From Chryseomicrobium sp. FSL W7-1435 (GTDB lineage Bacteria; Bacillota; Bacilli; Bacillales_A; Planococcaceae): 64,000 nt of DNA. Of this stretch, positions 1 through 64,000 are shown piece by piece (the first letter of the stretch is position 1; each line of letters starts with the position of its first letter). The stretch spans positions 1,364,001 to 1,428,000 of the forward strand of contig NZ_CP151997.1 in NCBI RefSeq assembly GCF_038595005.1, read 5' to 3'. Position numbers and translations under genes: made by a program. The notes beneath the pieces were generated by a model. That model did no database searches and was not told the origin of the DNA. It saw only the letters and a list, made by a program, of their open reading frames with translations.

Positions 1-40
1 TCTGACCATACAACTGCTGCGTTTATTTTACACAAAGGCC

Positions 41-69
41 ATTGTATAATAAATTCCAAAGCCTGTCAA
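41..69 (-). promoter_or_regulatory. Minus-strand sigma-A promoter at the window edge
   Basis: On the minus strand TTGACA (64-69) is followed after 17 bases by TACAAT (41-46). This is a near-consensus sigma-A promoter reading out of the window to the left. No coding start is visible before base 1, so it should drive a gene beyond the edge. In B. subtilis rpsD lies near ytsP, but that identity is only a guess here. Confidence 0.55.
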
Positions 70-154
70 GGGATTCAGCAGTACATCTAGTAACACTGGT
101 CTGACTTCTTAGGAAACCATTGCCATTCAACATAACGACAGAGTAAACTATCAT

Positions 155-168
155 TGAAAGCGTTTACA
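155..168 (+). promoter_or_regulatory. cre site (CcpA binding) upstream of the methionine gamma-lyase gene
   Basis: TGAAAGCGTTTACA matches the catabolite-responsive element consensus TGWAANCGNTNWCA at every position. It lies 20 bases before the start codon, downstream of a weak possible promoter (TTGCCA at 120-125, TAAACT at 144-149). That position suits roadblock or initiation repression by CcpA during growth on glucose. Confidence 0.7.
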
Positions 169-188
169 TTACAAAGGGGTGCTTTACA

Positions 189-1361
189 TTGAGAAACGAT
201 ACTCGGTTGATCCATGAAGGAATGGACCCGAAACAACATCATGACAGCCTAACTGTACCGCTCTACCAAACGTCTACTTATACTTTCCATAGTGCAGAGC
301 AAGGGCAACGTAGATTTGCAGGAGAAGAGAGTGGAGGAATATATTCTCGTTTAGGAAATCCTACAGTAGAGGTTTTAGAAAAACGGATGATGGCATTGGA
401 AAATGGCGGAGGGGCACTGGCATTTGGATCTGGTATGGCGGCAGTGAGCACTATCTTGGTTCACTTAACAAAAGCAGGCGACCACATTCTTTGCTCAAAA
501 GGATTATACGGCTGCACATTTGGTTTACTAGGAATCTTCGAAACAAAATATAACATTACGCATACACTTTCTGAGCTTGCCTCACGACAAGAAATAGAAG
601 AAGCATTAACGGATAAAACCACCGTCATTTATGTCGAATCACCAATCAATCCAACCATGGAAATTGTGGATTTAGCTCTAGTTTGTGAAGTGGCGAAGGA
701 ACGCGGAATTCGTGTCGTAGTGGACAATACTTTCTGTTCACCTTATCTACAACAACCACTTGTGATTGGAGCAGACTTTGTTTTGCACAGTGCCACTAAA
801 TACCTCAATGGTCATGGGGATGTCATTGCAGGTATTCTAGTTGGAAGAGATGCAGATGAAATGCACCAAATACGAATGACTGTTCAAAAAGACTACGGCG
901 GGATTATCTCACCATTCGATGCATGGTTGATCTTACGCGGTTTGAAAACTCTTCATGTACGTATGGACCGTCATGTAACTAATGCAGAAAAGCTTTTGAG
1001 CTATTTAAAAACGGAACCTGCCATCAGCAAAATCTTCTATCCGTTTGATGAGGATCATCCACAAATGGCAATTGCTAAAAAGCAAATGAAAGCGGGCGGA
1101 GGGCTTATTTCTTTTGTGATCGAGGGAGGCACGGAGGCAGCGCAACGATTTTTAAATAACTTAAGGCTGATCCATGTGGCTGTTAGTTTAGGAGATGCCG
1201 AGACACTGATTCAACATCCTGCCACGATGACGCATTCAGTTGTGCCAGAGGAGGATCGTCTAGCCATGGGAATTGACAATGGTATGCTTCGTTTATCGGT
1301 CGGTTTAGAAGATGCAGAAGATATTATCGATGACTTGAAGAAAGCATTTCAAGCGATTTAA
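189..1361 (+). CDS. megL: Methionine gamma-lyase-type PLP enzyme
   Basis: This 390-residue protein belongs to the Cys/Met-metabolism PLP enzyme family. The PLP lysine lies in SATKYLNGHGD near residue 205. The KGLYGCTF segment carries the cysteine typical of methionine gamma-lyases, which split methionine into methanethiol, ammonia and 2-oxobutyrate; cystathionine lyases usually lack it. The start is TTG, preceded by AAAGGGGTG. A perfect cre site precedes the gene, so it is probably a catabolic enzyme repressed by good carbon sources. A cystathionine gamma-lyase or gamma-synthase role is the main alternative. A strong hairpin terminator follows. Confidence 0.8.
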   Translation: MRNDTRLIHEGMDPKQHHDSLTVPLYQTSTYTFHSAEQGQRRFAGEESGGIYSRLGNPTVEVLEKRMMALENGGGALAFGSGMAAVSTILVHLTKAGDHILCSKGLYGCTFGLLGIFETKYNITHTLSELASRQEIEEALTDKTTVIYVESPINPTMEIVDLALVCEVAKERGIRVVVDNTFCSPYLQQPLVIGADFVLHSATKYLNGHGDVIAGILVGRDADEMHQIRMTVQKDYGGIISPFDAWLILRGLKTLHVRMDRHVTNAEKLLSYLKTEPAISKIFYPFDEDHPQMAIAKKQMKAGGGLISFVIEGGTEAAQRFLNNLRLIHVAVSLGDAETLIQHPATMTHSVVPEEDRLAMGIDNGMLRLSVGLEDAEDIIDDLKKAFQAI

Positions 1362-1387
1362 CTTTAAGATATCTCATTACAATTGAA

Positions 1388-1446
1388 AAAGACTAGCACC
1401 CGAGGTCAACTCTTAACGAGCGGACGTCGGTGCTAGTCTTTATTTT
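1388..1446. terminator. Bidirectional terminator
   Basis: AAAGACTAGCACC (1388-1400) pairs perfectly with GGTGCTAGTCTTT (1429-1441). A-runs and T-runs flank the stem, so it can end both the plus-strand lyase and the minus-strand fRMsr transcript. The loop is unusually long, 28 bases. Confidence 0.8.
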
Positions 1447-1473
1447 TACTATGTTACAAATTCTGAAGAGAAA

Positions 1474-1953
1474 TCAGATATGCTTCATTAAATGACGAAC
1501 AAATGTCTCAAGCCCTGCTTGATCTTGTTCTGAAAAACGAGCTTTAGATGGGCTATCAATATCTAGCACACCGATAACTTCTCCGTCTTTGATTAAAGGG
1601 ATAACGATTTCTGAATTAGAAGCTGCATCACAAGCAATATGACCAGGAAATACGTGTACATCTTCAATACGAAGAGTGCGTCGTTCCGATACAGCTGTCC
1701 CACAAACGCCGCGTCCTACCGCAATGCGCACGCAAGCAGGTAACCCTTGAAAAGGTCCAAGGACCAATTCTCCTTGCTCCATTAAATAGAAGCCCACCCA
1801 ATTAGTATCCTCTAAAAACTGGTTCAAAAGAGCGGAAGCATTACTTAAATTTGCAATCTGATTCGATTCTCCATCAAGTAGTGCATCTAATTGTTTTGCT
1901 AGTAATCCATAATTTTCTTCAAGTGAAGCGGAGTAGGACTGTTTCGTAAACAT
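1474..1953 (-). CDS. msrC: Free methionine-(R)-sulfoxide reductase, GAF domain (YtsP-like)
   Basis: A single GAF-domain protein of 159 residues. It has the three cysteines of fRMsr enzymes at about residues 74 (PACVRI), 84 (GVCGTA) and 108 (IACDAAS). These enzymes reduce free methionine-R-sulfoxide with thioredoxin. Three ATG codons follow directly after the GAGGA ribosome site; the third (1953) has the right spacing and is chosen. The stop of hisJ is only about ten bases upstream, so the two are probably co-transcribed. The neighbouring methionine lyase is convergent, giving a small sulfur-amino-acid cluster. Confidence 0.85.
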   Translation of the reverse strand: MFTKQSYSASLEENYGLLAKQLDALLDGESNQIANLSNASALLNQFLEDTNWVGFYLMEQGELVLGPFQGLPACVRIAVGRGVCGTAVSERRTLRIEDVHVFPGHIACDAASNSEIVIPLIKDGEVIGVLDIDSPSKARFSEQDQAGLETFVRHLMKHI

Positions 1954-1962
1954 CATCATTCC

Positions 1963-2766
1963 TCATTTCTCAAATTCAGTAAAGTGCTCTGCAAACTGGT
2001 GTAAGTCATTCGCTACATGCGCATCAGACCCAAACACTAGAGGAATTCCTTGTGCTTGAGCCAATTGGGCGATGGCAAGTGGCGGATACGGCTCGCGACA
2101 AAACGATTTTGCCAAACCTGCACTGTTCATGTCTATTTCCATACCAGCTGACTTGATAGCACTCAACACTTCGAGTAAATGCTGACGATCGTCAGGTAGT
2201 GAAGGGAGCGCATGCTGGAATTTGTGGATTAATGACAGGTGACCAATACGATTAGGCTTCCAGTTTCCGAGAGAAGTTGTTATAGATTTTAGCACAGTAG
2301 CATAGTAAAGTGAATAAAGTTGTTCACTAGATTTCAGTTGTTGGACAGTGTCCAAATAAACCTCTTTAGAGTAGTCAATACAAACATAAGAATTATTCGG
2401 TAGTTTTAAAAAATGAACAGATAGGATGCTATCATCAAGTTCTTGGCCGTAATTATCTAAAAAGGCTGTTGTTTCTTCTTCAAAACCTTCTATATAATCT
2501 AGTTCTAGTCCAACTCGAACGCGAAGGTCATTTGCATAGATTTTCTGAACACGTTTCACTTCTTTAATATAAGCTTCCATCTGGTTATAAGACATTCCAC
2601 TGTCTTGCGTAGGTGTCGTATCGATAAAACTTTTAGGAAGCGGGGCATGCTCTGTAAAGCTGATATCTCGAATGCCAAGTGCTATAGCTCGCTCACAATA
2701 GTGGACAAATGTGTCGGCTGATCCATGGGGACAAAAAGGTGTATGAATATGGGCATCTCTCTGCAT
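1963..2766 (-). CDS. hisJ: Histidinol-phosphatase, PHP family
   Basis: The 267-residue protein opens with the PHP metal-binding motif DAHIHTPFCPHG and closes with FGSDAH near residue 247, as in B. subtilis HisJ (YtvP). It hydrolyses L-histidinol phosphate, the penultimate step of histidine synthesis, in the cytoplasm. It reads divergently from ezrA and is followed closely by the fRMsr gene, the arrangement seen in B. subtilis. No other his genes are in the window, so it is a stand-alone copy. Confidence 0.85.
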   Translation of the reverse strand: MQRDAHIHTPFCPHGSADTFVHYCERAIALGIRDISFTEHAPLPKSFIDTTPTQDSGMSYNQMEAYIKEVKRVQKIYANDLRVRVGLELDYIEGFEEETTAFLDNYGQELDDSILSVHFLKLPNNSYVCIDYSKEVYLDTVQQLKSSEQLYSLYYATVLKSITTSLGNWKPNRIGHLSLIHKFQHALPSLPDDRQHLLEVLSAIKSAGMEIDMNSAGLAKSFCREPYPPLAIAQLAQAQGIPLVFGSDAHVANDLHQFAEHFTEFEK

Positions 2767-2875
2767 CTTGAAAATCCTCTCAAAAAATAGTTACAATAGA
2801 ATGAAACAATCTTAACATAACATGGTAAACTAGAAGAACAATAAATGTATGGAACAAAGGAACAGGGGGCTTCTA

Positions 2876-4576
2876 ATGGAATATCTTATCCCAATACTCA
2901 TCATGATCCTTGTGGCGATAGTCTTAATTCTCATATTTAGAAGAAAACATAACGCCATAATAAGTGATTTAGACAAACAAAAACTACAAATTCAACACAA
3001 ACCCATTTTAGAAGAAATGACAAAAGTAAAGCAGCTTAATATGAACGGCCAAACGGAAGAAATGTTCGAACGTTGGCGCACTATCTGGAATGAAGTTATG
3101 GACCATGACATTCCAGAAGTAGATTCTTTATTATTCGATGCCGAAGATTTTGTCGATAAAATGCGATTTGGGAAAGCTTCACAGACGGAGCAGCAGATCA
3201 AGGAACGCTTACATATAGCTGAAGAAAAGATGAACTCGATTTTAGAGGAACTACATAACCTGATTGGTAGCGAAGAAAAAAATCGCATTGAAATGGAGCA
3301 GATCCAAGAGCAGTTCCGATCTGCACGAAAAAATGTACTAGCTCATCAATATTCATTTGGTGAAGCACTTCCTGCTCTTGAAAAAGAATTGGAGAGCTTC
3401 CAGCCTGAAATGGCGGAGTACAACGAGTTAACATCAAAAGGTAACTATATGAGTGCGCGTGAAGTAGTGATGCGTTTAAAAGAAAAAGGCGACCAACTGT
3501 TTCCGAAGTTGCACGATATTCCGACATTATTCTCTGAGGTATCCACGAAAATTCCTGCCACTTTGCATGAACTTCGCTCTGGTAAAAATGAAATGGAATC
3601 ACAAGGCTATTTCCTCGATCATTTAGAAATTACTCAGAAACTTGATAGCATCGACTCTGAACTTGTCAATCTGAAGCAAGAAATTGCTCAATTGTCAGTT
3701 GGTCCAGTGAAACGCCGCGTCGATGAAATGAAAGACGAACTCGACTCTCTCTATGACTTACTCGAAAAAGAAGTGAGGGCTCGTGGCTATGTTGATCAGC
3801 AACATCTAGCCATTGCTCAGCGATTAGATGATACTAAACATCAGACTATAGCTGCTCAAGAAGAGGCAAATTATATTAAGCAAAATTACCATTTATCAGA
3901 TGAACAATTAGCAGTACCAGGAAAATGTTTAGACAAACTTGCAGTGGCGGAGTCAAAAATGGCACTCGTTCAAACAAGATTAAGCGAAGAAAAATCAGCG
4001 TACTCTTCATTAGAAGAAGAATTACGTGCACTTGATCAAGTTGTAGGGGAACAAGATGAAGTTCAAAGCGAGTTCCATAACCGTTTGAAAAATCTTCGCA
4101 TAGATGAGAATAGCTCGCGGGCGAAAATTGTCGAATTGAAGCGAGAATTGCATATGACAGAACGTAGCTTGCAAAAAGCCAATCTTCCTGGTGTTCCAGA
4201 AGAGATTGATGCTCGTTTTGAAGAAGCAGATGAAAATATTTTTGTCGTTGAACAAAATCTACAAGAAGTGCCATTAAATATGAGCACAGTAGATGCAAAC
4301 ATGAAAAAAGCAGAAGGTGCCGTTCAAGAAGCGATCGCCAAGGCCAAAGAAATGCTTGAGAACGCCATGCTCGTTGAACGAATTATCCAATACGGTAATC
4401 GTTACCGCGCAACCAATACAGCAGTCAACGTCAAGCTTTTAGAAGCTGAACATGCGTTTCGTCAAAAGCGCTACACAAAAGCGTTAGAAGAAGCGGGAAT
4501 TGCAGTGGAACAAGCAGAACCGGGTGCTTTAAAAAAGATTCAAAAAATGGTCAAAGAACAACAATGGAATCAATAA
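2876..4576 (+). CDS. ezrA: Septation ring formation regulator EzrA
   Basis: A 566-residue protein with one N-terminal membrane segment (about residues 2-23) followed by RRKH and a long charged, heptad-like coiled coil made of spectrin-like repeats. Length and topology match EzrA (562 residues in B. subtilis). EzrA inhibits FtsZ ring assembly away from mid-cell and helps recruit PBP1. The start at 2876 is chosen because the membrane anchor begins there and AACAGGGGGC lies just upstream; an earlier in-frame ATG at 2849 would add nine unlikely residues. A compact hairpin terminator follows. Confidence 0.93.
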   Translation: MEYLIPILIMILVAIVLILIFRRKHNAIISDLDKQKLQIQHKPILEEMTKVKQLNMNGQTEEMFERWRTIWNEVMDHDIPEVDSLLFDAEDFVDKMRFGKASQTEQQIKERLHIAEEKMNSILEELHNLIGSEEKNRIEMEQIQEQFRSARKNVLAHQYSFGEALPALEKELESFQPEMAEYNELTSKGNYMSAREVVMRLKEKGDQLFPKLHDIPTLFSEVSTKIPATLHELRSGKNEMESQGYFLDHLEITQKLDSIDSELVNLKQEIAQLSVGPVKRRVDEMKDELDSLYDLLEKEVRARGYVDQQHLAIAQRLDDTKHQTIAAQEEANYIKQNYHLSDEQLAVPGKCLDKLAVAESKMALVQTRLSEEKSAYSSLEEELRALDQVVGEQDEVQSEFHNRLKNLRIDENSSRAKIVELKRELHMTERSLQKANLPGVPEEIDARFEEADENIFVVEQNLQEVPLNMSTVDANMKKAEGAVQEAIAKAKEMLENAMLVERIIQYGNRYRATNTAVNVKLLEAEHAFRQKRYTKALEEAGIAVEQAEPGALKKIQKMVKEQQWNQ

Positions 4577-4601
4577 AAGCTGCCGCAATGGCAGCTTTTT
4601 G
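4575..4601 (+). terminator. ezrA terminator
   Basis: AAAAGCTGCC (4575-4584) pairs with GGCAGCTTTT (4590-4599) across a five-base loop and ends in a T run. Confidence 0.8.
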
Positions 4602-4627
4602 TTATGGTAGAAATAGAGGTGAGCTCG

Positions 4628-5770
4628 ATGATTTATTTAGATAATAGTGCTACAACTAAGCCCGATGCTTCTGTTCTCGCGTCGTTTATTAAAGTGAATG
4701 AGGAACTGTGGTACAATCCCTCTTCCATTCATGCAGGTGGAGAACAAGCCAACAAATTGTTAGAAACTGCGCGAGCACAAGTTGCAACTGTGTTAAAAAC
4801 AAAAGCTAAGTCTGTCGTGTTTACATCAGGAGGAACAGAAAGTTCAAATTTTGTGTTGCGCCAAACAGCTCTCGAAAAAAAAGACATAGGTCGACATATT
4901 TTACTTTCAGCTGTCGAGCACCCTTCTGTTCGAGAAGTAGGTCTCTATTTAGCTCAACAAGGCTATGAGGTCGAATGGCTCGATGTGGATCAAACAGGAA
5001 CAGTCCTCCCAAGTGAACTGAAGCAAAAAATACGAAAAGATACGATCATCGTCTCTGTTCAACATGTGAACAATGAGATCGGCACCATACAACCGATAAA
5101 AGAACTAGTCGCTATTACGAGAAATCATTCTCGTGCTTCGTTTCATGTAGATGCCGTTCAAAGTTTCGGGAAATTGCCAGTCGATTTTGAACAACTGCCC
5201 GTGGATTGGATCACACTCTCTTCGCATAAATACCACGGGTTAAAAGGTTCAGGTATTGCCGCATGCAATCGCTCGATAACTCTTGAACCGTTCATTCTAG
5301 GCGGTGGACAAGAATCTGGCTACCGCAGTGGTACAACCGCTGTTGCACAAGCTGTATCAACTGCTCGTGCTACCAGACTTGCTTTTGAAGAGCAACCGCA
5401 AAACTTTATTCGATTAACAAAGATGCAGCGTATTCTTCGCAAAGCGGTTACTGAACTTCCACTAGTGACGATTTTGACTCCTGAACTTGCAGCACCTCAC
5501 ATCCTATCTGTTGCAGTAAAAGGTGTGAAGGGTGAAGTGCTGGTTAATGCGCTTGAAAAAAAGGGTATTTATGTTTCGACAAGTAGTGCGTGCTCTTCTA
5601 AGAAGACATCGACCAGCCATGTGCTAGAAGCTATGGGTGTTTCAAAAGAGTTGATTGATGGCGTCATTCGCATTAGTATGAGTAAGGACACAACTGAGCA
5701 GGAAATTGAAAGCTTTAATCAAACTTTTCAAGAAATCCTCCAGTTATTAGAAAGGAATTTGCATACATGA
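4628..5770 (+). CDS. nifZ: Cysteine desulfurase (thiI-linked NifS/IscS family)
   Basis: A 380-residue class V aminotransferase-fold PLP enzyme. The PLP lysine is in SSHKYHG. The sulfur-carrying cysteine is in STSSACSS near residue 326. It removes sulfur from cysteine as a persulfide. The stop overlaps the start of thiI by four bases, so its likely role is to feed sulfur to ThiI for 4-thiouridine in tRNA, as NifZ does in B. subtilis. The start at 4628 follows GAGGTGAGC; an upstream in-frame ATG at 4604 overlaps the ezrA terminator. Confidence 0.9.
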   Translation: MIYLDNSATTKPDASVLASFIKVNEELWYNPSSIHAGGEQANKLLETARAQVATVLKTKAKSVVFTSGGTESSNFVLRQTALEKKDIGRHILLSAVEHPSVREVGLYLAQQGYEVEWLDVDQTGTVLPSELKQKIRKDTIIVSVQHVNNEIGTIQPIKELVAITRNHSRASFHVDAVQSFGKLPVDFEQLPVDWITLSSHKYHGLKGSGIAACNRSITLEPFILGGGQESGYRSGTTAVAQAVSTARATRLAFEEQPQNFIRLTKMQRILRKAVTELPLVTILTPELAAPHILSVAVKGVKGEVLVNALEKKGIYVSTSSACSSKKTSTSHVLEAMGVSKELIDGVIRISMSKDTTEQEIESFNQTFQEILQLLERNLHT

Positions 5771-6972
5771 AATGGGATCGAATTTTAGTTCGTTACGGCG
5801 AACTATCTACTAAAGGCCGCAACCGACGTCAATTTACAAATCGACTTCGTGACAATATTCGTTTTTCGTTCGAAGACATTCCAACACTGCAACTACAAGC
5901 AGAGCGTGACCGGATGTTTTTAACTACAGACACGGATGCTGATATGGATAAATTGCTTCACCGATTACCGGCTGTATTTGGTATTCAATCATTTAGTCCA
6001 GTAGCGAAAACAGAAAAATCTATTGATGCGATGGCTGCCACAACTATTGCTATTCTTGAGGAATTGGAAACTGACGGTAAAACTTGTAAAGTCAACGTGA
6101 AACGATCTGATAAAAGTTTTCCACATGAGACAAATGAAATTCAACATTTAGTCGCTAGCCAAGTGCTGCGCCATTTTGATGGATTGAGTGCAAAAATGAA
6201 AGAGCCAGACTATATAATTAAAATTGAAATCCTGAAAGATGCTGCCTACATTTCTGCGCAAACTATTATGGGTGCAGGAGGAATGCCAGTAGGATCTAAT
6301 GGTCGTTCATTACTGATGTTATCTGGAGGAATTGATAGTCCAGTTGCTGGCTACTTGATGCTAAAACGTGGCGTGCGATTAGACGCTATCCATTTCCACA
6401 GTCCCCCCTACACAAGTGAACGTTCACTAGACAAAGTAAAAGATCTTGCAGAAAAACTAAGCCATTTCGGCGCTACTGTTCGCCTGCATGTTATCCCATT
6501 TACGGAAATTCAAGAAGCGATTCAGCAACAAATTCCGAAAAATGTATCGATGACGACGACGCGTCGCATGATGTTGAAAATCGCCGATCAAGTCCGCGAA
6601 GAAATTGCCGCACTTGCGATCGTAACAGGAGAAAGCTTAGGCCAAGTGGCAAGTCAAACACTGGAATCCCTTACGGCAATTAACGAAGTGACCACAACTC
6701 CGGTTTTGCGACCATTGATTGCAGAAGATAAAACAACGATTATTCAAATCGCACAAGAAATCGGTACGTACGAAACCTCGATTTTGCCATATGAAGATTG
6801 TTGTACGATTTTTGTGCCAAGCTCGCCAAAAACAAAACCGAAGCTAGAAAAAGTAACTTTCTACGAAAGCTTCGAAACATTCGATGAGCGTATTGAAAAG
6901 GCAGTTTCTGAACGCGAAGTTTATCGATTCCCTGAGAAAAAACAAAAGCCCACATTTGATGAATTTTTATAA
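5767..6972 (+). CDS. thiI: tRNA 4-thiouridine synthase ThiI
   Basis: The 401-residue protein has an N-terminal ferredoxin-like region, a THUMP domain (about residues 60-165) and a PP-loop ATP pyrophosphatase motif SGGIDSPVAG (about 178-187). It lacks the C-terminal rhodanese domain of the E. coli protein, as usual in Bacilli. There the partner desulfurase hands sulfur over directly, and that partner gene is translationally coupled upstream. It makes s4U8 in tRNA; a thiazole-synthesis role is less likely without the rhodanese domain. Confidence 0.93.
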   Translation: MKWDRILVRYGELSTKGRNRRQFTNRLRDNIRFSFEDIPTLQLQAERDRMFLTTDTDADMDKLLHRLPAVFGIQSFSPVAKTEKSIDAMAATTIAILEELETDGKTCKVNVKRSDKSFPHETNEIQHLVASQVLRHFDGLSAKMKEPDYIIKIEILKDAAYISAQTIMGAGGMPVGSNGRSLLMLSGGIDSPVAGYLMLKRGVRLDAIHFHSPPYTSERSLDKVKDLAEKLSHFGATVRLHVIPFTEIQEAIQQQIPKNVSMTTTRRMMLKIADQVREEIAALAIVTGESLGQVASQTLESLTAINEVTTTPVLRPLIAEDKTTIIQIAQEIGTYETSILPYEDCCTIFVPSSPKTKPKLEKVTFYESFETFDERIEKAVSEREVYRFPEKKQKPTFDEFL

Positions 6973-6996
6973 ATAAAAAATTTCCTTGTTGTGCGA

Positions 6997-7026
6997 TGTA
7001 TGAATTGCTCGTTTCGGGTCATTCTA
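6997..7026 (+). promoter_or_regulatory. Possible sigma-G promoter of the spore-protein gene
   Basis: TGTATG (6997-7002) and CATTCTA (7020-7026) are 17 bases apart. They resemble the sigma-G consensus for forespore genes and lie about 25 bases before the start of an alpha/beta SASP gene. The match was judged by eye only. Confidence 0.45.
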
Positions 7027-7050
7027 TTTGCACAAGGAGGTGACACACAC

Positions 7051-7254
7051 ATGGCAAACAACAACTCAAACAAGCTTGCGGTACCTGGTGTAAAACAAGC
7101 GCTTGATCAAATGAAGTATGAGATCGCTCAAGAGTTTGGCGTACAGTTAGGTGCTGATGCAACTTCACGTGCGAATGGTTCTGTAGGTGGCGAAATCACG
7201 AAACGTTTAGTTCAGATGGCTGAACAACAATTAAACAACGGGCGTCAGAGCTAA
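7051..7254 (+). CDS. ssp: Alpha/beta-type small acid-soluble spore protein
   Basis: A 67-residue protein from ATG 7051, preceded by the near-perfect ribosome site AAGGAGGTGA. It contains the family hallmarks: the GPR protease site region EIAQEFGV, the glycine-rich [14 protein letters not shown] block and EITKRLV. These proteins coat spore DNA in an A-like form and protect it from UV and heat, then supply amino acids at germination. Its presence says the host forms endospores. Which of the sspA/B/C/D paralogues it corresponds to cannot be decided from one window. Confidence 0.95.
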
Positions 7255-7258
7255 CACT

Positions 7259-7305
7259 AAAGTCCAAATGACTCACACAGTGAGTTGTTTGGACTTTTTT
7301 TATTT
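7259..7305 (+). terminator. ssp terminator
   Basis: AAGTCCAAA near 7260 pairs with TTTGGACTT near 7288, with the inner stem ACTCAC/GTGAGT, followed by a long T run. Confidence 0.8.
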
Positions 7306-7362
7306 TTACGTGGCTAGCCACCAATTGGTTTGAAGTTCTATTTCAGAAAAAATAATGCGTAA

Positions 7363-7492
7363 GATTTAAAAACCCTACAGCTAGAACTCCATCTTTCAGG
7401 TGACGTTTGCTTAAACAGCTTTAGTAGGATTTAAAAACCATCCATCCAGAACATCAACCTTCAAGTGAAGTTTGTTAAATTAATCTAAGTTA
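7363..7492 (+). repeat. Two 65-bp tandem repeat units, element A
   Basis: Units begin at 7363 and 7428 with GATTTAAAAACC and share a CAGAAC-type centre. The outer 5' strand of the long hairpin starts in the same register at 7493, so it behaves as a third unit. The exact 65-bp spacing recurs in the other two elements. Confidence 0.8.
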
Positions 7493-7675
7493 AATTTGAA
7501 ATCCCTCCAGCCAGAACACCATTTCCTAGGTGAGTTTCTTCGAGCCTCCCCACGGCAGCCGAAAGAAGAACGCTTTCGGCTGCGTTGCCGGGTCTCGGTA
7601 AAACTCAGATGGCCTGGGAAATGGCATCCTGGCTTCCGGGATTTCAAATTGATTAAGTTAGTGGCATTGAATCCG

Positions 7676-7866
7676 TGATGAGCGAATAGTGCGTGGTGAT
7701 GATGGATAATCCGATTCTGATGAGTGATTTACTCATTCTGATGATTTAGTAAATCCGTGATGAGCGAATAGTGCGTGGTGATGATGGATAATCCGATTCT
7801 GATGAGTGATTTACTCATTCTGATGATCGATTAAATAATTCATGAGCGAGAAAACGAGTGTGATGA
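7676..7866 (+). repeat. TGATGA array with a perfect 75-bp duplication, element A
   Basis: Nine TGATGA motifs occur in 191 bases. The segment 7670-7744 is repeated without a mismatch at 7752-7826, an 82-bp period, which implies recent duplication. Small stems lie between motifs, for example ATGAGT (7720-7725) with ACTCAT (7731-7736). Confidence 0.85.
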
Positions 7867-8185
7867 ACACTACCCGAGATTAAAACACTTTAATTTCTAA
7901 AGATCTTACTAGTAAGGGCTTTAAGTAATAAAGAAGTTGCCTTTTGAATCAATATGCAGCAATCTCGCTGACCTACACGGTGAATGTTCACAAGCTTAAT
8001 CGAGCCTCACGTTAGCGCAGCGATTGGCCCTCTAGTTAATTCGAGCAAAATTAGAACTACTTTAAAATGAGTAGAGGCAGAGCCGACTCGAAGAACCGGA
8101 AAGGCACCACTTCCTGAAAAAAAGAACTTCAACTAACAGGATTCAACTGGAGAAGCTTGTGTAAGTTCGAACTAAGAAGATTCGC

Positions 8186-8230
8186 GCTGGGCCCGCTCGG
8201 ACAGAGCGGGCCCAGCCCTTTTCGTTCTTA
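8186..8230 (+). terminator. Terminal GC-rich hairpin of element A
   Basis: A 13-bp perfect stem, GCTGGGCCCGCTC (8186-8198) with GAGCGGGCCCAGC (8204-8216), is followed by CCTTTTCGTTCTT. It looks like an intrinsic terminator on the plus strand with an imperfect T tract. The same hairpin with compensatory base changes closes elements B and C. Confidence 0.6.
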
Positions 8231-8430
8231 ACTTGATCTTGAAAGCAAGCTTCGGAAGATGCCTCCGGATTAGAAAAAGTTCTTTGCCCAGTCCTTTTCA
8301 TACTTGATTTGATCTTGAAAGCAAGTTTCTCAACATTGCATCTGGATTAGAAGAAGTTTTTGGAGCAAAATTTAGTCCTTAATTTGAACTTGAAAGCAAG
8401 CTTAGTATGCTGCACAGAAAGTTCTTCAGA
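8217..8430 (+). repeat. Tail repeats of about 76 bp, element A
   Basis: Three diverged units carry TTGATCTTGAAAGCAAGC-like sequence at about 8235, 8311 and 8386. Each also has a CTGGATTAGAAGAAGTT-like end, which resembles the CAACTGGAGAAGCTT stretch of the conserved core just upstream. They look like duplicated 3' modules. Confidence 0.75.
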
Positions 8431-8433
8431 CCG

Positions 8434-8462
8434 TTTACTTCAATTCACTAAAGTGATACACT
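8434..8462 (+). promoter_or_regulatory. Promoter of rarD
   Basis: TTTACT (8434-8439), a 17-base spacer and TACACT (8457-8462) with an extended TG motif form a plausible sigma-A promoter just after the repeat element. Confidence 0.55.
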
Positions 8463-8504
8463 GAGAGCGTTATTTCGAAAATAAAAATAAATAGAGGTAC
8501 AACC

Positions 8505-9404
8505 ATGACAACAGAACAAAAAGGGATTGGCCAAGTCTTTTTTGCCTATCTTCTGTGGGGACTCATGCCTATCTATTGGAAAACTGTACAACATATTGCC
8601 AGCGACGAAATACTAGCCAGTCGTATCGTCTGGTCCTTTATTTTTACAGTTCTTCTGATTAGTGTGCTTCGAGACATACCAAAACTGAAATTGGATTTGA
8701 AAAATCTTTGGGGGGACAAGAAAGCTTTTTTTAGTCTGATGATTGCTTCGTATTTAGTAACGGCCAACTGGTTCACTTTTATCTACGCAGTGAACAGTGG
8801 TGAACTTGTTCAAACAAGTCTAGGCTATTACATCAATCCATTGATTTCCGTGCTATTGGGGATCCTATTCCTAGGTGAACGATTGAGCGACGCGCAAAAA
8901 GCCGCTGTCGGAATCGCAGCAGCAGGTGTATTTATTTTAACTTTTACATATGGTGAATTGCCTTGGATTTCGCTTGTTCTTGCCGGAAGTTTTGCTTTTT
9001 ACGGCTTGATCAAAAAACAAGCAAAAGTGGGTGCTATTACCGGCTTAGCAATCGAAACATTTTTTGTTTTGCCATTTGCTTTTGTTTATATGGTCTATTT
9101 GTTTACACAAGACTCATTACAGTTCCTAGAGAGTTCACCGGTTACTATGCTGCTTCTTATGTTATCTGGAGTTGCTACGGCGTTACCACTACTTCTCTAC
9201 GCTAGTGGAACTAAACGTATCCCGCTATACTTGTCTGGTTTCATTCAGTATATTGCACCAACCATTATGTTGGTTTTAGGAGTGGTGCTGTACAATGAGC
9301 CATTTTCTCAAGCAGAATGGGTAGGGTTTAGTTTTATTTGGGTAGCATTGGCTCTGTTTTCTATTTCAAAATTTATACAAATAAAACGCTCATTACAGAA
9401 ATGA
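8505..9404 (+). CDS. rarD: EamA-family transporter, RarD type
   Basis: A 299-residue integral membrane protein with about ten hydrophobic segments in two EamA halves. The N-terminal FAYLLWGLMPIYWK is typical of RarD proteins. The family includes drug/metabolite exporters; the substrate of RarD is not established, so none is assigned. The ribosome site is AGAGGTACAACC. Its last twelve bases overlap the convergent nadK gene, and the shared terminator hairpin lies inside both coding ends. Confidence 0.85.
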   Translation: MTTEQKGIGQVFFAYLLWGLMPIYWKTVQHIASDEILASRIVWSFIFTVLLISVLRDIPKLKLDLKNLWGDKKAFFSLMIASYLVTANWFTFIYAVNSGELVQTSLGYYINPLISVLLGILFLGERLSDAQKAAVGIAAAGVFILTFTYGELPWISLVLAGSFAFYGLIKKQAKVGAITGLAIETFFVLPFAFVYMVYLFTQDSLQFLESSPVTMLLLMLSGVATALPLLLYASGTKRIPLYLSGFIQYIAPTIMLVLGVVLYNEPFSQAEWVGFSFIWVALALFSISKFIQIKRSLQK

Positions 9405-9412
9405 GCGTTTTA
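9382..9412. terminator. Bidirectional terminator inside the overlapping ends of rarD and nadK
   Basis: TAAAACGCTCATT (9382-9394) pairs perfectly over 13 bp with AATGAGCGTTTTA (9400-9412). It encodes the C-termini of both convergent genes while serving as the terminator for each. Confidence 0.75.
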
Positions 9413-10199
9413 CTTTTTCCCAGTAACTATTGTCTTTTAGCTTTACAGTCTTCACGACTCGTTCGCTCAAGCGAATATCAATCGTGTTGACGTGTTGAAT
9501 GCTGAGCGCCTCATTGTCTGTAGACATAGTCGGGTAGTCGTTCCAATCATCATGCAACTCTAAACGCAATGTTCGATTGCCACTTAATATGAAAGGAGAG
9601 CCAAGGGAACGGTATTCATTATTGTTCATAGAAGCTACTTCAGTCACTTGGAAACAGGCAAGTTGCGGATCCACTACAGCACCGCCTAATGATTTGTTGT
9701 AGGCAGAACTCCCTGTAGGTGTGGAAACAACGATACCATCACCACGGTAAGTTTCTAGTAAGATATCATCGATTTTGACATCCATAGCAATTGTTTTCAT
9801 GATGTTCGAACGAATCGAAAATTCATTTAAACAATAAAAGTGAGGCTCGTTGTTCACTGAGATTTCTATTACCGGATATTTTCGAACTTCTACGCGGTCT
9901 TGCAAAATGGCGTCTGCCATGTTCGGGAAATGAAGATGCTCCAGTAAAAAATCGCAATACATTGCGAGGGAACCGGAAGTAGAGATACCTGCATAAAGAA
10001 CATCTTGACTGAAGCCTGTTTTTCTCACGGCTTGTAAAAAGCTACCGTCAGTGCCAACACTCACTATGATAGAAGCATCTTCAGGAGATAAGACAACCTC
10101 TAGACCTTGGGCATCAATGGCAGTACCTAATTCTTTTCGTAACTGCTGGGAAGCAGTATCATTTTTAGCATAAATATAGAGCGCATTTCGTTTTTTCAC
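9393..10199 (-). CDS. nadK: NAD kinase
   Basis: About 268 residues, matching the second NAD kinase of B. subtilis (YtdI/NadK2, 267). It phosphorylates NAD to NADP. Family motifs are visible: NEFSIRS, and GDGIVVSTPTGSSAYN for nucleotide binding. The usual GGDGT ATP motif reads GTDGS here (SVGTDGSFLQAVR). The start is taken as GTG at 10199, preceded by AAAGGGG; the open frame continues upstream to 10295 but that stretch does not look like NAD kinase. It is divergent from sppA. Confidence 0.85.
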   Translation of the reverse strand: MKKRNALYIYAKNDTASQQLRKELGTAIDAQGLEVVLSPEDASIIVSVGTDGSFLQAVRKTGFSQDVLYAGISTSGSLAMYCDFLLEHLHFPNMADAILQDRVEVRKYPVIEISVNNEPHFYCLNEFSIRSNIMKTIAMDVKIDDILLETYRGDGIVVSTPTGSSAYNKSLGGAVVDPQLACFQVTEVASMNNNEYRSLGSPFILSGNRTLRLELHDDWNDYPTMSTDNEALSIQHVNTIDIRLSERVVKTVKLKDNSYWEKVKRSFL

Positions 10200-10308
10200 T
10201 CGTTTGGCCCCTTTCAAAAGATATTCTCTAATCAATTTTACATCGGATGAAACATTTCTGCATGTTTTACGTAAAGAATAATGAACAGACAACAAGGAGG
10301 AACTAACT

Positions 10309-11322
10309 ATGAATACAAAACGATGGGTAGCACTTGGGATTGCTACATTATTAGTGGGCGTATCGATTCTTGTGAATTCGGTATCCGCTGCATTTTCGAC
10401 AGACTGGTCTTCTTGGCTAGACGACTATGAAACTACCATGATGGATTCAATGGGAACTAGCGTGATTGAGGCTGGAGATACATCAAATCGTATCGCCGTG
10501 TTGCGAGTCGATGGAGTGATCCAAGATACAGGTTCAGCTACGAGCCTATTAGGTTCAACAGGCTACAATCACGGATTCTTTTTACAGCAACTTGAAGAAG
10601 CTAAGAATGATCCTACGATTAAAGGTATTGTGTTGTCAGTCGACTCACCAGGTGGTGGCGTTGTAGAGTCAGCAGAAATATATAAAGATTTAATGAAGAT
10701 TAAAGAAGAAACAGACAAGCCTATTTATGTTTCGATGGGTGGAATGGCGGCATCGGGCGGATATTATATCGCAGCTCCAGCAGATAAAATCTTTGTTATG
10801 CGTGAAACGATGACAGGTTCCATCGGTGTTATCTTGCAAAGTATCAATTATGGAGACCTTGCAGAAGAATATGGCGTCGATTTCGTTACGATTAAAACAG
10901 GACCTTATAAAGATATTTTAAGTCCGTCTCGTGATATGTTGCCGGAAGAAGAAGAGATGCTACAAGAGATGATCAATGATTCTTATGAAGAGTTCGTACG
11001 TATTATTGCGGAGGGCCGTGGAATGTCAGAAGAAGAAGTACGTCCTGTAGCAGATGGTCGTATTTTAAACGGTCGCCAAGCAATTGAAGCGAACTTAGCA
11101 GATGATTACGGTTTTGAAGAAGATGTTATTGCTGCACTTAAACAAGACTTAGACTTACCAGATGCTGAGGTGTTTGAGTTTTCTCAAGACCAAAGCCTAA
11201 GTTCTTTATTTGGTGTGAAAGTTCAGTCATTCTTAGGTCTAGACTTGGAAACACAGATTATTTCTAAATTGATTACAGATAACCAAGCACCACGCATGAT
11301 GTACTTGTATGGTGAACAGTAA
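10309..11322 (+). CDS. sppA: Signal peptide peptidase SppA, S49 family
   Basis: A 337-residue protein with an N-terminal membrane anchor (about residues 7-27) and one S49 protease domain. By alignment from memory with B. subtilis SppA (Ser147/Lys199), the dyad is Ser149 in MAASGGYY and Lys201 in GPYKDILS. It degrades cleaved signal peptides in the membrane and forms oligomeric rings with the active sites outside. AAGGAGGAACTAACT provides a strong ribosome site. The RDD gene follows after 13 bases, as in the B. subtilis sppA-yteJ operon. Confidence 0.93.
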   Translation: MNTKRWVALGIATLLVGVSILVNSVSAAFSTDWSSWLDDYETTMMDSMGTSVIEAGDTSNRIAVLRVDGVIQDTGSATSLLGSTGYNHGFFLQQLEEAKNDPTIKGIVLSVDSPGGGVVESAEIYKDLMKIKEETDKPIYVSMGGMAASGGYYIAAPADKIFVMRETMTGSIGVILQSINYGDLAEEYGVDFVTIKTGPYKDILSPSRDMLPEEEEMLQEMINDSYEEFVRIIAEGRGMSEEEVRPVADGRILNGRQAIEANLADDYGFEEDVIAALKQDLDLPDAEVFEFSQDQSLSSLFGVKVQSFLGLDLETQIISKLITDNQAPRMMYLYGEQ

Positions 11323-11335
11323 GGAGGAAGCTTAA

Positions 11336-11827
11336 ATGGAAACAATCGCAGATTTTCAACCAAAATATGCAGGATTTTGGATTCGTTTTTGGGCATACCT
11401 CTTTGATCTGTTGATCATTGCAAGTGTGGGCTGGCTCATTGTGAAACCATTGTTTCGTCTATTTAACATCGATTTACAAGCCACGATTTGGTACGCGCCA
11501 ATTACAATTTTGTCGGCTATCATTTTTTATGGCTACTTCACATTGATGACCTATTTCTTCCGCCAAACATTGGGGAAAATGATTTTTGGGATTCGTGTAC
11601 ATTCTTTAGCTGGTGAAAAGCCAGATTTCTTCACTGTATTGTTCCGTGAAACAATCGGTCGTATCTTGTCAGTGATTCCTTTCAATTTGCCTTATATCAT
11701 TGTCGGATTTACTCCGAAAAAACAAGCCATTCATGACTTCATTGCCGATACAGTTGTCGTCCATGAAGCTGATTATCATCGCACATTTCGACCGAATCAG
11801 TTGCACCAACCGAATGTCGTGCAGTAA
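11336..11827 (+). CDS. yteJ: RDD family membrane protein (YteJ-like)
   Basis: A 163-residue RDD-domain protein. It has about three membrane segments and the family pattern FWIRFWAYLFDLLI near the N-terminus, with conserved arginine and aspartate. It lies directly after sppA behind AAGGAGGAAGC. The B. subtilis homologue YteJ (SppI) is reported to inhibit SppA, and the operon context supports that role. The biochemical function of most RDD proteins is unknown. Confidence 0.8.
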   Translation: METIADFQPKYAGFWIRFWAYLFDLLIIASVGWLIVKPLFRLFNIDLQATIWYAPITILSAIIFYGYFTLMTYFFRQTLGKMIFGIRVHSLAGEKPDFFTVLFRETIGRILSVIPFNLPYIIVGFTPKKQAIHDFIADTVVVHEADYHRTFRPNQLHQPNVVQ

Positions 11828-11862
11828 GATGATAACAGAGTGAAAAAGGAGGCGTTTGATAA

Positions 11863-12372
11863 ATGGCATCAGTAACATTTAAAGGAAACCCTATGACATT
11901 ACCAGCAAACGAGGTAAAAGTAGGAGACAAAGCACCAGACTTTAAAGTACTAGCAAACGATTTATCTGAAGTTACACTAGCTGATTCAGCTGGAAAAGTA
12001 CGATTAATCAGTGTAGTGCCTTCATTAGATACTGGCGTCTGTTCAACACAAACGAATAAGTTTAACAGTGAAGCTGCTAGCATGGGAGACAACGTAGAAA
12101 TTTTAACGATTTCAAATGACCTTCCATTTGCACAAAAGCGCTGGTGTGGAGCAAACGAAGTTGACGCTGTTCGAACATTGTCAGATCACCGTGATCTATC
12201 ATTCGGAGAAGCTTACGGCGTAACAATGAATGAACTTCGCTTACTTGCACGTTCTATTTTTGTAGTAGATGCATCTGATACTGTCACTTATGTGGAGTAT
12301 GTTGCAGAAGGTACAGATCACCCAGATTATGAAAAAGCAATCGAGGCAGTCAAACAAGCTGCTGGGAAATAA
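11863..12372 (+). CDS. tpx: Thiol peroxidase
   Basis: The 169-residue atypical 2-Cys peroxiredoxin has its peroxidatic cysteine at residue 60 ([10 protein letters not shown]) and resolving cysteine at 95 (KRWCGA). It reduces hydroperoxides at the expense of thioredoxin. AAAGGAGGCG provides the ribosome site. It has its own terminator at 12374-12405 and sits just before the ytxK-ackA pair, as in B. subtilis. Confidence 0.95.
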
Positions 12373-12373
12373 T

Positions 12374-12406
12374 AAAAGTGCCCACTTCATGGAAGTGGGC
12401 ATCTTT
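12374..12406 (+). terminator. tpx terminator
   Basis: GCCCACTTC (12380-12388) pairs with GAAGTGGGC (12392-12400), followed by ATCTTTT. Confidence 0.75.
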
Positions 12407-12430
12407 TAGGTTCACGAAAAGGAGTTCATT

Positions 12431-13345
12431 ATGAAAGCAGTCGAACATTACTTTACACAATTAAATGAAGCAGCTGAACAAATTGAAAACTCAGGCCAAG
12501 GCACTTACCTAGAAGGTGTTGTTTTTGGATTAGAGCGTTGGTTATTGAACAGCGTAGAATTTACACCAGTAGATGCCTCTAAAGAAGAGAAACGCCGTGC
12601 GATTCAATTGGCGATTTTGAAAGGTATGCGCAAGTCTTCGCAGCCTAATCACCAAATGACACCAGATGCATTAGGTATGATTGTCGCGTTTCTTGTTAAC
12701 GAACTTACACAAGAAAAAGAAGCCATTCGACTTTTTGATCCTGCAATCGGTACAGGCAACTTGATGTACACGGTAGCAAATTATTTGCAGGGCAAAGAAG
12801 TCGAGATGTACGGTAGCGAAATTGATGAGCTGCTTCTGCAACTTGCTTCCCAGACAGCAGAATTATTGAATCAACCAATTGAGTTATTCTTGCAAGATTC
12901 GCTCCGACCATTACTACTTGATCCTGTAGATGTTACTTTAAGTGATTTACCGGTCGGGTATTACCCAGATGATGACCATGCAGCGACTTTCGAGTTAAGA
13001 GGCGCTCAAGAGCACGCGTATTCCCATCATCTCTTTATTGAACAAGCCATGAATTACACAAAAGAAGGTGGGAGTTTGTTGTTATTTGTGCCAACAAACT
13101 TATTTTCATCACCAGAGGCAGCCACTTTACACGGCTACCTTTCTCGACAAGGACAATTGGAGGCTGTGCTGCAGCTTCCTAAAGAAATCTTTAAAACAGA
13201 AGCTTCTGCTAAGGCGTTAATCATCATTCGCAAAGACTCAAAGAAGACTTTGCCTAAGCGAGATGTGCTCCTTGCACAGGTTCCTTCACTCTCTAACAAA
13301 AAGAGCATGGAGTTGTTCTTTGAAAAAGTTCGTCAGTGGAAGTAA
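12431..13345 (+). CDS. ytxK: Class I SAM-dependent methyltransferase, YtxK-like
   Basis: A 304-residue protein resembling the N6-adenine methylase fold of type I modification subunits. The SAM-binding motif is DPAIGTGNL near residue 105. The position of the catalytic NPPY/F motif holds SDLPVGYYP, so amino-group DNA methylation cannot be assumed. It sits between tpx and ackA, the B. subtilis position of ytxK, whose function is not established. No restriction partner is near. Confidence 0.8.
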   Translation: MKAVEHYFTQLNEAAEQIENSGQGTYLEGVVFGLERWLLNSVEFTPVDASKEEKRRAIQLAILKGMRKSSQPNHQMTPDALGMIVAFLVNELTQEKEAIRLFDPAIGTGNLMYTVANYLQGKEVEMYGSEIDELLLQLASQTAELLNQPIELFLQDSLRPLLLDPVDVTLSDLPVGYYPDDDHAATFELRGAQEHAYSHHLFIEQAMNYTKEGGSLLLFVPTNLFSSPEAATLHGYLSRQGQLEAVLQLPKEIFKTEASAKALIIIRKDSKKTLPKRDVLLAQVPSLSNKKSMELFFEKVRQWK

Positions 13346-13377
13346 ACTAAAAGAAATGCCATGGAGAGGAAGATGGT

Positions 13378-14571
13378 ATGCAAAACATACTCGCAATTAA
13401 CGCAGGAAGTTCAAGTTTAAAATTTCAATTAGTAAGAACACCCGAAGAAACAATCGTGGCAAAAGGTCTGATTGAGCGTATTGGGTTTACCGATTCGTAC
13501 ATTACTGTCACAGTGAACGATGAAAAAGTAAAAAAAATAGCCGATATTCCTACTCATGAAGTGGCTGTCCAGTTATTAATGGACGCTTTACTTGAAACAG
13601 GGGCGATTGCTTCGCTACATGATATTCATGGTATTGGACACCGTGTGGTTCACGGAGGAGAAGTCTATAGCGATTCCGTAATGATTACTGACACGATTTT
13701 GTCTAATTTGATTGACCTGTCAGAGCTAGCACCTCTTCATAACCCGGCAAATATCACAGGTATCCAAAGCTTTAAAAAGGCGTTACCAACTGTTCCTGCG
13801 GTTGCAGTATTTGATACAGCTTTCCATCAAACAATGCCAGAAAGCTCATTTTTGTATTCAATCCCGTATTCGTATTATGAAAACTACGGCATTCGGAAAT
13901 ATGGCTTCCACGGCACGTCGCATAAATATGTTTCAGAGCGAGCGGCTGAACTATTAAACCGCCCGATTGAGACGACACGATTTATTTCATGTCACCTCGG
14001 GAATGGAGCAAGTATTGCGGCGATTCAATATGGAAAATCTATTGATACATCAATGGGGTTCACACCACTTGCTGGTGTAACAATGGGAACGCGTTCAGGG
14101 AATATCGATCCGTCACTCATTCCATTTTTGATGGAGAAGACAGGAAAAAGTGCGGAGCAAGTACTGGATGTATTAAATAAAAAGTCTGGGATGCTTGGCG
14201 TCTCAGGGTTCTCTAGTGATTTGCGCGATATCGTCGAACAAGCTGAAAAAGGCAATGACCGTGCGCAGCTTGCACTAGATGTTTTCGCGAATCGTATTCA
14301 TAAGTACATTGGCTCGTATGCTGCCCGCTTGAATGGTGTAGACGCAATTATTTTCACGGCAGGTATTGGAGAAAACAGTTCAATCATTCGTGCCAAAGTA
14401 CTCGAAGGTCTTCAGTTCATGGGTGTCTACATGGACCCAGAGTTGAACGAGCAGATTGGTAAAGAAACACCAATCAATTATCCGCACTCACCGGTTAAAG
14501 TGCTTGTCATCCCTACAAACGAAGAAATCATGATTGTCCGTGACACCGTGCGTGTTGCAGATTTAGATTAA
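13378..14571 (+). CDS. ackA: Acetate kinase
   Basis: The 397-residue protein carries the ASKHA-fold signatures [12 protein letters not shown] (N-terminus), GHRVVHGGE and [10 protein letters not shown]. It interconverts acetyl phosphate plus ADP and acetate plus ATP in overflow metabolism. The ribosome site is AGAGGAAG. No cre site is evident just upstream, unlike the CcpA-activated ackA of B. subtilis, but activation sites can lie inside ytxK. Pta is not in the window. Confidence 0.96.
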
Positions 14572-14592
14572 ACTAGTTTTATTAAAATGAAG

Positions 14593-14725
14593 TTGAGTGG
14601 AGTGGAGGGGCTGACTCCGGAGGGATCAAAAAGCGGAACGTGAGACCCCACAGGCGCGTTCTTCCGCCGAGGAGACTCACGCGCGCCCTCGGAAAGCAGA
14701 CCCGCAATGGAACTCAAGTTTATTT
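14593..14725 (+). repeat. Bacillales-type interspersed palindromic repeat
   Basis: The stretch between ackA and its downstream hairpin resembles, from memory, a repeat common between Bacillaceae genes. Recognisable parts are GGCTGACTCCGGAGGG, GAGACCCCACAGGCGCG, CGCCGAGGAG and GCCCTCGGAAAGCAG. Its ends are imperfect inverted repeats (AGTTGAGT near 14591, ACTCAAGT near 14712). No coding potential is seen. Confidence 0.55.
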
Positions 14726-14737
14726 ATCCAACCAAAA

Positions 14738-14784
14738 ACAGCACCATCTCTAGAAATTACTCAAGAGATGGCGCTGTTTTTTAA
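14738..14784. terminator. Bidirectional terminator between ackA and the usp gene
   Basis: CAGCACCATCTCT pairs with AGAGATGGCGCTG (one mismatch) around a 13-base loop. A-rich and T-rich flanks on both sides serve the convergent genes. Confidence 0.75.
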
Positions 14785-14790
14785 CTTTAC

Positions 14791-15252
14791 TTATTCTACA
14801 TCATCAAACTGAGAATCTGTTCGTACTACCAATACGTCACACTTCGCGGAGCGAACAATATTTTCAGAAACACTACCGATCAAGAAACGTTCTACAGTAT
14901 TCAAACCAGTAGCACCCACAATGATTAAGTCTGCGTTCACTTTCTTCGCAAGATCTTTCGAAATCATCGTTTTCGGTGAACCGTACTCAACCATAACGTG
15001 AACATTCGCCACACCATGTTTTTCTGCTTCTTTCTTGTATCCATCTAGTAGCTCTTCAGCAAAATTTTGTGCTCGTTCTGCAATCGAACGGTCATACGCT
15101 TCAATTGCCGCAAATGAACGTGTATCAATAATGTTCACGAGGTGAAGTGTTGCATTGTTTCGGGAAGCAATCGCTACTGATTTCTTAAAGGCAAGCTCCG
15201 CTTCTTTTGAACCATCCACTGCTACTAAAATTTCGTTGTACGTTAGTGTCAT
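14791..15252 (-). CDS. Universal stress protein, UspA family
   Basis: A 153-residue single Usp domain. The N-terminal ILVAVDGS strand and the ATP-binding pattern GATGLNTVERFLIGSVS near residues 118-134 mark an ATP-binding member. The start is placed at 15252, where AAGGAGG precedes ATG; the frame extends 15 codons further without support. Such proteins modulate stress survival, often as dimers; the specific role is unknown. It lies between ackA and ald, both linked to overflow and alanine metabolism. Confidence 0.88.
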   Translation of the reverse strand: MTLTYNEILVAVDGSKEAELAFKKSVAIASRNNATLHLVNIIDTRSFAAIEAYDRSIAERAQNFAEELLDGYKKEAEKHGVANVHVMVEYGSPKTMISKDLAKKVNADLIIVGATGLNTVERFLIGSVSENIVRSAKCDVLVVRTDSQFDDVE

Positions 15253-15421
15253 TTGAAAATCCTCCTTATAAATGAATTCACTTATACCTTTCGACAAGAC
15301 TTTCCAAATCTCCTTTTTTAATTTGTGAACAATTTAAGAAACTACTAAAAAAAATAACTAGAGCTTTTTTTTTTACAATTTGCTAAAATGGATTTGATTT
15401 GAAGAAAGGGAGGCAGTTCGA

Positions 15422-16543
15422 ATGAAAATTGGCGTTCCAACAGAAGTAAAAAACAATGAAAACCGTGTCGCGATGACACCAGCTGGAGTCGTAACTCTAG
15501 TTTCAAGCGGTCACGAAGTATATATTCAAGCAGGTGCTGGACTTGGTTCTAGCTTTACAGATGAAGATTACACAAAAGCAGGCGCACATATCGTAGCGAC
15601 TGCGCAAGAAGCATGGCAGCAAGAAATGGTGATGAAAGTAAAAGAACCGGTTGCGTCTGAATATGAATTGATTCAAAAGGATCAAGTTCTGTTTACATAC
15701 CTTCACCTTGCGCCAGAACCAGAATTAACAAAAGTGTTACTTGAGAAAAATGTTACAGCTATTGCTTATGAGACGGTTCAATTACCAAACAACTCACTTC
15801 CACTCCTAACTCCGATGAGTGAAGTAGCTGGTCGTATGGCGACACAATTAGGTGCCCAATACCTTGAAAAAATCAACGGCGGAAAAGGGATTCTTTTAGG
15901 TGGGGTTCCAGGCGTTGAACGTGCAAATGTAACAATCATCGGTGGCGGAATTGCAGGAACGAACGCTGCGAAGATGGCAGTCGGCCTTGGAGCAAACGTA
16001 ACAATTATCGACCTTAGCCCAGAGCGTCTTCGTCAATTAGATGAAATGTTTGGTGCTACTGTCCACACGTTAATTTCCAATCCTTACAACATCGCAGAGT
16101 CTGTTAAGAATGCAGATCTTGTTATTGGTGCTGTTTTGATTCCTGGCGCGAAAGCTCCTAAATTGGTGTCTGAGGACATGATCAAATCAATGTCGGCAGG
16201 TTCAGTAGTAATTGACATTGCTATTGACCAAGGCGGTATCTTAGAAACTTCCGATCGTATCACGACTCACGATGACCCTACGTACATCAAGCATGGCGTT
16301 GTTCATTACGCAGTTGCTAACATGCCTGGTGCGGTTCCACGTACGTCTACAATCGCTTTAACTAACACCACTGTACCTTATGCAGTTCAAATTGCTAACA
16401 AAGGGTACAAGCAAGCGTGCTTAGACAATCACTCATTATTAAAAGGCTTAAACACATTGAACGGCGTTTGTGTCTATAAAGCTGTTGCGGATGCTCAAGG
16501 AATTGAATACCGTGATGTAAATGATGTACTAGCAATTATCTAA
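15422..16543 (+). CDS. ald: Alanine dehydrogenase
   Basis: The 373-residue enzyme begins [17 protein letters not shown], the family signature, and has the Rossmann motif [11 protein letters not shown] near residue 175. It oxidatively deaminates L-alanine to pyruvate with NAD, which in spore formers also supports sporulation on alanine. The ribosome site is AAAGGGAGG. A terminator hairpin follows at once. Confidence 0.96.
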
Positions 16544-16548
16544 TCTTG

Positions 16549-16583
16549 CTGAGCTGATTCTTTAGGAATCAGCTTTTCTTTTT
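16549..16583 (+). terminator. ald terminator
   Basis: AGCTGATTC pairs with GAATCAGCT across a short loop, followed by TTTCTTTTT. Confidence 0.75.
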
Positions 16584-16596
16584 GAGGAGGGGTCCT

Positions 16597-16953
16597 ATGT
16601 TGTTTGTCATGCTTGGAGGAGCCGTTGGAACTCTGCTTCGTGCTGCATTAACTTTTTTTGTGCCACTGGGACTTTTCGGTAATCCAGTTGCCACATTGAT
16701 TGCAAATTTACTCGGCAGTGCAGCGATTGCAACACTCTCTCTTATAGGTCCGGAAAGACTTCATTCGAAGTGGCAAAAATTTTGGATGACAGGCGTGCTC
16801 GGCGGTTTTACGACGATGTCTATCTTTAATTGGGAAGCGCTGCAACTGATCCAGCAAGAGGAGCTTGTCATCTACGCGGTCTATGTAGGACTCACTTTGA
16901 TTGGCAGTGTTCTAATGGCACGCTTTGTGTTAAAGAGGGGGCGTGCAGGATGA
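16597..16953 (+). CDS. crcB1: Fluoride channel subunit FluC/CrcB 1
   Basis: A 118-residue four-helix membrane protein with the N-terminal GGAVGTLLRA motif and the GFTTMSIFN signature of FluC channels. It exports fluoride passively. The start is placed at ATG 16597 after GAGGAGGGG. Its stop overlaps the start of the second crcB by four bases; paired genes usually encode oppositely oriented subunits of a heterodimer. No fluoride riboswitch is evident in the short leader. Confidence 0.88.
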   Translation: MLFVMLGGAVGTLLRAALTFFVPLGLFGNPVATLIANLLGSAAIATLSLIGPERLHSKWQKFWMTGVLGGFTTMSIFNWEALQLIQQEELVIYAVYVGLTLIGSVLMARFVLKRGRAG

Positions 16954-17270
16954 TCATCTTTTTGCTTGCAGTAGGTGGAGGACTTGGGGCGGGGATGCGC
17001 TATGCACTGAGTCGATTCAATAATGCATTCCCTTATGGAACCTTGCTTGCGAATGTTCTAGCTTCCTTTTTTATCGGAGTCTGCATACCTTCCATTCAGT
17101 CAGGAGAATTACTCGCATTTTTCGTAGTTGGATTTTGTGGTTCGCTCAGTACAGTTTCCACGTATGCGATAGAAGCAGCGACATCAGAGAAACCACTCCG
17201 GTATGGTATCATTACGTGGTCTTTGACGTTAGGAGCGGTGAGTTTGGGGTATTTTTTAGCGATGTTGTAG
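16950..17270 (+). CDS. crcB2: Fluoride channel subunit FluC/CrcB 2
   Basis: A 106-residue partner of the upstream crcB with the same four-helix plan: GGGLGAGMRYALSRF at the N-terminus, then NVLASFFIG and GFCGSLSTVSTYA. It overlaps crcB1 by ATGA, so translation is coupled. The two subunits probably assemble antiparallel. A longer upstream start in the same frame exists but would run far into crcB1. Confidence 0.88.
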   Translation: MIIFLLAVGGGLGAGMRYALSRFNNAFPYGTLLANVLASFFIGVCIPSIQSGELLAFFVVGFCGSLSTVSTYAIEAATSEKPLRYGIITWSLTLGAVSLGYFLAML

Positions 17271-17282
17271 TTGGAATGGTTT

Positions 17283-17390
17283 CCATAATTTAAGGAATGT
17301 AAGAGTGGGAACCGCTAACGTCAGAGTGGAGCAATTTACTGTCAGAATAAAATCATGTAACGTCAGAATAGAGCATAATAATGTCACAAT
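17283..17390 (+). repeat. Short tandem repeats after crcB2
   Basis: TAACGTCAGAGTGGAGCA (from 17316) recurs as TAACGTCAGAATAGAGCA (from 17358), a 42-bp period. Each is followed by a second GTCANAAT block. No gene is seen here. Confidence 0.6.
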
Positions 17391-17433
17391 CAAAAAATGC
17401 CACAAGCGAAGTCTACTTAACTTTGCTTGTGGC
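17391..17433 (-). terminator. Distal terminator on the minus strand
   Basis: GCCACAAGC (17399-17407) pairs with GCTTGTGGC (17425-17433). Read on the minus strand it is followed by ATTTTTTG, so it can end the peptidase transcript about 270 bases beyond that gene's stop. The repeat element between would then be a long 3' UTR. Confidence 0.55.
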
Positions 17434-17696
17434 GTTCTCCACATCTAACACAATCGAGTTGCACCTCCTAGAAATCACGCAAAATGCCATCGCGGCTCAT
17501 GAAGCCAAGAGCGCTTCACGGCCCACGCTGTCATTTCGCACAATTTCTGGTCAGTCGGCTCCACATCTAACGCAATCGAGTTCCGAACGCCAGAAACACA
17601 CTGCGGAATCAGCCGCACCCGCAAAGGCTGTAGGACGCCTTCCCGGGCACGTCTGATTTCCTCGGAGTTTCTAGAGTGGCGTTCTCCACATCTAAA
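17434..17696. repeat. Interspersed repeat with CTCCACATCTAA boundaries
   Basis: CTCCACATCTAA occurs at about 17437, 17559 and 17684. The first two are followed by a near-identical 13-base stretch ending CAATCGAGTT. The interior is GC-richer than its surroundings and full of short inverted repeats. An open frame of 91 codons crosses it but has no protein-like features. I read it as a non-coding repeat. Confidence 0.6.
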
Positions 17697-17702
17697 ACTA
17701 AA

Positions 17703-18782
17703 CTAAACAACCAATAGTTCTTTAGTAAATTTCGTCAGCACCTCTACACCATCCGCTGTGACGACGACATCATCTTCAATCCGAACACCGGTAACTTCCG
17801 GGTGATAGATGCCTGGCTCGATTGTAAAGACCATACCTTCTCGCAACTCCATGTCATTTTCCCCGTGAATAGAAGGGAATTCGTGAACTGAAATCCCAAG
17901 CCCGTGGCCAAGGCGATGAGTGAAATACTCCCCATAACCTGCTGCTTCGATACTATCGCGAGCGGCTGCATCCAATTCCTTCGCGAGAACACCCGGACGA
18001 ACAAGTGCAACAGCCTTTTCTTCAGCCTGTTTGACGGTTTCGTAGATTTCCCGCTGCGCTGCAGTTGGTTCGCCAAAAGCAACTGTGCGTGTAATGTCTG
18101 AACAATAGCCATTGACGATTACACCTAAATCGAATAACACAAAATCGCCTTTTTCAATCTTTTTATTTCCCGGTGTACCGTGAGGAGAGGCTGTCTTCAA
18201 GCCACTCAATACCATCGTACTGAACGACATTCCGTCTGCACCTTTAGCTTTAACGGCAGTTTCTACTTCTGATAAAATGTCCATCTCAGTTTTGCCTTCT
18301 GCAAGTAGAGAACATCCCACTTCAATTGCGTAATCCGCAAGTGCAGCTGCTTCTCGGAGATGCACGAGTTCTTCTTCAGTTTTGATCAAGCGCATCTCAG
18401 TGATTACTTCATCAATTCCTGAGAATGCCACTCCCTGGATCCGGCTCTCCAAAAATTCCATACGTTCAACGGTCATATGGCTTTTTTCAATCGCAAGTTT
18501 TGCGACGGGAATTGTGAAAGATGCGACAAGCTTATCCCAAGCATTTTCTGTGTCGACGTGTCCTACAATCGTACCGGAGAAAAATTCTTTTGCATCTGGA
18601 ACTTCCATTTGAGGACAGATTAGAAAACTCTCGCCTTGTACAGGTACGAACACCCCTAATAATCGTTCATGAGGATTGCTGCGAAACCCAGTGAAATAAA
18701 ATACATTATCAGGATGTGTGATAAAAGCTGCATCCAGTTGATTGTCGGTCAAATAAGCTTGTAATGCTGCCAATTTTTGCAT
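17703..18782 (-). CDS. pepQ: Xaa-Pro dipeptidase, M24 family
   Basis: The 359-residue protein has an N-terminal creatinase-like domain and a C-terminal pita-bread domain. Visible metal-ligand regions are FDLGVIVNGYCSDITRT, HRLGHGLGISVHE and EPGIY, with a final RIEDDVVV. It cleaves dipeptides or peptides with proline in the second position. The start at 18782 is chosen because AGGAGGCG lies seven bases upstream; the frame continues 11 codons further. Exact specificity (prolidase versus aminopeptidase P) is not decided by sequence. Confidence 0.88.
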   Translation of the reverse strand: MQKLAALQAYLTDNQLDAAFITHPDNVFYFTGFRSNPHERLLGVFVPVQGESFLICPQMEVPDAKEFFSGTIVGHVDTENAWDKLVASFTIPVAKLAIEKSHMTVERMEFLESRIQGVAFSGIDEVITEMRLIKTEEELVHLREAAALADYAIEVGCSLLAEGKTEMDILSEVETAVKAKGADGMSFSTMVLSGLKTASPHGTPGNKKIEKGDFVLFDLGVIVNGYCSDITRTVAFGEPTAAQREIYETVKQAEEKAVALVRPGVLAKELDAAARDSIEAAGYGEYFTHRLGHGLGISVHEFPSIHGENDMELREGMVFTIEPGIYHPEVTGVRIEDDVVVTADGVEVLTKFTKELLVV

Positions 18783-18877
18783 GAGAAAACGCCTCCTAAG
18801 TGAATGACTACCCATTTCTCATCCTATCATAGTAGAATACAAGTTAGCAGTAAAATCTGATAATTGGAGTGATTACT

Positions 18878-19555
18878 ATGAAGTTCACCTATCATGGACA
18901 CGCAGTGGTGAAAATCGAAACAGGAGATTTTACGATTCTAATAGACCCCTTTATTTCAGGTAATGGGCAAACAGATTTAGAAGCAGCCGACGAAAAACCA
19001 ACACATATTCTTTTAACTCATGGCCATAACGATCATGTGGGCGATACAGTGCAAATTGCTAAAGCAAGTGGAGCCCTAGTCATTGCGACATTTGAATTGG
19101 CGGATTATTTAGCGACTCAAGGTGTAGAAACGCATGGCATGGGGATTGGGGGAGGCCGAGATTTCGATTTCGGTTATGTGAAATTCACACAAGCCTTCCA
19201 TAGTTCGTCGTTTACAGACGAAGAAGGGACTGTGCATTATACAGGCATGCCGGCTGGGATTTTGATCAAACTAGAAGACACTATGATTTATCATGCCGGA
19301 GATACCGGGTTATTTAGTGATATGAAATTAATTGGTGAACACGGGATTGATGTAGCGTTCTTACCGATTGGCGATAATTTTACAATGGGGCCACATGATG
19401 CAGCACGTGCCGTTGAATTTATTGAACCTAAAATTGTTGTCCCTATGCACTATGATACGTTCCCACCTATTAAACAAGATCCAGAGAATTTCCGTTCATT
19501 AGTCCACACAGCAGATGTACAAATCTTGAAGGCAGGGCAAGAAGTCCAGTTCTAG
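18878..19555 (+). CDS. ytkL: UPF0173 metal-dependent hydrolase (YtkL-like)
   Basis: A 225-residue metallo-beta-lactamase-fold protein with the metal motif [10 protein letters not shown] (about residues 46-55). Further metal-ligand regions are YHAGDTGLF and VPMHYDTFP. Length and motifs match the UPF0173 family, including B. subtilis YtkL, whose substrate is unknown. ATG 18878 follows TTGGAGTGATT; an earlier ATG nine bases upstream is less well placed. It precedes ytoI, as in B. subtilis. Confidence 0.88.
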
Positions 19556-19612
19556 TTCACAGTCAAAACTATGTTAAGATGAGAGCAAGACTTAGACAGG
19601 ACGTGAACAAAC

Positions 19613-20920
19613 GTGTCAACAAAGCATGAACAAATTTTAGGGTACATCGAATCCTTACCGATAGGCGATAAAATTTCCGTTCGACAAATTGCAAAAGACT
19701 TAGCAGTGAGTGAAGGGACTGCCTATCGTGCCATTAAAGAAGCTGAAAATCGTAGACTGGTTTCGACAATTGAACGAGTAGGAACGATTCGTATCGAAGT
19801 GAAGAGAAAAGAAAACTTTGAGCGACTGACTTTTGCAGAAGTTGTAAATATTGTGGATGGTTTAGTGCTCGGAGGGAAAACAGGGTTACACAAATCACTT
19901 AGCAAATTCGTCATTGGAGCTATGCAAGTCGATGACATGATGCGCTACGTTGACCCTGGTAATTTACTAATTGTCGGAAATCGCTTTAAAGTACACGAAC
20001 ATGCGCTAAAAGCTGGTGCGGCTGTGCTTGTGACAGGAGGTTTCGATGTCCCGGAATCTTCTAAACGATTAGCGGATGAATTGGAGTTACCTCTCATATC
20101 AACAAGTTATGACACGTTCACTGTTGCTACGATGATCAATCGAGCTATCGACGATCAATTGATTAAGAAAGATGTTCTGTTGATTGAGGATATTTATATC
20201 CCTAAGGAACAGACGGCTTACCTATCTACTACAGACACAGTTCAGCAATACCGTGAGCTAAATACAACTACAATGCACGGTGGTTATCCAGTTGTCGATG
20301 CAAAGGATGTAGTGGTAGGGGTTGTGACGGCAAGAGATGTAATGGATGCAGATAATAGCGAATCCATTGATAAGGTCATGACGAAACATCCGATCGTCAT
20401 TACTTTAACTACGAGTGTTGCAGCTGCTAGTCATCGCATGGTCTGGGAGAGCATTGATCTGCTTCCAGTCGTGAACGAAGCGAATAAGTTACAAGGTATT
20501 ATCAGCAGACAAGATGTATTGAAGGCTCTTCAAGCATCTTCTCGCCAACCACAGAATGGTGAGACTATTGATGACTTGGTAAAAGCGCAACTGACGCCTT
20601 CAACAGACGATAAAAGTGTCGTTGGTTTTACGGTGACCCCTCAAATGACGAATCATTTTGGTACCATGTCTTATGGAGCTTTTACAACCGTGCTGTCGGA
20701 AGCCGGATCCCAAACTTTACGAATGCGAAGACGGGTGGAAAGTGTCGTAGAAAATATGACGATCTACCATACAAAACCGGTGCCGTTAGAAGCGCATATC
20801 AAATTGCATGCGAAAGTACTCGATTTTAGCCGTCGAATGGCAAAAGTAGACGTTGAGGCATATAATGACAAGCAACTAGTTGGTAAAGCGCTCATCACCT
20901 ATCAAATCTTTGATCATTAA
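19613..20920 (+). CDS. ytoI: HTH-DRTGG-CBS-hotdog regulator (YtoI-like)
   Basis: A 435-residue four-module protein: a winged-helix-like N-terminus (about 1-70), a DRTGG domain (about 75-180), two CBS repeats (about 195-310; GVVTARDVM and GIISRQDVL) and a C-terminal hotdog domain (about 330-430; MTNHFGTMSYGAF). CBS pairs usually sense adenine nucleotides and hotdog domains bind acyl thioesters, so a ligand-responsive regulator is likely. The target is unknown. The start is GTG at 19613 after AGGACGTGA. Confidence 0.85.
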   Translation: MSTKHEQILGYIESLPIGDKISVRQIAKDLAVSEGTAYRAIKEAENRRLVSTIERVGTIRIEVKRKENFERLTFAEVVNIVDGLVLGGKTGLHKSLSKFVIGAMQVDDMMRYVDPGNLLIVGNRFKVHEHALKAGAAVLVTGGFDVPESSKRLADELELPLISTSYDTFTVATMINRAIDDQLIKKDVLLIEDIYIPKEQTAYLSTTDTVQQYRELNTTTMHGGYPVVDAKDVVVGVVTARDVMDADNSESIDKVMTKHPIVITLTTSVAAASHRMVWESIDLLPVVNEANKLQGIISRQDVLKALQASSRQPQNGETIDDLVKAQLTPSTDDKSVVGFTVTPQMTNHFGTMSYGAFTTVLSEAGSQTLRMRRRVESVVENMTIYHTKPVPLEAHIKLHAKVLDFSRRMAKVDVEAYNDKQLVGKALITYQIFDH

Positions 20921-20958
20921 AAAACCGTTCTGCCTTCACGATTAGGCAGAACGGTTTT
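20921..20958. terminator. Bidirectional terminator between ytoI and ytpI
   Basis: AAAACCGTTCTGCCT (20921-20935) pairs perfectly over 15 bp with AGGCAGAACGGTTTT (20944-20958). Confidence 0.85.
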
Positions 20959-20961
20959 CTC

Positions 20962-21270
20962 TCAATTTTCGTGATTCAATTCCCATTCTTCTTCTACAAA
21001 TTTCCCATAATGTTTAGACGCTTTATAATTATGAATAGCCATATAGCCACCTAAAGCTAAGAAAACAGCTGAAATAACATAAGTGAGTGTTTCTGGGAAC
21101 AGGAACACATAATTCAAACCAAAGAGAAATACAAATGTCCCAAGACAAATGCCGCTCTTGGCTGCATACCATTTTCTTCGAATGGGTAAATCTGTGCGAA
21201 ATTGTCTTGTTTTAAAATAAAAATACCATACAATAGAGATAATAATCGCAATAACTAATACTGTATTCAT
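20962..21270 (-). CDS. ytpI: YtpI-like small membrane protein
   Basis: A 102-residue protein with three hydrophobic segments. The first (VLVIAIIISIVWYFYF) starts at the N-terminus. It sits divergently from nrnA, the position of ytpI in B. subtilis. GGAGGGAAATGA precedes the ATG. Function is unknown. Confidence 0.75.
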   Translation of the reverse strand: MNTVLVIAIIISIVWYFYFKTRQFRTDLPIRRKWYAAKSGICLGTFVFLFGLNYVFLFPETLTYVISAVFLALGGYMAIHNYKASKHYGKFVEEEWELNHEN

Positions 21271-21360
21271 TCATTTCCCTCCAAAAGCTTACTACCTCTA
21301 GTTTAACGACTTTTGGTTGAAATTGCGACATGGAGAATGACCCTATTAGGAGGAAAGCCC

Positions 21361-22287
21361 ATGCACCGTCAAATACTGGACAAAATTAAAGAGTATTCGA
21401 AGATTGTCATCCACCGGCACGTTCGCCCGGATCCAGATGCTTATGGGTCTTCCATTGGTCTCTTTATGATTTTAAAACACAATTACCCAGAAAAAGAGCT
21501 CTATGTTACAGGCAAACATGATTTTACATTAGACTATTTGGCCAAGCCTATGTCAATTACCGATGCAGCCTTTGAGAATGCATTAGTAATAGTGACCGAT
21601 ACAGCGAATACGGATAGAATCGATGATCAACGCTATACAAATGGGTCTTATCTTATCAAGATTGATCACCACCCAAATGATGATCCTTATGGAGATATTG
21701 TCTATGTGGATACAAAAGCAAGCTCCGCGAGTGAGATGATTTATTCTCTATTTTTGACGGGGGCCGAGCAAGAAGAATGGTCTCTTCCAGATCAAGCAGC
21801 ACGACTCTTGTATGCTGGGATTGTTGGAGATACAGGTCGTTTTATGTTTAACAGCACCTCGCTGAAGACGATGGAATATGCAGGTGAACTGATGGGCTAT
21901 GACTTTGACCGGTCACAGCTGTTCAATGATATGTACGAAGTTTCTCCTAACGTACTGAAATTAAAAGGCTATGTATATGAAAACTTTCACATGAAAAATG
22001 GCATTGGGTATGTGAAGCTATCAAAGGCACTTTTGCAAAACTATGGCGTCAGTCAGTCGGAAGCTTCCTTATTAGTGAGTGCTTTGGCAGATGTTCAGGG
22101 AATGCGTGCATGGGTTTTCTTTATCGAAGACGATCAAAGTATTCGTGTTCGCTTACGTTCAAAAGGTCCTGTCATTAATGAGATTGCTAAGAAATTCAAT
22201 GGTGGTGGGCATCCACTAGCCTCAGGTGCAACAATTTATAACTGGGATGAAGTAGACAACGTTTTAGACGAGATGTATCAATTATAA
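21361..22287 (+). CDS. nrnA: NrnA-type oligoribonuclease / pAp phosphatase
   Basis: The 308-residue DHH-DHHA1 phosphoesterase shows RPDPDAYGS, TDTANTDR, IDHHPNDD and the C-terminal GGGHPLASG. It degrades nanoRNAs and removes the 3' phosphate of pAp. ATG 21361 follows AGGAGGAAAGCCC; the frame extends upstream without support. It is ten bases ahead of dnaE with a GGAGG site between, so the two are one operon. Confidence 0.93.
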   Translation: MHRQILDKIKEYSKIVIHRHVRPDPDAYGSSIGLFMILKHNYPEKELYVTGKHDFTLDYLAKPMSITDAAFENALVIVTDTANTDRIDDQRYTNGSYLIKIDHHPNDDPYGDIVYVDTKASSASEMIYSLFLTGAEQEEWSLPDQAARLLYAGIVGDTGRFMFNSTSLKTMEYAGELMGYDFDRSQLFNDMYEVSPNVLKLKGYVYENFHMKNGIGYVKLSKALLQNYGVSQSEASLLVSALADVQGMRAWVFFIEDDQSIRVRLRSKGPVINEIAKKFNGGGHPLASGATIYNWDEVDNVLDEMYQL

Positions 22288-22297
22288 GGAGGCACTT

Positions 22298-25200
22298 ATG
22301 GCGATCTGTTACCCGCAAGTTATAACATCAATGGACCTACTTCAAAGTACAATACGGTTAGATCGCCTAGGTTCGTTTCTTAACACAAATGGCGTAAAGT
22401 TGGTCGCAATGACAAATTCAACGCTATATGGTGTACAAGCGTTTTATCAAGACATGGTGCGTCAAACTATTCAGCCTGTGATAGGACTGCGCTACAACCT
22501 TGAACTCACTGAGCAAACAGTTTTACAAGTCGTCAGTTATGCGCGCACTGAAAAAGGATGGAAGAATCTATTAAAACTATCAAGTGCACTTGAAACGAAA
22601 CATGTAGAGGCGCTTCCACTTAAATGGTTTCACGCTTATTCAGAAGGTCTTTTAACGGCAGTTGTCACAACACAAGAACTTTATCCACAGCTCGACACGC
22701 TACTATCGCCACAAATTATACCCGCAGTTACCCGCGAAACAGCTGAGGATAGAGACTTTATTCAACAGCTGAAAAAAAATCATTCACTTATTCTTCCTTA
22801 TGCTCCCGCACAACTTGAACAAGAACAGGATCGACTTGCCTTTCGTCTGTTACAAGCTCTACGGGAAGGTAAAAAACTGCACGAAACGGAAGAATCTTCA
22901 GTTCTCTCATTACATGATCAACAGTTTTGGGACCAAAATTTTCACACTATCGCTGGCTGGGACAAAGCGTTTTATGCGCTGTTTTCAGAAACCTTTCCAC
23001 TTGTACAAACGAAACCACTGTTGCCGAAATTTCCTATTCCTCAAGGGGAGACAGCAGATTCTTTGTTGAAAAAACGTAGTATCGAGCTTTTAACTACCAA
23101 GATGACTTCCATTCCTGAGGTTTACAAGGAGCGACTTGAGTTTGAACTTGGCATTATCCAATCGATGGGGTATAGTGATTATTTTTTGATTGTCCAAGAT
23201 TTTATTCATTTTGCTAAGTCAAAAGGAATATCGGTTGGACCAGGTCGAGGATCCTCTGCAAGTTCATTGGTCGCCTATGCTCTTGGAATTACGGGAATAG
23301 ACCCGATAGAATATGGCCTGCTGTTTGAACGTTTCCTAAACCCAGAAAGAGTCTCCTTACCGGATATTGATGTAGATTTCACCGACTATCGTCGCGATGA
23401 AGTCATTCACTATGTGCAGCAAAAGTATGGGGACAAGCACGTAGCACAGATCTTAGCTTTTGGGACACTCTCCACGAAAGCTGTAGCACGTGAAGTGGCG
23501 CGAGTATTAGAGCTTTCACAAGAAACCTTGAGCTTTTTATCGAAGACAGTCTCCTCCCAAGCTTCCTCATTAGCAGAGGCGGTGAACGAAAGCAAAGAGT
23601 TGCAAGCATTCATTCAACGAGAAGAAAAACATCAGCTATGGTTTGAGCTTGCCAAAAGACTGGAAGGGATGCCTCGGAACGTAACCGTGCATGCTGCCGG
23701 GGTCATTATTTCACCGGTACCTCTTGTTGAAGTTGTGCCGATTGAAGAACACCAAGATGGGATGTATTTGACGCAGTGGACCATGAAAGAAGTAGAGTCT
23801 GCTGGGTTAGTAAAAATGGATTTCTTAGGACTTCGCAACTTGACGTTGATTGAACAGATGTCTGCTCGCATTCGAGAGACAGAAAATCCACAGTTTCGAG
23901 TAGATGCGATTGATCGAGAAGATAAAAAAACGTTACAACTTTTAGCTTCGGGAGATACTTTAGGTGTTTTCCAATTTGAATCATCGGGCATGCGTAAGGC
24001 GCTTCAATTGGTCAGCCCTGTCACGTTTCGCGAGGTTGTAGCTGTAAATGCATTGTTCAGACCGGGACCAATGGCTTTTATCCCAAACTTTGCCGCTCGT
24101 AAAAAAGGGCAAGAAAAAGTCAGCTATGCCCATCCTGCCGTAGAGGCCATCTTGAAAGAGACTTATGGAATCATTGTCTATCAAGAACAAATTATGCAGA
24201 TTGCTCGCGCGATTGCTCGCTATTCCTATGCACAAGCAGACAATTTACGACGTGCAGTGAGTAAAAAGGATAGACAAGTTTTAACGGATGAGAAAAAACG
24301 GTTTGTAGAAAGTGCTCGATTAAACGGTGTATCTAGTGAGATAGCGTCAACACTTTATGACTTAATTGTTCGATTTGCGGAATATGGATTTCCAAAAAGT
24401 CATGCAACAGCTTACAGTTTGATCGCTATGCAGATGGCAGCTATTAAAACCTATTATCCTCGCGCATTTTATGCAACATTGCTAACTGCTACAACTGGGA
24501 ACAGGGAAAAACAATTAGCTGTTTTTCGTGAAATGAAAAGAAGGGGTATAGCGTTATTACCCCCTGATTTATGGAGGAGCCATAGCCGCTTCACTATCGA
24601 TCAAGAGGGGATTCGCGTGGGCTTAAGCAGTATTAAAGGAATCACTCGTCCTTTTATGTCTTATTTGCTCGAAATCCGTAAAGGGAAACAGACTCCCTGG
24701 AAAAGTTTATTTGAACTGGCTGCCGATTTGTCAGCGCAGCACTTTACAAGAACGACCATTGAACCTCTAATAAAAGCAGGAGCTCTAGATTTTTTAGGAA
24801 AAGATCGAGCTGTGCTGCTTGCTAGCCTAGATCCGGCTGTCATGCATGCTGAATTAGTAAGGCCAACTGAGCGACAGGATTTATTGAGTGGTTCCATTGC
24901 CTCTTTTGGAGAGCCTAAGTATACGGAAGCAGCTTCAATGCCGATAGGCTATAGGTTGGCTTATGAAAAAGATGTGCTTGGAACCTACGTTTCGACTCAT
25001 CCGGTAGAACTGGTCCGTAAAAAACTCCCCAATCCGACAACGCCATTGGATGAATTACAGACGGCTTCAGGTCGTCACAGTGAAGTGATCGGTTTAGTGA
25101 AAGACATTCGCAAAATTCGTACTAAAAAAGGACAAGCTATGGCTTTTGCCATTTTAGAAGATGAACGGGATGAGATTGATTTAACATTTTTCCCTGAAAC

Positions 25201-25315
25201 GTTTGCCGCAGTCAATATCCATTTGAAGGAACAAGCGCTGGTTTCCTTATCAGGAAAAGTAGAACAGCGCAATGGTCGTGCTCAATTGATTGTCCAGACA
25301 GTTTCTCCGCTTTAA
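22298..25315 (+). CDS. dnaE: DNA polymerase III alpha subunit DnaE with degenerate PHP domain
   Basis: A 1005-residue family C polymerase, roughly 110 residues shorter than B. subtilis DnaE. It contains GPGRGSSASSLVAY and the catalytic PDIDVDF motif (about 350), then NALFRPGPM, GIIVYQEQIMQIA, the FPKSHATAYS region and a C-terminal OB fold. DnaE extends primers before handing over to PolC. The N-terminal PHP region starts ICYPQVITSMD and lacks the HxH and the TDDH-type residues of canonical PHP domains (here MTNSTLYG). Metal-dependent activity there is probably lost. Confidence 0.93.
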   Translation: MAICYPQVITSMDLLQSTIRLDRLGSFLNTNGVKLVAMTNSTLYGVQAFYQDMVRQTIQPVIGLRYNLELTEQTVLQVVSYARTEKGWKNLLKLSSALETKHVEALPLKWFHAYSEGLLTAVVTTQELYPQLDTLLSPQIIPAVTRETAEDRDFIQQLKKNHSLILPYAPAQLEQEQDRLAFRLLQALREGKKLHETEESSVLSLHDQQFWDQNFHTIAGWDKAFYALFSETFPLVQTKPLLPKFPIPQGETADSLLKKRSIELLTTKMTSIPEVYKERLEFELGIIQSMGYSDYFLIVQDFIHFAKSKGISVGPGRGSSASSLVAYALGITGIDPIEYGLLFERFLNPERVSLPDIDVDFTDYRRDEVIHYVQQKYGDKHVAQILAFGTLSTKAVAREVARVLELSQETLSFLSKTVSSQASSLAEAVNESKELQAFIQREEKHQLWFELAKRLEGMPRNVTVHAAGVIISPVPLVEVVPIEEHQDGMYLTQWTMKEVESAGLVKMDFLGLRNLTLIEQMSARIRETENPQFRVDAIDREDKKTLQLLASGDTLGVFQFESSGMRKALQLVSPVTFREVVAVNALFRPGPMAFIPNFAARKKGQEKVSYAHPAVEAILKETYGIIVYQEQIMQIARAIARYSYAQADNLRRAVSKKDRQVLTDEKKRFVESARLNGVSSEIASTLYDLIVRFAEYGFPKSHATAYSLIAMQMAAIKTYYPRAFYATLLTATTGNREKQLAVFREMKRRGIALLPPDLWRSHSRFTIDQEGIRVGLSSIKGITRPFMSYLLEIRKGKQTPWKSLFELAADLSAQHFTRTTIEPLIKAGALDFLGKDRAVLLASLDPAVMHAELVRPTERQDLLSGSIASFGEPKYTEAASMPIGYRLAYEKDVLGTYVSTHPVELVRKKLPNPTTPLDELQTASGRHSEVIGLVKDIRKIRTKKGQAMAFAILEDERDEIDLTFFPETFAAVNIHLKEQALVSLSGKVEQRNGRAQLIVQTVSPL

Positions 25316-25342
25316 CCACCACACTAGTTGGTGGTTTTTTTT
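25314..25342 (+). terminator. dnaE terminator
   Basis: AACCACC pairs with GGTGGTT across the loop ACACTAGTT, followed by eight T. Confidence 0.8.
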
Positions 25343-25353
25343 CGTATTGTTAG

Positions 25354-25382
25354 TTGTCAGCTGGAATAAAATAAGTTATGCT
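25354..25382 (+). promoter_or_regulatory. Promoter of the gntR-accD-accA operon
   Basis: TTGTCA (25354-25359), 17 bases, then TATGCT (25377-25382). The operator palindrome begins eleven bases downstream. Confidence 0.6.
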
Positions 25383-25392
25383 ACTACTTGTG

Positions 25393-25407
25393 AGTGGTCA
25401 GACCACT
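25393..25407 (+). promoter_or_regulatory. GntR/FadR-type operator
   Basis: AGTGGTC-A-GACCACT is a perfect 7-1-7 palindrome containing TGGTCNGACCA, the core seen in operators of FadR/PdhR-type GntR regulators. It overlaps the transcription start, between the promoter and the regulator gene, so autoregulation of the operon is likely. Confidence 0.75.
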
Positions 25408-25434
25408 TTCAAAAATATGGGAAAAGGTGACGAT

Positions 25435-26067
25435 ATGACATCTGCTTCACCTAAATTATTTACCGAGATTGTACGGCAGCTCCGGGAGCTCATTGAACAA
25501 GAACGGATCCAAATTGGAGGGAAATTACCTTCAGAACGTGAACTTGCTGAGCGTCTAGAAGTGGGCAGATCCACAATTCGGGAAGCACTTCGCAGCCTAG
25601 AACTTCTTGGCCTGATCGAAACCCGAAGAGGGGAAGGAACTTTTTTAGCCGACTTTCGTAAACATAAATTAGTAGAGGTGTTAGCCACCTTTATCTTAAA
25701 AGACACGAAATCTACTGAAGATATATATGCAACTAGGCAGGCGTTAGAAAAACAAGCTATTCATGAAATTATGAAATCTGACTTTAGTAATCTGTCCATC
25801 TTAAAAAACGCTCTTGAAGTGAATGAAGATATAGAACAAGAGTGGCTTATCAAGGAACTGATGATTGCCTCTGGAAATCGCCTAGCATTAAAAATTTGGT
25901 TACTACTCAATGAATACAGTAGTAATCCGTTTAAAAAGCCGATGTCAGAAGAAGACAGAAGCTACTGGAAGAAACTTATACAAGCCGTTGAGCTTGGCGA
26001 TGAAATGCTGGCGCAACAGATATTAGAGAGCTGGCAATATGGAGTGAAAGGGGAAACACCACAATGA
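25435..26067 (+). CDS. GntR-family (FadR subfamily) transcriptional regulator of the acc operon
   Basis: A 210-residue regulator with a winged-helix domain in the first 70 residues ([25 protein letters not shown] in part). The effector domain is shorter than that of classic FadR, about 135 residues. ATG 25435 follows AAAAGGTGACG. Its stop overlaps the accD start by four bases. The operon position and the palindromic operator upstream suggest it controls acetyl-CoA carboxylase subunits in response to an organic or acyl ligand; the ligand is not known. Confidence 0.85.
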
Positions 26068-26927
26068 TCCGAGAACTTTTTGCGAAAAACAAAGTGAAAT
26101 ATGCAACTATACCGAAGAAAGAACACAAAAATGATGTGCCAGAAGGCATTATGACCAAGTGTCCATCTTGTAAAAAAAATACCTTTACAAAAGAAGTGGA
26201 ATCGAACTTATGGATTTGTCCACACTGTGATTACCACTATCCTTTGAATGCCAATCAACGTATCTCAACACTATTGGAAGAAGAAGGACGCCAAGCTTTT
26301 GATACGCATCTACAAACAACAAATCCTCTTGGCTTCCCGGGATACACGGAAAAAATACAATCCGACCAAAAGAAAACAGGATTAAATGAAGCCGTCTGGA
26401 CGGGTACGGGAGTACTGGAAGATGTTCAAGTTGTAATGGCCGTTATGGATTCAACTTTCCGCATGGGATCTATGGGCTCTGTTGTTGGAGAAAAAATTAC
26501 ACGCGCAATTGAATACGCGACTGCTAATAAGCTGCCATTTATTATTTTTACAGCTAGTGGCGGTGCACGCATGCAAGAGGGCGTACTTTCGCTCATGCAA
26601 ATGGCTAAGACAAGTGTCGCTTTAAATCGCCATCGTAATGAGGGACTGCTGTATATCTCGGTTATGACACATCCAACTACTGGCGGCGTTTCCGCAAGTT
26701 TTGCTTCATTGGGTGACATTAACCTTGCTGAACCTAAAGCTCTCATAGGCTTTGCGGGTCGACGTGTGATCGAACAAACAGTGCGGGAAAAACTGCCTGA
26801 AGATTTCCAAACAGCTGAGTTTCTTCTTGAAAAAGGACAACTGGATGCTGTAGTTCATCGCCATCAAATGAAGCAGACACTTACAACACTTGCCCGTTTG
26901 CACAGTAAGGAGGCAGCACAATGGTAA
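26064..26927 (+). CDS. accD: Acetyl-CoA carboxylase carboxyltransferase subunit beta
   Basis: The 287-residue subunit has the N-terminal zinc ribbon CPSCKK/CPHC (about residues 33-55) and a crotonase-fold carboxyltransferase domain with the oxyanion region [10 protein letters not shown]. With AccA it transfers carboxyl from biotin to acetyl-CoA to make malonyl-CoA. It overlaps gntR by four bases and accA by seven, so the three genes are translated together. Confidence 0.96.
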
Positions 26928-27874
26928 AAACATTGCCTTTTGAGGAACCGATTGAAAAATTGCAAAACAAAATCGAAGAACTTAAAAATTACACCAAAGA
27001 TGCTGATGTGGATTTGACGGATGAAATAAGCACGCTTGAGGCACGCCTAGAACAGCTAAGGGAAGAAGTTTATACAAACATTCAGCCTTGGGACCGTGTT
27101 CAAATTGCTCGTCACCCTGAGCGTCCTACAACGTATGATTATATTGAATCTATCATGGAAGATTTTATTGAACTTCATGGCGATCGTAGTTACGGGGATG
27201 ATGCGGCGATAGTTGGGGGCATCGGAACTATCAACGGCAATCCGGTAACGCTTATTGGACATCAACGTGGACGGGATACAAAAGAAAATGTACGCAGAAA
27301 CTTTGGTATGCCCCATCCAGAAGGCTACCGCAAAGCCCTTCGCCTGATGAAACAAGCAGAACAATTTGGACGACCTGTTATTTGCTTGATTGATACAAAA
27401 GGGGCATACCCTGGTAAGGCTGCTGAGGAGCGTGGACAAAGTGAAGCCATCGCTCGTAACTTGATTGAAATGGCCAATTTAAAAGTTCCTGTTGTCAGCA
27501 TTATTATCGGTGAGGGTGGAAGTGGTGGTGCGCTAGCTCTTGGAGTAGGGAACCACGTACACATGCTAGAAAATAGCACATATTCTGTTATCTCTCCAGA
27601 AGGAGCAGCATCCATCCTTTGGAAAGATGCTAGTTTAGCGAAAAAAGCAGCAGAGTCGATGAAGATAACAGCGCCAGATCTTCAAGAGATGGGAATCATT
27701 GATGACATTATCCCTGAAGTGAAAGGTGGCGCTCATCATGACAAGCCGATGCAAGCAGATTATGTGAAGCAGACGATTGTCGAATCGTTGCGTTCACTGA
27801 CAGCACTTTCACAAGAACAACTGATTCAACAACGTTATGAAAAGTTTGCTCAAATGGGATCATTTTCGTCCTAG
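26921..27874 (+). CDS. accA: Acetyl-CoA carboxylase carboxyltransferase subunit alpha
   Basis: A 317-residue partner of AccD. An N-terminal coiled segment is followed by HGDRSYGDD, the glycine-rich [12 protein letters not shown] oxyanion motif and [23 protein letters not shown] inside the accD end is its ribosome site. A terminator closes the operon before pfkA. Confidence 0.96.
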
Positions 27875-27896
27875 AATACCAGACAACCAGAAGAGA

Positions 27897-27938
27897 TTTG
27901 ACCTTTTTTCACTTGTGAGAAAAGGTTTTTTTCTTGCA
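27897..27938 (+). terminator. accA terminator
   Basis: ACCTTTTTTCACT pairs with GAAAAGGT sequences near 27920-27929 and leads into seven T. Confidence 0.65.
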
Positions 27939-27955
27939 TACAACTATTTATGAGA

Positions 27956-27969
27956 ATAAAGCGTTTTCA
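27956..27969 (+). promoter_or_regulatory. Probable cre site upstream of pfkA
   Basis: ATAAAGCGTTTTCA matches the cre consensus TGWAANCGNTNWCA at 12 of 14 positions. It lies 77 bases before the pfkA start, fitting carbon-catabolite control of the pfkA-pyk operon. Confidence 0.5.
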
Positions 27970-28033
27970 TTGTTTTACAACTTAGACATCTGACATCTTG
28001 CGTGATAAGCTAAATGAAGAAATGCTGACGTGA

Positions 28034-29005
<972 letters not shown>

Positions 29006-29023
29006 GTGAGGAGATTATTGATT

Positions 29024-30784
29024 ATGCGAAAAACGAAGATTGTTTGTACGATTGGACCAGCCAGTGAAAGTGAGGAAATGTTAGAGAAGTTGATTTTAGC
29101 GGGTATGAATGTAGCTCGTCTAAACTTCTCTCACGGAAATCACGAGGAGCATGGGGCACGTATTTCACGAATTCGTACGGTGGCGGAGCGTTTAGACCGT
29201 ATTGTTGGGATTCTTTTAGACACGAAAGGCCCTGAAATTCGTACCCACAAAATGGAGAACGATTCTATTGAACTGACGACAGGTCAAAAAATTGCGATTT
29301 CTACAACAGAAGTACTTGGCAATGCTGAGGTATTCTCTATCACATACGATAAATTGATTGAAGATGTTTTCCCAGGATCTATAATCCTACTGGATGACGG
29401 TTTAATTGAATTACGCGTGGAATCTGTAGATGCTGAACAAGGCAAAATTTTCACGACTGTTATCAATGCAGGAACATTAAAAAACAACAAAGGCGTTAAC
29501 GTTCCCGGCGTATCTGTTCAGTTACCTGGAATGACAGAAAAAGATGCTCAAGACATTTTATTTGGTATCGAGCAAGACGTAGACTTTATCGCAGCTTCAT
29601 TTGTTCGTCGTGACACAGATGTGCTAGAAATTCGTCAACTTCTTGAAAAAAATGGCGGCGGTCACATTCAAATTGTACCGAAAATCGAAAACCAAGAAGG
29701 CGTCGACAATATTGATAAGATTTTAGAAGTGTCAGACGGCTTAATGGTAGCTCGTGGAGATCTAGGTGTAGAGATTCCAGCTGAAGAAGTGCCGTTAGTT
29801 CAAAAGAAATTAATTACTAAATGTAATCACCTAGGAAAGCCTGTTATCACAGCAACTCAAATGCTTGATTCTATGCAACGAAACCCACGTCCTACGCGTG
29901 CAGAAGCATCAGATGTTGCAAACGCCATCCTAGATGGCACAGATGCCATTATGTTATCTGGTGAAACAGCTGCTGGTATGTATCCGGTCGAATCTGTAGA
30001 AACAATGCATAAAATTGCAGTTCGCACTGAAAAAGCTGTAGACTATCGTTCAATCGTTGGAAAGTTAAGCAAAAAGCGTGATGTAAATATGACAGATGCC
30101 ATTGGTCAAGCGGTTGCTCACACGTCTCTTAACTTAAATGTAAAAGCAGTACTAGCACCAACAGAGAGCGGACATACCGCTAAAATGATTTCTAAATTCC
30201 GACCAGGTGTGCCGATTGTTGGCGTAACTTCTTCACCACGTCCAGCTCGTCAATTGTCATTAGTCTGGGGCGTTTATCCAATCATTGGTGCAAAAGCACA
30301 TACAACTGATGAGATTTTAGAAACTTCAATCGAAGAAAGCCTTGAAAAAGGATATGTTTCTCACGGCGATCTAGTAATCATTACTGCAGGTGTACCAGTA
30401 GGAAAAGCCGGAACAACGAACTTGATGAAAGTGCATATCATTGGTGATATGGTTGCTCGTGGTCAAGGAATTGGAAAAACTACAGCAATGGGTCAAGCTT
30501 ATGTAGTACAACCTGGTGATTTCGCAGACGCAGCTAAAGCAGAAGGCAAAATTCTTGTGACAGTTGGAAGTGACAAAGACATGGTGCCAGCTATTGAACG
30601 CTGTTCAGGCCTTATTGCAGAAGAAGGCGGGTTAACTAGTCATGCTGCTGTTGTTGGTTTAACGCTCGGCAAACCTGTAATCGTAGGCGTGGAAAATGCG
30701 ACTTCCTTGATTGAAAATGGTCAAGAACTTACAATAGATGCAGAGTCTGGTGTCATTTATCACGGTCAGGCCCATATCATTTAA
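29024..30784 (+). CDS. pyk: Pyruvate kinase with C-terminal PEP-utiliser domain
   Basis: The 586-residue protein has the canonical kinase core ([10 protein letters not shown]; the active-site [10 protein letters not shown] region; ATQMLDSM). It also has the additional C-terminal domain of about 110 residues typical of Bacillus-type enzymes ([20 protein letters not shown]). It makes pyruvate and ATP from PEP. ATG 29024 is preceded by GTGAGGAG; the frame opens six codons earlier. It is co-transcribed with pfkA. Confidence 0.97.
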
Positions 30785-30796
30785 GGACGTGATTTC

Positions 30797-31183
30797 GTGA
30801 AATGGATCATTTTAGCTGTATTATTGATTCCAATTACTGAACTGGTTTTATTTTTAACCGTTGGGAAAGCTATTGGCGTCTTTTGGACGCTAGGTTTGAT
30901 TTTGCTTTCGGGAGTCGTAGGAATCTATCTAGTCAAATCAGTTGGAATTCAAGCATTTAAAGATTTACCTCGTCAAATTGAACGAGGAGAACATCCAGCT
31001 AATACTGTAGTAGATGGTGTTCTTATCGGTATTGGTGCAGTATTAGTCTTACTACCAGGATTTTTAACAGACGCTGTAGGTATTTCACTTCTTATTCGCC
31101 CAACCCGTCAATTGTACCGTCCAGTAATTAATCGTTTCATTCAACGAAAAATTCGCAAAGGCAATATCGTTATTGTCCGTTAA
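30797..31183 (+). CDS. fxsA: FxsA family membrane protein
   Basis: A 128-residue protein with the FxsA-type hydrophobic core: an N-terminal segment (about 2-22), GLILLSGVVGIYLVKSVG and a third segment near 75-95. A basic tail follows. FxsA in E. coli relieves exclusion of phage T7 by F; the cellular role is unknown. It follows pyk after 12 bases and shares the terminator at 31187-31217. In B. subtilis the equivalent is ytzA. Confidence 0.88.
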   Translation: MKWIILAVLLIPITELVLFLTVGKAIGVFWTLGLILLSGVVGIYLVKSVGIQAFKDLPRQIERGEHPANTVVDGVLIGIGAVLVLLPGFLTDAVGISLLIRPTRQLYRPVINRFIQRKIRKGNIVIVR

Positions 31184-31186
31184 TTT

Positions 31187-31217
31187 TGAGCCTGTCCCGT
31201 TTAGTGGACAGGCTCTT
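31187..31217. terminator. Bidirectional terminator between fxsA and ytvI
   Basis: AGCCTGTCC pairs with GGACAGGCT around CGTTTAGT, followed by CTTTTT. The minus-strand arm lies inside the last codons of ytvI. Confidence 0.8.
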
Positions 31218-32148
31218 TTTCTAGTTGTATATACCCCGCAATGACAAAACAGATGGGAATCAGCAAGAACCCTTTTACTCCTAATAAGAGTAAGGAGCTA
31301 GATAATATGAGCAACACCACTAATGCAGGGAGTTGCACTCTTTGCTTCCAAAGTAGAGGTTCAAGTAAATGACGTGTTAAAACTAATAAGAAAAAGAACA
31401 GCAGTGTCAGAAGAGCTTCCAAAGTATGTGATGTAGTAAAGAAATAAAAACTTAAGGGCAAGTAAAAAATGCTCACGCCTAAAAATGGTATGACATCTAA
31501 AATGGCGATGCCTAAGCCGACAAGAAAAGCATGAGGGAACTGAATAACAAGTAAAAACAAGGAGCTTGCTAGCCAAGTCACTCCAATTAAAATAAATTCA
31601 TTTCTAAAGAAAAGAGTTGTGACGGTCTGTGCTTGTTGAACAACGGGTCGAAGTGACACTTGCTTTCGTTTGGGTAACCAAGCAATGATCCAATTGGGTT
31701 GTTTCGTAAACGTGATAAGTGCTAATAGGAAGAGGGAGAGGAACAGCGCGCATTCCATAATAAATGCACTGGAAAGTTGTATCGAACTAACTACAGTTTC
31801 TGCCGATAAATAACTTTCTAATTGGGTGACAATTTTTTCTGTCCAACTACTTGTAGAAAAATTGCCGGTCATTTCTGATTGCAATGTATGCAGTAGAGAG
31901 AGAAGACCCTTAAATGCAAAAGTAAGTTCTTGTTGAAGAAGAGGTGTGAATTTCCAGATGCCAAAACCTATCACTAAAAGGCAACTACTGAAAAGCACTT
32001 TATGGCGCATCGTCCATGTGACAAGCGGGGCAAGAGTAAAGGCTAAAAATAGCGCTGTGTAAATGGGTGTCAAATAGTAAAGAAAGAGAGTCAAACCGCA
32101 GAAAAACAACATAATATAGATGTATTTTCTATCCGTGTTTTTCATCAA
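31201..32148 (-). CDS. ytvI: AI-2E/YtvI-family membrane protein
   Basis: A 315-residue protein with about eight membrane segments arranged as in the AI-2E exporter (DUF20) family. PHAFLVGLGIAILDVIPFLG near residues 213-232 is the family signature. B. subtilis ytvI lies at the same place. Some relatives act as Na+/H+ antiporters or export signals; the substrate here is unknown. Confidence 0.8.
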   Translation of the reverse strand: MMKNTDRKYIYIMLFFCGLTLFLYYLTPIYTALFLAFTLAPLVTWTMRHKVLFSSCLLVIGFGIWKFTPLLQQELTFAFKGLLSLLHTLQSEMTGNFSTSSWTEKIVTQLESYLSAETVVSSIQLSSAFIMECALFLSLFLLALITFTKQPNWIIAWLPKRKQVSLRPVVQQAQTVTTLFFRNEFILIGVTWLASSLFLLVIQFPHAFLVGLGIAILDVIPFLGVSIFYLPLSFYFFTTSHTLEALLTLLFFFLLVLTRHLLEPLLWKQRVQLPALVVLLILSSSLLLLGVKGFLLIPICFVIAGYIQLEKEPVH

Positions 32149-32212
32149 TTACATCCAATCTTTTCAAATATTTAGGAAATTAACTAACAAACAATTGTTA
32201 TTTATTTATAAA

Positions 32213-32255
32213 TTCAAGCGTTTTCATTCACAAACCCGCCATAATTAGCTATAAT
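32213..32255 (+). promoter_or_regulatory. citZ promoter with cre-like site
   Basis: TTCAAGCGTTTTCA (32213-32226) matches the cre consensus at 12 of 14 positions and sits just upstream of a TATAAT (32250-32255) with no strong -35. CcpA repression of citZ is known in B. subtilis, and the arrangement fits it. Confidence 0.5.
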
Positions 32256-32308
32256 ACGAAAGTAAGGTTGTTGAGGTACATACGAAACAATTCAAAGGAG
32301 AGAGACAC

Positions 32309-33424
32309 ATGACATCCACACGTGGACTTGAAGGTGTTGTAGCGACACAATCAGCGATCAGCTCAATTATTGACGATACGTTGACTTATGTTGGCTATGA
32401 CATTGATGATTTAACGAACAACGCAAGCTTTGAAGAAGTTGTCTACCTTTTATGGCACAAGCGTCTTCCTAAGCACGCTGAATTAGCAGAACTTAAGCAA
32501 CAGCTTGCTGACCATATGGCAGTTCCTGCTGAAGTTTTAGCTCATTTTAAAACATATGACATTCAATCTGTACACCCAATGACAGCATTGCGTACAGCAG
32601 TTTCTATGCTTGGTCTATTTGACGAAGCAGCAGAAGACATGTCAGATGAAGCTAACTACTTAAAAGCAATTAAGCTACAAGCAAAATTACCAACATTAGT
32701 AACAGCATTTGCTCGTGTTCGTAAAGGCGAAGAGCCAATCCAGCCTCGTCACGATTTAACATACGCGGCTAACTTCTTATACATGCTTTCTGGTAAAGAG
32801 CCAGAAGCAATTGAAATTGAAGCGTTCGACAAAGCACTTGTTTTACATGCAGACCATGAGTTAAATGCTTCTACATTCACTGCACGTGTATGTGTCGCAA
32901 CACTTTCTGACATGTATTCTGGTGTAGTTGCTGCTATCGGAGCTTTAAAAGGACCACTTCACGGCGGTGCAAACGAGCAAGTAATGAAGATGTTATCTGA
33001 AATCGGCTCAGTAGAGAACGTAGAGAGCTACATTCAAAACAAACTTGACAACAAAGAAAAAATTATGGGCTTCGGTCACCGCGTATATCGCAATGGCGAC
33101 CCTCGTGCAAAACACCTTCGCGAAATGTCACAAAAGTTGACGACTTTACGCGGAGAGTCGAAATGGTACGAGATGTCTGTTAAAATTGAAGAGCTAGTAA
33201 CTGGCCAGAAGAAACTTCCACCAAATGTGGATTTCTATTCGGCATCAGTGTACCACTCATTGAATATTGATCATGACTTGTTCACACCAATCTTCGCGGT
33301 TTCCCGTGTATCTGGTTGGACAGCTCACATTTTAGAGCAATATTCAGACAACCGTCTCATTCGCCCACGTGCTGAATATACAGGACCTGGCATGCAGACT
33401 TACGTACCGATTGACGAGCGCTAA
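32309..33424 (+). CDS. citZ: Citrate synthase
   Basis: A 371-residue type I-like bacterial citrate synthase of the Bacillus CitZ class. Active-site regions GPLHGGANEQV, MGFGHRVYRNGDPRA and the aspartate-bearing NVDFYSASVYHSL are present. It condenses oxaloacetate and acetyl-CoA. AAAGGAGAGAG precedes the ATG. The gene is followed by icd. Confidence 0.96.
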   Translation: MTSTRGLEGVVATQSAISSIIDDTLTYVGYDIDDLTNNASFEEVVYLLWHKRLPKHAELAELKQQLADHMAVPAEVLAHFKTYDIQSVHPMTALRTAVSMLGLFDEAAEDMSDEANYLKAIKLQAKLPTLVTAFARVRKGEEPIQPRHDLTYAANFLYMLSGKEPEAIEIEAFDKALVLHADHELNASTFTARVCVATLSDMYSGVVAAIGALKGPLHGGANEQVMKMLSEIGSVENVESYIQNKLDNKEKIMGFGHRVYRNGDPRAKHLREMSQKLTTLRGESKWYEMSVKIEELVTGQKKLPPNVDFYSASVYHSLNIDHDLFTPIFAVSRVSGWTAHILEQYSDNRLIRPRAEYTGPGMQTYVPIDER

Positions 33425-33433
33425 TCAGTACGA

Positions 33434-33469
33434 CGAGGGCTACCGCATTTTATGCGTCTAGCCCTTTAC
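33434..33469 (+). terminator. Attenuator-like hairpin between citZ and icd
   Basis: GAGGGCTA near 33436 pairs with TAGCCCTTT near 33459, with GCAT/ATGC inside. The following tract is only weakly T-rich, so it may process or attenuate rather than stop transcription. Confidence 0.45.
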
Positions 33470-33493
33470 TCATGACCTTTAGGAGGAATAACA

Positions 33494-34759
33494 ATGACAA
33501 ACGGTAAAATTACAGTAGAAAACGGTGTACTTAACGTACCCAATGAACCAATCATTCCATTCATCGAAGGCGACGGCACTGGCCCAGATATCTGGAACGC
33601 AGCAGTACGCGTTTTAGACGCTTCTGTTGAAAAAGCTTACAACGGCGAAAAGAAGATTCAGTGGAAAGAAGTACTTGCTGGTGAAAAAGCATTCAACCAA
33701 ACGGGTGAGTGGTTGCCACAAGAAACTTTAGACACAATCAATGAGTACCTTCTTGCTATTAAAGGACCTCTTACAACACCAATCGGTGGAGGAATTCGCT
33801 CATTAAACGTTGCACTACGTCAAGAACTTGACCTATATGCTTGTGTACGTCCAGTACGCTACTTCGACGGTGTTCCTTCACCAGTTCGTCGTCCAGAAGA
33901 TACAAACATGGTCATCTTCCGTGAAAACACAGAAGATATCTATGCAGGTATTGAGTATGCTAAAGGTTCAGACGAAGTGAAAAAATTAATCGACTTCTTA
34001 CAAAGCGAAATGGGCGTTAAAAACATCCGTTTCCCTGAAACTTCTGGAATCGGGATCAAACCAGTTTCTGAAGAAGGTACAAAGCGTTTAGTACGTGCTT
34101 CTCTTGAGTATGCAATCAAAGAAAACCGCGAATCATTAACTCTTGTTCACAAAGGTAACATCATGAAGTTCACTGAAGGAGCTTTCAAGAACTGGGGCTA
34201 TGAAGTGGCTGAGCAAGAATTCGGCGATAAAGTATTCACTTGGAATCAGTATGACAAAATTAAAGAAGGTCAAGGCACAGAAGCTGCTGACAAAGCACAA
34301 AGCGATGCACTTGCTTCTGGAAAAATCCTTGTAAAAGATTCAATTGCTGATATCTTCTTACAACAAATCTTAACGCGTCCTAAAGAGTTCGATGTTGTTG
34401 CAACAATGAACCTTAACGGAGATTACATTTCTGACGCATTAGCTGCACAAGTTGGTGGTATCGGGATCGCACCTGGTGCTAACATCAACTACATCACAGG
34501 TCACGCTATTTTCGAAGCGACTCACGGGACGGCTCCAAAATATGCAGGTCTTGATAAAGTAAACCCTTCATCTGTTATTCTTTCAGGCGTTTTAATGCTT
34601 GAGCACTTAGGATGGACAGAAGCTGCTAAATTGATCATGGATTCTATGGAAAAATCAATTGCTGCTAAAGTGGTAACTTATGATTTTGCTCGTTTAATGG
34701 ATGGCGCTACAGAAGTTAAGTGTTCTGAGTTTGCTGACGAATTAATTAAAAACATGTAA
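33494..34759 (+). CDS. icd: Isocitrate dehydrogenase (NADP)
   Basis: A 421-residue NADP-dependent enzyme. It has [14 protein letters not shown], the isocitrate-binding and phosphorylatable-serine region [19 protein letters not shown] and [11 protein letters not shown]. It oxidatively decarboxylates isocitrate to 2-oxoglutarate. TAGGAGGAATAAC gives the ribosome site. In B. subtilis mdh follows; here a strong terminator and the 1 kb repeat element follow instead. Confidence 0.96.
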
Positions 34760-34768
34760 TTGCTCATT

Positions 34769-34801
34769 TCCGGATCCTCTTTAGAGGGTCCGGTTTTTTG
34801 A
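34769..34801 (+). terminator. icd terminator
   Basis: CCGGATCCTC pairs with GAGGGTCCGG (one mismatch) around TTTA, followed by six T. Confidence 0.8.
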
Positions 34802-34830
34802 TTTATAGCTACTTGTTTAATTTAACTGGG

Positions 34831-35025
34831 ATTTGAAATCTCTCCACCCAGAATAGCATCCATCAAGAGAATTTTACTAAATCGAATTAAGAGGCATTTG
34901 AAGTCCCTTCACCCAGAACAGCATCCATCAAGAGAATTTTACTAAATCGATTTAAGGGGCATTTGAAATCTCTCCACCCAGAACAGCATCCATCAAGAGA
35001 ATTTTACTAAATCGATTTAAGAGGC
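34831..35025 (+). repeat. Three exact-period 65-bp tandem repeats, element B
   Basis: ATTTGAA begins units at 34831, 34896 and 34961, and the long hairpin starts in register at 35026. Units share CCACCCAGAA, GCATCCATCAAGAGAATTTT and TACTAAATCGA and are more than 90 percent alike by eye, so this amplification is recent. Confidence 0.9.
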
Positions 35026-35207
35026 ATTTGAAGTCCCTCCACCCAGAACACCATTTCCTAGGTGAGTTTCTGCGAGCCTCCCCACGTCAGCCGAAGGGAG
35101 AGCGCTTTCGGCTGCGTTGCCGGGTCTCGGCAAAACTCAGTTGGCCTGGGAAATGGTAACCTGGCTTCCAGGACTTCAAATTGATTAAGTTAGTGGCATT
35201 GAATCTG

Positions 35208-35398
35208 TGATGAGCGAAAAAATCGCTGTGATGAAGGAAAAAATTATTCTGATGAGTGATTTAAATTCGTGATGAGCGAAAAAAACGCTGTGATGAAGGA
35301 TTAAACCGTTCTGATGAGTGATTTATAATGGTGATGAGCGAAAAACGTGCTGTGATGATGGATTAAACTATTCTGATGAGTGATTTAAATAGTGATGA
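35208..35398 (+). repeat. TGATGA hairpin array, element B
   Basis: Ten TGATGA motifs occur in 191 bases, with TGATGAGC recurring at 35208, 35270, 35332 and 35393 (61-62 bp period). Small stems alternate with the motifs, for example AGCGA (35213-35217) with TCGCT (35223-35227) around an A-rich loop; later units keep the AGCG/CGCT pairing. Confidence 0.85.
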
Positions 35399-35738
35399 GC
35401 ATTAATAGTGATATCATGAACACTCACAGAGACAAACCAACTAAAATGGTCAAGATCTTACTAGTAAGGGCTTTAAGTATTAAAGGTTTTGCCTTTAAAA
35501 AAGCAATGACCTCCATCTCGCTGACCTACACTGTGTTTGGTTCATTACTCAATCGAGCCTCGCGTTAGCGCAGCGGTTTTCTAGCTTGTAAAATCGAGCA
35601 AAACTTGAAAAACACTAGATAAGTTTAGGCAGAGCCGACTCGAAAAAGTTGCAAGTCACCACTTCCTGAAAAAAAGAACTTCAACTAACCAGATGCAACT
35701 GGAGAAGCTTGTGTATGTTCGAACTAAGAAGATTCGCG

Positions 35739-35780
35739 CTTGGTCCGCTCGATTTGAGCGGGCCAAGTCCTTTTCGTTCT
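35739..35780 (+). terminator. Terminal hairpin of element B
   Basis: CTTGGTCCGCTC (35739-35750) pairs with GAGCGGGCCAAG (35756-35767), 12 bp with one G-U, followed by TCCTTTTCGTTCTT. The stem differs from that of copy A by paired substitutions. Confidence 0.6.
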
Positions 35781-35957
35781 TAATTTGAACTTGAAAGCAA
35801 GCTTCGTAAGATTCATCTGGATTAGGAGAAGTTCATTCCCTGATCTTATCGTTTTGACTTTGAACTTTTAAAGAGACAAGTCCGAATTTTATTACACTAG
35901 CGAGCAATTGCCTTTCTTGTTACACTAGAAGCAAAGGGATGAATGGAGGAATTGCTC

Positions 35958-36434
35958 GTGTTACTAGGGAAGAAACGAAAACTCGGCAGAAAAATTGAAG
36001 ACATGTCAGTAGGCGAGAAACTCGTAATTACTGAAAAAATTGAAGATAAAGATTTACTCTTATATTTAGGCCTTACCAATGATGCAAATCCACTCTATAT
36101 TCAACATGACTATGCCATGAAAACGCCGTTCGGGAAACCTATCGTCCCGACAATCATGTTAACGGGGATTGTCACATCAGCAGTATCCAAATACATGCCG
36201 GGCCCAGGCTCCCATGTCTTTCAACAGAACCTATCGTTTCCAAACCCAAGCTTTCATTACGACACGCTTGAATTTATTTTCGAAGTAACAGATGTAAAGA
36301 CGGAAACCAACCAAGTTATTGTTGCTGTAGAAGCGAAGAATGAAGCAGGTGAATTGGTAGTTACAGGAGAGATGCATGTCAGTCCCCCTAAATTATCAAA
36401 CCGTATGATGGAACAATCGATGGAGAATTTCTAG
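35958..36434 (+). CDS. MaoC-like hotdog-fold protein
   Basis: A 158-residue single hotdog domain. The region matching the (R)-enoyl-CoA hydratase motif reads LTNDANPLYIQHDYA, so the aspartate is kept but the usual catalytic histidine position is tyrosine. That weakens a hydratase call; an acyl-thioester-binding or different dehydratase role is possible. GTG 35958 after GGAGGAATTGCTC is the best start. The gene lies just before phoPR, where Bacillus relatives carry a MaoC-type gene next to mdh. Confidence 0.75.
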   Translation: MLLGKKRKLGRKIEDMSVGEKLVITEKIEDKDLLLYLGLTNDANPLYIQHDYAMKTPFGKPIVPTIMLTGIVTSAVSKYMPGPGSHVFQQNLSFPNPSFHYDTLEFIFEVTDVKTETNQVIVAVEAKNEAGELVVTGEMHVSPPKLSNRMMEQSMENF

Positions 36435-36481
36435 AACTCAGGTTTGAAAAGGGGTTTTCATATCACTGAGGAGGAACGACA

Positions 36482-37186
36482 ATGGCTAAAATTCTTGTAG
36501 TGGAAGACGAACAATCTATACAAACATTACTCACATATAATCTAAAAGATGCGGGCTACGAGGTAATTAACGCGACTGATGGCCGCGAAGGGTTAGAAAA
36601 AGCGCAGAATGAACAGCCCGATCTCATATTATTGGATTGGATGCTCCCTCATATGGACGGCATGGATATTTGTAAAAATTTAAGACTGCAGAAGAACCAA
36701 GTGCCAATTATCATGCTTACAGCAAAAGATGCAGAGTTTGATAAAGTACTAGGGTTAGAATTAGGCGCAGATGATTATATGACTAAACCATTTAGTCCTC
36801 GTGAAGTGTTAGCGCGTGTCAAAGCACTTCTTAGAAGGTCGCAATTGAGCGACCAAGTGGATTTCAACGGGGAGAAAAAGTATCAGTTCGGGGATCTCGT
36901 CATTTATCCTGAACGTTTTGAAGTCGTCAAAAACGGAGAAAGTTTGGAGTTTACCCCAAAAGAATTTGAGCTACTTGTCTATTTAGTGGAAAATAAAAAT
37001 CGTGTACTGACACGTGATCAGTTGTTGAGTTCTGTGTGGAATTATGACTTTGCGGGGGACACACGCATTGTGGATGTCCATGTCAGTCATGTTCGCGAGA
37101 AGATTGAAGAGAATAGTCGTAAGCCGTTTTATATTAAAACCATTCGTGGCCTTGGATACAAATTTGAGGAGCCGAAAAAAGGATGA
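36482..37186 (+). CDS. phoP: Response regulator PhoP, OmpR family
   Basis: A 234-residue regulator with a receiver domain (phospho-accepting Asp52 in LLDWMLPHMDG) and a C-terminal OmpR-type winged helix ending RGLGYKFEEP. It controls phosphate-starvation genes and cell-wall teichoic acid genes in Bacillus. It overlaps phoR by four bases. Position ahead of polA supports the PhoP name over other OmpR regulators such as WalR. Confidence 0.9.
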   Translation: MAKILVVEDEQSIQTLLTYNLKDAGYEVINATDGREGLEKAQNEQPDLILLDWMLPHMDGMDICKNLRLQKNQVPIIMLTAKDAEFDKVLGLELGADDYMTKPFSPREVLARVKALLRRSQLSDQVDFNGEKKYQFGDLVIYPERFEVVKNGESLEFTPKEFELLVYLVENKNRVLTRDQLLSSVWNYDFAGDTRIVDVHVSHVREKIEENSRKPFYIKTIRGLGYKFEEPKKG

Positions 37187-38604
37187 AAACATTCTATAGT
37201 CGACTTTTGTTCGTTTTTGCTGTCCTTCATGCTGTGATGCTTGCTTCTTTAGGCATCGTGCTTGGACAGCTTTTTCCTATTGTGTTTGAGCAACGCATGA
37301 ATGTGGACCGTGAAGATCTTTATTTATTTTATATCGTCTTATTCATTGTGCTGGGCATCTTCTTTTTAGTGTCCCTTTGGGTCGCCAGTATTGTACTTGC
37401 TCGGTATATCAAGCCTATTGATGACATCTCCCATACCGCGATTCAATTAGCGGATGGAGATTACACTGCACGAGTATTTGAAGATGAATTGACGGGAATC
37501 ACACCGCTAACACACTCCTTGAATGTTTTAGCGCGGAATCTACAAGAAATGTCGCAGCAACGAGAGAGTGAGCAAGAGCGACTCAAAACACTTATTGAGA
37601 CAATGGGCTCTGGTCTGATTGTGTTAGGACGTTCGGGAAATATCAGTATCATGAATAAAACGTTTGGTGGATTGTTCGGCTTGCACTTTGATAAAGTGCG
37701 ATCTCGGAACTACCAAGATATAGGACTGCCTGAAGAATTGCAGGCGTTTGCCTATCAATTGCTGATGACTGAGACGCCAACACGGCAACAACTCCAGCTT
37801 CAAACAGCGAAAGGGTTGCGCTATACAGAATGCTACGGTGCGCCTGTAATTGGTGAATATGGCAAGTGGCTAGGAATGGTCATAGTCATTCATGATATAA
37901 CAGAGTTAAAACGATTAGAGAAAGTACGACAAGACTTTGTGGCCAACGTATCGCATGAGCTGAAAACTCCCGTGACCTCAATCAAAGGATTCACAGAGAC
38001 CTTGCTTTACGGGGCCTATCAAAAAGAAGAGACCTTGCTAGAATTCCTAGAAATCATTAAACTAGAGAGCGACCGTCTTCAGCTTTTAATAGATGATCTA
38101 CTGGACCTTTCAAAAATGGAGCAACAAGCTTTTGTCTTATCCAAAGCTCCAGTGTCTATCGATATGCTATTCCAGCGTGCTTTACAAATCACTAGTCAAG
38201 CGTCAGCAGCTAAAGACATTCATCCTGTGATTGAGGAAGGGCAGCATCTGCTAGTAAAAGGCGATGAAAATCGCTTACTTCAAGTCGTCGTCAATCTCGT
38301 AAGCAATGCCATTACGTACTCAAGCTCTCATACAGCCATCGCCCTATCAAGTTACAGAGAAGGGCAGTTTGGAGTCCTAGTCATTCGTGATGAAGGAATA
38401 GGTATAAGTTCAGATGAGCTTTCCCGAATTTTTGAACGTTTTTACCGCGTCGATAAAGCACGTTCTCGCAACAGTGGGGGAACAGGGCTTGGGTTAGCCA
38501 TAGTAAAGCACTTGGTGGAAGCCCATCAAGGAAAAATTGAAGTGGAAAGTGAAGTGGGCAAAGGAACAACTTTTCGTGTGTTCATCCCGATTGCCACTAT
38601 CTAG
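37183..38604 (+). CDS. phoR: Sensor histidine kinase PhoR with a minimal extracytoplasmic loop
   Basis: A 473-residue kinase, about 100 residues shorter than B. subtilis PhoR. Two membrane segments (about 8-33 and 47-73) are separated by only about 13 residues, so the extracytoplasmic PDC-like domain is missing. HAMP (about 75-125), PAS (about 135-240), the H-box with His258 (VANVSHELKTP) and the ATPase (VVNLVSNAITYS; GTGLGLAIVKHL) follow. Sensing is therefore probably by the intracellular PAS or membrane region. Confidence 0.9.
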   Translation: MKTFYSRLLFVFAVLHAVMLASLGIVLGQLFPIVFEQRMNVDREDLYLFYIVLFIVLGIFFLVSLWVASIVLARYIKPIDDISHTAIQLADGDYTARVFEDELTGITPLTHSLNVLARNLQEMSQQRESEQERLKTLIETMGSGLIVLGRSGNISIMNKTFGGLFGLHFDKVRSRNYQDIGLPEELQAFAYQLLMTETPTRQQLQLQTAKGLRYTECYGAPVIGEYGKWLGMVIVIHDITELKRLEKVRQDFVANVSHELKTPVTSIKGFTETLLYGAYQKEETLLEFLEIIKLESDRLQLLIDDLLDLSKMEQQAFVLSKAPVSIDMLFQRALQITSQASAAKDIHPVIEEGQHLLVKGDENRLLQVVVNLVSNAITYSSSHTAIALSSYREGQFGVLVIRDEGIGISSDELSRIFERFYRVDKARSRNSGGTGLGLAIVKHLVEAHQGKIEVESEVGKGTTFRVFIPIATI

Positions 38605-38618
38605 TTTGGAGGAACAGC

Positions 38619-39836
38619 ATGCAACAGAAATTTTTACCGGTGATTATCGGTACCGATATGAATGCCTATAATATGGCGATCTCTTTTCATGAAGAATACG
38701 GCGTACATTCCGTTCTTGTAGGAAAAGAGGAAATGTCCTTTACAAGTCTCAGCTCTATTCCATTAGCGATTGAATACGATAAAAATCTTTGGAATAAAGA
38801 AGCCTTCGTATCCATCTTAGAAAAAGTAGCTATAAAATATGAGCAACAAGATGTGAAACTTCTACTCATTGGTACCAATGATTTTTATGTTCGGTTAATC
38901 ATTGAACACCAAGAGGAGTTGCGCCAGTGGTATGTATTCAATTACATGTCAGAGGAATTGATGAACAACCTATTGGTCAAAAAGAACTTTTATCGACTTT
39001 GCGATGAACATGGTTTAGATACACCAGAAACCTATTTTTACAGCTGCAAGGAACAAGGAATCTTTGATAAAGAAGTTCAGTTCCCGCTAATCATCAAACC
39101 TAGTAACGGAGTCGAGTATTATAAGAACAAGTTCCCTGGTCAACAAAAGGTCTATCGAGTCGAATCTAAACAGGAATTGCAGAAGGTTCTTGATCAAGTC
39201 AATGCCTCAGGCTATCAAGAAGATATGATTCTTCAAGACTTTATTCCAGGTGATGACACCTTTATGTGGGATTCTGTCTTTTATATGAATTCTAAAGGCA
39301 AAGCAGAATTAGGCACACTCGCACAGGTCGTCTTACAAGAACATACGGTTACTGCGATAGGGAACTATACTGCACTTGTAACGCGCTATGATGAAGAATT
39401 ACTAAAAAAACTACAACACTTTTTAGAAGCGGTTGGCTATCAAGGTTTTGCTAACTTCGATTTGAAATATGATGCGCGTGATGGGAAATACAAAGTGTTT
39501 GAGGTCAATATTCGTCAAGGTCGTTCAAGCTATTACACAACCGCCTGCGGACACAATATGGCAAAGTACTTTGTAGACGATGTGATTTTAGGGCAAGAAA
39601 AGAATCTGACATATTTGAATACGGAGTATTTGTTTACTGTCGTTCCTAAAATCGTTCTGAAGCAATTTGTGGACAATCATGCCATCAATGAAGAATGCCG
39701 AAAATTGATTCGTCAGGGCAAGTGGGGCAACCCGATGTTCTACAAAGGCGACACGAATGTAAAACGAAAATTCTATTTAATTGCCCGCCAGTTTAATTAT
39801 TACCGTAAATATAAAAATAATCAGTGGGAATCTTAA
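38619..39836 (+). CDS. ATP-grasp ligase resembling D-aspartate ligase (peptidoglycan bridge)
   Basis: A 405-residue ATP-grasp enzyme. FLPVIIGTDMNAYNMA at the N-terminus, MILQDFIPGDD and the metal-binding FEVNIRQGRSSYY block recall, from memory, the Enterococcus faecium D-aspartate ligase (Asl). That enzyme adds D-Asp to the lysine of peptidoglycan precursors. Planococcaceae often have A4-alpha walls with D-Glu or D-Asp in the bridge, so a wall-bridge ligase is a good fit; which D-amino acid it uses cannot be read. It follows phoR by 14 bases behind GGAGGAACAGC. Confidence 0.7.
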   Translation: MQQKFLPVIIGTDMNAYNMAISFHEEYGVHSVLVGKEEMSFTSLSSIPLAIEYDKNLWNKEAFVSILEKVAIKYEQQDVKLLLIGTNDFYVRLIIEHQEELRQWYVFNYMSEELMNNLLVKKNFYRLCDEHGLDTPETYFYSCKEQGIFDKEVQFPLIIKPSNGVEYYKNKFPGQQKVYRVESKQELQKVLDQVNASGYQEDMILQDFIPGDDTFMWDSVFYMNSKGKAELGTLAQVVLQEHTVTAIGNYTALVTRYDEELLKKLQHFLEAVGYQGFANFDLKYDARDGKYKVFEVNIRQGRSSYYTTACGHNMAKYFVDDVILGQEKNLTYLNTEYLFTVVPKIVLKQFVDNHAINEECRKLIRQGKWGNPMFYKGDTNVKRKFYLIARQFNYYRKYKNNQWES

Positions 39837-39905
39837 CAAGCGCTTCACACCAGCTTTACATAAAACGCTTAGTATAAAGGTAACCCCTTTTCCAAACTGG
39901 AAAAA

Positions 39906-39946
39906 GAGAGCCGAGTCAGCAAATTCGCTGGCTCGGTTTTCTTTTT
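39906..39946 (+). terminator. Terminator after the ATP-grasp gene
   Basis: GAGCCGAGTCAGC pairs with GCTGGCTCGGTTTTC-type sequence (stem CCGAGTCAGC/GCTGGCTCGG, one wobble), followed by TTTTCTTTTT. Confidence 0.75.
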
Positions 39947-40005
39947 GTGAAACTTTTTATTAAGTCCTCCGTATAAACAAGAGACAAACGAAAGGAGTCT
40001 ACATA

Positions 40006-40965
40006 ATGACCACAAAACGCTTACTTACGATTATCGGTGTCTCGATTGCAGGACTACTTGTTCTTATTGCAGTTGCCACATCATGGTATACAGTCGATGA
40101 ATCGGAACAAGCCATTGTCATCACATTTGGTGACGCAGGAGACCCGATCACAGAACCAGGATTAAAATTTAAAATGCCTTGGCCCATTCAAAAGGTAGAA
40201 AAACTATCGAAAGAGACATTCAGTCTTCAATTTGGCTACCAACAATCGGCCGATGGTGAGATTGTCTCCTATGATGACGAAACAAAAATGATCACGGGAG
40301 ATGACAACATTGTACTAGCAGACTTAGTAGTTCAATGGCGAATTACAAGCCCTCGTGACTATTTGTTCAACTCAGAAGACCCACGTGAGTTACTTCACTC
40401 TGCTACATCGGCTTCCATACGCTCTGTCATTGGTAGCTCTAGAATTGACGATGCGTTAACTTCCGGAAAAGCGGAGATTGAAGCAGCAACCCGAGACTTA
40501 CTTGCTGACCTTGTGACAAAGTACGATATTGGAATCACTGTATTATCTGTCAATCTTCAAGATGTAGAACTTCCAAATGAAGAGGTTCGTCAAGCATTCA
40601 CAGCCGTTCGTGATGCAGAAGAACAGAAAAATATTAAAGTGAACCAAGCCGGTCGATACGAGAACCAACGCTTTGGAGAAGCGAATGGTGAAAAAGATGC
40701 CATCATCTCGAATGCTACAGGTGAAAAAATTGCCCGTATTGAACAAGCACGTGGAGACGTCGCTCTTTTTAATGAATTGTATGCCGAATACGCACAAAAT
40801 GAACAAATCACACGTGATCGTTTAGTGTTAGAGACATTAGAAGCCGTCTTGCCTAATGCACAGCTTTACATCATGAATGACGACAGTGGGACGATGACCT
40901 ACTTACCACTTGCTGGACCTCGTGCAAGCGCTCCAGTCGTTTCAGAAGGGACTGACAACGAATGA
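40006..40965 (+). CDS. hflK: HflK, FtsH protease modulator
   Basis: A 319-residue SPFH/band-7 protein with one N-terminal membrane segment (about 7-27), then ESEQAIVITFGD and a helical tail rich in Glu, Ala and Arg. HflK and HflC form a large membrane complex around FtsH in proteobacteria. Here the pair lies between the ATP-grasp gene and polA, an accessory insertion relative to B. subtilis. AAAGGAG precedes the ATG; hflC overlaps by four bases. Confidence 0.85.
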   Translation: MTTKRLLTIIGVSIAGLLVLIAVATSWYTVDESEQAIVITFGDAGDPITEPGLKFKMPWPIQKVEKLSKETFSLQFGYQQSADGEIVSYDDETKMITGDDNIVLADLVVQWRITSPRDYLFNSEDPRELLHSATSASIRSVIGSSRIDDALTSGKAEIEAATRDLLADLVTKYDIGITVLSVNLQDVELPNEEVRQAFTAVRDAEEQKNIKVNQAGRYENQRFGEANGEKDAIISNATGEKIARIEQARGDVALFNELYAEYAQNEQITRDRLVLETLEAVLPNAQLYIMNDDSGTMTYLPLAGPRASAPVVSEGTDNE

Positions 40966-41942
40966 CCGAAAAAGATACGAAATTCGTCTCACTCGAAGAA
41001 CGATTTGCTTTAAATAAAAAGAAGAAAACAGCTAAGCCTGCTTCAGATTTTAAAGTTGATTGGAAGAAGCACGGCAAATTGGTCGGTGGGTTTCTGTTCA
41101 TCTTTATACTACTTGTCATCTTGCTCACGAATGTTTACGTAGTGCGCGAAGGCGAGTTCAAGATTGTGCGTCAATTTGGAGAAATCGTGAAAGTGGTCGA
41201 CGAACCTGGTTTAGGCGTAACAATACCCTTTATCCAAAGCACGACTACCGTTCCTAAATATTTGATGAACTATGAAATCTCAGAAGCTGAAATCAACACG
41301 CTCGACAAACGCCGAATCATTATTGATAACTACGCGGTTTGGAAGGTCAACAATCCACAGTTGATGATTGCCAATGCGGGGACATTGATTAACGCAGAGT
41401 CACGTATGGAAGAGTTCATCTACTCAGTTGTCCGAACGGAACTTGGACGTCTAGCTTACGCAGAAATTATAAATGATGAAGATACCTCACGAGGCAGCTT
41501 AGGTGAGCAAGTCACGGCACGTGTCAACGAATTGCTGACAGCTGATAATTATGGAATTGAAGTATTGGATGTTCGCATCAAACGTACTGATCTTCCGGTT
41601 GAGAACGAACAAGCCGTTTATCAAGACATGATTTCAGAACGTGAAAAAATTGCCCAGAAGTTCTTGTCTGAAGGGGACGCTGACAAACGTCGAATTGAAG
41701 CTGAGACAGACCGTCAAGTACGTGAGATTATTGCCAATGCTGAGCGGGAAGCCGCTGTTATTATTTCCGAAGGGGAAGCAGAAGCAGCACGTATCTATAA
41801 TGAGTCTTTCTCTAAAGATCCAGAATTCTATAACCTTTTCCGTACGTTAGAATCGTACAAAGCTACTATTGGTGAAGATACGGTGATTATCTTACCGTCA
41901 GACTCACCATACGCACAATTTCTTTCGGGGATCACACCGTAA
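40962..41942 (+). CDS. hflC: HflC, FtsH protease modulator
   Basis: A 326-residue SPFH protein with a cytoplasmic stretch of about 40 residues before one membrane segment (about 43-65). VREGEFKIVRQFGEIV and the DVRIKRTDLP region mark HflC, and a charged coiled tail leads to a hydrophobic end. It starts inside the stop of hflK. It should pair with HflK in a membrane assembly that shields or steers FtsH. Confidence 0.87.
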   Translation: MTEKDTKFVSLEERFALNKKKKTAKPASDFKVDWKKHGKLVGGFLFIFILLVILLTNVYVVREGEFKIVRQFGEIVKVVDEPGLGVTIPFIQSTTTVPKYLMNYEISEAEINTLDKRRIIIDNYAVWKVNNPQLMIANAGTLINAESRMEEFIYSVVRTELGRLAYAEIINDEDTSRGSLGEQVTARVNELLTADNYGIEVLDVRIKRTDLPVENEQAVYQDMISEREKIAQKFLSEGDADKRRIEAETDRQVREIIANAEREAAVIISEGEAEAARIYNESFSKDPEFYNLFRTLESYKATIGEDTVIILPSDSPYAQFLSGITP

Positions 41943-41945
41943 AGA

Positions 41946-41992
41946 CAACACCTTGCTTTCAGTCATGGTAAACTGAAGGCAAGGTTTTTCGT
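41946..41992 (+). terminator. hflC terminator
   Basis: ACCTTGCTTTCAGT near 41950 pairs with ACTGAAGGCAAGGT near 41973, followed by TTTTCG. Confidence 0.75.
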
Positions 41993-42013
41993 TTATTAAA
42001 AGGAGTGACAGTA

Positions 42014-44641
42014 GTGACTAATCAAAAAGTAGTACTTGTAGATGGCAATAGTTTAGCGTATCGTGCATTCTTTGCACTTCCTCTATTGACTAATGAACAA
42101 GGGATTCATACAAATGCAACATACGGTTTTACGATAATGCTTCAAAAGATAGTAGAAGAAGAAAAGCCGACCCACATGCTCATCGCTTGGGACGCTGGGA
42201 AAACGACTTTCAGGCATGCCACGTTTTCAGAATACAAAGGAGGACGTCAAAAAACGCCACCTGAACTTTCTGAGCAATTCGCCTATATTCGCAAATTGGT
42301 AGAGGCCTACAACATTCCACAATATGAACTTGATCAATACGAAGCCGATGATATTATCGGAACACTTTCCTTGCAAGCAGAACAAGCAGGGTACGAAACC
42401 ATTATCATCAGTGGAGACAAAGATTTAACGCAATTAGCTAGCGACAGCACAACTGTTCAAATCACACGCAAAGGTATTACAGACTTAGAACATTATACGC
42501 CTTCCCATATTCAAGAAAAGTACGGATTAACACCTCTTCAAATTATCGATATGAAAGGGTTAATGGGAGATGCATCTGATAATATTCCAGGTGTTCCGGG
42601 TGTTGGTGAAAAGACAGCTATTAAACTTTTAGCGGCGCATCAGTCTGTCGAAGGAGTTTATCAACATATTGACGAGATGAAAGCGTCTAAAATGAAAGAG
42701 AAATTAGTGGCAAATGAAGAACTTGCCTACATTAGTAAACAACTCGCCACAATTGAACGTGCAGCACCCGTCCAGATCACGTTAGACTCTCTAGCTTATT
42801 CTGGACCTGAGATGGAGGCAGTACATGCCATTTGGCAACAGCTGCAATTCAAAACGCTTCTTGAAAAGTCTTCCTTTGAGACCGAATCAAAAGAACTGGA
42901 AGCCATTAATTTTGAGGTTGTTTCAGAATGGACAGAGGCTCATTTTGAAGAGGATATGACACTTCACATCGAACTATTTTCTGAACACTACCATACTGCC
43001 GAAGTGTTAGCGGTCGTTTTATCTACCGACAAAAAGAGATACGTGATGCAGGGAGATTCTTCGTTTTCACAACCAGCTTTTAAACGTTATTTAGAAGATG
43101 TTACTAAAGAAAAGCGCTGTTACGATGTTAAAGCGTTTCAAGCTGTCTCTAAACGATTTGGCTGCGAGTTGAAAGGAGCTAGCTTTGATTTATTATTAGC
43201 GGCTTACATTTCAGATCCTTCCATTTCATCTTCCCAAGACCTTGCCTCACTTGCCAAGCACTTCGGTTATTCAGAAGTGGATGAAGACGAAGCAGTATAC
43301 GGGAAAGGTGCCAAAAAGAAAGCACCTGCGGAAGATGAGCTCTTTCACCATGCCATTCGCAAAGCCGATGCTGTGTGGAAATTGAAGAGTCCAGTAGAAG
43401 ACAAATTAAAGGAAAATAAACAGTACGATTTGTACCACGATCTAGAATTGCCGCTGGCTAGTGTTTTAGGAGAAATGGAATCGTTTGGCGTAAAAGTGGA
43501 CCGAAAAACACTAGAAGATATGGGAGTCGCTCTTCGTGGTCGCCTAGAACAAATTGAAATTCGTATTCACCAAATGGCCGGTCAAGAGTTCAATATTAAT
43601 TCACCTAAACAACTTGGCGTCATTTTATTTGAAAAGATTGGCTTAACACCTATCAAGAAGACAAAGACAGGATACTCCACAGCAGCCGATGTCTTAGAAA
43701 AATTGCAAGGTGAGCATGAAATCATCGCTGAGATTTTACTCTACCGACAATTAATGAAACTTCAGTCTACCTATATTGAGGGCCTACTTAAAGAAATTCA
43801 TGAAGATGGTAAAGTGCATACCCGCTACCAACAAGCGCTGACATCGACTGGGCGTCTAAGTTCAATAAATCCGAATTTGCAGAACATACCTATTCGAATC
43901 GAAGAAGGAAGAAAAATTCGTCAAGCGTTTGTGCCCTCTGAAAAAGACTGGGTTCTATTTGCGGCAGATTACTCTCAAATCGAACTACGTGTCATGGCGC
44001 ATATGTCTCAAGATGAAAAACTTGTTCGTGCATTCCAAGAAGACCGGGATATTCACACTCAAACGGCAATGGACGTTTTCAATGTAAAAGCGGAAGATGT
44101 CGATGCCAATATGCGTCGCGCAGCAAAGGCAGTAAACTTCGGTATCATTTATGGGATTAGTGATTATGGATTGTCTCAGAGTCTGACAATCACGCGTAAA
44201 GAAGCCGCCACATTTATTGATAATTATTTAACTAGCTTCCCAGGTGTCAAACAATTTATGGACGATGCCATTTCAGAAGCGAAAAAGCACGGGTTTGTTA
44301 CCACTCTTATGAATCGCCGTCGCTACTTACCAGAAATCACAAGTTCAAACTTCAACTTACGTGGTTTTGCAGAGCGTACAGCAATGAATACGCCAATTCA
44401 AGGTAGTGCAGCAGACATCATTAAAAAAGCGATGATTGATATGGATCGTGAACTTGAGTCACGAGGATTGCGCACAAAAATGTTACTTCAAGTGCATGAT
44501 GAATTGATTTTCGAGGTGCCTTTAGATGAATTAGAGCAAATTCAACAGTTAGTTCCTCAAGTGATGGAGCACGCTGTAGAACTATCCGTACCACTAAAAG
44601 TTGACTATGCGCATGGATCCACATGGTATGAAACAAAATAA
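42014..44641 (+). CDS. polA: DNA polymerase I
   Basis: An 875-residue PolA with three parts: a 5' nuclease (about 1-290; DGNSLAYRAFFA, SGDKDLTQL), a 3'-5' exonuclease-like domain (about 310-470) and the polymerase (about 470-875; ADYSQIELRVMAH, RRAAKAVNFGIIYG, LQVHDELIFE). The exonuclease-like domain has HIELF where active enzymes have D-x-E, so proofreading is probably absent, as in other Bacillus PolA. GTG 42014 is preferred, nine bases after AAAAGGAG. Confidence 0.96.
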   Translation: MTNQKVVLVDGNSLAYRAFFALPLLTNEQGIHTNATYGFTIMLQKIVEEEKPTHMLIAWDAGKTTFRHATFSEYKGGRQKTPPELSEQFAYIRKLVEAYNIPQYELDQYEADDIIGTLSLQAEQAGYETIIISGDKDLTQLASDSTTVQITRKGITDLEHYTPSHIQEKYGLTPLQIIDMKGLMGDASDNIPGVPGVGEKTAIKLLAAHQSVEGVYQHIDEMKASKMKEKLVANEELAYISKQLATIERAAPVQITLDSLAYSGPEMEAVHAIWQQLQFKTLLEKSSFETESKELEAINFEVVSEWTEAHFEEDMTLHIELFSEHYHTAEVLAVVLSTDKKRYVMQGDSSFSQPAFKRYLEDVTKEKRCYDVKAFQAVSKRFGCELKGASFDLLLAAYISDPSISSSQDLASLAKHFGYSEVDEDEAVYGKGAKKKAPAEDELFHHAIRKADAVWKLKSPVEDKLKENKQYDLYHDLELPLASVLGEMESFGVKVDRKTLEDMGVALRGRLEQIEIRIHQMAGQEFNINSPKQLGVILFEKIGLTPIKKTKTGYSTAADVLEKLQGEHEIIAEILLYRQLMKLQSTYIEGLLKEIHEDGKVHTRYQQALTSTGRLSSINPNLQNIPIRIEEGRKIRQAFVPSEKDWVLFAADYSQIELRVMAHMSQDEKLVRAFQEDRDIHTQTAMDVFNVKAEDVDANMRRAAKAVNFGIIYGISDYGLSQSLTITRKEAATFIDNYLTSFPGVKQFMDDAISEAKKHGFVTTLMNRRRYLPEITSSNFNLRGFAERTAMNTPIQGSAADIIKKAMIDMDRELESRGLRTKMLLQVHDELIFEVPLDELEQIQQLVPQVMEHAVELSVPLKVDYAHGSTWYETK

Positions 44642-44653
44642 GGAGGGATCACC

Positions 44654-45526
44654 ATGCCTGAACTACCAGAAGTCGAGGGCGTCGTCGAATCTCTTCGCCC
44701 CTTTGTAGTTGATCAAACTATTTTATCTGTTCAGATCTCGGAACAACTTTTGAAAAGTCATCAGCAGGGAAAACAAGCCATCATCAAAGGGGAGTCACCC
44801 GCTGATTTTGCTCAACAAGTGACCGGTTATCGCATCACAGCTTTAACTCGTCGTTCAAAATACATGTTTTTTGAGTTAATGGATGGCGAAGGTGCCGCAC
44901 TATTAGTCGGTCACCTTGGCATGACGGGGGCTTGGTTCCCCGTCCATGAACTTAGTGAGATTACAGAAACAAAGTTTCGCAACCATGTGCATGTCATTTT
45001 TCAATTGTCTGGCGGCTATTCACTGGTCTACTCAGACATCCGAAGATTTGGTGAGATGCGTTTATTAAATCAAGTTGAAGATCATCCGCCTCTAATGTTA
45101 ATGGCACCAGAGCCATTTTCTGAGGAAGGGTTGCCTCATTACTTAGCCATGGCTAAGCTTTCAAAATACAAGTCCAAACCAATCAAGGCATTTATTATGG
45201 ATGGACATGTTATTTCAGGCTGTGGCAATATCTATGCAACTGAGGCACTTTTCCGAATGAAAATTCATCCAAATCGACAGGTCAGTCGCATTTCAGAAAA
45301 AAGTAGAATAGAATTATATAAAGCAATAGTAGAAGTGTTGCAAGAGAGTATTAACCGTGGAGGCAGCAGCATATCCGATTACCGCAATGTCAACGGTGGA
45401 GCGGGAAGTATGCAACATTTTCTTAAAATGTATGGCAAGAAAGTTTGTCCAGTCTGTGAGACGCCAACAAAACAACTAGTGATTGGCGGCAGAACATCGA
45501 CGTATTGCCCGAACTGTCAGAAATAG
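44654..45526 (+). CDS. mutM: Formamidopyrimidine-DNA glycosylase (Fpg/MutM)
   Basis: The 290-residue base-excision enzyme begins MPELPEVEGVV with the catalytic proline and glutamate. It has the helix-two-turn-helix region GCGNIYATEALF and ends in a zinc finger (CPVC...CPNC). It removes 8-oxoguanine and cleaves the DNA strand. It follows polA by 12 bases and precedes coaE, the conserved repair operon order. Two residues (VVE for the more common VET) vary in the N-terminal signature. Confidence 0.95.
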   Translation: MPELPEVEGVVESLRPFVVDQTILSVQISEQLLKSHQQGKQAIIKGESPADFAQQVTGYRITALTRRSKYMFFELMDGEGAALLVGHLGMTGAWFPVHELSEITETKFRNHVHVIFQLSGGYSLVYSDIRRFGEMRLLNQVEDHPPLMLMAPEPFSEEGLPHYLAMAKLSKYKSKPIKAFIMDGHVISGCGNIYATEALFRMKIHPNRQVSRISEKSRIELYKAIVEVLQESINRGGSSISDYRNVNGGAGSMQHFLKMYGKKVCPVCETPTKQLVIGGRTSTYCPNCQK

Positions 45527-45535
45527 GAGGTCCCC

Positions 45536-46138
45536 ATGATAATAGGTTTAACGGGAAGTATCGCCACAGGAAAGAGCACAGTGGCGAAGCGCTTAAAAGA
45601 ACATGGACTGCCGATTGTAGATGCGGACGTCATTGCTCGAGATGTAGTAGAGCCAGGTACGACAACACTTCAAAAAATCAAAGAGGCATTTGGTGAACAA
45701 GCCATTCATTCAGACGGCACGATGAACCGTGAAGAAGTTGGAAAACAAATTTTTGGAGATGCTGCAAAGCGACAATTGCTGAACAGCATCATCCATCCTG
45801 CAATACGACAAGAAATGCTGCGCCAAAAAGACCTACATCTAGCACAAGGTAAAAAAATCGTGATTTTAGATATCCCACTATTATTTGAAAGTAAGCTGGA
45901 GCATTTTGTCGATCGAATTTTAGTCGTCGCTACCACTCCCGAGATTCAACTTCGCCGTCTAATCGCGAGGAATAACCTTTCCGAGGAAGAAGCTGTCTCC
46001 CGTATTGCCTCACAAATTTCTATTACAGACAAAGTAGAGTGGGCAGATGAAGTCATTTGGAACAATGACACTTTGGAACAATTACATGATGAAATCGATC
46101 GTCTCGTCACAAAATGGAGACGAGAGGAGTCAGAATAA
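45536..46138 (+). CDS. coaE: Dephospho-CoA kinase
   Basis: A 200-residue P-loop kinase with GLTGSIATGKST at the N-terminus, the DADVIARDVV substrate region and a LID around RLIARNNLSEEEA. It phosphorylates dephospho-CoA to CoA, the last step of CoA synthesis. AGGAGGTCCCC precedes the ATG. It is the third gene of the polA-mutM-coaE operon. Confidence 0.95.
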   Translation: MIIGLTGSIATGKSTVAKRLKEHGLPIVDADVIARDVVEPGTTTLQKIKEAFGEQAIHSDGTMNREEVGKQIFGDAAKRQLLNSIIHPAIRQEMLRQKDLHLAQGKKIVILDIPLLFESKLEHFVDRILVVATTPEIQLRRLIARNNLSEEEAVSRIASQISITDKVEWADEVIWNNDTLEQLHDEIDRLVTKWRREESE

Positions 46139-46185
46139 TAGAACTTTTTGTGAACATAGGGATTAGTGCACCACTACTACTCTAA

Positions 46186-46227
46186 TGTGCTATACTAATT
46201 GCATATTAAGTGAATTAGTATCACATA
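46186..46227 (+). promoter_or_regulatory. gapB promoter with CcpN-type boxes
   Basis: TGTGCTATACT (46186-46196) fits the CcpN consensus TRTGHYATAYW completely and contains the extended -10 TGCTATACT. A second copy on the opposite strand (46217-46227) has one mismatch. CcpN represses gapB on glycolytic carbon sources in B. subtilis, so the same control is expected here. Confidence 0.65.
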
Positions 46228-46249
46228 GTTAACAGGAGGAACGGTATAT

Positions 46250-47269
46250 ATGACAGCTTCTATTGCGATTAATGGTTTTGGACGAATTGGACGGATGGTA
46301 TTCCGCCAGGCAATTTTAAAGGATGACATTTCAATTGTGGCAATCAATGCTAGTTACCCAGTCGAAACACTCGCACATCTCATTCGTTACGATTCAGTTC
46401 ATGGAACATTCCAAGGGGAAGTCGAAACGGCTGAAAATGCGCTTATCGTAAATGGAAAGCGCATACAAATTGTGAGCGATCGCAATCCGGCTAACTTACC
46501 TTGGCATGATCTTGGCGTAGATATCGTAATCGAAGCAACAGGGAAGTTCAATGAACGTTCTGGAGCTGCACTTCACCTAGAAGCTGGCGCTAAGAAAGTC
46601 ATCTTAACGGCTCCTGGTAAGAATGAGGATATCACTGTTGTACTTGGAGTAAATGATGACAAGCTAGATTTAGAAAAGCATGATGTCATTTCCAATGCAA
46701 GCTGTACAACGAACTGTTTAGCTCCTGTAGCAAAAGTATTAAACGATGAATTCGGCATTGTAAATGGTTTAATGACAACGGTTCATGCCTATACAAATGA
46801 CCAAAATAACTTGGACAACCCGCACAAAGATCTTCGTCGTGCACGTGCATGTGCTCAGTCGATCATTCCTACTTCAACAGGTGCTGCAAAAGCATTGACA
46901 CTTGTTCTACCTGAATTACAAGGCAAAGTACACGGTTTGGCACTTCGCGTTCCAACTCCAAACGTTTCTCTTGTAGATTTAGTTGTAGACGTTGAACGTG
47001 ACGTAACGGTTGAAGAAGTAAACCTAGCTTTCGAAAAAGCTGCTGCCGGTTCAATGAATGGCATCTTAGCGATCACTCAAGACCCATTAGTTTCTGTTGA
47101 TTTCAACACGACAACTGCTTCTGCAACTGTCGATGGGTTAACGACTATGGTAATTGGTGAGCGTAAAGTGAAAGTTTTGGCTTGGTACGACAACGAGTGG
47201 GGCTATTCAGCTCGCGTGGTTGATCTAACACAAAAAGTTGCAAAATCTTTAGAAGCTATCACAGCATAA
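46250..47269 (+). CDS. gapB: NADP-dependent glyceraldehyde-3-phosphate dehydrogenase GapB
   Basis: A 339-residue GAPDH with INGFGRIGRMVFR, the catalytic cysteine in SNASCTTNCLAP and the downstream WYDNEWGYS. The INASYPVETLAHLIRYDSVHG-type region (shown in part) is characteristic of gluconeogenic GapB rather than GapA. It runs in the gluconeogenic direction. AGGAGGAACGG precedes the ATG, and CcpN-like boxes overlap the promoter. The gene lies between coaE and speD as in B. subtilis. Confidence 0.93.
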   Translation: MTASIAINGFGRIGRMVFRQAILKDDISIVAINASYPVETLAHLIRYDSVHGTFQGEVETAENALIVNGKRIQIVSDRNPANLPWHDLGVDIVIEATGKFNERSGAALHLEAGAKKVILTAPGKNEDITVVLGVNDDKLDLEKHDVISNASCTTNCLAPVAKVLNDEFGIVNGLMTTVHAYTNDQNNLDNPHKDLRRARACAQSIIPTSTGAAKALTLVLPELQGKVHGLALRVPTPNVSLVDLVVDVERDVTVEEVNLAFEKAAAGSMNGILAITQDPLVSVDFNTTTASATVDGLTTMVIGERKVKVLAWYDNEWGYSARVVDLTQKVAKSLEAITA

Positions 47270-47281
47270 GCTAATGAATCT

Positions 47282-47315
47282 TGAGTCCTTCTCATTTGAG
47301 AGGGGCTTTTTTCTT
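47282..47315 (+). terminator. gapB terminator
   Basis: AGTCCTTCTC pairs with GAGAGGGGCT (G-U pairs) around ATTT, followed by six T. Confidence 0.7.
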
Positions 47316-47330
47316 AGGGTTTAGATGGCG

Positions 47331-47460
47331 TTGAAATCCCTCCAATTAGAAAACCTTACTTCAAGAGAAGGTTACTAAATCAATTTAAGTAAGATCTGAA
47401 ATCCCTCTAGCTAGAACACCTTTCTCCCAGAGAAGTTAAATAAATTAATCTAAGTTAGAT
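47331..47460 (+). repeat. Two 65-bp tandem repeat units, element C
   Basis: TGAAATCCC starts units at 47332 and 47397 and the long hairpin at 47462, again exactly 65 bp apart. The units are more diverged than in copy B. Confidence 0.8.
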
Positions 47461-47640
47461 TTGAAATCCCTCCAGCCAGAACACCATTTCCTAGGGGAGT
47501 TTCTTCGAGCCTCCCCACGTCAGACGAAAGGAGAGCACTTTCGTCTGCGTTGCCGGGTCTCGGTAAAACTCAGTTGGCCAGGGAAATGGTAACCTGGCTT
47601 CCGGGATTTCAATTTGATTAAGGTAGTGGCATTGAATCCG

Positions 47641-47831
47641 TGATGAGCGAATTGTACGCTGTGATGAAGGATAAAACGATTCTGATGAGTGATTGATCCA
47701 TTTTGATGATCGATTAAATCATTGATGAGCGATTACTACCTGGTGATGAAGGGAAAAACAATTCTGATGAGTGATTAATCCATTCTGATGAGTGATTAAT
47801 CCATTCTGATGATCGATTAGATCAGTGATGA
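47641..47831 (+). repeat. TGATGA array, element C
   Basis: Ten TGATGA motifs occur in 191 bases, the same span as in copies A and B. AGCG (47646-47649) pairs with CGCT (47657-47660), and ATTCTGATGAGTGATTAATCC occurs as adjacent duplicates near 47761 and 47782. Confidence 0.85.
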
Positions 47832-48175
47832 CTGAGAAAATGATTTCGATGAACACTCCTCTGAGACTAAACCACTTTAAATGGTCAAGATCTTACTAGT
47901 AAGGGCTTTAAGTAATACAGAAGTTGCCTTATAAATCTATGTGCAGTAATCTCGCTGACCTATAAGGTGAATGTTCACAATCTAAATCAGGCCTTGCGTT
48001 AGCACAGCCTGCCACCTACTAAGTCAAGTTCGAATGAACTAGTTCTAATAAATATTCAACTAGAGGCAGAGCCGACTCACCATCATTGAAACTCACAACT
48101 TCCTGAAAAAAAGAACTTCAACCAGCTGGATGCAACTGGAGAAGCTTGTGTAAGCTCGAACTAAGAAGATTCGCG

Positions 48176-48225
48176 CCTGTGGCCCACTCTGAAAAGAGAG
48201 GGCCACAGGTCCTTTTCGTTCTTAA
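48176..48225 (+). terminator. Terminal hairpin of element C
   Basis: CCTGTGGCCCACTCT (48176-48190) pairs with AGAGAGGGCCACAGG (48195-48209), 14 of 15 bp, followed by TCCTTTTCGTTCTT. The sequence differs from copies A and B but the stem is kept. Confidence 0.6.
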
Positions 48226-48440
48226 TTTGAACTTGTAAGCAAGCTTCGGAAGATGCCTCCGGATTAGAAGAAGTTTTTGGCCCAGTCCTTTTCGTTCTTA
48301 ATTTGATATTAAAAGCAAGCTTCGGAAGATGCCTCCGGATTAGAAGAAGTTCTTGGCCCAGTCCTTTTTGTTCTAAATTTGAACTAAAAAACAAGCTTTG
48401 TAAATGCAACTGGATTAGAAGAAGTTCATGTTCTAATTTT
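48211..48440 (+). repeat. Tail repeats of 76 bp, element C
   Basis: Three units are anchored at 48229, 48305 and 48381. Each contains CCTTTTcGTTCT, a GCAAGCTT block and GGATTAGAAGAAGTT. The first two also share AAGCTTCGGAAGATGCCTCC exactly. Confidence 0.85.
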
Positions 48441-48511
48441 TTTCGCTCTTAATGCAATCTTCAAAGAAGGAACTTAAGCTCAGAAAAATTAAATTTGTTT
48501 GTAACTTTTTA

Positions 48512-48540
48512 TTGCAATTCCCACACAAGCCCCCTATAAT
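48512..48540 (+). promoter_or_regulatory. speD promoter
   Basis: TTGCAA (48512-48517), 17 bases, TATAAT (48535-48540). Transcription should start near 48547, leaving a leader of about 110 bases before the speD start. Confidence 0.75.
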
Positions 48541-48598
48541 GAAAATCGTGCTAAAAAAGCACCGGCTACTTAAAGGGTTAGGACCTCTCTGGACTAAC

Positions 48599-48648
48599 TT
48601 TCCCCCGTGGTAGTCACTTTGATTAAAAAATCCAGTCAAAGGGGGAAA
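48599..48648 (+). promoter_or_regulatory. SD-sequestering hairpin in the speD leader
   Basis: TTTCCCCC (48599-48606) is the exact complement of GGGGGAAA (48641-48648), which holds the speD ribosome-binding site. Inside, CTTTGA (near 48617) can pair with TCAAAG (48636-48641) as an alternative or extension. The stem would block translation, so ligand- or protein-dependent control is plausible. Confidence 0.6.
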
Positions 48649-48654
48649 CGGACA

Positions 48655-49029
48655 TTGGAAACAATGGGACGTCACATCATTGCTGAACTGTGGGAATGTG
48701 ATTTTGACAAACTGAATGATATGAACTTTATTGAACAAACTTTTGTAGATGCTGCACTGAAATCAGGTGCGGAAGTTCGCGAAGTTGCATTTCATAAATT
48801 TGCACCTCAAGGTGTAAGTGGAGTGGTCATCATTTCAGAGTCACACTTAACGATCCACAGCTTTCCGGAACATGGCTACGCTAGTATCGACGTATACACA
48901 TGCGGTGACCTAGATCCAACAATTGCAGCCAATTACATAGCCGAAGCACTGAACGCGAAGACTCGCGAACTGATGGAGCTTCCACGCGGTATGGGTCCAG
49001 TTGCAGCCAAATCATTACAAACTGTTTAA
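48655..49029 (+). CDS. speD: S-adenosylmethionine decarboxylase proenzyme
   Basis: A 124-residue class 1B enzyme closely resembling B. subtilis SpeD. The proenzyme cleaves itself at the serine in [12 protein letters not shown] to form the pyruvoyl cofactor. It makes decarboxylated SAM for spermidine synthesis. The start is TTG 48655 ([13 protein letters not shown]), eight bases after GGGGGAAA; the frame opens further upstream through the leader hairpin, which is not coding. A hairpin terminator follows. Confidence 0.95.
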
Positions 49030-49033
49030 ACTA

Positions 49034-49066
49034 CAAGCAGAGGGGAGACTCCCTCTGCTTTTTCTG
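49034..49066 (+). terminator. speD terminator
   Basis: AGCAGAGGG pairs with CCCTCTGCT around GAGACT, followed by TTTTTCTG. Confidence 0.8.
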
Positions 49067-49130
49067 TGGATGCAGAACTGCATCAACTTTAGTATAATGA
49101 ATGAAATACGAGCAAATAGGAGCGTAAACT

Positions 49131-49598
49131 ATGAGATGTCCTTCCTGCCAATACAATGGCACGAAAGTAGTCGATTCCCGGCCAGTCGATGAAAATAAAT
49201 CGATACGCAGAAGACGAGAATGCGAGCAATGTGGCTTCCGCTTCACTACATTTGAAAAAGTTGAAGAAACACCCTTAATTGTTGTTAAAAAGGACGGTTC
49301 ACGAGAAGAGTTCAGTCGAGAAAAAATGTTACGTGGCCTTATTCGGGCCTGTGAAAAACGACCAGTCACTCTTGAACAATTAGAAGAAGTAGTGTTTACG
49401 ATTGAAAAAGAGTTACGACGCACAGGTAATTCTGAAGTCAAATCAGAACATGTCGGTGAACAAGTGATGGAGAAGTTGGCAGCGGTCGACGAAGTAGCCT
49501 ATGTCCGTTTTGCCTCGGTTTACCGCCAGTTCAAAGATATTAATGTCTTCATGGAAGAAGTGCGCGAATTATTAAAGCGTAACCCATCCCAAAACTAG
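49131..49598 (+). CDS. nrdR: Transcriptional repressor NrdR
   Basis: The 155-residue protein has an N-terminal zinc ribbon (CPSC...[10 protein letters not shown]) and an ATP-cone domain ([15 protein letters not shown]). It represses ribonucleotide reductase genes according to dATP/ATP levels. It is the first gene of nrdR-dnaB-dnaI, the conserved order, with 15 bases to dnaB. Confidence 0.96.
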
Positions 49599-49613
49599 AA
49601 AGGGGGAGAGCAG

Positions 49614-50954
49614 ATGTTACACAAAGAATTGCAACCAATGGATACATTTAAAACACGTGTCGCTGCTCCTCTTTCCAGTGAAGACCTTCAGACGATCACG
49701 ATGCTCTATCAACCGCTCATTGGGCCTGAAGCGTTTACGCTCTATCAGCAGCTATGGACAATGAACGATGTGAAAGATACGGAATATAATCACTACACTT
49801 TGATGAATGCCCTATCAGTTCCCATTAAGCGAATCTTTGAAGCCCGAGCGCACTTAGAGGCTATTGGGCTTTTGCGCACATGGCGCGCGCAATCGGACGA
49901 TTCACAAAGATTTTATTACGAAATTCAAAAGCCGTTAACGCCTCATGCCTTTTTTGCCGATCCTCTCCTTTCCATATTTTTGTGGAACAAGGTAGGGGAT
50001 TATGGCTATCGTCAATTAGAAGGCCGTTATAAGCAAAACGTGCAGTGGAAAATGAATACCGAAGAAATCACCCGCACATTTACAGATGTCTTTCAACCGA
50101 ATTTAAAGCAAACGAAGGTACCAGGTGGCATTGAAACGCCGGCAAGTGGTAGCTATGAGTTTGATCATGATTTTGATTTTCAGCTTTTACTCGATGGCTT
50201 GAGCGAGCATATGCTGCCTAGAAAATTACTGACACTTGAAATCAAACAATTGATAGCCAAACTTGCTTTTTTATATGGTTTTTCACCTCTCGACATGCAA
50301 AAGATCATTTTGTTAGCTGTGGATGATCCAACGGTTATTTCAACGGAACGCTTGAAGAAATCTTGTGAAGATTACTTTAAATTAAAGGCTTCCCAACCTG
50401 TTTCTCTTCGATCAGTTAGTGCGGCACCAGCTGTTGAGGAACCAACTCAACAAGAAGCAAGTTCTGAAAAACAGTCAAAAGAAAGAGAATATCTTGCCTA
50501 TCTTGAAACCAGTTCACCGCTTGATGTTCTGCGTGACAGTGCAGGAGGGAAAGAACCGTTTCCTGCAGATATTGAACTTGTGAATCGCTTTGCTACTGTT
50601 TATGAGATGCCTGTCGGCGTGGTCAATGTGTTGATTCAATACGTGATGCTTCGTACAGATATGAAGCTGACCAAAAGCTTCGCTGAAAAGATTGCTTCTC
50701 ACTGGGTGAGAAAAAATGTGAAAACGGCTAAAGAAGCAATGCAATTGGCTCGGCAAGAACATTCGCAGTACATGAAGTGGAAAAATGGAGAGACCACGCA
50801 GTCTTCTTCCGGGAAGCCATATAAGCGACAAGAAAAAGTTCCGGAGTGGTTGGATAAAAAATCAACAGCCAAAAAGCCAAAAGATTCAACCTTTGATATT
50901 GAAGCAGAACGTCAAAAGTTGCTTGCAGAAATTAGCGCAACGAAAGGCCGGTGA
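49614..50954 (+). CDS. dnaB: Replication initiation and membrane attachment protein DnaB
   Basis: A 446-residue Firmicutes DnaB (not the helicase). It has an N-terminal winged-helix-like part (ITMLYQPLIGPEAFTLYQQL) and a C-terminal DnaB/DnaD domain (about 320-385; VLIQYVMLRTD). A basic, disordered tail contains GKPYKRQEKVPEWL. It helps load the replicative helicase with DnaD and DnaI. AAAGGGGGAG precedes the ATG, and dnaI overlaps the stop. Confidence 0.93.
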   Translation: MLHKELQPMDTFKTRVAAPLSSEDLQTITMLYQPLIGPEAFTLYQQLWTMNDVKDTEYNHYTLMNALSVPIKRIFEARAHLEAIGLLRTWRAQSDDSQRFYYEIQKPLTPHAFFADPLLSIFLWNKVGDYGYRQLEGRYKQNVQWKMNTEEITRTFTDVFQPNLKQTKVPGGIETPASGSYEFDHDFDFQLLLDGLSEHMLPRKLLTLEIKQLIAKLAFLYGFSPLDMQKIILLAVDDPTVISTERLKKSCEDYFKLKASQPVSLRSVSAAPAVEEPTQQEASSEKQSKEREYLAYLETSSPLDVLRDSAGGKEPFPADIELVNRFATVYEMPVGVVNVLIQYVMLRTDMKLTKSFAEKIASHWVRKNVKTAKEAMQLARQEHSQYMKWKNGETTQSSSGKPYKRQEKVPEWLDKKSTAKKPKDSTFDIEAERQKLLAEISATKGR

Positions 50955-51904
50955 GTGATGTGGAACCCATTAATCGAACATTGAAGAGAATGATCACAAA
51001 TCCTTCATTTGCAACTCGAATGGAAGAAATGAAAAAAGAAGTAGTGGAAAATCGGGATGTCCAAGATTTTCTGCAAGCTCATTCATCTGAAGTATCACCC
51101 GCAGTCTTAGAAACAAGTATGAGCAAGTTATATGAATATATTGAACAAACACATGACTGTGACAGGTGTCCAAATGTAGCAGGTTGTGTCAATTTAATTA
51201 AAGGGTTTGAACCGAAGCTCGTCATGGGGAGAGGTCGAATCGAATTAGATTATTTAAGGTGCCGAAACGGACGCATTGAAGACGAGCGACAATCTATTTC
51301 TGCAATGATTCACAGCATGCACATGCCAAAGGATGTACTAGCAGCCACATTTTCTAATGTGGAATTAAATGATGAATCTCGTTTCTTAGCACTTCGAGCG
51401 GCCAATAATTTTATTAAATCGTATAAAGAGACACACTCCCTTCCGGAAAAAGGTTTTTATGTTCATGGACCGTTTGGTGTTGGGAAGTCCTATATTTTAG
51501 GCGCTATCGCGAATGAGCTGGCTGATCTTCAAATTGCCACGGTTCTCGTCTACGTGCCAGAATTTTTACGTGAAATGCGTCAGTCTATCCAAGAAAATTC
51601 GCTAGCTGAAAAAATGGAGGTCGTGAAAAATGCGCCTGTTTTGATGCTCGATGATCTAGGAGCTGAAACGATGTCTAGTTGGACACGCGATGATATCATT
51701 GGCACGATTTTGCAGCATCGCATGGCACAAGGTTTACCAACATTCATCTCTTCGAATTTCACTTATGATGAACTGAAGCATCACTTTACAACCACGCAAC
51801 GTGGTGAGAAGGAACCTGTCAAAGCAGGTCGTATTCTTGAGCGTATCAAAGCGCTAACAACTCCAATTGAATTGCAAGGAATCAACTGGCGAGAAAGTAA
51901 TTAA
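50951..51904 (+). CDS. dnaI: Primosomal protein DnaI, helicase loader
   Basis: A 317-residue AAA+ helicase loader. Its N-terminal zinc-binding region (CDRCPNVAGC near residue 75) contacts the helicase. The Walker A is GPFGVGKS (about 175) and the Walker B is VLMLDDLGAE. The frame starts at GTG 50951 overlapping dnaB; GTG 50960 (MEPINRT...) matches the B. subtilis N-terminus better and may be the true start. In B. subtilis ytxB and ytxC follow; here an iron transporter does. Confidence 0.94.
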   Translation: MSDVEPINRTLKRMITNPSFATRMEEMKKEVVENRDVQDFLQAHSSEVSPAVLETSMSKLYEYIEQTHDCDRCPNVAGCVNLIKGFEPKLVMGRGRIELDYLRCRNGRIEDERQSISAMIHSMHMPKDVLAATFSNVELNDESRFLALRAANNFIKSYKETHSLPEKGFYVHGPFGVGKSYILGAIANELADLQIATVLVYVPEFLREMRQSIQENSLAEKMEVVKNAPVLMLDDLGAETMSSWTRDDIIGTILQHRMAQGLPTFISSNFTYDELKHHFTTTQRGEKEPVKAGRILERIKALTTPIELQGINWRESN

Positions 51905-51922
51905 ACTTTTTCGCTTTTTTTG

Positions 51923-51978
51923 TTGATTTTCATTCTCAATAAGGCTATACTAGTCAATGGAAATGAAATTCATTATCA
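51923..51978 (+). promoter_or_regulatory. Promoter with two Fur-like boxes, iron-binding lipoprotein gene
   Basis: TTGATT (51923-51928), 17 bases and TATACT (51946-51951) form the promoter. Fur-type 7-1-7 palindromes lie over the -35 (TGATTTTCATTCTCA, 51924-51938) and just downstream (TGAAATTCATTATCA, 51964-51978; 13 of 15 to TGATAATNATTATCA). Iron repression by Fur is the natural reading. Confidence 0.7.
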
Positions 51979-51998
51979 ATTAGAAAAGGAGCCACATC

Positions 51999-53066
51999 AT
52001 GAAAAAAATATTGTCACTGATTGCCATTTTGGTACTATTTCTAGCAGCATGCTCATCGAGCAACGAAACAACAGAGACAGAAACATCTACAGCACCAGAA
52101 GCAACAGAAGAATCAGGTGAAGTAAATCTTTATACGAGCCGTCACTATGATGTCGATGATGAACTTTATGCTCAGTTTACGGAAGAGACAGGAATCCAAG
52201 TAAACGTAATCAAAGGGGAAGCAGATGAGCTTCTTGAGCGTATCAAACGTGAAGGCGAAGCAACTGAAGCAGATCTTCTTTACACAGCTGACGTAGGTCG
52301 TTTGTTCCGTGCAAAAGAAGAAGGCGTTTTAGAAGCAGCGCAAAGTGATGTCCTTGCTGAACAAATTCCTGAAAAGTACCGTGACGGAGACAACCAATGG
52401 TTTGGTCTAACAAAACGTGCACGAGTATTAGTTTATAATAAAGACACAGTTCAACCAGAAGATTTGTCTACTTATGAAGCTTTAACAGAAGACGAGTGGA
52501 ATGGCCGTATCTTAATCCGTTCTTCTGAGAATGTTTACAACCAATCATTACTTGCTTCATTCATCTCTATTGATGGAGAAGAAAAAGCAACTGAGTGGGC
52601 ACAAGGCCTTGTGAACAACTTCGCTCGTGACCCTGAAGGTGGCGACCGTGACCAAGCAAAAGCCATTGCAGCAGGTATTGGTGATGTAGCTATCATGAAC
52701 ACATACTATCTAGGTCAAATGTTAAACTCTGAAGATCCAGAAGAAGTAAAAGTTGCAGAAAACCTAGGCGTCTTCTTCCCGAACCAAGAAACAACTGGAA
52801 CACACGTGAACATTTCAGGTGCTGGTGTTGTTAAAGGATCGAAAAACAAAGAAAACGCAATCAAGCTTCTTGAGTTTTTATCAGCTGATGCGGCACAAGA
52901 AGTGTTTGCAGAAACTAACTATGAGTACCCAGTAAACGAAGGTGTACCAGCTTCTGAACTTCTTAAAACATGGGGTGAGTTCAAAGAGCAAGATATTCCA
53001 TTGTCTGAACTTGGTACAAACAATGCTAAAACTATCATGATCTTCAACCAAGTAGGTTGGAAATAA
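51999..53066 (+). CDS. futA: Iron(III) ABC transporter substrate-binding lipoprotein (FutA/IdiA type)
   Basis: A 355-residue periplasmic-binding-type protein with a lipoprotein signal peptide ending LAAC (Cys about 19) and a Ser/Thr/Glu-rich linker. VNLYTSRHYDVDDELYAQF begins the mature fold. Tyrosine-rich motifs (NTYYLGQM) supply the iron-binding residues in this family. It captures ferric iron outside the membrane. Fur boxes lie upstream. The matching permease and ATPase lie 2.1 kb downstream, beyond an IS element. Confidence 0.9.
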   Translation: MKKILSLIAILVLFLAACSSSNETTETETSTAPEATEESGEVNLYTSRHYDVDDELYAQFTEETGIQVNVIKGEADELLERIKREGEATEADLLYTADVGRLFRAKEEGVLEAAQSDVLAEQIPEKYRDGDNQWFGLTKRARVLVYNKDTVQPEDLSTYEALTEDEWNGRILIRSSENVYNQSLLASFISIDGEEKATEWAQGLVNNFARDPEGGDRDQAKAIAAGIGDVAIMNTYYLGQMLNSEDPEEVKVAENLGVFFPNQETTGTHVNISGAGVVKGSKNKENAIKLLEFLSADAAQEVFAETNYEYPVNEGVPASELLKTWGEFKEQDIPLSELGTNNAKTIMIFNQVGWK

Positions 53067-53104
53067 TACAACAAGAGGCTGGGACAAAACATAGCCGATA
53101 ATAT

Positions 53105-53187
53105 AAAAAATGACCATCGAGATTGATTGATGGTCATTTTTTATGGGTTTTTCTAGTATGCGGCCAGAGTTTCTACACTCTGGCCGC
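53105..53187. terminator. Double hairpin at the transposase 3' end
   Basis: AAAAAATGACCATC pairs with GATGGTCATTTTTT (53105-53142). A second stem GCGGCCAGAGT/ACTCTGGCCGC (53160-53187) overlaps the transposase stop. Together they would insulate the transposase and the upstream futA transcript from each other. Confidence 0.75.
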
Positions 53188-54735
53188 ATATTTTCTCAAG
53201 TTCACCGCCATAAGTGCCAATCCGATATCGTTCTCGACCTTTGGTCGAGTGCGAACGGAGGCACGAGTGAAACCCAAATTAGCTTTCAAGAATCCAAAAA
53301 CTGGTTCCACGTCCGTCTTGCGACGGCGATAGATAGACCCGGTCTTTTCTTCTGAAAGCTTGGTTCTCACATATTCTTTTTGTTCTTCCCAGGTGACATT
53401 CACAGACATCGTGCGATTGGTTCCCTCGTGTGCCTTTGTACACTGTGATCGGAATGGACAACCGCCACAGTCTTCCGCTCGATATACTTTAAACTGGCGT
53501 TCGAAACCAGTCTTGTCTCTGCGTACGCTCAAATGGGAGAAGTTAAGACGTTTAGAGTTAGGGCATTCATAGGAATCCGTTGTTTCGTCATAGGTCCAAT
53601 TCGCTGTCTGGAATGGGTTGTTTTTATAGGCCTTCTTCTGTTCTCGAAGATACTGACCATAAGTGATGAGTGGTGTCTTTTGGCGTTTCACTAGGATGTC
53701 GTTATAGTTCGGCTCGCTGCCATAACCCGCATCCGCCACGATATGTTCAGGAAGTTCGAAGAAATCATCTTCAATTTTGTCTAGGAAAGGAACCATCGTC
53801 TTCGAGTCACTTGGATTTGGGAATACTGCATAAGCCAGAGTATATTGATTTTCTGTTGCGATCTGTAAGTTGTAGCCAGGTTTCAATTGACCGTTCCTCA
53901 TATAATCATCTTTCATCCGCATGAACGTGGCATCCTTGTCAGTCTTGGAATAACTGTTTCGCTCACCCATGATCCCCAGGTCGATCTCATAACGATGTTT
54001 TCGGACAAGCATGTCCTTGATCAGTTTTAGTAGCTTCTTTGGTTCTTTTCGTTCTGATCGTATCTTCTTTCGTTTAGCCACGTCTTCGGTGGACTCGATC
54101 TGCGCCGTCTTCTCGTGGACATGCTCTTCGAGCTTGTCCGCCATCAAGGACATCTGTTCAGCCGTGAGACCTTCCTCGACCTCTAGAGCAGGCATGATGT
54201 TGGCTTTGAAAAGTTCTTCATACATCTGCTTGGATTTCTCAGTCAGGCTTGTCAGATATTTTTCTACGGCTCGTTTCCAGACGAATGTGAACTTGTTTGC
54301 GTCCGCCTCGATCTTGGTCCCATCAATGAAGATCGCATCTTGATCGATCAGGTCTTCTGCCACAAGACGATTGCGGAACTGGATGAAACATTCTTTGATG
54401 AGTGCGTTCATTGCGGGTTGTACACGGAAACGGTTGATCGTACGATAACTGGGTTGGTGTCCTTGGGCAAGCCACATGATTCTTAGGCTGTCCTTTGTCA
54501 GGTCTTCGATCTTGCGACCGGAGAATGTGGATTGGGTGTATGCACAGAGAATGATCTTCAACATCATCTTTGGGTGATAAGCTGGACAACCATTGTCACG
54601 TCGAAATTCGTGGAAGGCTTCATCGGGGATAGTCTCGACCAGACGGTCGATAGAGAAGGCGATATCATCTTTTGATAACTTCATCTCGATATCTAGAGGT
54701 AACACTAGTTGATTCATGTTATAATTTTTAAACAT
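53173..54735 (-). CDS. tnp: IS1182-family transposase
   Basis: About 520 residues from MFKNYNMNQLVLPLDIEM, a start typical of this family. The N-terminal DUF772-like domain contains CPAYHPKMMLKIILCAY and SYRTINRFR. The DDE-type catalytic region includes DQDAIFIDGTKIEA and ADAGYGSEPNY, and a zinc-ribbon-like CGGCPFRSQC precedes the C-terminal RRRKTDVEPVFGFLK. The frame is uninterrupted, so the element may still be active. The open frame extends 14 codons upstream without support. Confidence 0.92.
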   Translation of the reverse strand: MFKNYNMNQLVLPLDIEMKLSKDDIAFSIDRLVETIPDEAFHEFRRDNGCPAYHPKMMLKIILCAYTQSTFSGRKIEDLTKDSLRIMWLAQGHQPSYRTINRFRVQPAMNALIKECFIQFRNRLVAEDLIDQDAIFIDGTKIEADANKFTFVWKRAVEKYLTSLTEKSKQMYEELFKANIMPALEVEEGLTAEQMSLMADKLEEHVHEKTAQIESTEDVAKRKKIRSERKEPKKLLKLIKDMLVRKHRYEIDLGIMGERNSYSKTDKDATFMRMKDDYMRNGQLKPGYNLQIATENQYTLAYAVFPNPSDSKTMVPFLDKIEDDFFELPEHIVADAGYGSEPNYNDILVKRQKTPLITYGQYLREQKKAYKNNPFQTANWTYDETTDSYECPNSKRLNFSHLSVRRDKTGFERQFKVYRAEDCGGCPFRSQCTKAHEGTNRTMSVNVTWEEQKEYVRTKLSEEKTGSIYRRRKTDVEPVFGFLKANLGFTRASVRTRPKVENDIGLALMAVNLRKYAARV

Positions 54736-54949
54736 AAGGACACTTCTTTCGATTTGGATTTTGTTGTGGTGACTCAATTCTATCAGAAGTTGTCCTTATT
54801 TTTGTACACAAAAACGCGCGCACAGCAGAATTTTCTGCCGTGCGCGTTTTTCAATTAGAGTCTAGGTTTTGTCCCAGCCTCTTTTTTAAATTCGATGCTT
54901 CAAATCTCAAGTTATTAGTTTCCATAAAATCATTTGGGTTACTGAACAA

Positions 54950-55018
54950 GGAATTACGGTCGTTAAATAGAAAGGCTGGGGCTTTAAATAGACAATTACG
55001 GTCGCTAAAGGAAGTCTC
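54950..55018 (+). repeat. Short direct repeats after the IS element
   Basis: AATTACGGTCGTTAAA (near 54953) recurs as AATTACGGTCGCTAAA (near 54992), with CTTTAAATAGA between. The region from 54885 to 55077 has no gene; it may be a fragment of an interspersed repeat. Confidence 0.5.
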
Positions 55019-55077
55019 CTGGGCGGTAATTCACACAAAGACTTGCGCTAACCTAACTAACTTTTTGTACATTCATC

Positions 55078-55126
55078 GAGAATGACTATCATTTCAGATA
55101 CAACAAGCCTTTGGTCATGCTATAAT
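55078..55126 (+). promoter_or_regulatory. Promoter with Fur-like box, permease operon
   Basis: GAGAATGACTATCATTTCA (55078-55096) matches 13 of 19 positions of the classical Fur box. An extended -10, TGCTATAAT, ends at 55126. The permease-ATPase pair therefore has its own iron-responsive promoter downstream of the IS. Confidence 0.55.
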
Positions 55127-55169
55127 GAGAATCGCGAAGAAATTGGATTTTAGAAGGGCCTGACGCCAC

Positions 55170-56804
55170 TTGAGAAAATTTTCCTATTACTTAAACGGTT
55201 GGACCATTCTTTCTGTAATCATCGTTCTTTCCTTACTGTCGCCTATGTTGCCAATTGTTAGCGGTCTGCTGGCACCAACTAGTGAAAACTGGGAGCATAT
55301 TAAAGAATACATGTTATGGAACTACATGGAGACTACTTTCTTACTCGTCTTTTATACAGCACTCGGAACGATCGTGATTGGGACTAGCCTTGCTTGGCTG
55401 ATTGCTCAATACGAATTTCCGTTAAGTCGCTTTTACAAATGGGCACTCATCTTGCCACTATCGATTCCGCCATTTATTGCGGCGTATACTTACTCGGGAA
55501 TGGTGAGTTATACAGGAGTAATCCAGTCGACACTTCGAAATGTATTCGATGTTCAAGTGGATCAACGCTTCTTTGATATTATGAATATCCCTGGCGCCAT
55601 CTTTATTTACACGATGTTTTTATATCCCTATGTGTACACCATTACGCGAGTGTTCTTATCTCAACAAGCCGCTTCACTCGTTGAGAGCGCCAAACTACTT
55701 GGAAAAGGCCACTGGGCTATTTTTCTTCAAGTCGTGCTACCTATTTCACGGGCCGCAATTATTGGGGGAGTGAGCTTAGTGTCCCTAGAAGTGTTGAATG
55801 ATTACGGAGTTGTGAAGTATTACGGCATTCAAACATTTAGTACAGCGATCTTCCAAACGTGGTTTGGTCTTGGTGATATCGATGCGGCTATCAAGCTTGC
55901 AGGTTCCTTGATGACATTTGTTGTGCTGATGCTTGTCATTGAAAAGCTGTTACGTGGGACTAAACAGTTCAGTTATTCCAATACCAAAGTAAATCCTTTA
56001 CCAAAAGTGCGTTTGACGGGTTTCCGAAAATGGGGCGCATTTGGTTATGTAACGTTTATTTTCAGTCTGGCATTTTTAATCCCTGTCCTTCAACTAATCG
56101 ATTGGTTCGTGTTGACGTGGGGCTCGATTCCGAATTCGGAATTTACAACATACATTCGTAATTCCGTGTATGTAGCGGGTGCTGCTGCCTTGGTTATTGT
56201 GACAGGTGCGTTGATTGTTGGAAACTTCCAACGCTTCACACGCGGTCGTATCGGCAAGATTTTACCTAAGTTCACGATTGTAGGGTACTCGATTCCAGGT
56301 GCCGTTATTGCTGTGGCAATCGTCACCATGTTTATCTGGTTGGATCTACAATTGATTCCTCTTTATCAAGCATGGGGCTTCAGTACATCACTCGTGTTGA
56401 GTACCAGTGTCGTTATGTTAATTGTGGCGTATATCGTTCGCTTCTTTGCAATCGGCTACAATGCCATTGAATCAGGTTACGACAAGATAGGGGTCAATTT
56501 TAGCCTGGCTTCTCGAATGCTTGGGGCATCTGTGACCAAAACATTCTTTAAAGTTGATATCCCGCTGTTAAAAGGAGCTATCATTTCTGGATTTATCTTA
56601 GTATTTGTTGATATTATGAAAGAAATCCCGTTGACGCTTATTTTACGCCCGTTTAATTTTGATACGCTTGCAACAAAAGCGTTCCAATATGCCAGTGACG
56701 AAAAAATCATGCAGGCAAGTCAACCGTCCATCATCATCATTGCGATGAGTGCCCTTGCCATCTTTATCTTTTACAGATTGCTCGATAAGGAGGATGCCAA
56801 ATGA
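55170..56804 (+). CDS. futB: Iron(III) ABC transporter permease (FutB/FbpB type)
   Basis: A 544-residue fused permease with about twelve membrane segments and two copies of the binding-protein-dependent transport domain. EAA-loop regions lie near AKLLGKGHWAIFLQVVLP and SRMLGASVTKTFFKVDIP. It moves ferric iron delivered by the lipoprotein encoded upstream. The start is TTG behind GAAGGGCC. The last four bases overlap futC. Confidence 0.9.
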   Translation: MRKFSYYLNGWTILSVIIVLSLLSPMLPIVSGLLAPTSENWEHIKEYMLWNYMETTFLLVFYTALGTIVIGTSLAWLIAQYEFPLSRFYKWALILPLSIPPFIAAYTYSGMVSYTGVIQSTLRNVFDVQVDQRFFDIMNIPGAIFIYTMFLYPYVYTITRVFLSQQAASLVESAKLLGKGHWAIFLQVVLPISRAAIIGGVSLVSLEVLNDYGVVKYYGIQTFSTAIFQTWFGLGDIDAAIKLAGSLMTFVVLMLVIEKLLRGTKQFSYSNTKVNPLPKVRLTGFRKWGAFGYVTFIFSLAFLIPVLQLIDWFVLTWGSIPNSEFTTYIRNSVYVAGAAALVIVTGALIVGNFQRFTRGRIGKILPKFTIVGYSIPGAVIAVAIVTMFIWLDLQLIPLYQAWGFSTSLVLSTSVVMLIVAYIVRFFAIGYNAIESGYDKIGVNFSLASRMLGASVTKTFFKVDIPLLKGAIISGFILVFVDIMKEIPLTLILRPFNFDTLATKAFQYASDEKIMQASQPSIIIIAMSALAIFIFYRLLDKEDAK

Positions 56805-57514
56805 CAATTGAAATCAAAGATGTGTGTTTTTCTTATCGCAACAGCAATGACCTAGCAATTGACCATTTCTCGATGTCGATTGAAACAGGAGAAGTCATTT
56901 CCATTCTAGGTCGCAGTGGTAGTGGGAAGAGTACGATGTTGCGCATACTGGCAGGGCTTGAAATTCCGGATAAAGGTGCTTTTCAATTGTTCGATGAAAC
57001 CATGTTTGACGGAAATCACTTTGTCCAACCGGAACGACGGGGGATAGGTCTTGTGTTTCAAGATTATGCTTTGTTCCCTCATATGACAGTGTTGGATAAT
57101 GTGAAATTTGGGCTGAGTAAGATGCCACGAAAAGATCGTCTCCAACGTGCCAATGAAGTACTGGATTTAGTGGAAATGGGCGAGTATAAAAAACGCTATC
57201 CCCATCAGCTGAGTGGTGGTCAACAACAACGTATTGCACTTGCACGTGCTTTAGCTCCAAAACCTAAATTGTTGTTGTTGGACGAGCCTTTTTCAAATTT
57301 GGATAAAGAACTGCAATACAAAATTCGAGAAGAATTGTATTCCATTTTAAAACGAGCGCAGATCACATCGATATTCGTGACACATGATGAAGACGATGCG
57401 CATACGATAGCTGACCGAATCGTTCGGCTTGATAAAGGGAAAATTTCAAAAATCGGACGACCTTGCGATATGTTAGGCACACCGCTCAAACGTCCCGAAG
57501 TCATTTTAAAATAA
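56801..57514 (+). CDS. futC: Iron(III) ABC transporter ATPase without TOBE domain
   Basis: A 237-residue ABC ATPase with Walker A GRSGSGKST, Q-loop VFQDYALFPHMT, signature LSGGQQQR and Walker B LLLLDEPFSNLD. Members of the FbpC group usually run to about 350 residues with C-terminal TOBE regulatory domains; this one ends right after the nucleotide-binding domain. It is coupled to futB by a four-base overlap. The thrS promoter begins four bases after its stop. Confidence 0.88.
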   Translation: MTIEIKDVCFSYRNSNDLAIDHFSMSIETGEVISILGRSGSGKSTMLRILAGLEIPDKGAFQLFDETMFDGNHFVQPERRGIGLVFQDYALFPHMTVLDNVKFGLSKMPRKDRLQRANEVLDLVEMGEYKKRYPHQLSGGQQQRIALARALAPKPKLLLLDEPFSNLDKELQYKIREELYSILKRAQITSIFVTHDEDDAHTIADRIVRLDKGKISKIGRPCDMLGTPLKRPEVILK

Positions 57515-57517
57515 AGG

Positions 57518-57546
57518 TTGCGAAATACCGCTAGTATCGGTATACT
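57518..57546 (+). promoter_or_regulatory. thrS promoter
   Basis: TTGCGA (57518-57523), 17 bases, TATACT (57541-57546), placing the transcript start near 57553 ahead of the T-box. Confidence 0.65.
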
Positions 57547-57552
57547 AATTTT

Positions 57553-57796
57553 CATAATTACGTTACATGTAGTGATGAGGACACGAATTAGGAAAGGTAC
57601 CATCTTAGAGAGAGAAGCCAAGGCTGAAAGCTTCTTATGGAGACCACTGATTTACCACCTCTGAACAGTATGCAAACCAATGCATACCGGCACCGGCCGT
57701 TACCCGATGTAGAGCTTCGTTTGCATCCGTGCAAACAGAAGAAGGGTGGAACCACGAATTTATTCCTCGTCCCTTTATTGGGACGGGGATTTTTTG
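57553..57796 (+). promoter_or_regulatory. T-box riboswitch of thrS
   Basis: The leader contains the AGAGAG/GCTGAAAGCTTC stem I features, the T-box GGGTGGAACCACGA (57744-57757) and a terminator CCTCGTCCC/GGGACGGGG (57765-57773 with 57780-57788) followed by six T. Uncharged tRNA binding should favour the antiterminator and allow thrS transcription. The threonine specificity is inferred from the downstream gene. This accounts for the 314-base gap before thrS. Confidence 0.93.
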
Positions 57797-57828
57797 CGTT
57801 CTGCACCATTCAAAAAGGAGAGATTCGT

Positions 57829-59772
57829 ATGTCAGAAACTATTCAACTCATTTATCCAGACGGCGCAGTGAAGGAGTTTGCTCTTGGCACAACAATGGAA
57901 GATGTTGCGCAATCCATCAGCCCAGGCCTTCGCAAAAAGGCACTTGCTGCAAAAATTGACGGCAACCTTGTAGATTTGAAAGCACCTCTTGCTGAAGGGG
58001 GAAAAATGGAAATCATCACACCAGATGCACCGGATGCTTTAGAAATCCTGCGTCACTCATCGGCTCACCTACTTGCACAAGCGGTGAAACGTCTGTACCC
58101 AGATGCTAAGCTTGGAGTAGGTCCAGTAATCGAAGGCGGTTTCTACTACGACATCGATTCTGAACAACCAATTACTTCAGAAGACTTGCTTGTGATTGAA
58201 AAAGAAATGAAAAAGATCATCAATGAAAATGTGGCAATCACTCGCCATGACGTTTCTCGAGACGAGGCGTATGCACGTTTTTCTGAAATTGAAGATCCTT
58301 ATAAATTAGAACTATTAGAAGCTATTCCGGCAGATGAGCAGGTATCTATTTATGAGCAAGGAGAATTCTTTGATCTGTGCCGTGGCGTTCACGTACCCTC
58401 AACTGGAAAGTTGAAAGAATTCAAATTGCTAAGTGTTGCTGGGGCTTATTGGAGAGGGAACAGCGATAACAAAATGCTACAACGCATTTACGGAACGGCT
58501 TTCTTCACAAAAGAAGATTTGAAAGAGCATCTTCGTCTTTTAGAAGAAGCGAAAGAGCGTGACCACCGTAAAATTGGGAAAGAATTAGATCTATTCATGA
58601 ACAGTCAAAAAGTAGGTCAAGGACTACCGTTGTGGCTTCCAAAAGGAGCAACAATCCGCCGCATCATTGAACGCTATATCGTCGACAAAGAAGTACAGCT
58701 TGGGTATGACCACGTTTACACACCAATTATGGCTAGTGTTGAACTGTACAAGACAAGTGGTCACTGGGATCACTACCAAGAAAACATGTTCCCGGTTATG
58801 GCAATGGACAATGAAGAGCTGGTCCTTCGTCCTATGAACTGTCCTCACCACATGATGATCTACAAAAACGGCATTCATTCTTATAGAAACTTGCCGATTC
58901 GTATCGCGGAGCTTGGGACTATGCACCGATATGAAATGTCAGGAGCTTTATCTGGCCTGCAACGCGTTCGCGGAATGACACTAAATGACGCGCACATCTT
59001 TGTTCGTCCGGACCAGATCAAAGAAGAATTCAAGCGTGTAGTTCAGTTAATCCTTGAAGTGTACAAAGATTTCAACTTAGATGAGTACTCGTTCCGTCTA
59101 TCTTACCGTGACCCGGCTGATACAGAGAAATACTTCGACGACGATCAAATGTGGGAACGTGCGCAAGGGATGTTGAAAGAGGCGATGGATGAGCTTGGTC
59201 TTGATTACTATGAGGCTGAAGGAGAAGCAGCCTTCTATGGTCCAAAGCTTGATGTGATGGTGAAGACAGCTCTTGGAAAAGAAGAGACACTGTCAACTGC
59301 ACAACTTGATTTCCTACTACCAGAACGTTTTGACCTGAACTACATTGGAGAAGACGGCAAACAACATCGCCCAGTCGTTATCCACCGTGGTGTCGTTTCT
59401 ACTATGGAACGTTTTGTTGCTTTCTTGATTGAAGAGTACAAAGGAGCATTCCCAACATGGTTAGCTCCTGTGCAAGTGCAGATCATTCCAGTTTCAAACG
59501 AAGTGCATCATGACTATGCGAAGCAGCTTGAAGAGAAGTTCAAATCAAAAGGCTTCCGTGTACACATCGATGATCGCGAAGAGAAACTAGGATATAAGAT
59601 TCGTGAAGCACAAATGCAAAAAATTCCTTACATGCTGGTACTAGGGGATAAAGAAAAAGACGCGGGAGAAGTAAATGTCCGCAAATACGGGGAACAAAAA
59701 TCAGATAGTATGGCATTTGAAGCGTTCTTAGCGCATATTGTGAAAGAAGTGCAATCATCTGTTGACAATTGA
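57829..59772 (+). CDS. thrS: Threonyl-tRNA synthetase
   Basis: The 647-residue class II synthetase has a TGS domain (1-65), an editing domain with [10 protein letters not shown] (about 74), the catalytic core ([14 protein letters not shown], motif 2 [12 protein letters not shown], motif 3 [11 protein letters not shown]) and an anticodon-binding C-terminus. The start is ATG 57829 after AAAAAGGAGAG. The open frame continues upstream through the T-box, which is not translated. Confidence 0.96.
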
Positions 59773-59790
59773 TTGACCCGGTGCTATAGT
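59762..59790 (+). promoter_or_regulatory. Promoter of the infC-rpmI-rplT operon
   Basis: TTGACA (59762-59767), 17 bases and an extended -10 TGCTATAGT ending at 59790. The -35 lies within the last codons of thrS. Confidence 0.8.
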
Positions 59791-59796
59791 TAATAA

Positions 59797-60012
59797 GGTT
59801 ATTGAATACATGTTTGTGGTATAAGAAGAGGCTGCCCGCTTCTCACCTGTTCGACACATTGTTGACTGGTTCGCACAAGAACGACTTTCACATGCAATTT
59901 TGCATGTCGTATAGCGGCGGGCAGACAGAGATGTCTGCCCGCTTTTTATATGGGTACAAGTTGTGAATAGCAACTGCACTTCATACCCGACTTTGTATTC
60001 GCGATACTATTT
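59797..60012 (+). promoter_or_regulatory. L20 leader, autoregulatory attenuator
   Basis: A terminator stem GCGGGCAGACA/TGTCTGCCCGC (59917-59927 with 59932-59942) is followed by five T. Upstream CTGCCCGC (59832-59839) can pair instead with GCGGGCAG (59917-59924), giving the long-range antiterminator. A GGGTA/TACCC stem follows. The layout is that of the B. subtilis infC leader, in which ribosomal protein L20 promotes termination. Confidence 0.85.
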
Positions 60013-60023
60013 GGAGGTGGATT

Positions 60024-60542
60024 ATTATTAGCAAAGACATGTATGTAAACGAAGGCATCCGTGCTAGAGAAATTCGTGTAATTGACCAAAATGGTGATCA
60101 ACTTGGACTTAAAACACGTAATGAAGCGCTCGAGATTGCTGCTCGCGTTAACTTAGACCTTGTCCTTGTGGCCCCTCAAGCCAAGCCACCTGTTGCTCGT
60201 ATCATGGATTATGGTAAATTCAAGTTCGAACAGCAGAAAAAAGATCGCGAGATTCGTAAAAATCAAAAAATCGTCGTATTAAAAGAGGTTCGTTTGAGCC
60301 CTTCTATCGATGAGCATGATTTCCAAACGAAACTTCGTAATGCCATCAAGTTCCTTGAAAAAGGGGACAAAGTGAAAGCATCGATCCGATTCAAAGGCCG
60401 TGCCATCACGCATAAAGAGATTGGACAACGTGTCCTTGATCGTTTTGCTGAAGCATGTGCAGAGGTTTCTACTGTAGAGCAGAAGCCAAAAATGGACGGA
60501 CGCAGCATGTTCTTGGTTTTAGCGCCAAAGAACGAGAAATAA
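60024..60542 (+). CDS. infC: Translation initiation factor IF-3 with an ATT start
   Basis: About 172 residues. The first in-frame ATG (60039) would cut off the conserved ISKD N-terminus. Three ATT codons follow the ribosome site GGAGGTGG (60013-60020); B. subtilis infC begins with ATT and reads MISKD, so 60024 is chosen (60027 is possible). IF-3 checks start codons and discourages non-canonical ones, so the rare start gives self-regulation. [16 protein letters not shown] and the C-terminal [11 protein letters not shown] confirm the family. Confidence 0.93.
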
Positions 60543-60573
60543 GCCTTTAGAAATTGTTTAGGAGGAATTCGAC

Positions 60574-60774
60574 ATGCCGAAAATGAAAACTCACCGTGGA
60601 GCAGCTAAGCGCTTCAAGAAAACGGGAACTGGTAAACTTAAGCACGATCGTGCATATGGTAGCCACTTATTTGGAAACAAATCTACAAAAGCTAAGCGCA
60701 AACTTCGTAAGCTTAAAGTAGTTTCTTCAGGTGACTACAAGCGCATCCGTACATTATTAACGTACATGAAATAA
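60574..60774 (+). CDS. rpmI: 50S ribosomal protein L35
   Basis: A 66-residue very basic protein beginning [20 protein letters not shown] in part, the L35 signature. It lies between infC and rplT behind TAGGAGGAATTC. It is part of the L20-regulated operon. Confidence 0.97.
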
Positions 60775-60810
60775 TTCGACTATAAATGAAATAGCAGGAG
60801 GTTGTTTAAT

Positions 60811-61170
60811 ATGCCACGTGTAAAAGGTGGATCAGTAACGCGTCAGCGTCGTAAAAAAGTCATTAAATTAGCTAAAGGATACTATGGTGCAAAGCACACA
60901 CTTTATAAAGTAGCTAATCAAGCAGTTATGAAGTCTGGTATGTACGCATACCGTGACCGTCGTCAAAAGAAACGTGACTTCCGTAGATTATGGATCACGC
61001 GTATCAACGCGGCTGCACGTTTGAACGGTCTTTCTTACAGCCGTTTAATGTTCGGTTTAAAATTAGCTGGTATCGAAGTTAACCGTAAAATGTTAGCTGA
61101 CCTAGCTGTAACGGATGCAACTGCATTCACTCAGTTAGCAGATGCTGCTAAAAAAGCAATGGACAAATAA
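60811..61170 (+). CDS. rplT: 50S ribosomal protein L20
   Basis: The 119-residue protein begins [16 protein letters not shown] with the long basic N-terminal tail and contains the [15 protein letters not shown] block. It is needed for 50S assembly and represses its own operon through the leader described upstream. ATG 60811 follows CAGGAGGTTG; an in-frame ATG three codons earlier is not supported. Confidence 0.97.
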
Positions 61171-61181
61171 GTTCAACTTTA

Positions 61182-61218
61182 TGAGCCCTTCTTCCTTTTG
61201 GAAGAGGGGCTTTTTTGT
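61182..61218 (+). terminator. rplT terminator
   Basis: AGCCCTTCTTCC (61184-61195) pairs with GGAAGAGGGGCT (61200-61211), one wobble, followed by six T. Confidence 0.8.
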
Positions 61219-61311
61219 CATTCAGCACTAGCTTCAATTAGGGAAATGAAATTCCTCTACCGTCACATACTAAGACTCTGCTACACTAAAATAAGAAGGA
61301 GGGGACTTGTC

Positions 61312-61572
61312 ATGGAATTTATCGGACTTCTAGTCATCATCATGTCAGTTGTTGCGCTTTTTACAATGCGTTACGACAAGCAACAGGCTCGCAAAGGTGG
61401 TCAACGCGTACCAGAAAACACACTCTGGCTACTTGCACTACTCGGGGGAGGACCAGGAGCTTATGCGGGTATGCAAATGTTTCGTCATAAAACAAAGCAC
61501 ACATCTTTTCGTATCGGATTTTTAATGCTCGCTGTGCTACAGCTTTTTCTATTAGTTTACCTCTACAACTAA
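61312..61572 (+). CDS. ysdA: DUF1294 membrane protein (YsdA-like)
   Basis: An 86-residue protein with two to three hydrophobic segments and the DUF1294 core RVPENTLWLLALLGGGPGA. ATG 61312 follows AAGGAGGGG; an upstream in-frame extension overlaps the rplT terminator and is rejected. B. subtilis ysdA lies at the same place after rplT. Function unknown. Confidence 0.82.
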   Translation: MEFIGLLVIIMSVVALFTMRYDKQQARKGGQRVPENTLWLLALLGGGPGAYAGMQMFRHKTKHTSFRIGFLMLAVLQLFLLVYLYN

Positions 61573-61574
61573 AA

Positions 61575-61600
61575 AAAGAGCCCGTTTACACGGACTCTCT
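61575..61600. terminator. Bidirectional terminator between ysdA and ysdB
   Basis: AGAGCCCGT pairs with ACGGACTCT (one mismatch) around TTAC. It spans the ysdB stop codon, and seven A upstream give a T run on the minus strand. Confidence 0.65.
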
Positions 61601-61975
61601 GTAGCCTTTCATCAATTGCTCAATTGGGTTTTTCCAACTGATGACCGCATGCGGGTAACTCATCTGGATTTCTTTTTCTAAAAACAAAAAGTCTTCTCGT
61701 GTCATGCCCTGCAGCTTTGTTGTATCATGTGCCCAAACAAATATAGAGACGACATCAAAAGCGTCTTCTGTCGTTCCTAAGTATTTTTCGCCTTCAAATT
61801 TAGCGCCTTGGTAGGAAATCAAAAAATTCTTCCGAGCATTTTTGCTATCATCATAAAAATAATAGGATTCACTTTGTAAAGCGTCATCAAGTTTACGCTG
61901 GGGATCTACTAAATAACGAATCAATCGATAAAGTGCATAACCTAACACCACTAAAAGAACAAGTCGGAAAATCAT
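61586..61975 (-). CDS. ysdB: YsdB-like sigma-W pathway protein
   Basis: A 129-residue protein with one N-terminal membrane segment (MIFRLVLLVVLGYALYRLI) and a cytoplasmic domain with KNFLISYQGAKFEGEKYLG. The start at 61975 follows GGGAGTGG; the frame extends 16 codons upstream without support. In B. subtilis ysdB lies in this position and is linked to activity of the sigma-W stress pathway. The molecular role is not known. Confidence 0.75.
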   Translation of the reverse strand: MIFRLVLLVVLGYALYRLIRYLVDPQRKLDDALQSESYYFYDDSKNARKNFLISYQGAKFEGEKYLGTTEDAFDVVSIFVWAHDTTKLQGMTREDFLFLEKEIQMSYPHAVISWKNPIEQLMKGYRESV

Positions 61976-62066
61976 GCTACCACTCCCTTTATACATAACC
62001 ATTCCATTATCTATACGTACCAAATTTGATTTGGTTTCAAACTATTTAAAAAAGGTGTGAAAAAAT

Positions 62067-62555
62067 TTGAACTTACAAAGATTAGTCTCGATGCAGAAAG
62101 AACTAGATTCTTTTATTGAACAAAAAAGAGCTATTGAAGAAGATGTTTTTGATCGCAAAGTTATAGCCCTGTTAGTGGAACTAGGGGAGCTGGCTAATGA
62201 AACACGGAGCTTCAAGTTCTGGAGTGATAAAGGCCCATCCGAGAAAGCGATTATTATCGAGGAATATGTAGATTCGATTCACTTTTTGCTCTCTATAGGT
62301 ATTGAAAAGAAGTTGACGGATTCTTTAGAAGAGTGGCCGAGCGGTTTGGTCACAACCGATTTGAACCAAGCGTTTCTGATTACTTATCAAGCAATTATAG
62401 AGTTTCAACAGGCAATCAATTCAACTTCTTACAACCGTATTTGGGAAGGATACGCTGAAATCGCTAGGCTTCTAGATTTTACAACGCAAGAAGTAGTGGC
62501 AGCCTATCACGCAAAAAATGAGGTCAATTACACAAGGCAACACACGGGATATTAA
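62067..62555 (+). CDS. Dimeric dUTP diphosphatase (all-alpha NTP pyrophosphatase)
   Basis: A 162-residue all-alpha dUTPase-2-type protein. The metal-binding helices show LVELGELANETRSFKFWS (E-x2-E) and IIEEYVDSIHFLLS (E-x2-D). It should hydrolyse dUTP to dUMP, keeping uracil out of DNA. The start is TTG at 62067 after AAAAAGGTG. It is not related to the trimeric beta dUTPases such as YncF. Confidence 0.82.
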   Translation: MNLQRLVSMQKELDSFIEQKRAIEEDVFDRKVIALLVELGELANETRSFKFWSDKGPSEKAIIIEEYVDSIHFLLSIGIEKKLTDSLEEWPSGLVTTDLNQAFLITYQAIIEFQQAINSTSYNRIWEGYAEIARLLDFTTQEVVAAYHAKNEVNYTRQHTGY

Positions 62556-62621
62556 CTAATTGTTTACATTCTATTCAGTCTTTTCGTATAATGGGAGTAG
62601 ATTGTTTAGGAGGTCGAAATA

Positions 62622-63710
62622 ATGACGAAGCTAGATGAAACATTGACAATGCTTAAAGATTTAACAGATGCGAAAGGTATTCCCGGCAATGAGCGTGAAG
62701 CACGCCACGTAATGGAGAAATACATCACACCATTTGCAGACGAGGTTTCTTACGATAATCTAGGTAGTTTGATTGCCAAAAAGAAGGGTTCTGCTGAAGG
62801 ACCAAAAATTATGGTAGCTGGTCACCTGGATGAAGTCGGTTTCATGGTTTCTCGCATTGATGACAAAGGATTTTTATTCTTCCAACCGGTTGGTGGTTGG
62901 TGGAATCAAGTAATGCTTGCTCAACGTGTTACAGTTGTAACTCGTAAAAAAGGCGATATCACGGGTGTCATTGGTTCTAAACCACCACACATCCTATCTC
63001 CAGAAGCACGAAAAAAGCCAGTGGATATTAAAGACATGTTCATCGATATCGGTGCCTCTTCTAAAGAAGAAGCGATGGAGTGGGGCATTCTACCAGGCGA
63101 CATGATCGTGCCTTATTTTGAGTTCCATGTCATGAACAATGAAAAATTACTTCTCGCAAAAGCATGGGATAACCGTATTGGCTGTGCCATTGCTATTGAC
63201 GTATTAAAAGGATTAAAAGGACAGGACCACCCGAACACAGTATATGGTGTGGGAACTGTTCAAGAAGAAGTAGGTCTTCGCGGAGCTAAAACAGCGGCTA
63301 TGAAAGTTCAGCCGGACATCGCTTTTGCAGTTGATGTAGGTATCGCTGGTGATACACCTGGAGTAACAGCTAAAGAATCTACTTCAAAAATGGGCGAAGG
63401 TCCACAAATTGTCTTGTTCGATGCTTCTATGGTTTCTCACAAAGGGTTACGTGATCTAGTTGTGGATACTGCAGATGAAGCGGGGATCCCGTATCAGTTC
63501 GAAACAATTGCGGGCGGCGGAACAGATGCAGGTGCTATCCACTTAACGATGAACGGTGTACCGGCTGTTGCGATTGGTGTGGCAACGCGCTACATTCATT
63601 CTCATGCAGGAATTTTACATCGTGATGACTACGAAAATGCTGTAAAGCTTATTGTAGAAGTTATTAAAAAGTTGGATGCTGAGACTGTAGAAAACTTGAA
63701 ATTCAATTAA
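62622..63710 (+). CDS. ysdC: M42 family glutamyl aminopeptidase/endoglucanase-like (YsdC)
   Basis: The 362-residue metallo-aminopeptidase of the TET type has [23 protein letters not shown], the catalytic [20 protein letters not shown] and [12 protein letters not shown] as metal and active-site motifs. Family members form dodecameric shells that trim short peptides. TAGGAGGTCG precedes the ATG. B. subtilis ysdC occupies the same place; exact substrate preference is not readable. Confidence 0.9.
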
Positions 63711-63718
63711 ATTTTAGA

Positions 63719-63781
63719 CCCCTGGGGTTGTTTCAGTGATCGAGTTTGCTTGATTACGAACAACCGCAGGGGTTATTTTTA
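63719..63781 (+). terminator. Terminator after ysdC
   Basis: CCCCTGGGGTTGTT pairs with AACAACCGCAGGGG (one mismatch) around a loop of about 25 bases, followed by TTATTTTT. Confidence 0.75.
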
Positions 63782-63790
63782 TATTATGTA

Positions 63791-63846
63791 TTGACATACA
63801 CCTCAATGTATATTTATAATACAAAGTACATGAATATACAATTCGG
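63791..63846 (+). promoter_or_regulatory. argF promoter with ARG-box-like operator
   Basis: TTGACA (63791-63796), 18 bases and TATAAT (63815-63820) form a consensus promoter. CATGAATATACAATTCGG (63829-63846) resembles an ArgR/AhrC ARG box but with one extra central base, so the operator call is tentative. Confidence 0.6.
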
Positions 63847-63859
63847 AGGTTGATTCACG

Positions 63860-64000
63860 ATGAAGCTGCTTGAATGGGTAAATATAAAGCCGGTGCAAAG
63901 TCTCAAGGGAAAAGATTTACTGACCTTGTTCGATTACACAACAGAAGAAGTACATCAGTTGTTAGATTTAGCGACTAACCTGAAGTTTCTAACGAAAGAA
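63860..64000 (+). CDS. argF: Ornithine carbamoyltransferase, N-terminal part (cut by window end)
   Basis: The last 141 bases encode 47 residues from ATG 63860. SLKGKDLLTLFDYTTEEVHQ followed by LLDLATNLKF matches the start of ornithine carbamoyltransferases (GKDLLTL... in B. subtilis ArgF). The enzyme makes citrulline from ornithine and carbamoyl phosphate. GGAGGTTGATTC is the ribosome site. The gene continues beyond the window, so the catalytic motifs cannot be checked. Confidence 0.85.
   Translation, partial: MKLLEWVNIKPVQSLKGKDLLTLFDYTTEEVHQLLDLATNLKFLTKE

Follow-up and report, generated by a model that had tools for sequence, protein, structure and literature searches.

Intergenic repeats of the GAGACCCCGCAGGAG type are known from Bacillus genomes. 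The attC sites of integrons are imperfect hairpins with a variable apical stem, of which one strand is recognised. REP, BIME and REPIN elements, with their RAYT (Y1) transposases (PMC2817692, PMC3116915, PMC3733652, PMC12306157), are described as extragenic palindromes with imperfect stems, occurring in many copies and in mosaics, and palindromic MITEs, with bcr1 of the B. cereus group (PMC3733652, PMC2267715), as non-coding, dispersed and of the ~150-bp scale; these are features that the repeat described here has as well. The Bhal-1 stem-loop family of B. halodurans is 74 bp long and has 36 copies (PMC2267715). The long hairpin HP of Chryseomicrobium is a genus-level variant of such dispersed palindromic repeats and has no Rfam match at gathering in the window (the whole 64-kb stretch of DNA that was analysed); the matches listed in other stretches are all below gathering. 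Among the papers listed, judged by title or abstract start, there was no published description of HP or of the related class-wide repeat, which may nevertheless be in print.

The window belongs to a genome that consists of a single contig of 2.71 Mb. It holds three copies of HP:

7493..7650, + strand: long hairpin HP copy A
35026..35182, + strand: copy B of HP, sharing 91.7% identity with copy A
47459..47615, + strand: copy C of HP, sharing 92.4% identity with copy A; E 0.024 with the outside-genus model R2 (see below)

Copy A folds with an energy of -85.5 kcal/mol, compared with a mean of -46.4 for shuffled sequences (z -9.68), and 0/200 shuffles reach that energy. Its outer stem is formed by pairing of GAAATCCC with GGGATTTC; that of copy B is formed by GAAGTCCC (AAGTCC at 35031-35036) and AGGACTTC (GGACTT at 35171-35176). 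The original prediction was that both arms of the hairpin change together between copies. Upon reading the sequences, the replacement of AAATCCC/GGGATTT in copy A by AAGTCC/GGACTT in copy B was found to be a genuine double change from A-T to G-C, and the apical stem of copy C (47521-47547), with the arms CAGACGAAAG (47521-47530) and CTTTCGTCTG (47538-47547), carries an equally genuine change from C-G to A-T. The single G-U pair ascribed to the apical stem of copy B is present (CAGCCGAAGG / CTTTCGGCTG). A C-A mismatch at a pair near the outer-stem double change of copy B was absent from that account, and the stems CCATTTCC and GAGTTT, said to keep their partners, do so apart from one A-A break in copy C, in the CTAGG part (columns 49/136).

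The HP alignment comprises 39 copies from two Chryseomicrobium genomes, 6 partial copies among 45 stretches having been left out. A structure of 48 pairs was derived from the same 39 sequences, which favours the pairing figures: 95.5% of the cells are paired, compared with 88.4% in shuffles, changes on both sides occur in 20/48 pairs, compared with 12.1, and the covariation score is 0.211, compared with 0.092. In each of these three measures 0/500 shuffles were as high. The number of further pair types in the 39 copies, 38 compared with 35.7 in shuffles, is not significant (97/500). When the partner is slid by 1-3 columns, pairing falls to 29-54%. The arms of HP thus change together, showing that the fold is being kept, and the conservation of this fold is supported. 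Independent change of the two arms, the outcome that would have spoken against the prediction, did not appear in the 39 copies, in which half-way mismatches nevertheless exist: one apical pair (columns 80/100) is C-G in 23/39 copies, A-T in 8/39 and a C.T mismatch in 8/39.

The imperfections of the HP core do not vary. In 39/39 copies columns 57/100 form a U.G pair and a T is bulged, and GAGCCTCC and GGGTCTC are likewise invariant in 39/39, surrounding an apical stem that covaries. C. aureum has two HP subtypes, with a short apical stem in 6/24 aligned copies. The conserved fold stands, while a functional transcript, as presumed by the SHAPE or DMS probing suggested with the prediction, does not follow from it. 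The HP sequences are copies of a dispersed palindrome, in which one arm can be corrected from the other, so that paired changes alone do not prove that a transcript is functional.

The core of HP resembles a palindrome found throughout the class, GAGCCTCCTC-(variable stem)-TGYGGGGTCTC. A relaxed pattern of this core occurs in 59/398 genomes of the class and 27/146 genera, with up to 145 copies (54+91), and the reversed-pattern control gave 0 among the matches listed. A set of 80 copies was drawn from 20 genomes, 5 of the copies being from Chryseomicrobium; duplicates were skipped, as were copies lying too close to an edge. In this set 73% of the tested positions pair, counting G-U, compared with 50% (at most 55% over 500 shuffles) when arms of different copies are combined at random. 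The lower-stem and apical pairs of this set take several standard forms. The imperfect core is also invariant in the wider repeat family, where the collecting pattern itself fixes the core letters.

A covariance model was built outside the genus, from 47 copies of 18 genomes with no Chryseomicrobium among them. Its matches in the window at E<=1 are HP copy C, HP copy A (E 0.3) and one further stretch only:

14608..14702, - strand: canonical copy of the class-wide palindrome (E 9.4e-12 with the outside-genus model), between convergent acetate-kinase and universal-stress-protein genes

HP copy B has no match at E<=1. The model finds 6/6 of the C. aureum copies with a short stem (E 1.5e-5 to 0.029), as well as HP-like stretches beside the CORE module, described below, in two sister species (L240, 2.7e-4; L247, 5.4e-4). 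Long or half HP copies are present at 17 other loci, of which L068 alone has a match at E<=0.1. The locus L271 matches with 9.4e-8, having been collected with the core pattern itself. Since the long HP copies match weakly, HP is a probable, though unproven, branch of the class-wide repeat, a divergent and local one.

BLAST of the fetched loci gave 45 HP stretches, at least 16 in this genome and at least 29 in C. aureum; these are lower bounds, because each genome search covered a limited number of places, both in scoring and in listing. The strict HP motif occurs in 2/261 genomes of the bacterial family, with 13 and 20 copies. Identity to copy A is ~90-96% in this genome (83.8% for the half copy L070) and ~81-85% in C. 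aureum. According to mechanical ORF calls, the gene upstream of HP runs in the same direction as HP in 16/16 copies here and in 19/22 assignable copies of C. aureum (3 opposite, 2 unassigned; 24 examined of 29). The genes upstream of the copies in the window encode SASP, isocitrate dehydrogenase and GAPDH, and at copies A-C the upstream gene's own terminator precedes the element (B and C judged by eye).

Copies B and C are absent from the matching sites of C. aureum. At the site of copy A, two sister species have only ~70-90 bp between the matching flanks, and C. aureum has ~490 bp of other repeats. The site of copy B contains, in the same two sister species, an HP-like stretch and a CORE, which lie on the opposite strand. 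Relatives with and without the element at a given site, as are looked for in a MITE, were thus found for copies A, B and C, the site of copy B being otherwise occupied in the two sister species. Other intergenic repeats are seen at the same sites (L193, L194, L177), of the TTTATTCTACAAATC type in the sister species G002 and G003 and of the AAAGTTGCACACAAA type in C. aureum.

Full HP copies were found 15 times, at 12 loci, all of them in the terminus-proximal half of the chromosome, at 1.09-1.95 Mb of G000:C1. GC skew of sampled stretches places the origin at ~0.33-0.455 Mb and the terminus at ~1.67-1.74 Mb, and on this assignment the leading strand is the GAGCC strand of HP in 15/15 copies.

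Within the window HP is embedded in a mosaic having the order 65-bp repeats, HP, TGATGA repeats, a structured CORE of ~290 nt and 76-bp repeats:

7359..7479, + strand: 65-bp tandem repeats preceding copy A of HP
7670..7849, + strand: TGATGA repeats, copy A, with periods of 82 and 21
7966..8253, + strand: CORE copy A, ~290 nt, with a terminator-like hairpin at its end; training copy of the CORE model
8217..8413, + strand: 76-bp repeats, copy A, which overlap the end of CORE
34820..35054, + strand: 65-bp tandem repeats entering the left end of HP copy B
35205..35400, + strand: TGATGA repeats, copy B, with periods of 62 and 21
35519..35805, + strand: CORE copy B, training copy of the CORE model
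35767..35833, + strand: 76-bp repeat, copy B
47332..47490, + strand: 65-bp tandem repeats entering the left end of HP copy C
47641..47852, + strand: TGATGA repeats, copy C, with periods of 82 and 21
47953..48247, + strand: CORE copy C, training copy of the CORE model
48209..48427, + strand: 76-bp repeats, copy C

The TGATGA repeats were considered as C/D-box-like RNA and rejected, their Rfam matches being below the gathering score. A short palindromic motif, AAGATCTTACTAGTAAGG, stands ahead of CORE (7900-7917 in the window). Most composite elements have it too, in exact or almost exact form, and G003 has it once. The CORE model was built from 26 copies and used with strict filters, 7 candidates being scored per genome. 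Full-length CORE was found in 4/4 of the Chryseomicrobium genomes searched, and three partial, weak matches in the other 257 genomes of the bacterial family. Fetched C. aureum loci include HP without CORE, and CORE is also found without HP, in either orientation. Changes on both sides occur in 17/34 CORE pairs and the covariation score was reached in 0/500 shuffles; further pair types are not significant (433/500). When both strands are folded, CORE has no strand bias (minor G-T 26 and A-C 23 over the union of pairs). A first wobble count had suggested a + strand RNA and was dropped at this point, its signal being due to the structure having been chosen on the + strand.

Inverted pairs of CORE copies were also observed. 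Five close-set pairs lie in an S-layer gene cluster of this genome (L072:1723-18026), between S-layer-homology and cell-wall genes. Two further pairs (L452:5438-13492; L453:8543-11213) were seen in other species of the genus. In the sister species G003 an inverted pair flanks a type I restriction-modification operon, the pair and the operon being situated between argininosuccinate-lyase and Y-family-polymerase genes. C. aureum has a pair around an HsdM fragment with matching neighbour genes, both copies of which come from or overlap the training set of the model.

The two strands of HP are not equivalent. Of the two, the GAGACC strand folds at the lower energy in 37/39 copies with RNA parameters and in 36/39 with DNA parameters, and it is antisense to the upstream gene in 35/38 assignable copies. 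The better-folding strand is thus not the one expected of a 3'-UTR. In the 33 long copies the minor wobble cells, over pairs predicted on either strand, are 24 G-T and 74 A-C, a bias that vanishes over pairs predicted on both strands (G-T 11, A-C 12). Wobble changes do not favour the GAGCC strand, which is the one that was folded in the original prediction. The wider repeat family has no strand folding bias (60 vs 51 of 112 copies outside the genus). Where it lies between tandem genes, its GAGACC strand is sense in 59 copies and antisense in 19 (p 6e-6, the copies not being fully independent); the other contexts of the 112 copies are convergent (14), divergent (17) and unassigned (3). The orientation of HP to genes is the reverse of that of the wider family.

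We give slightly better than even weight to the view that HP is a dispersed non-coding palindrome of the REP or MITE kind, multiplied in Chryseomicrobium and probably a branch of the class-wide palindrome, of which a folded strand is recognised by a putative factor. HP sits downstream of genes, and after their terminators in the window, as a module of a mosaic intergenic element. Its fold would be kept through recognition of a single folded strand by some putative factor, the GAGACC...GGGAGGCTC strand being the likelier of the two, and this recognition may be how the repeat spreads or is used.

It is unlikely that HP instead acts as RNA, that is, as a structured 3'-UTR or intergenic transcript element affecting stability, decay or termination, with its pairing selected in the transcript. 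The strong fold would suit such an element, as would the GAGCC strand running with the upstream gene in 16/16 copies here and 19/22 in C. aureum, and the tie between orientation and tandem genes in other genera. However, the gene-sense strand is the one that folds worse in 37/39 copies, the genes upstream of copies A-C terminate before the element, promoter-like sites in the copy A element show no excess (2 vs 2.1 expected), and the orientation to genes is reversed relative to the wider family.

Rather improbable, too, is a history in which pairing is not selected and the arms are kept complementary by palindrome-correcting template switching or by gene conversion between copies. Such correction would be in keeping with the high identity among copies in both genomes, as in recent spread or concerted change, and with the double change in copy C, which is missing from its neighbours. 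It should, however, erase the imperfect core positions, which are invariant in 39/39 copies, and the mismatched half-way states persist. The invariant imperfect core would rather speak for recognition by a putative factor and against pure arm correction. That HP and CORE are parts of one non-coding RNA gene, present in the genus in many copies, is very improbable, for although CORE covaries, has a terminator-like end and is full-length in all four of the searched genomes of the genus, it occurs without HP and in either orientation, and has neither a strand bias nor an excess of promoter-like sites.

As to what might move a palindrome recognised through its folded strand, mobilisation by RAYT is not supported. 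The palindrome was found beside the Y1 transposase gene at 0/20 of the Y1 loci examined (19 from repeat-bearing genomes; 36 Y1 loci fetched), the HP and CORE modules are absent at the 6 Y1 loci of the genus, and the PF01797 match is missing in 3/14 chosen high-copy genomes and present in 9/14 chosen repeat-free ones. Two Y1-transposase (RAYT-like) genes were seen here and two in C. aureum (L216, L220, L217, L221), with different palindromes of the GGTGCCTGTCACC / GGTACCTGTGC type nearby. An origin from a group II intron or retron was rejected: this genome has one RVT_1 match, and no HP or CORE was found in the fetched locus at E<=0.01. A lone reverse transcriptase of 307 aa is encoded at L213:1291-2214, and one of the same length in C. 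aureum; the protein is presumably retron-like, by its motifs. A plasmid or phage origin was likewise set aside, since no plasmid or phage sequence matched copy A at E<=0.01 and the exact motif was in no viral contig. Tentatively, and with more doubt than belief, it may be proposed that a putative non-RAYT enzyme acts on one folded strand of the class-wide palindrome, either moving or using the repeat, that the apical stems vary under the constraint of pairing, and that in Chryseomicrobium the palindrome has been joined to the genus-specific CORE, which would also bracket variable cargo such as the type I restriction operon.

If the recognition of a folded strand is correct, a repeat present in 59/398 sampled genomes of the class has a fold kept by evolution, with no Rfam match or mobiliser found. 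Its many copies with varied apical stems are material for testing in which form, DNA or RNA, such palindromes are recognised.

The repeat differs from REP, BIME and REPIN elements, as these are described (PMC2817692, PMC3116915, PMC3733652, PMC12306157), in being longer, ~95 to 158 bp, and in that its loose core motif is absent at the 20 Y1 loci; the Y1 genes here have other palindromes alongside (by eye). The likeness to palindromic MITEs is one of description, and no clear target-site duplication was seen at copies A-C of HP, where the flanks were compared by eye. The comparison with attC is one of possible working only, HP being likened to it by the imperfect hairpin, the variable apical stem and the putative recognition of one strand. 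Bhal-1 (PMC2267715) is a stem-loop repeat of similar size from the same class and, likened by its description only, may belong to the same wide family.
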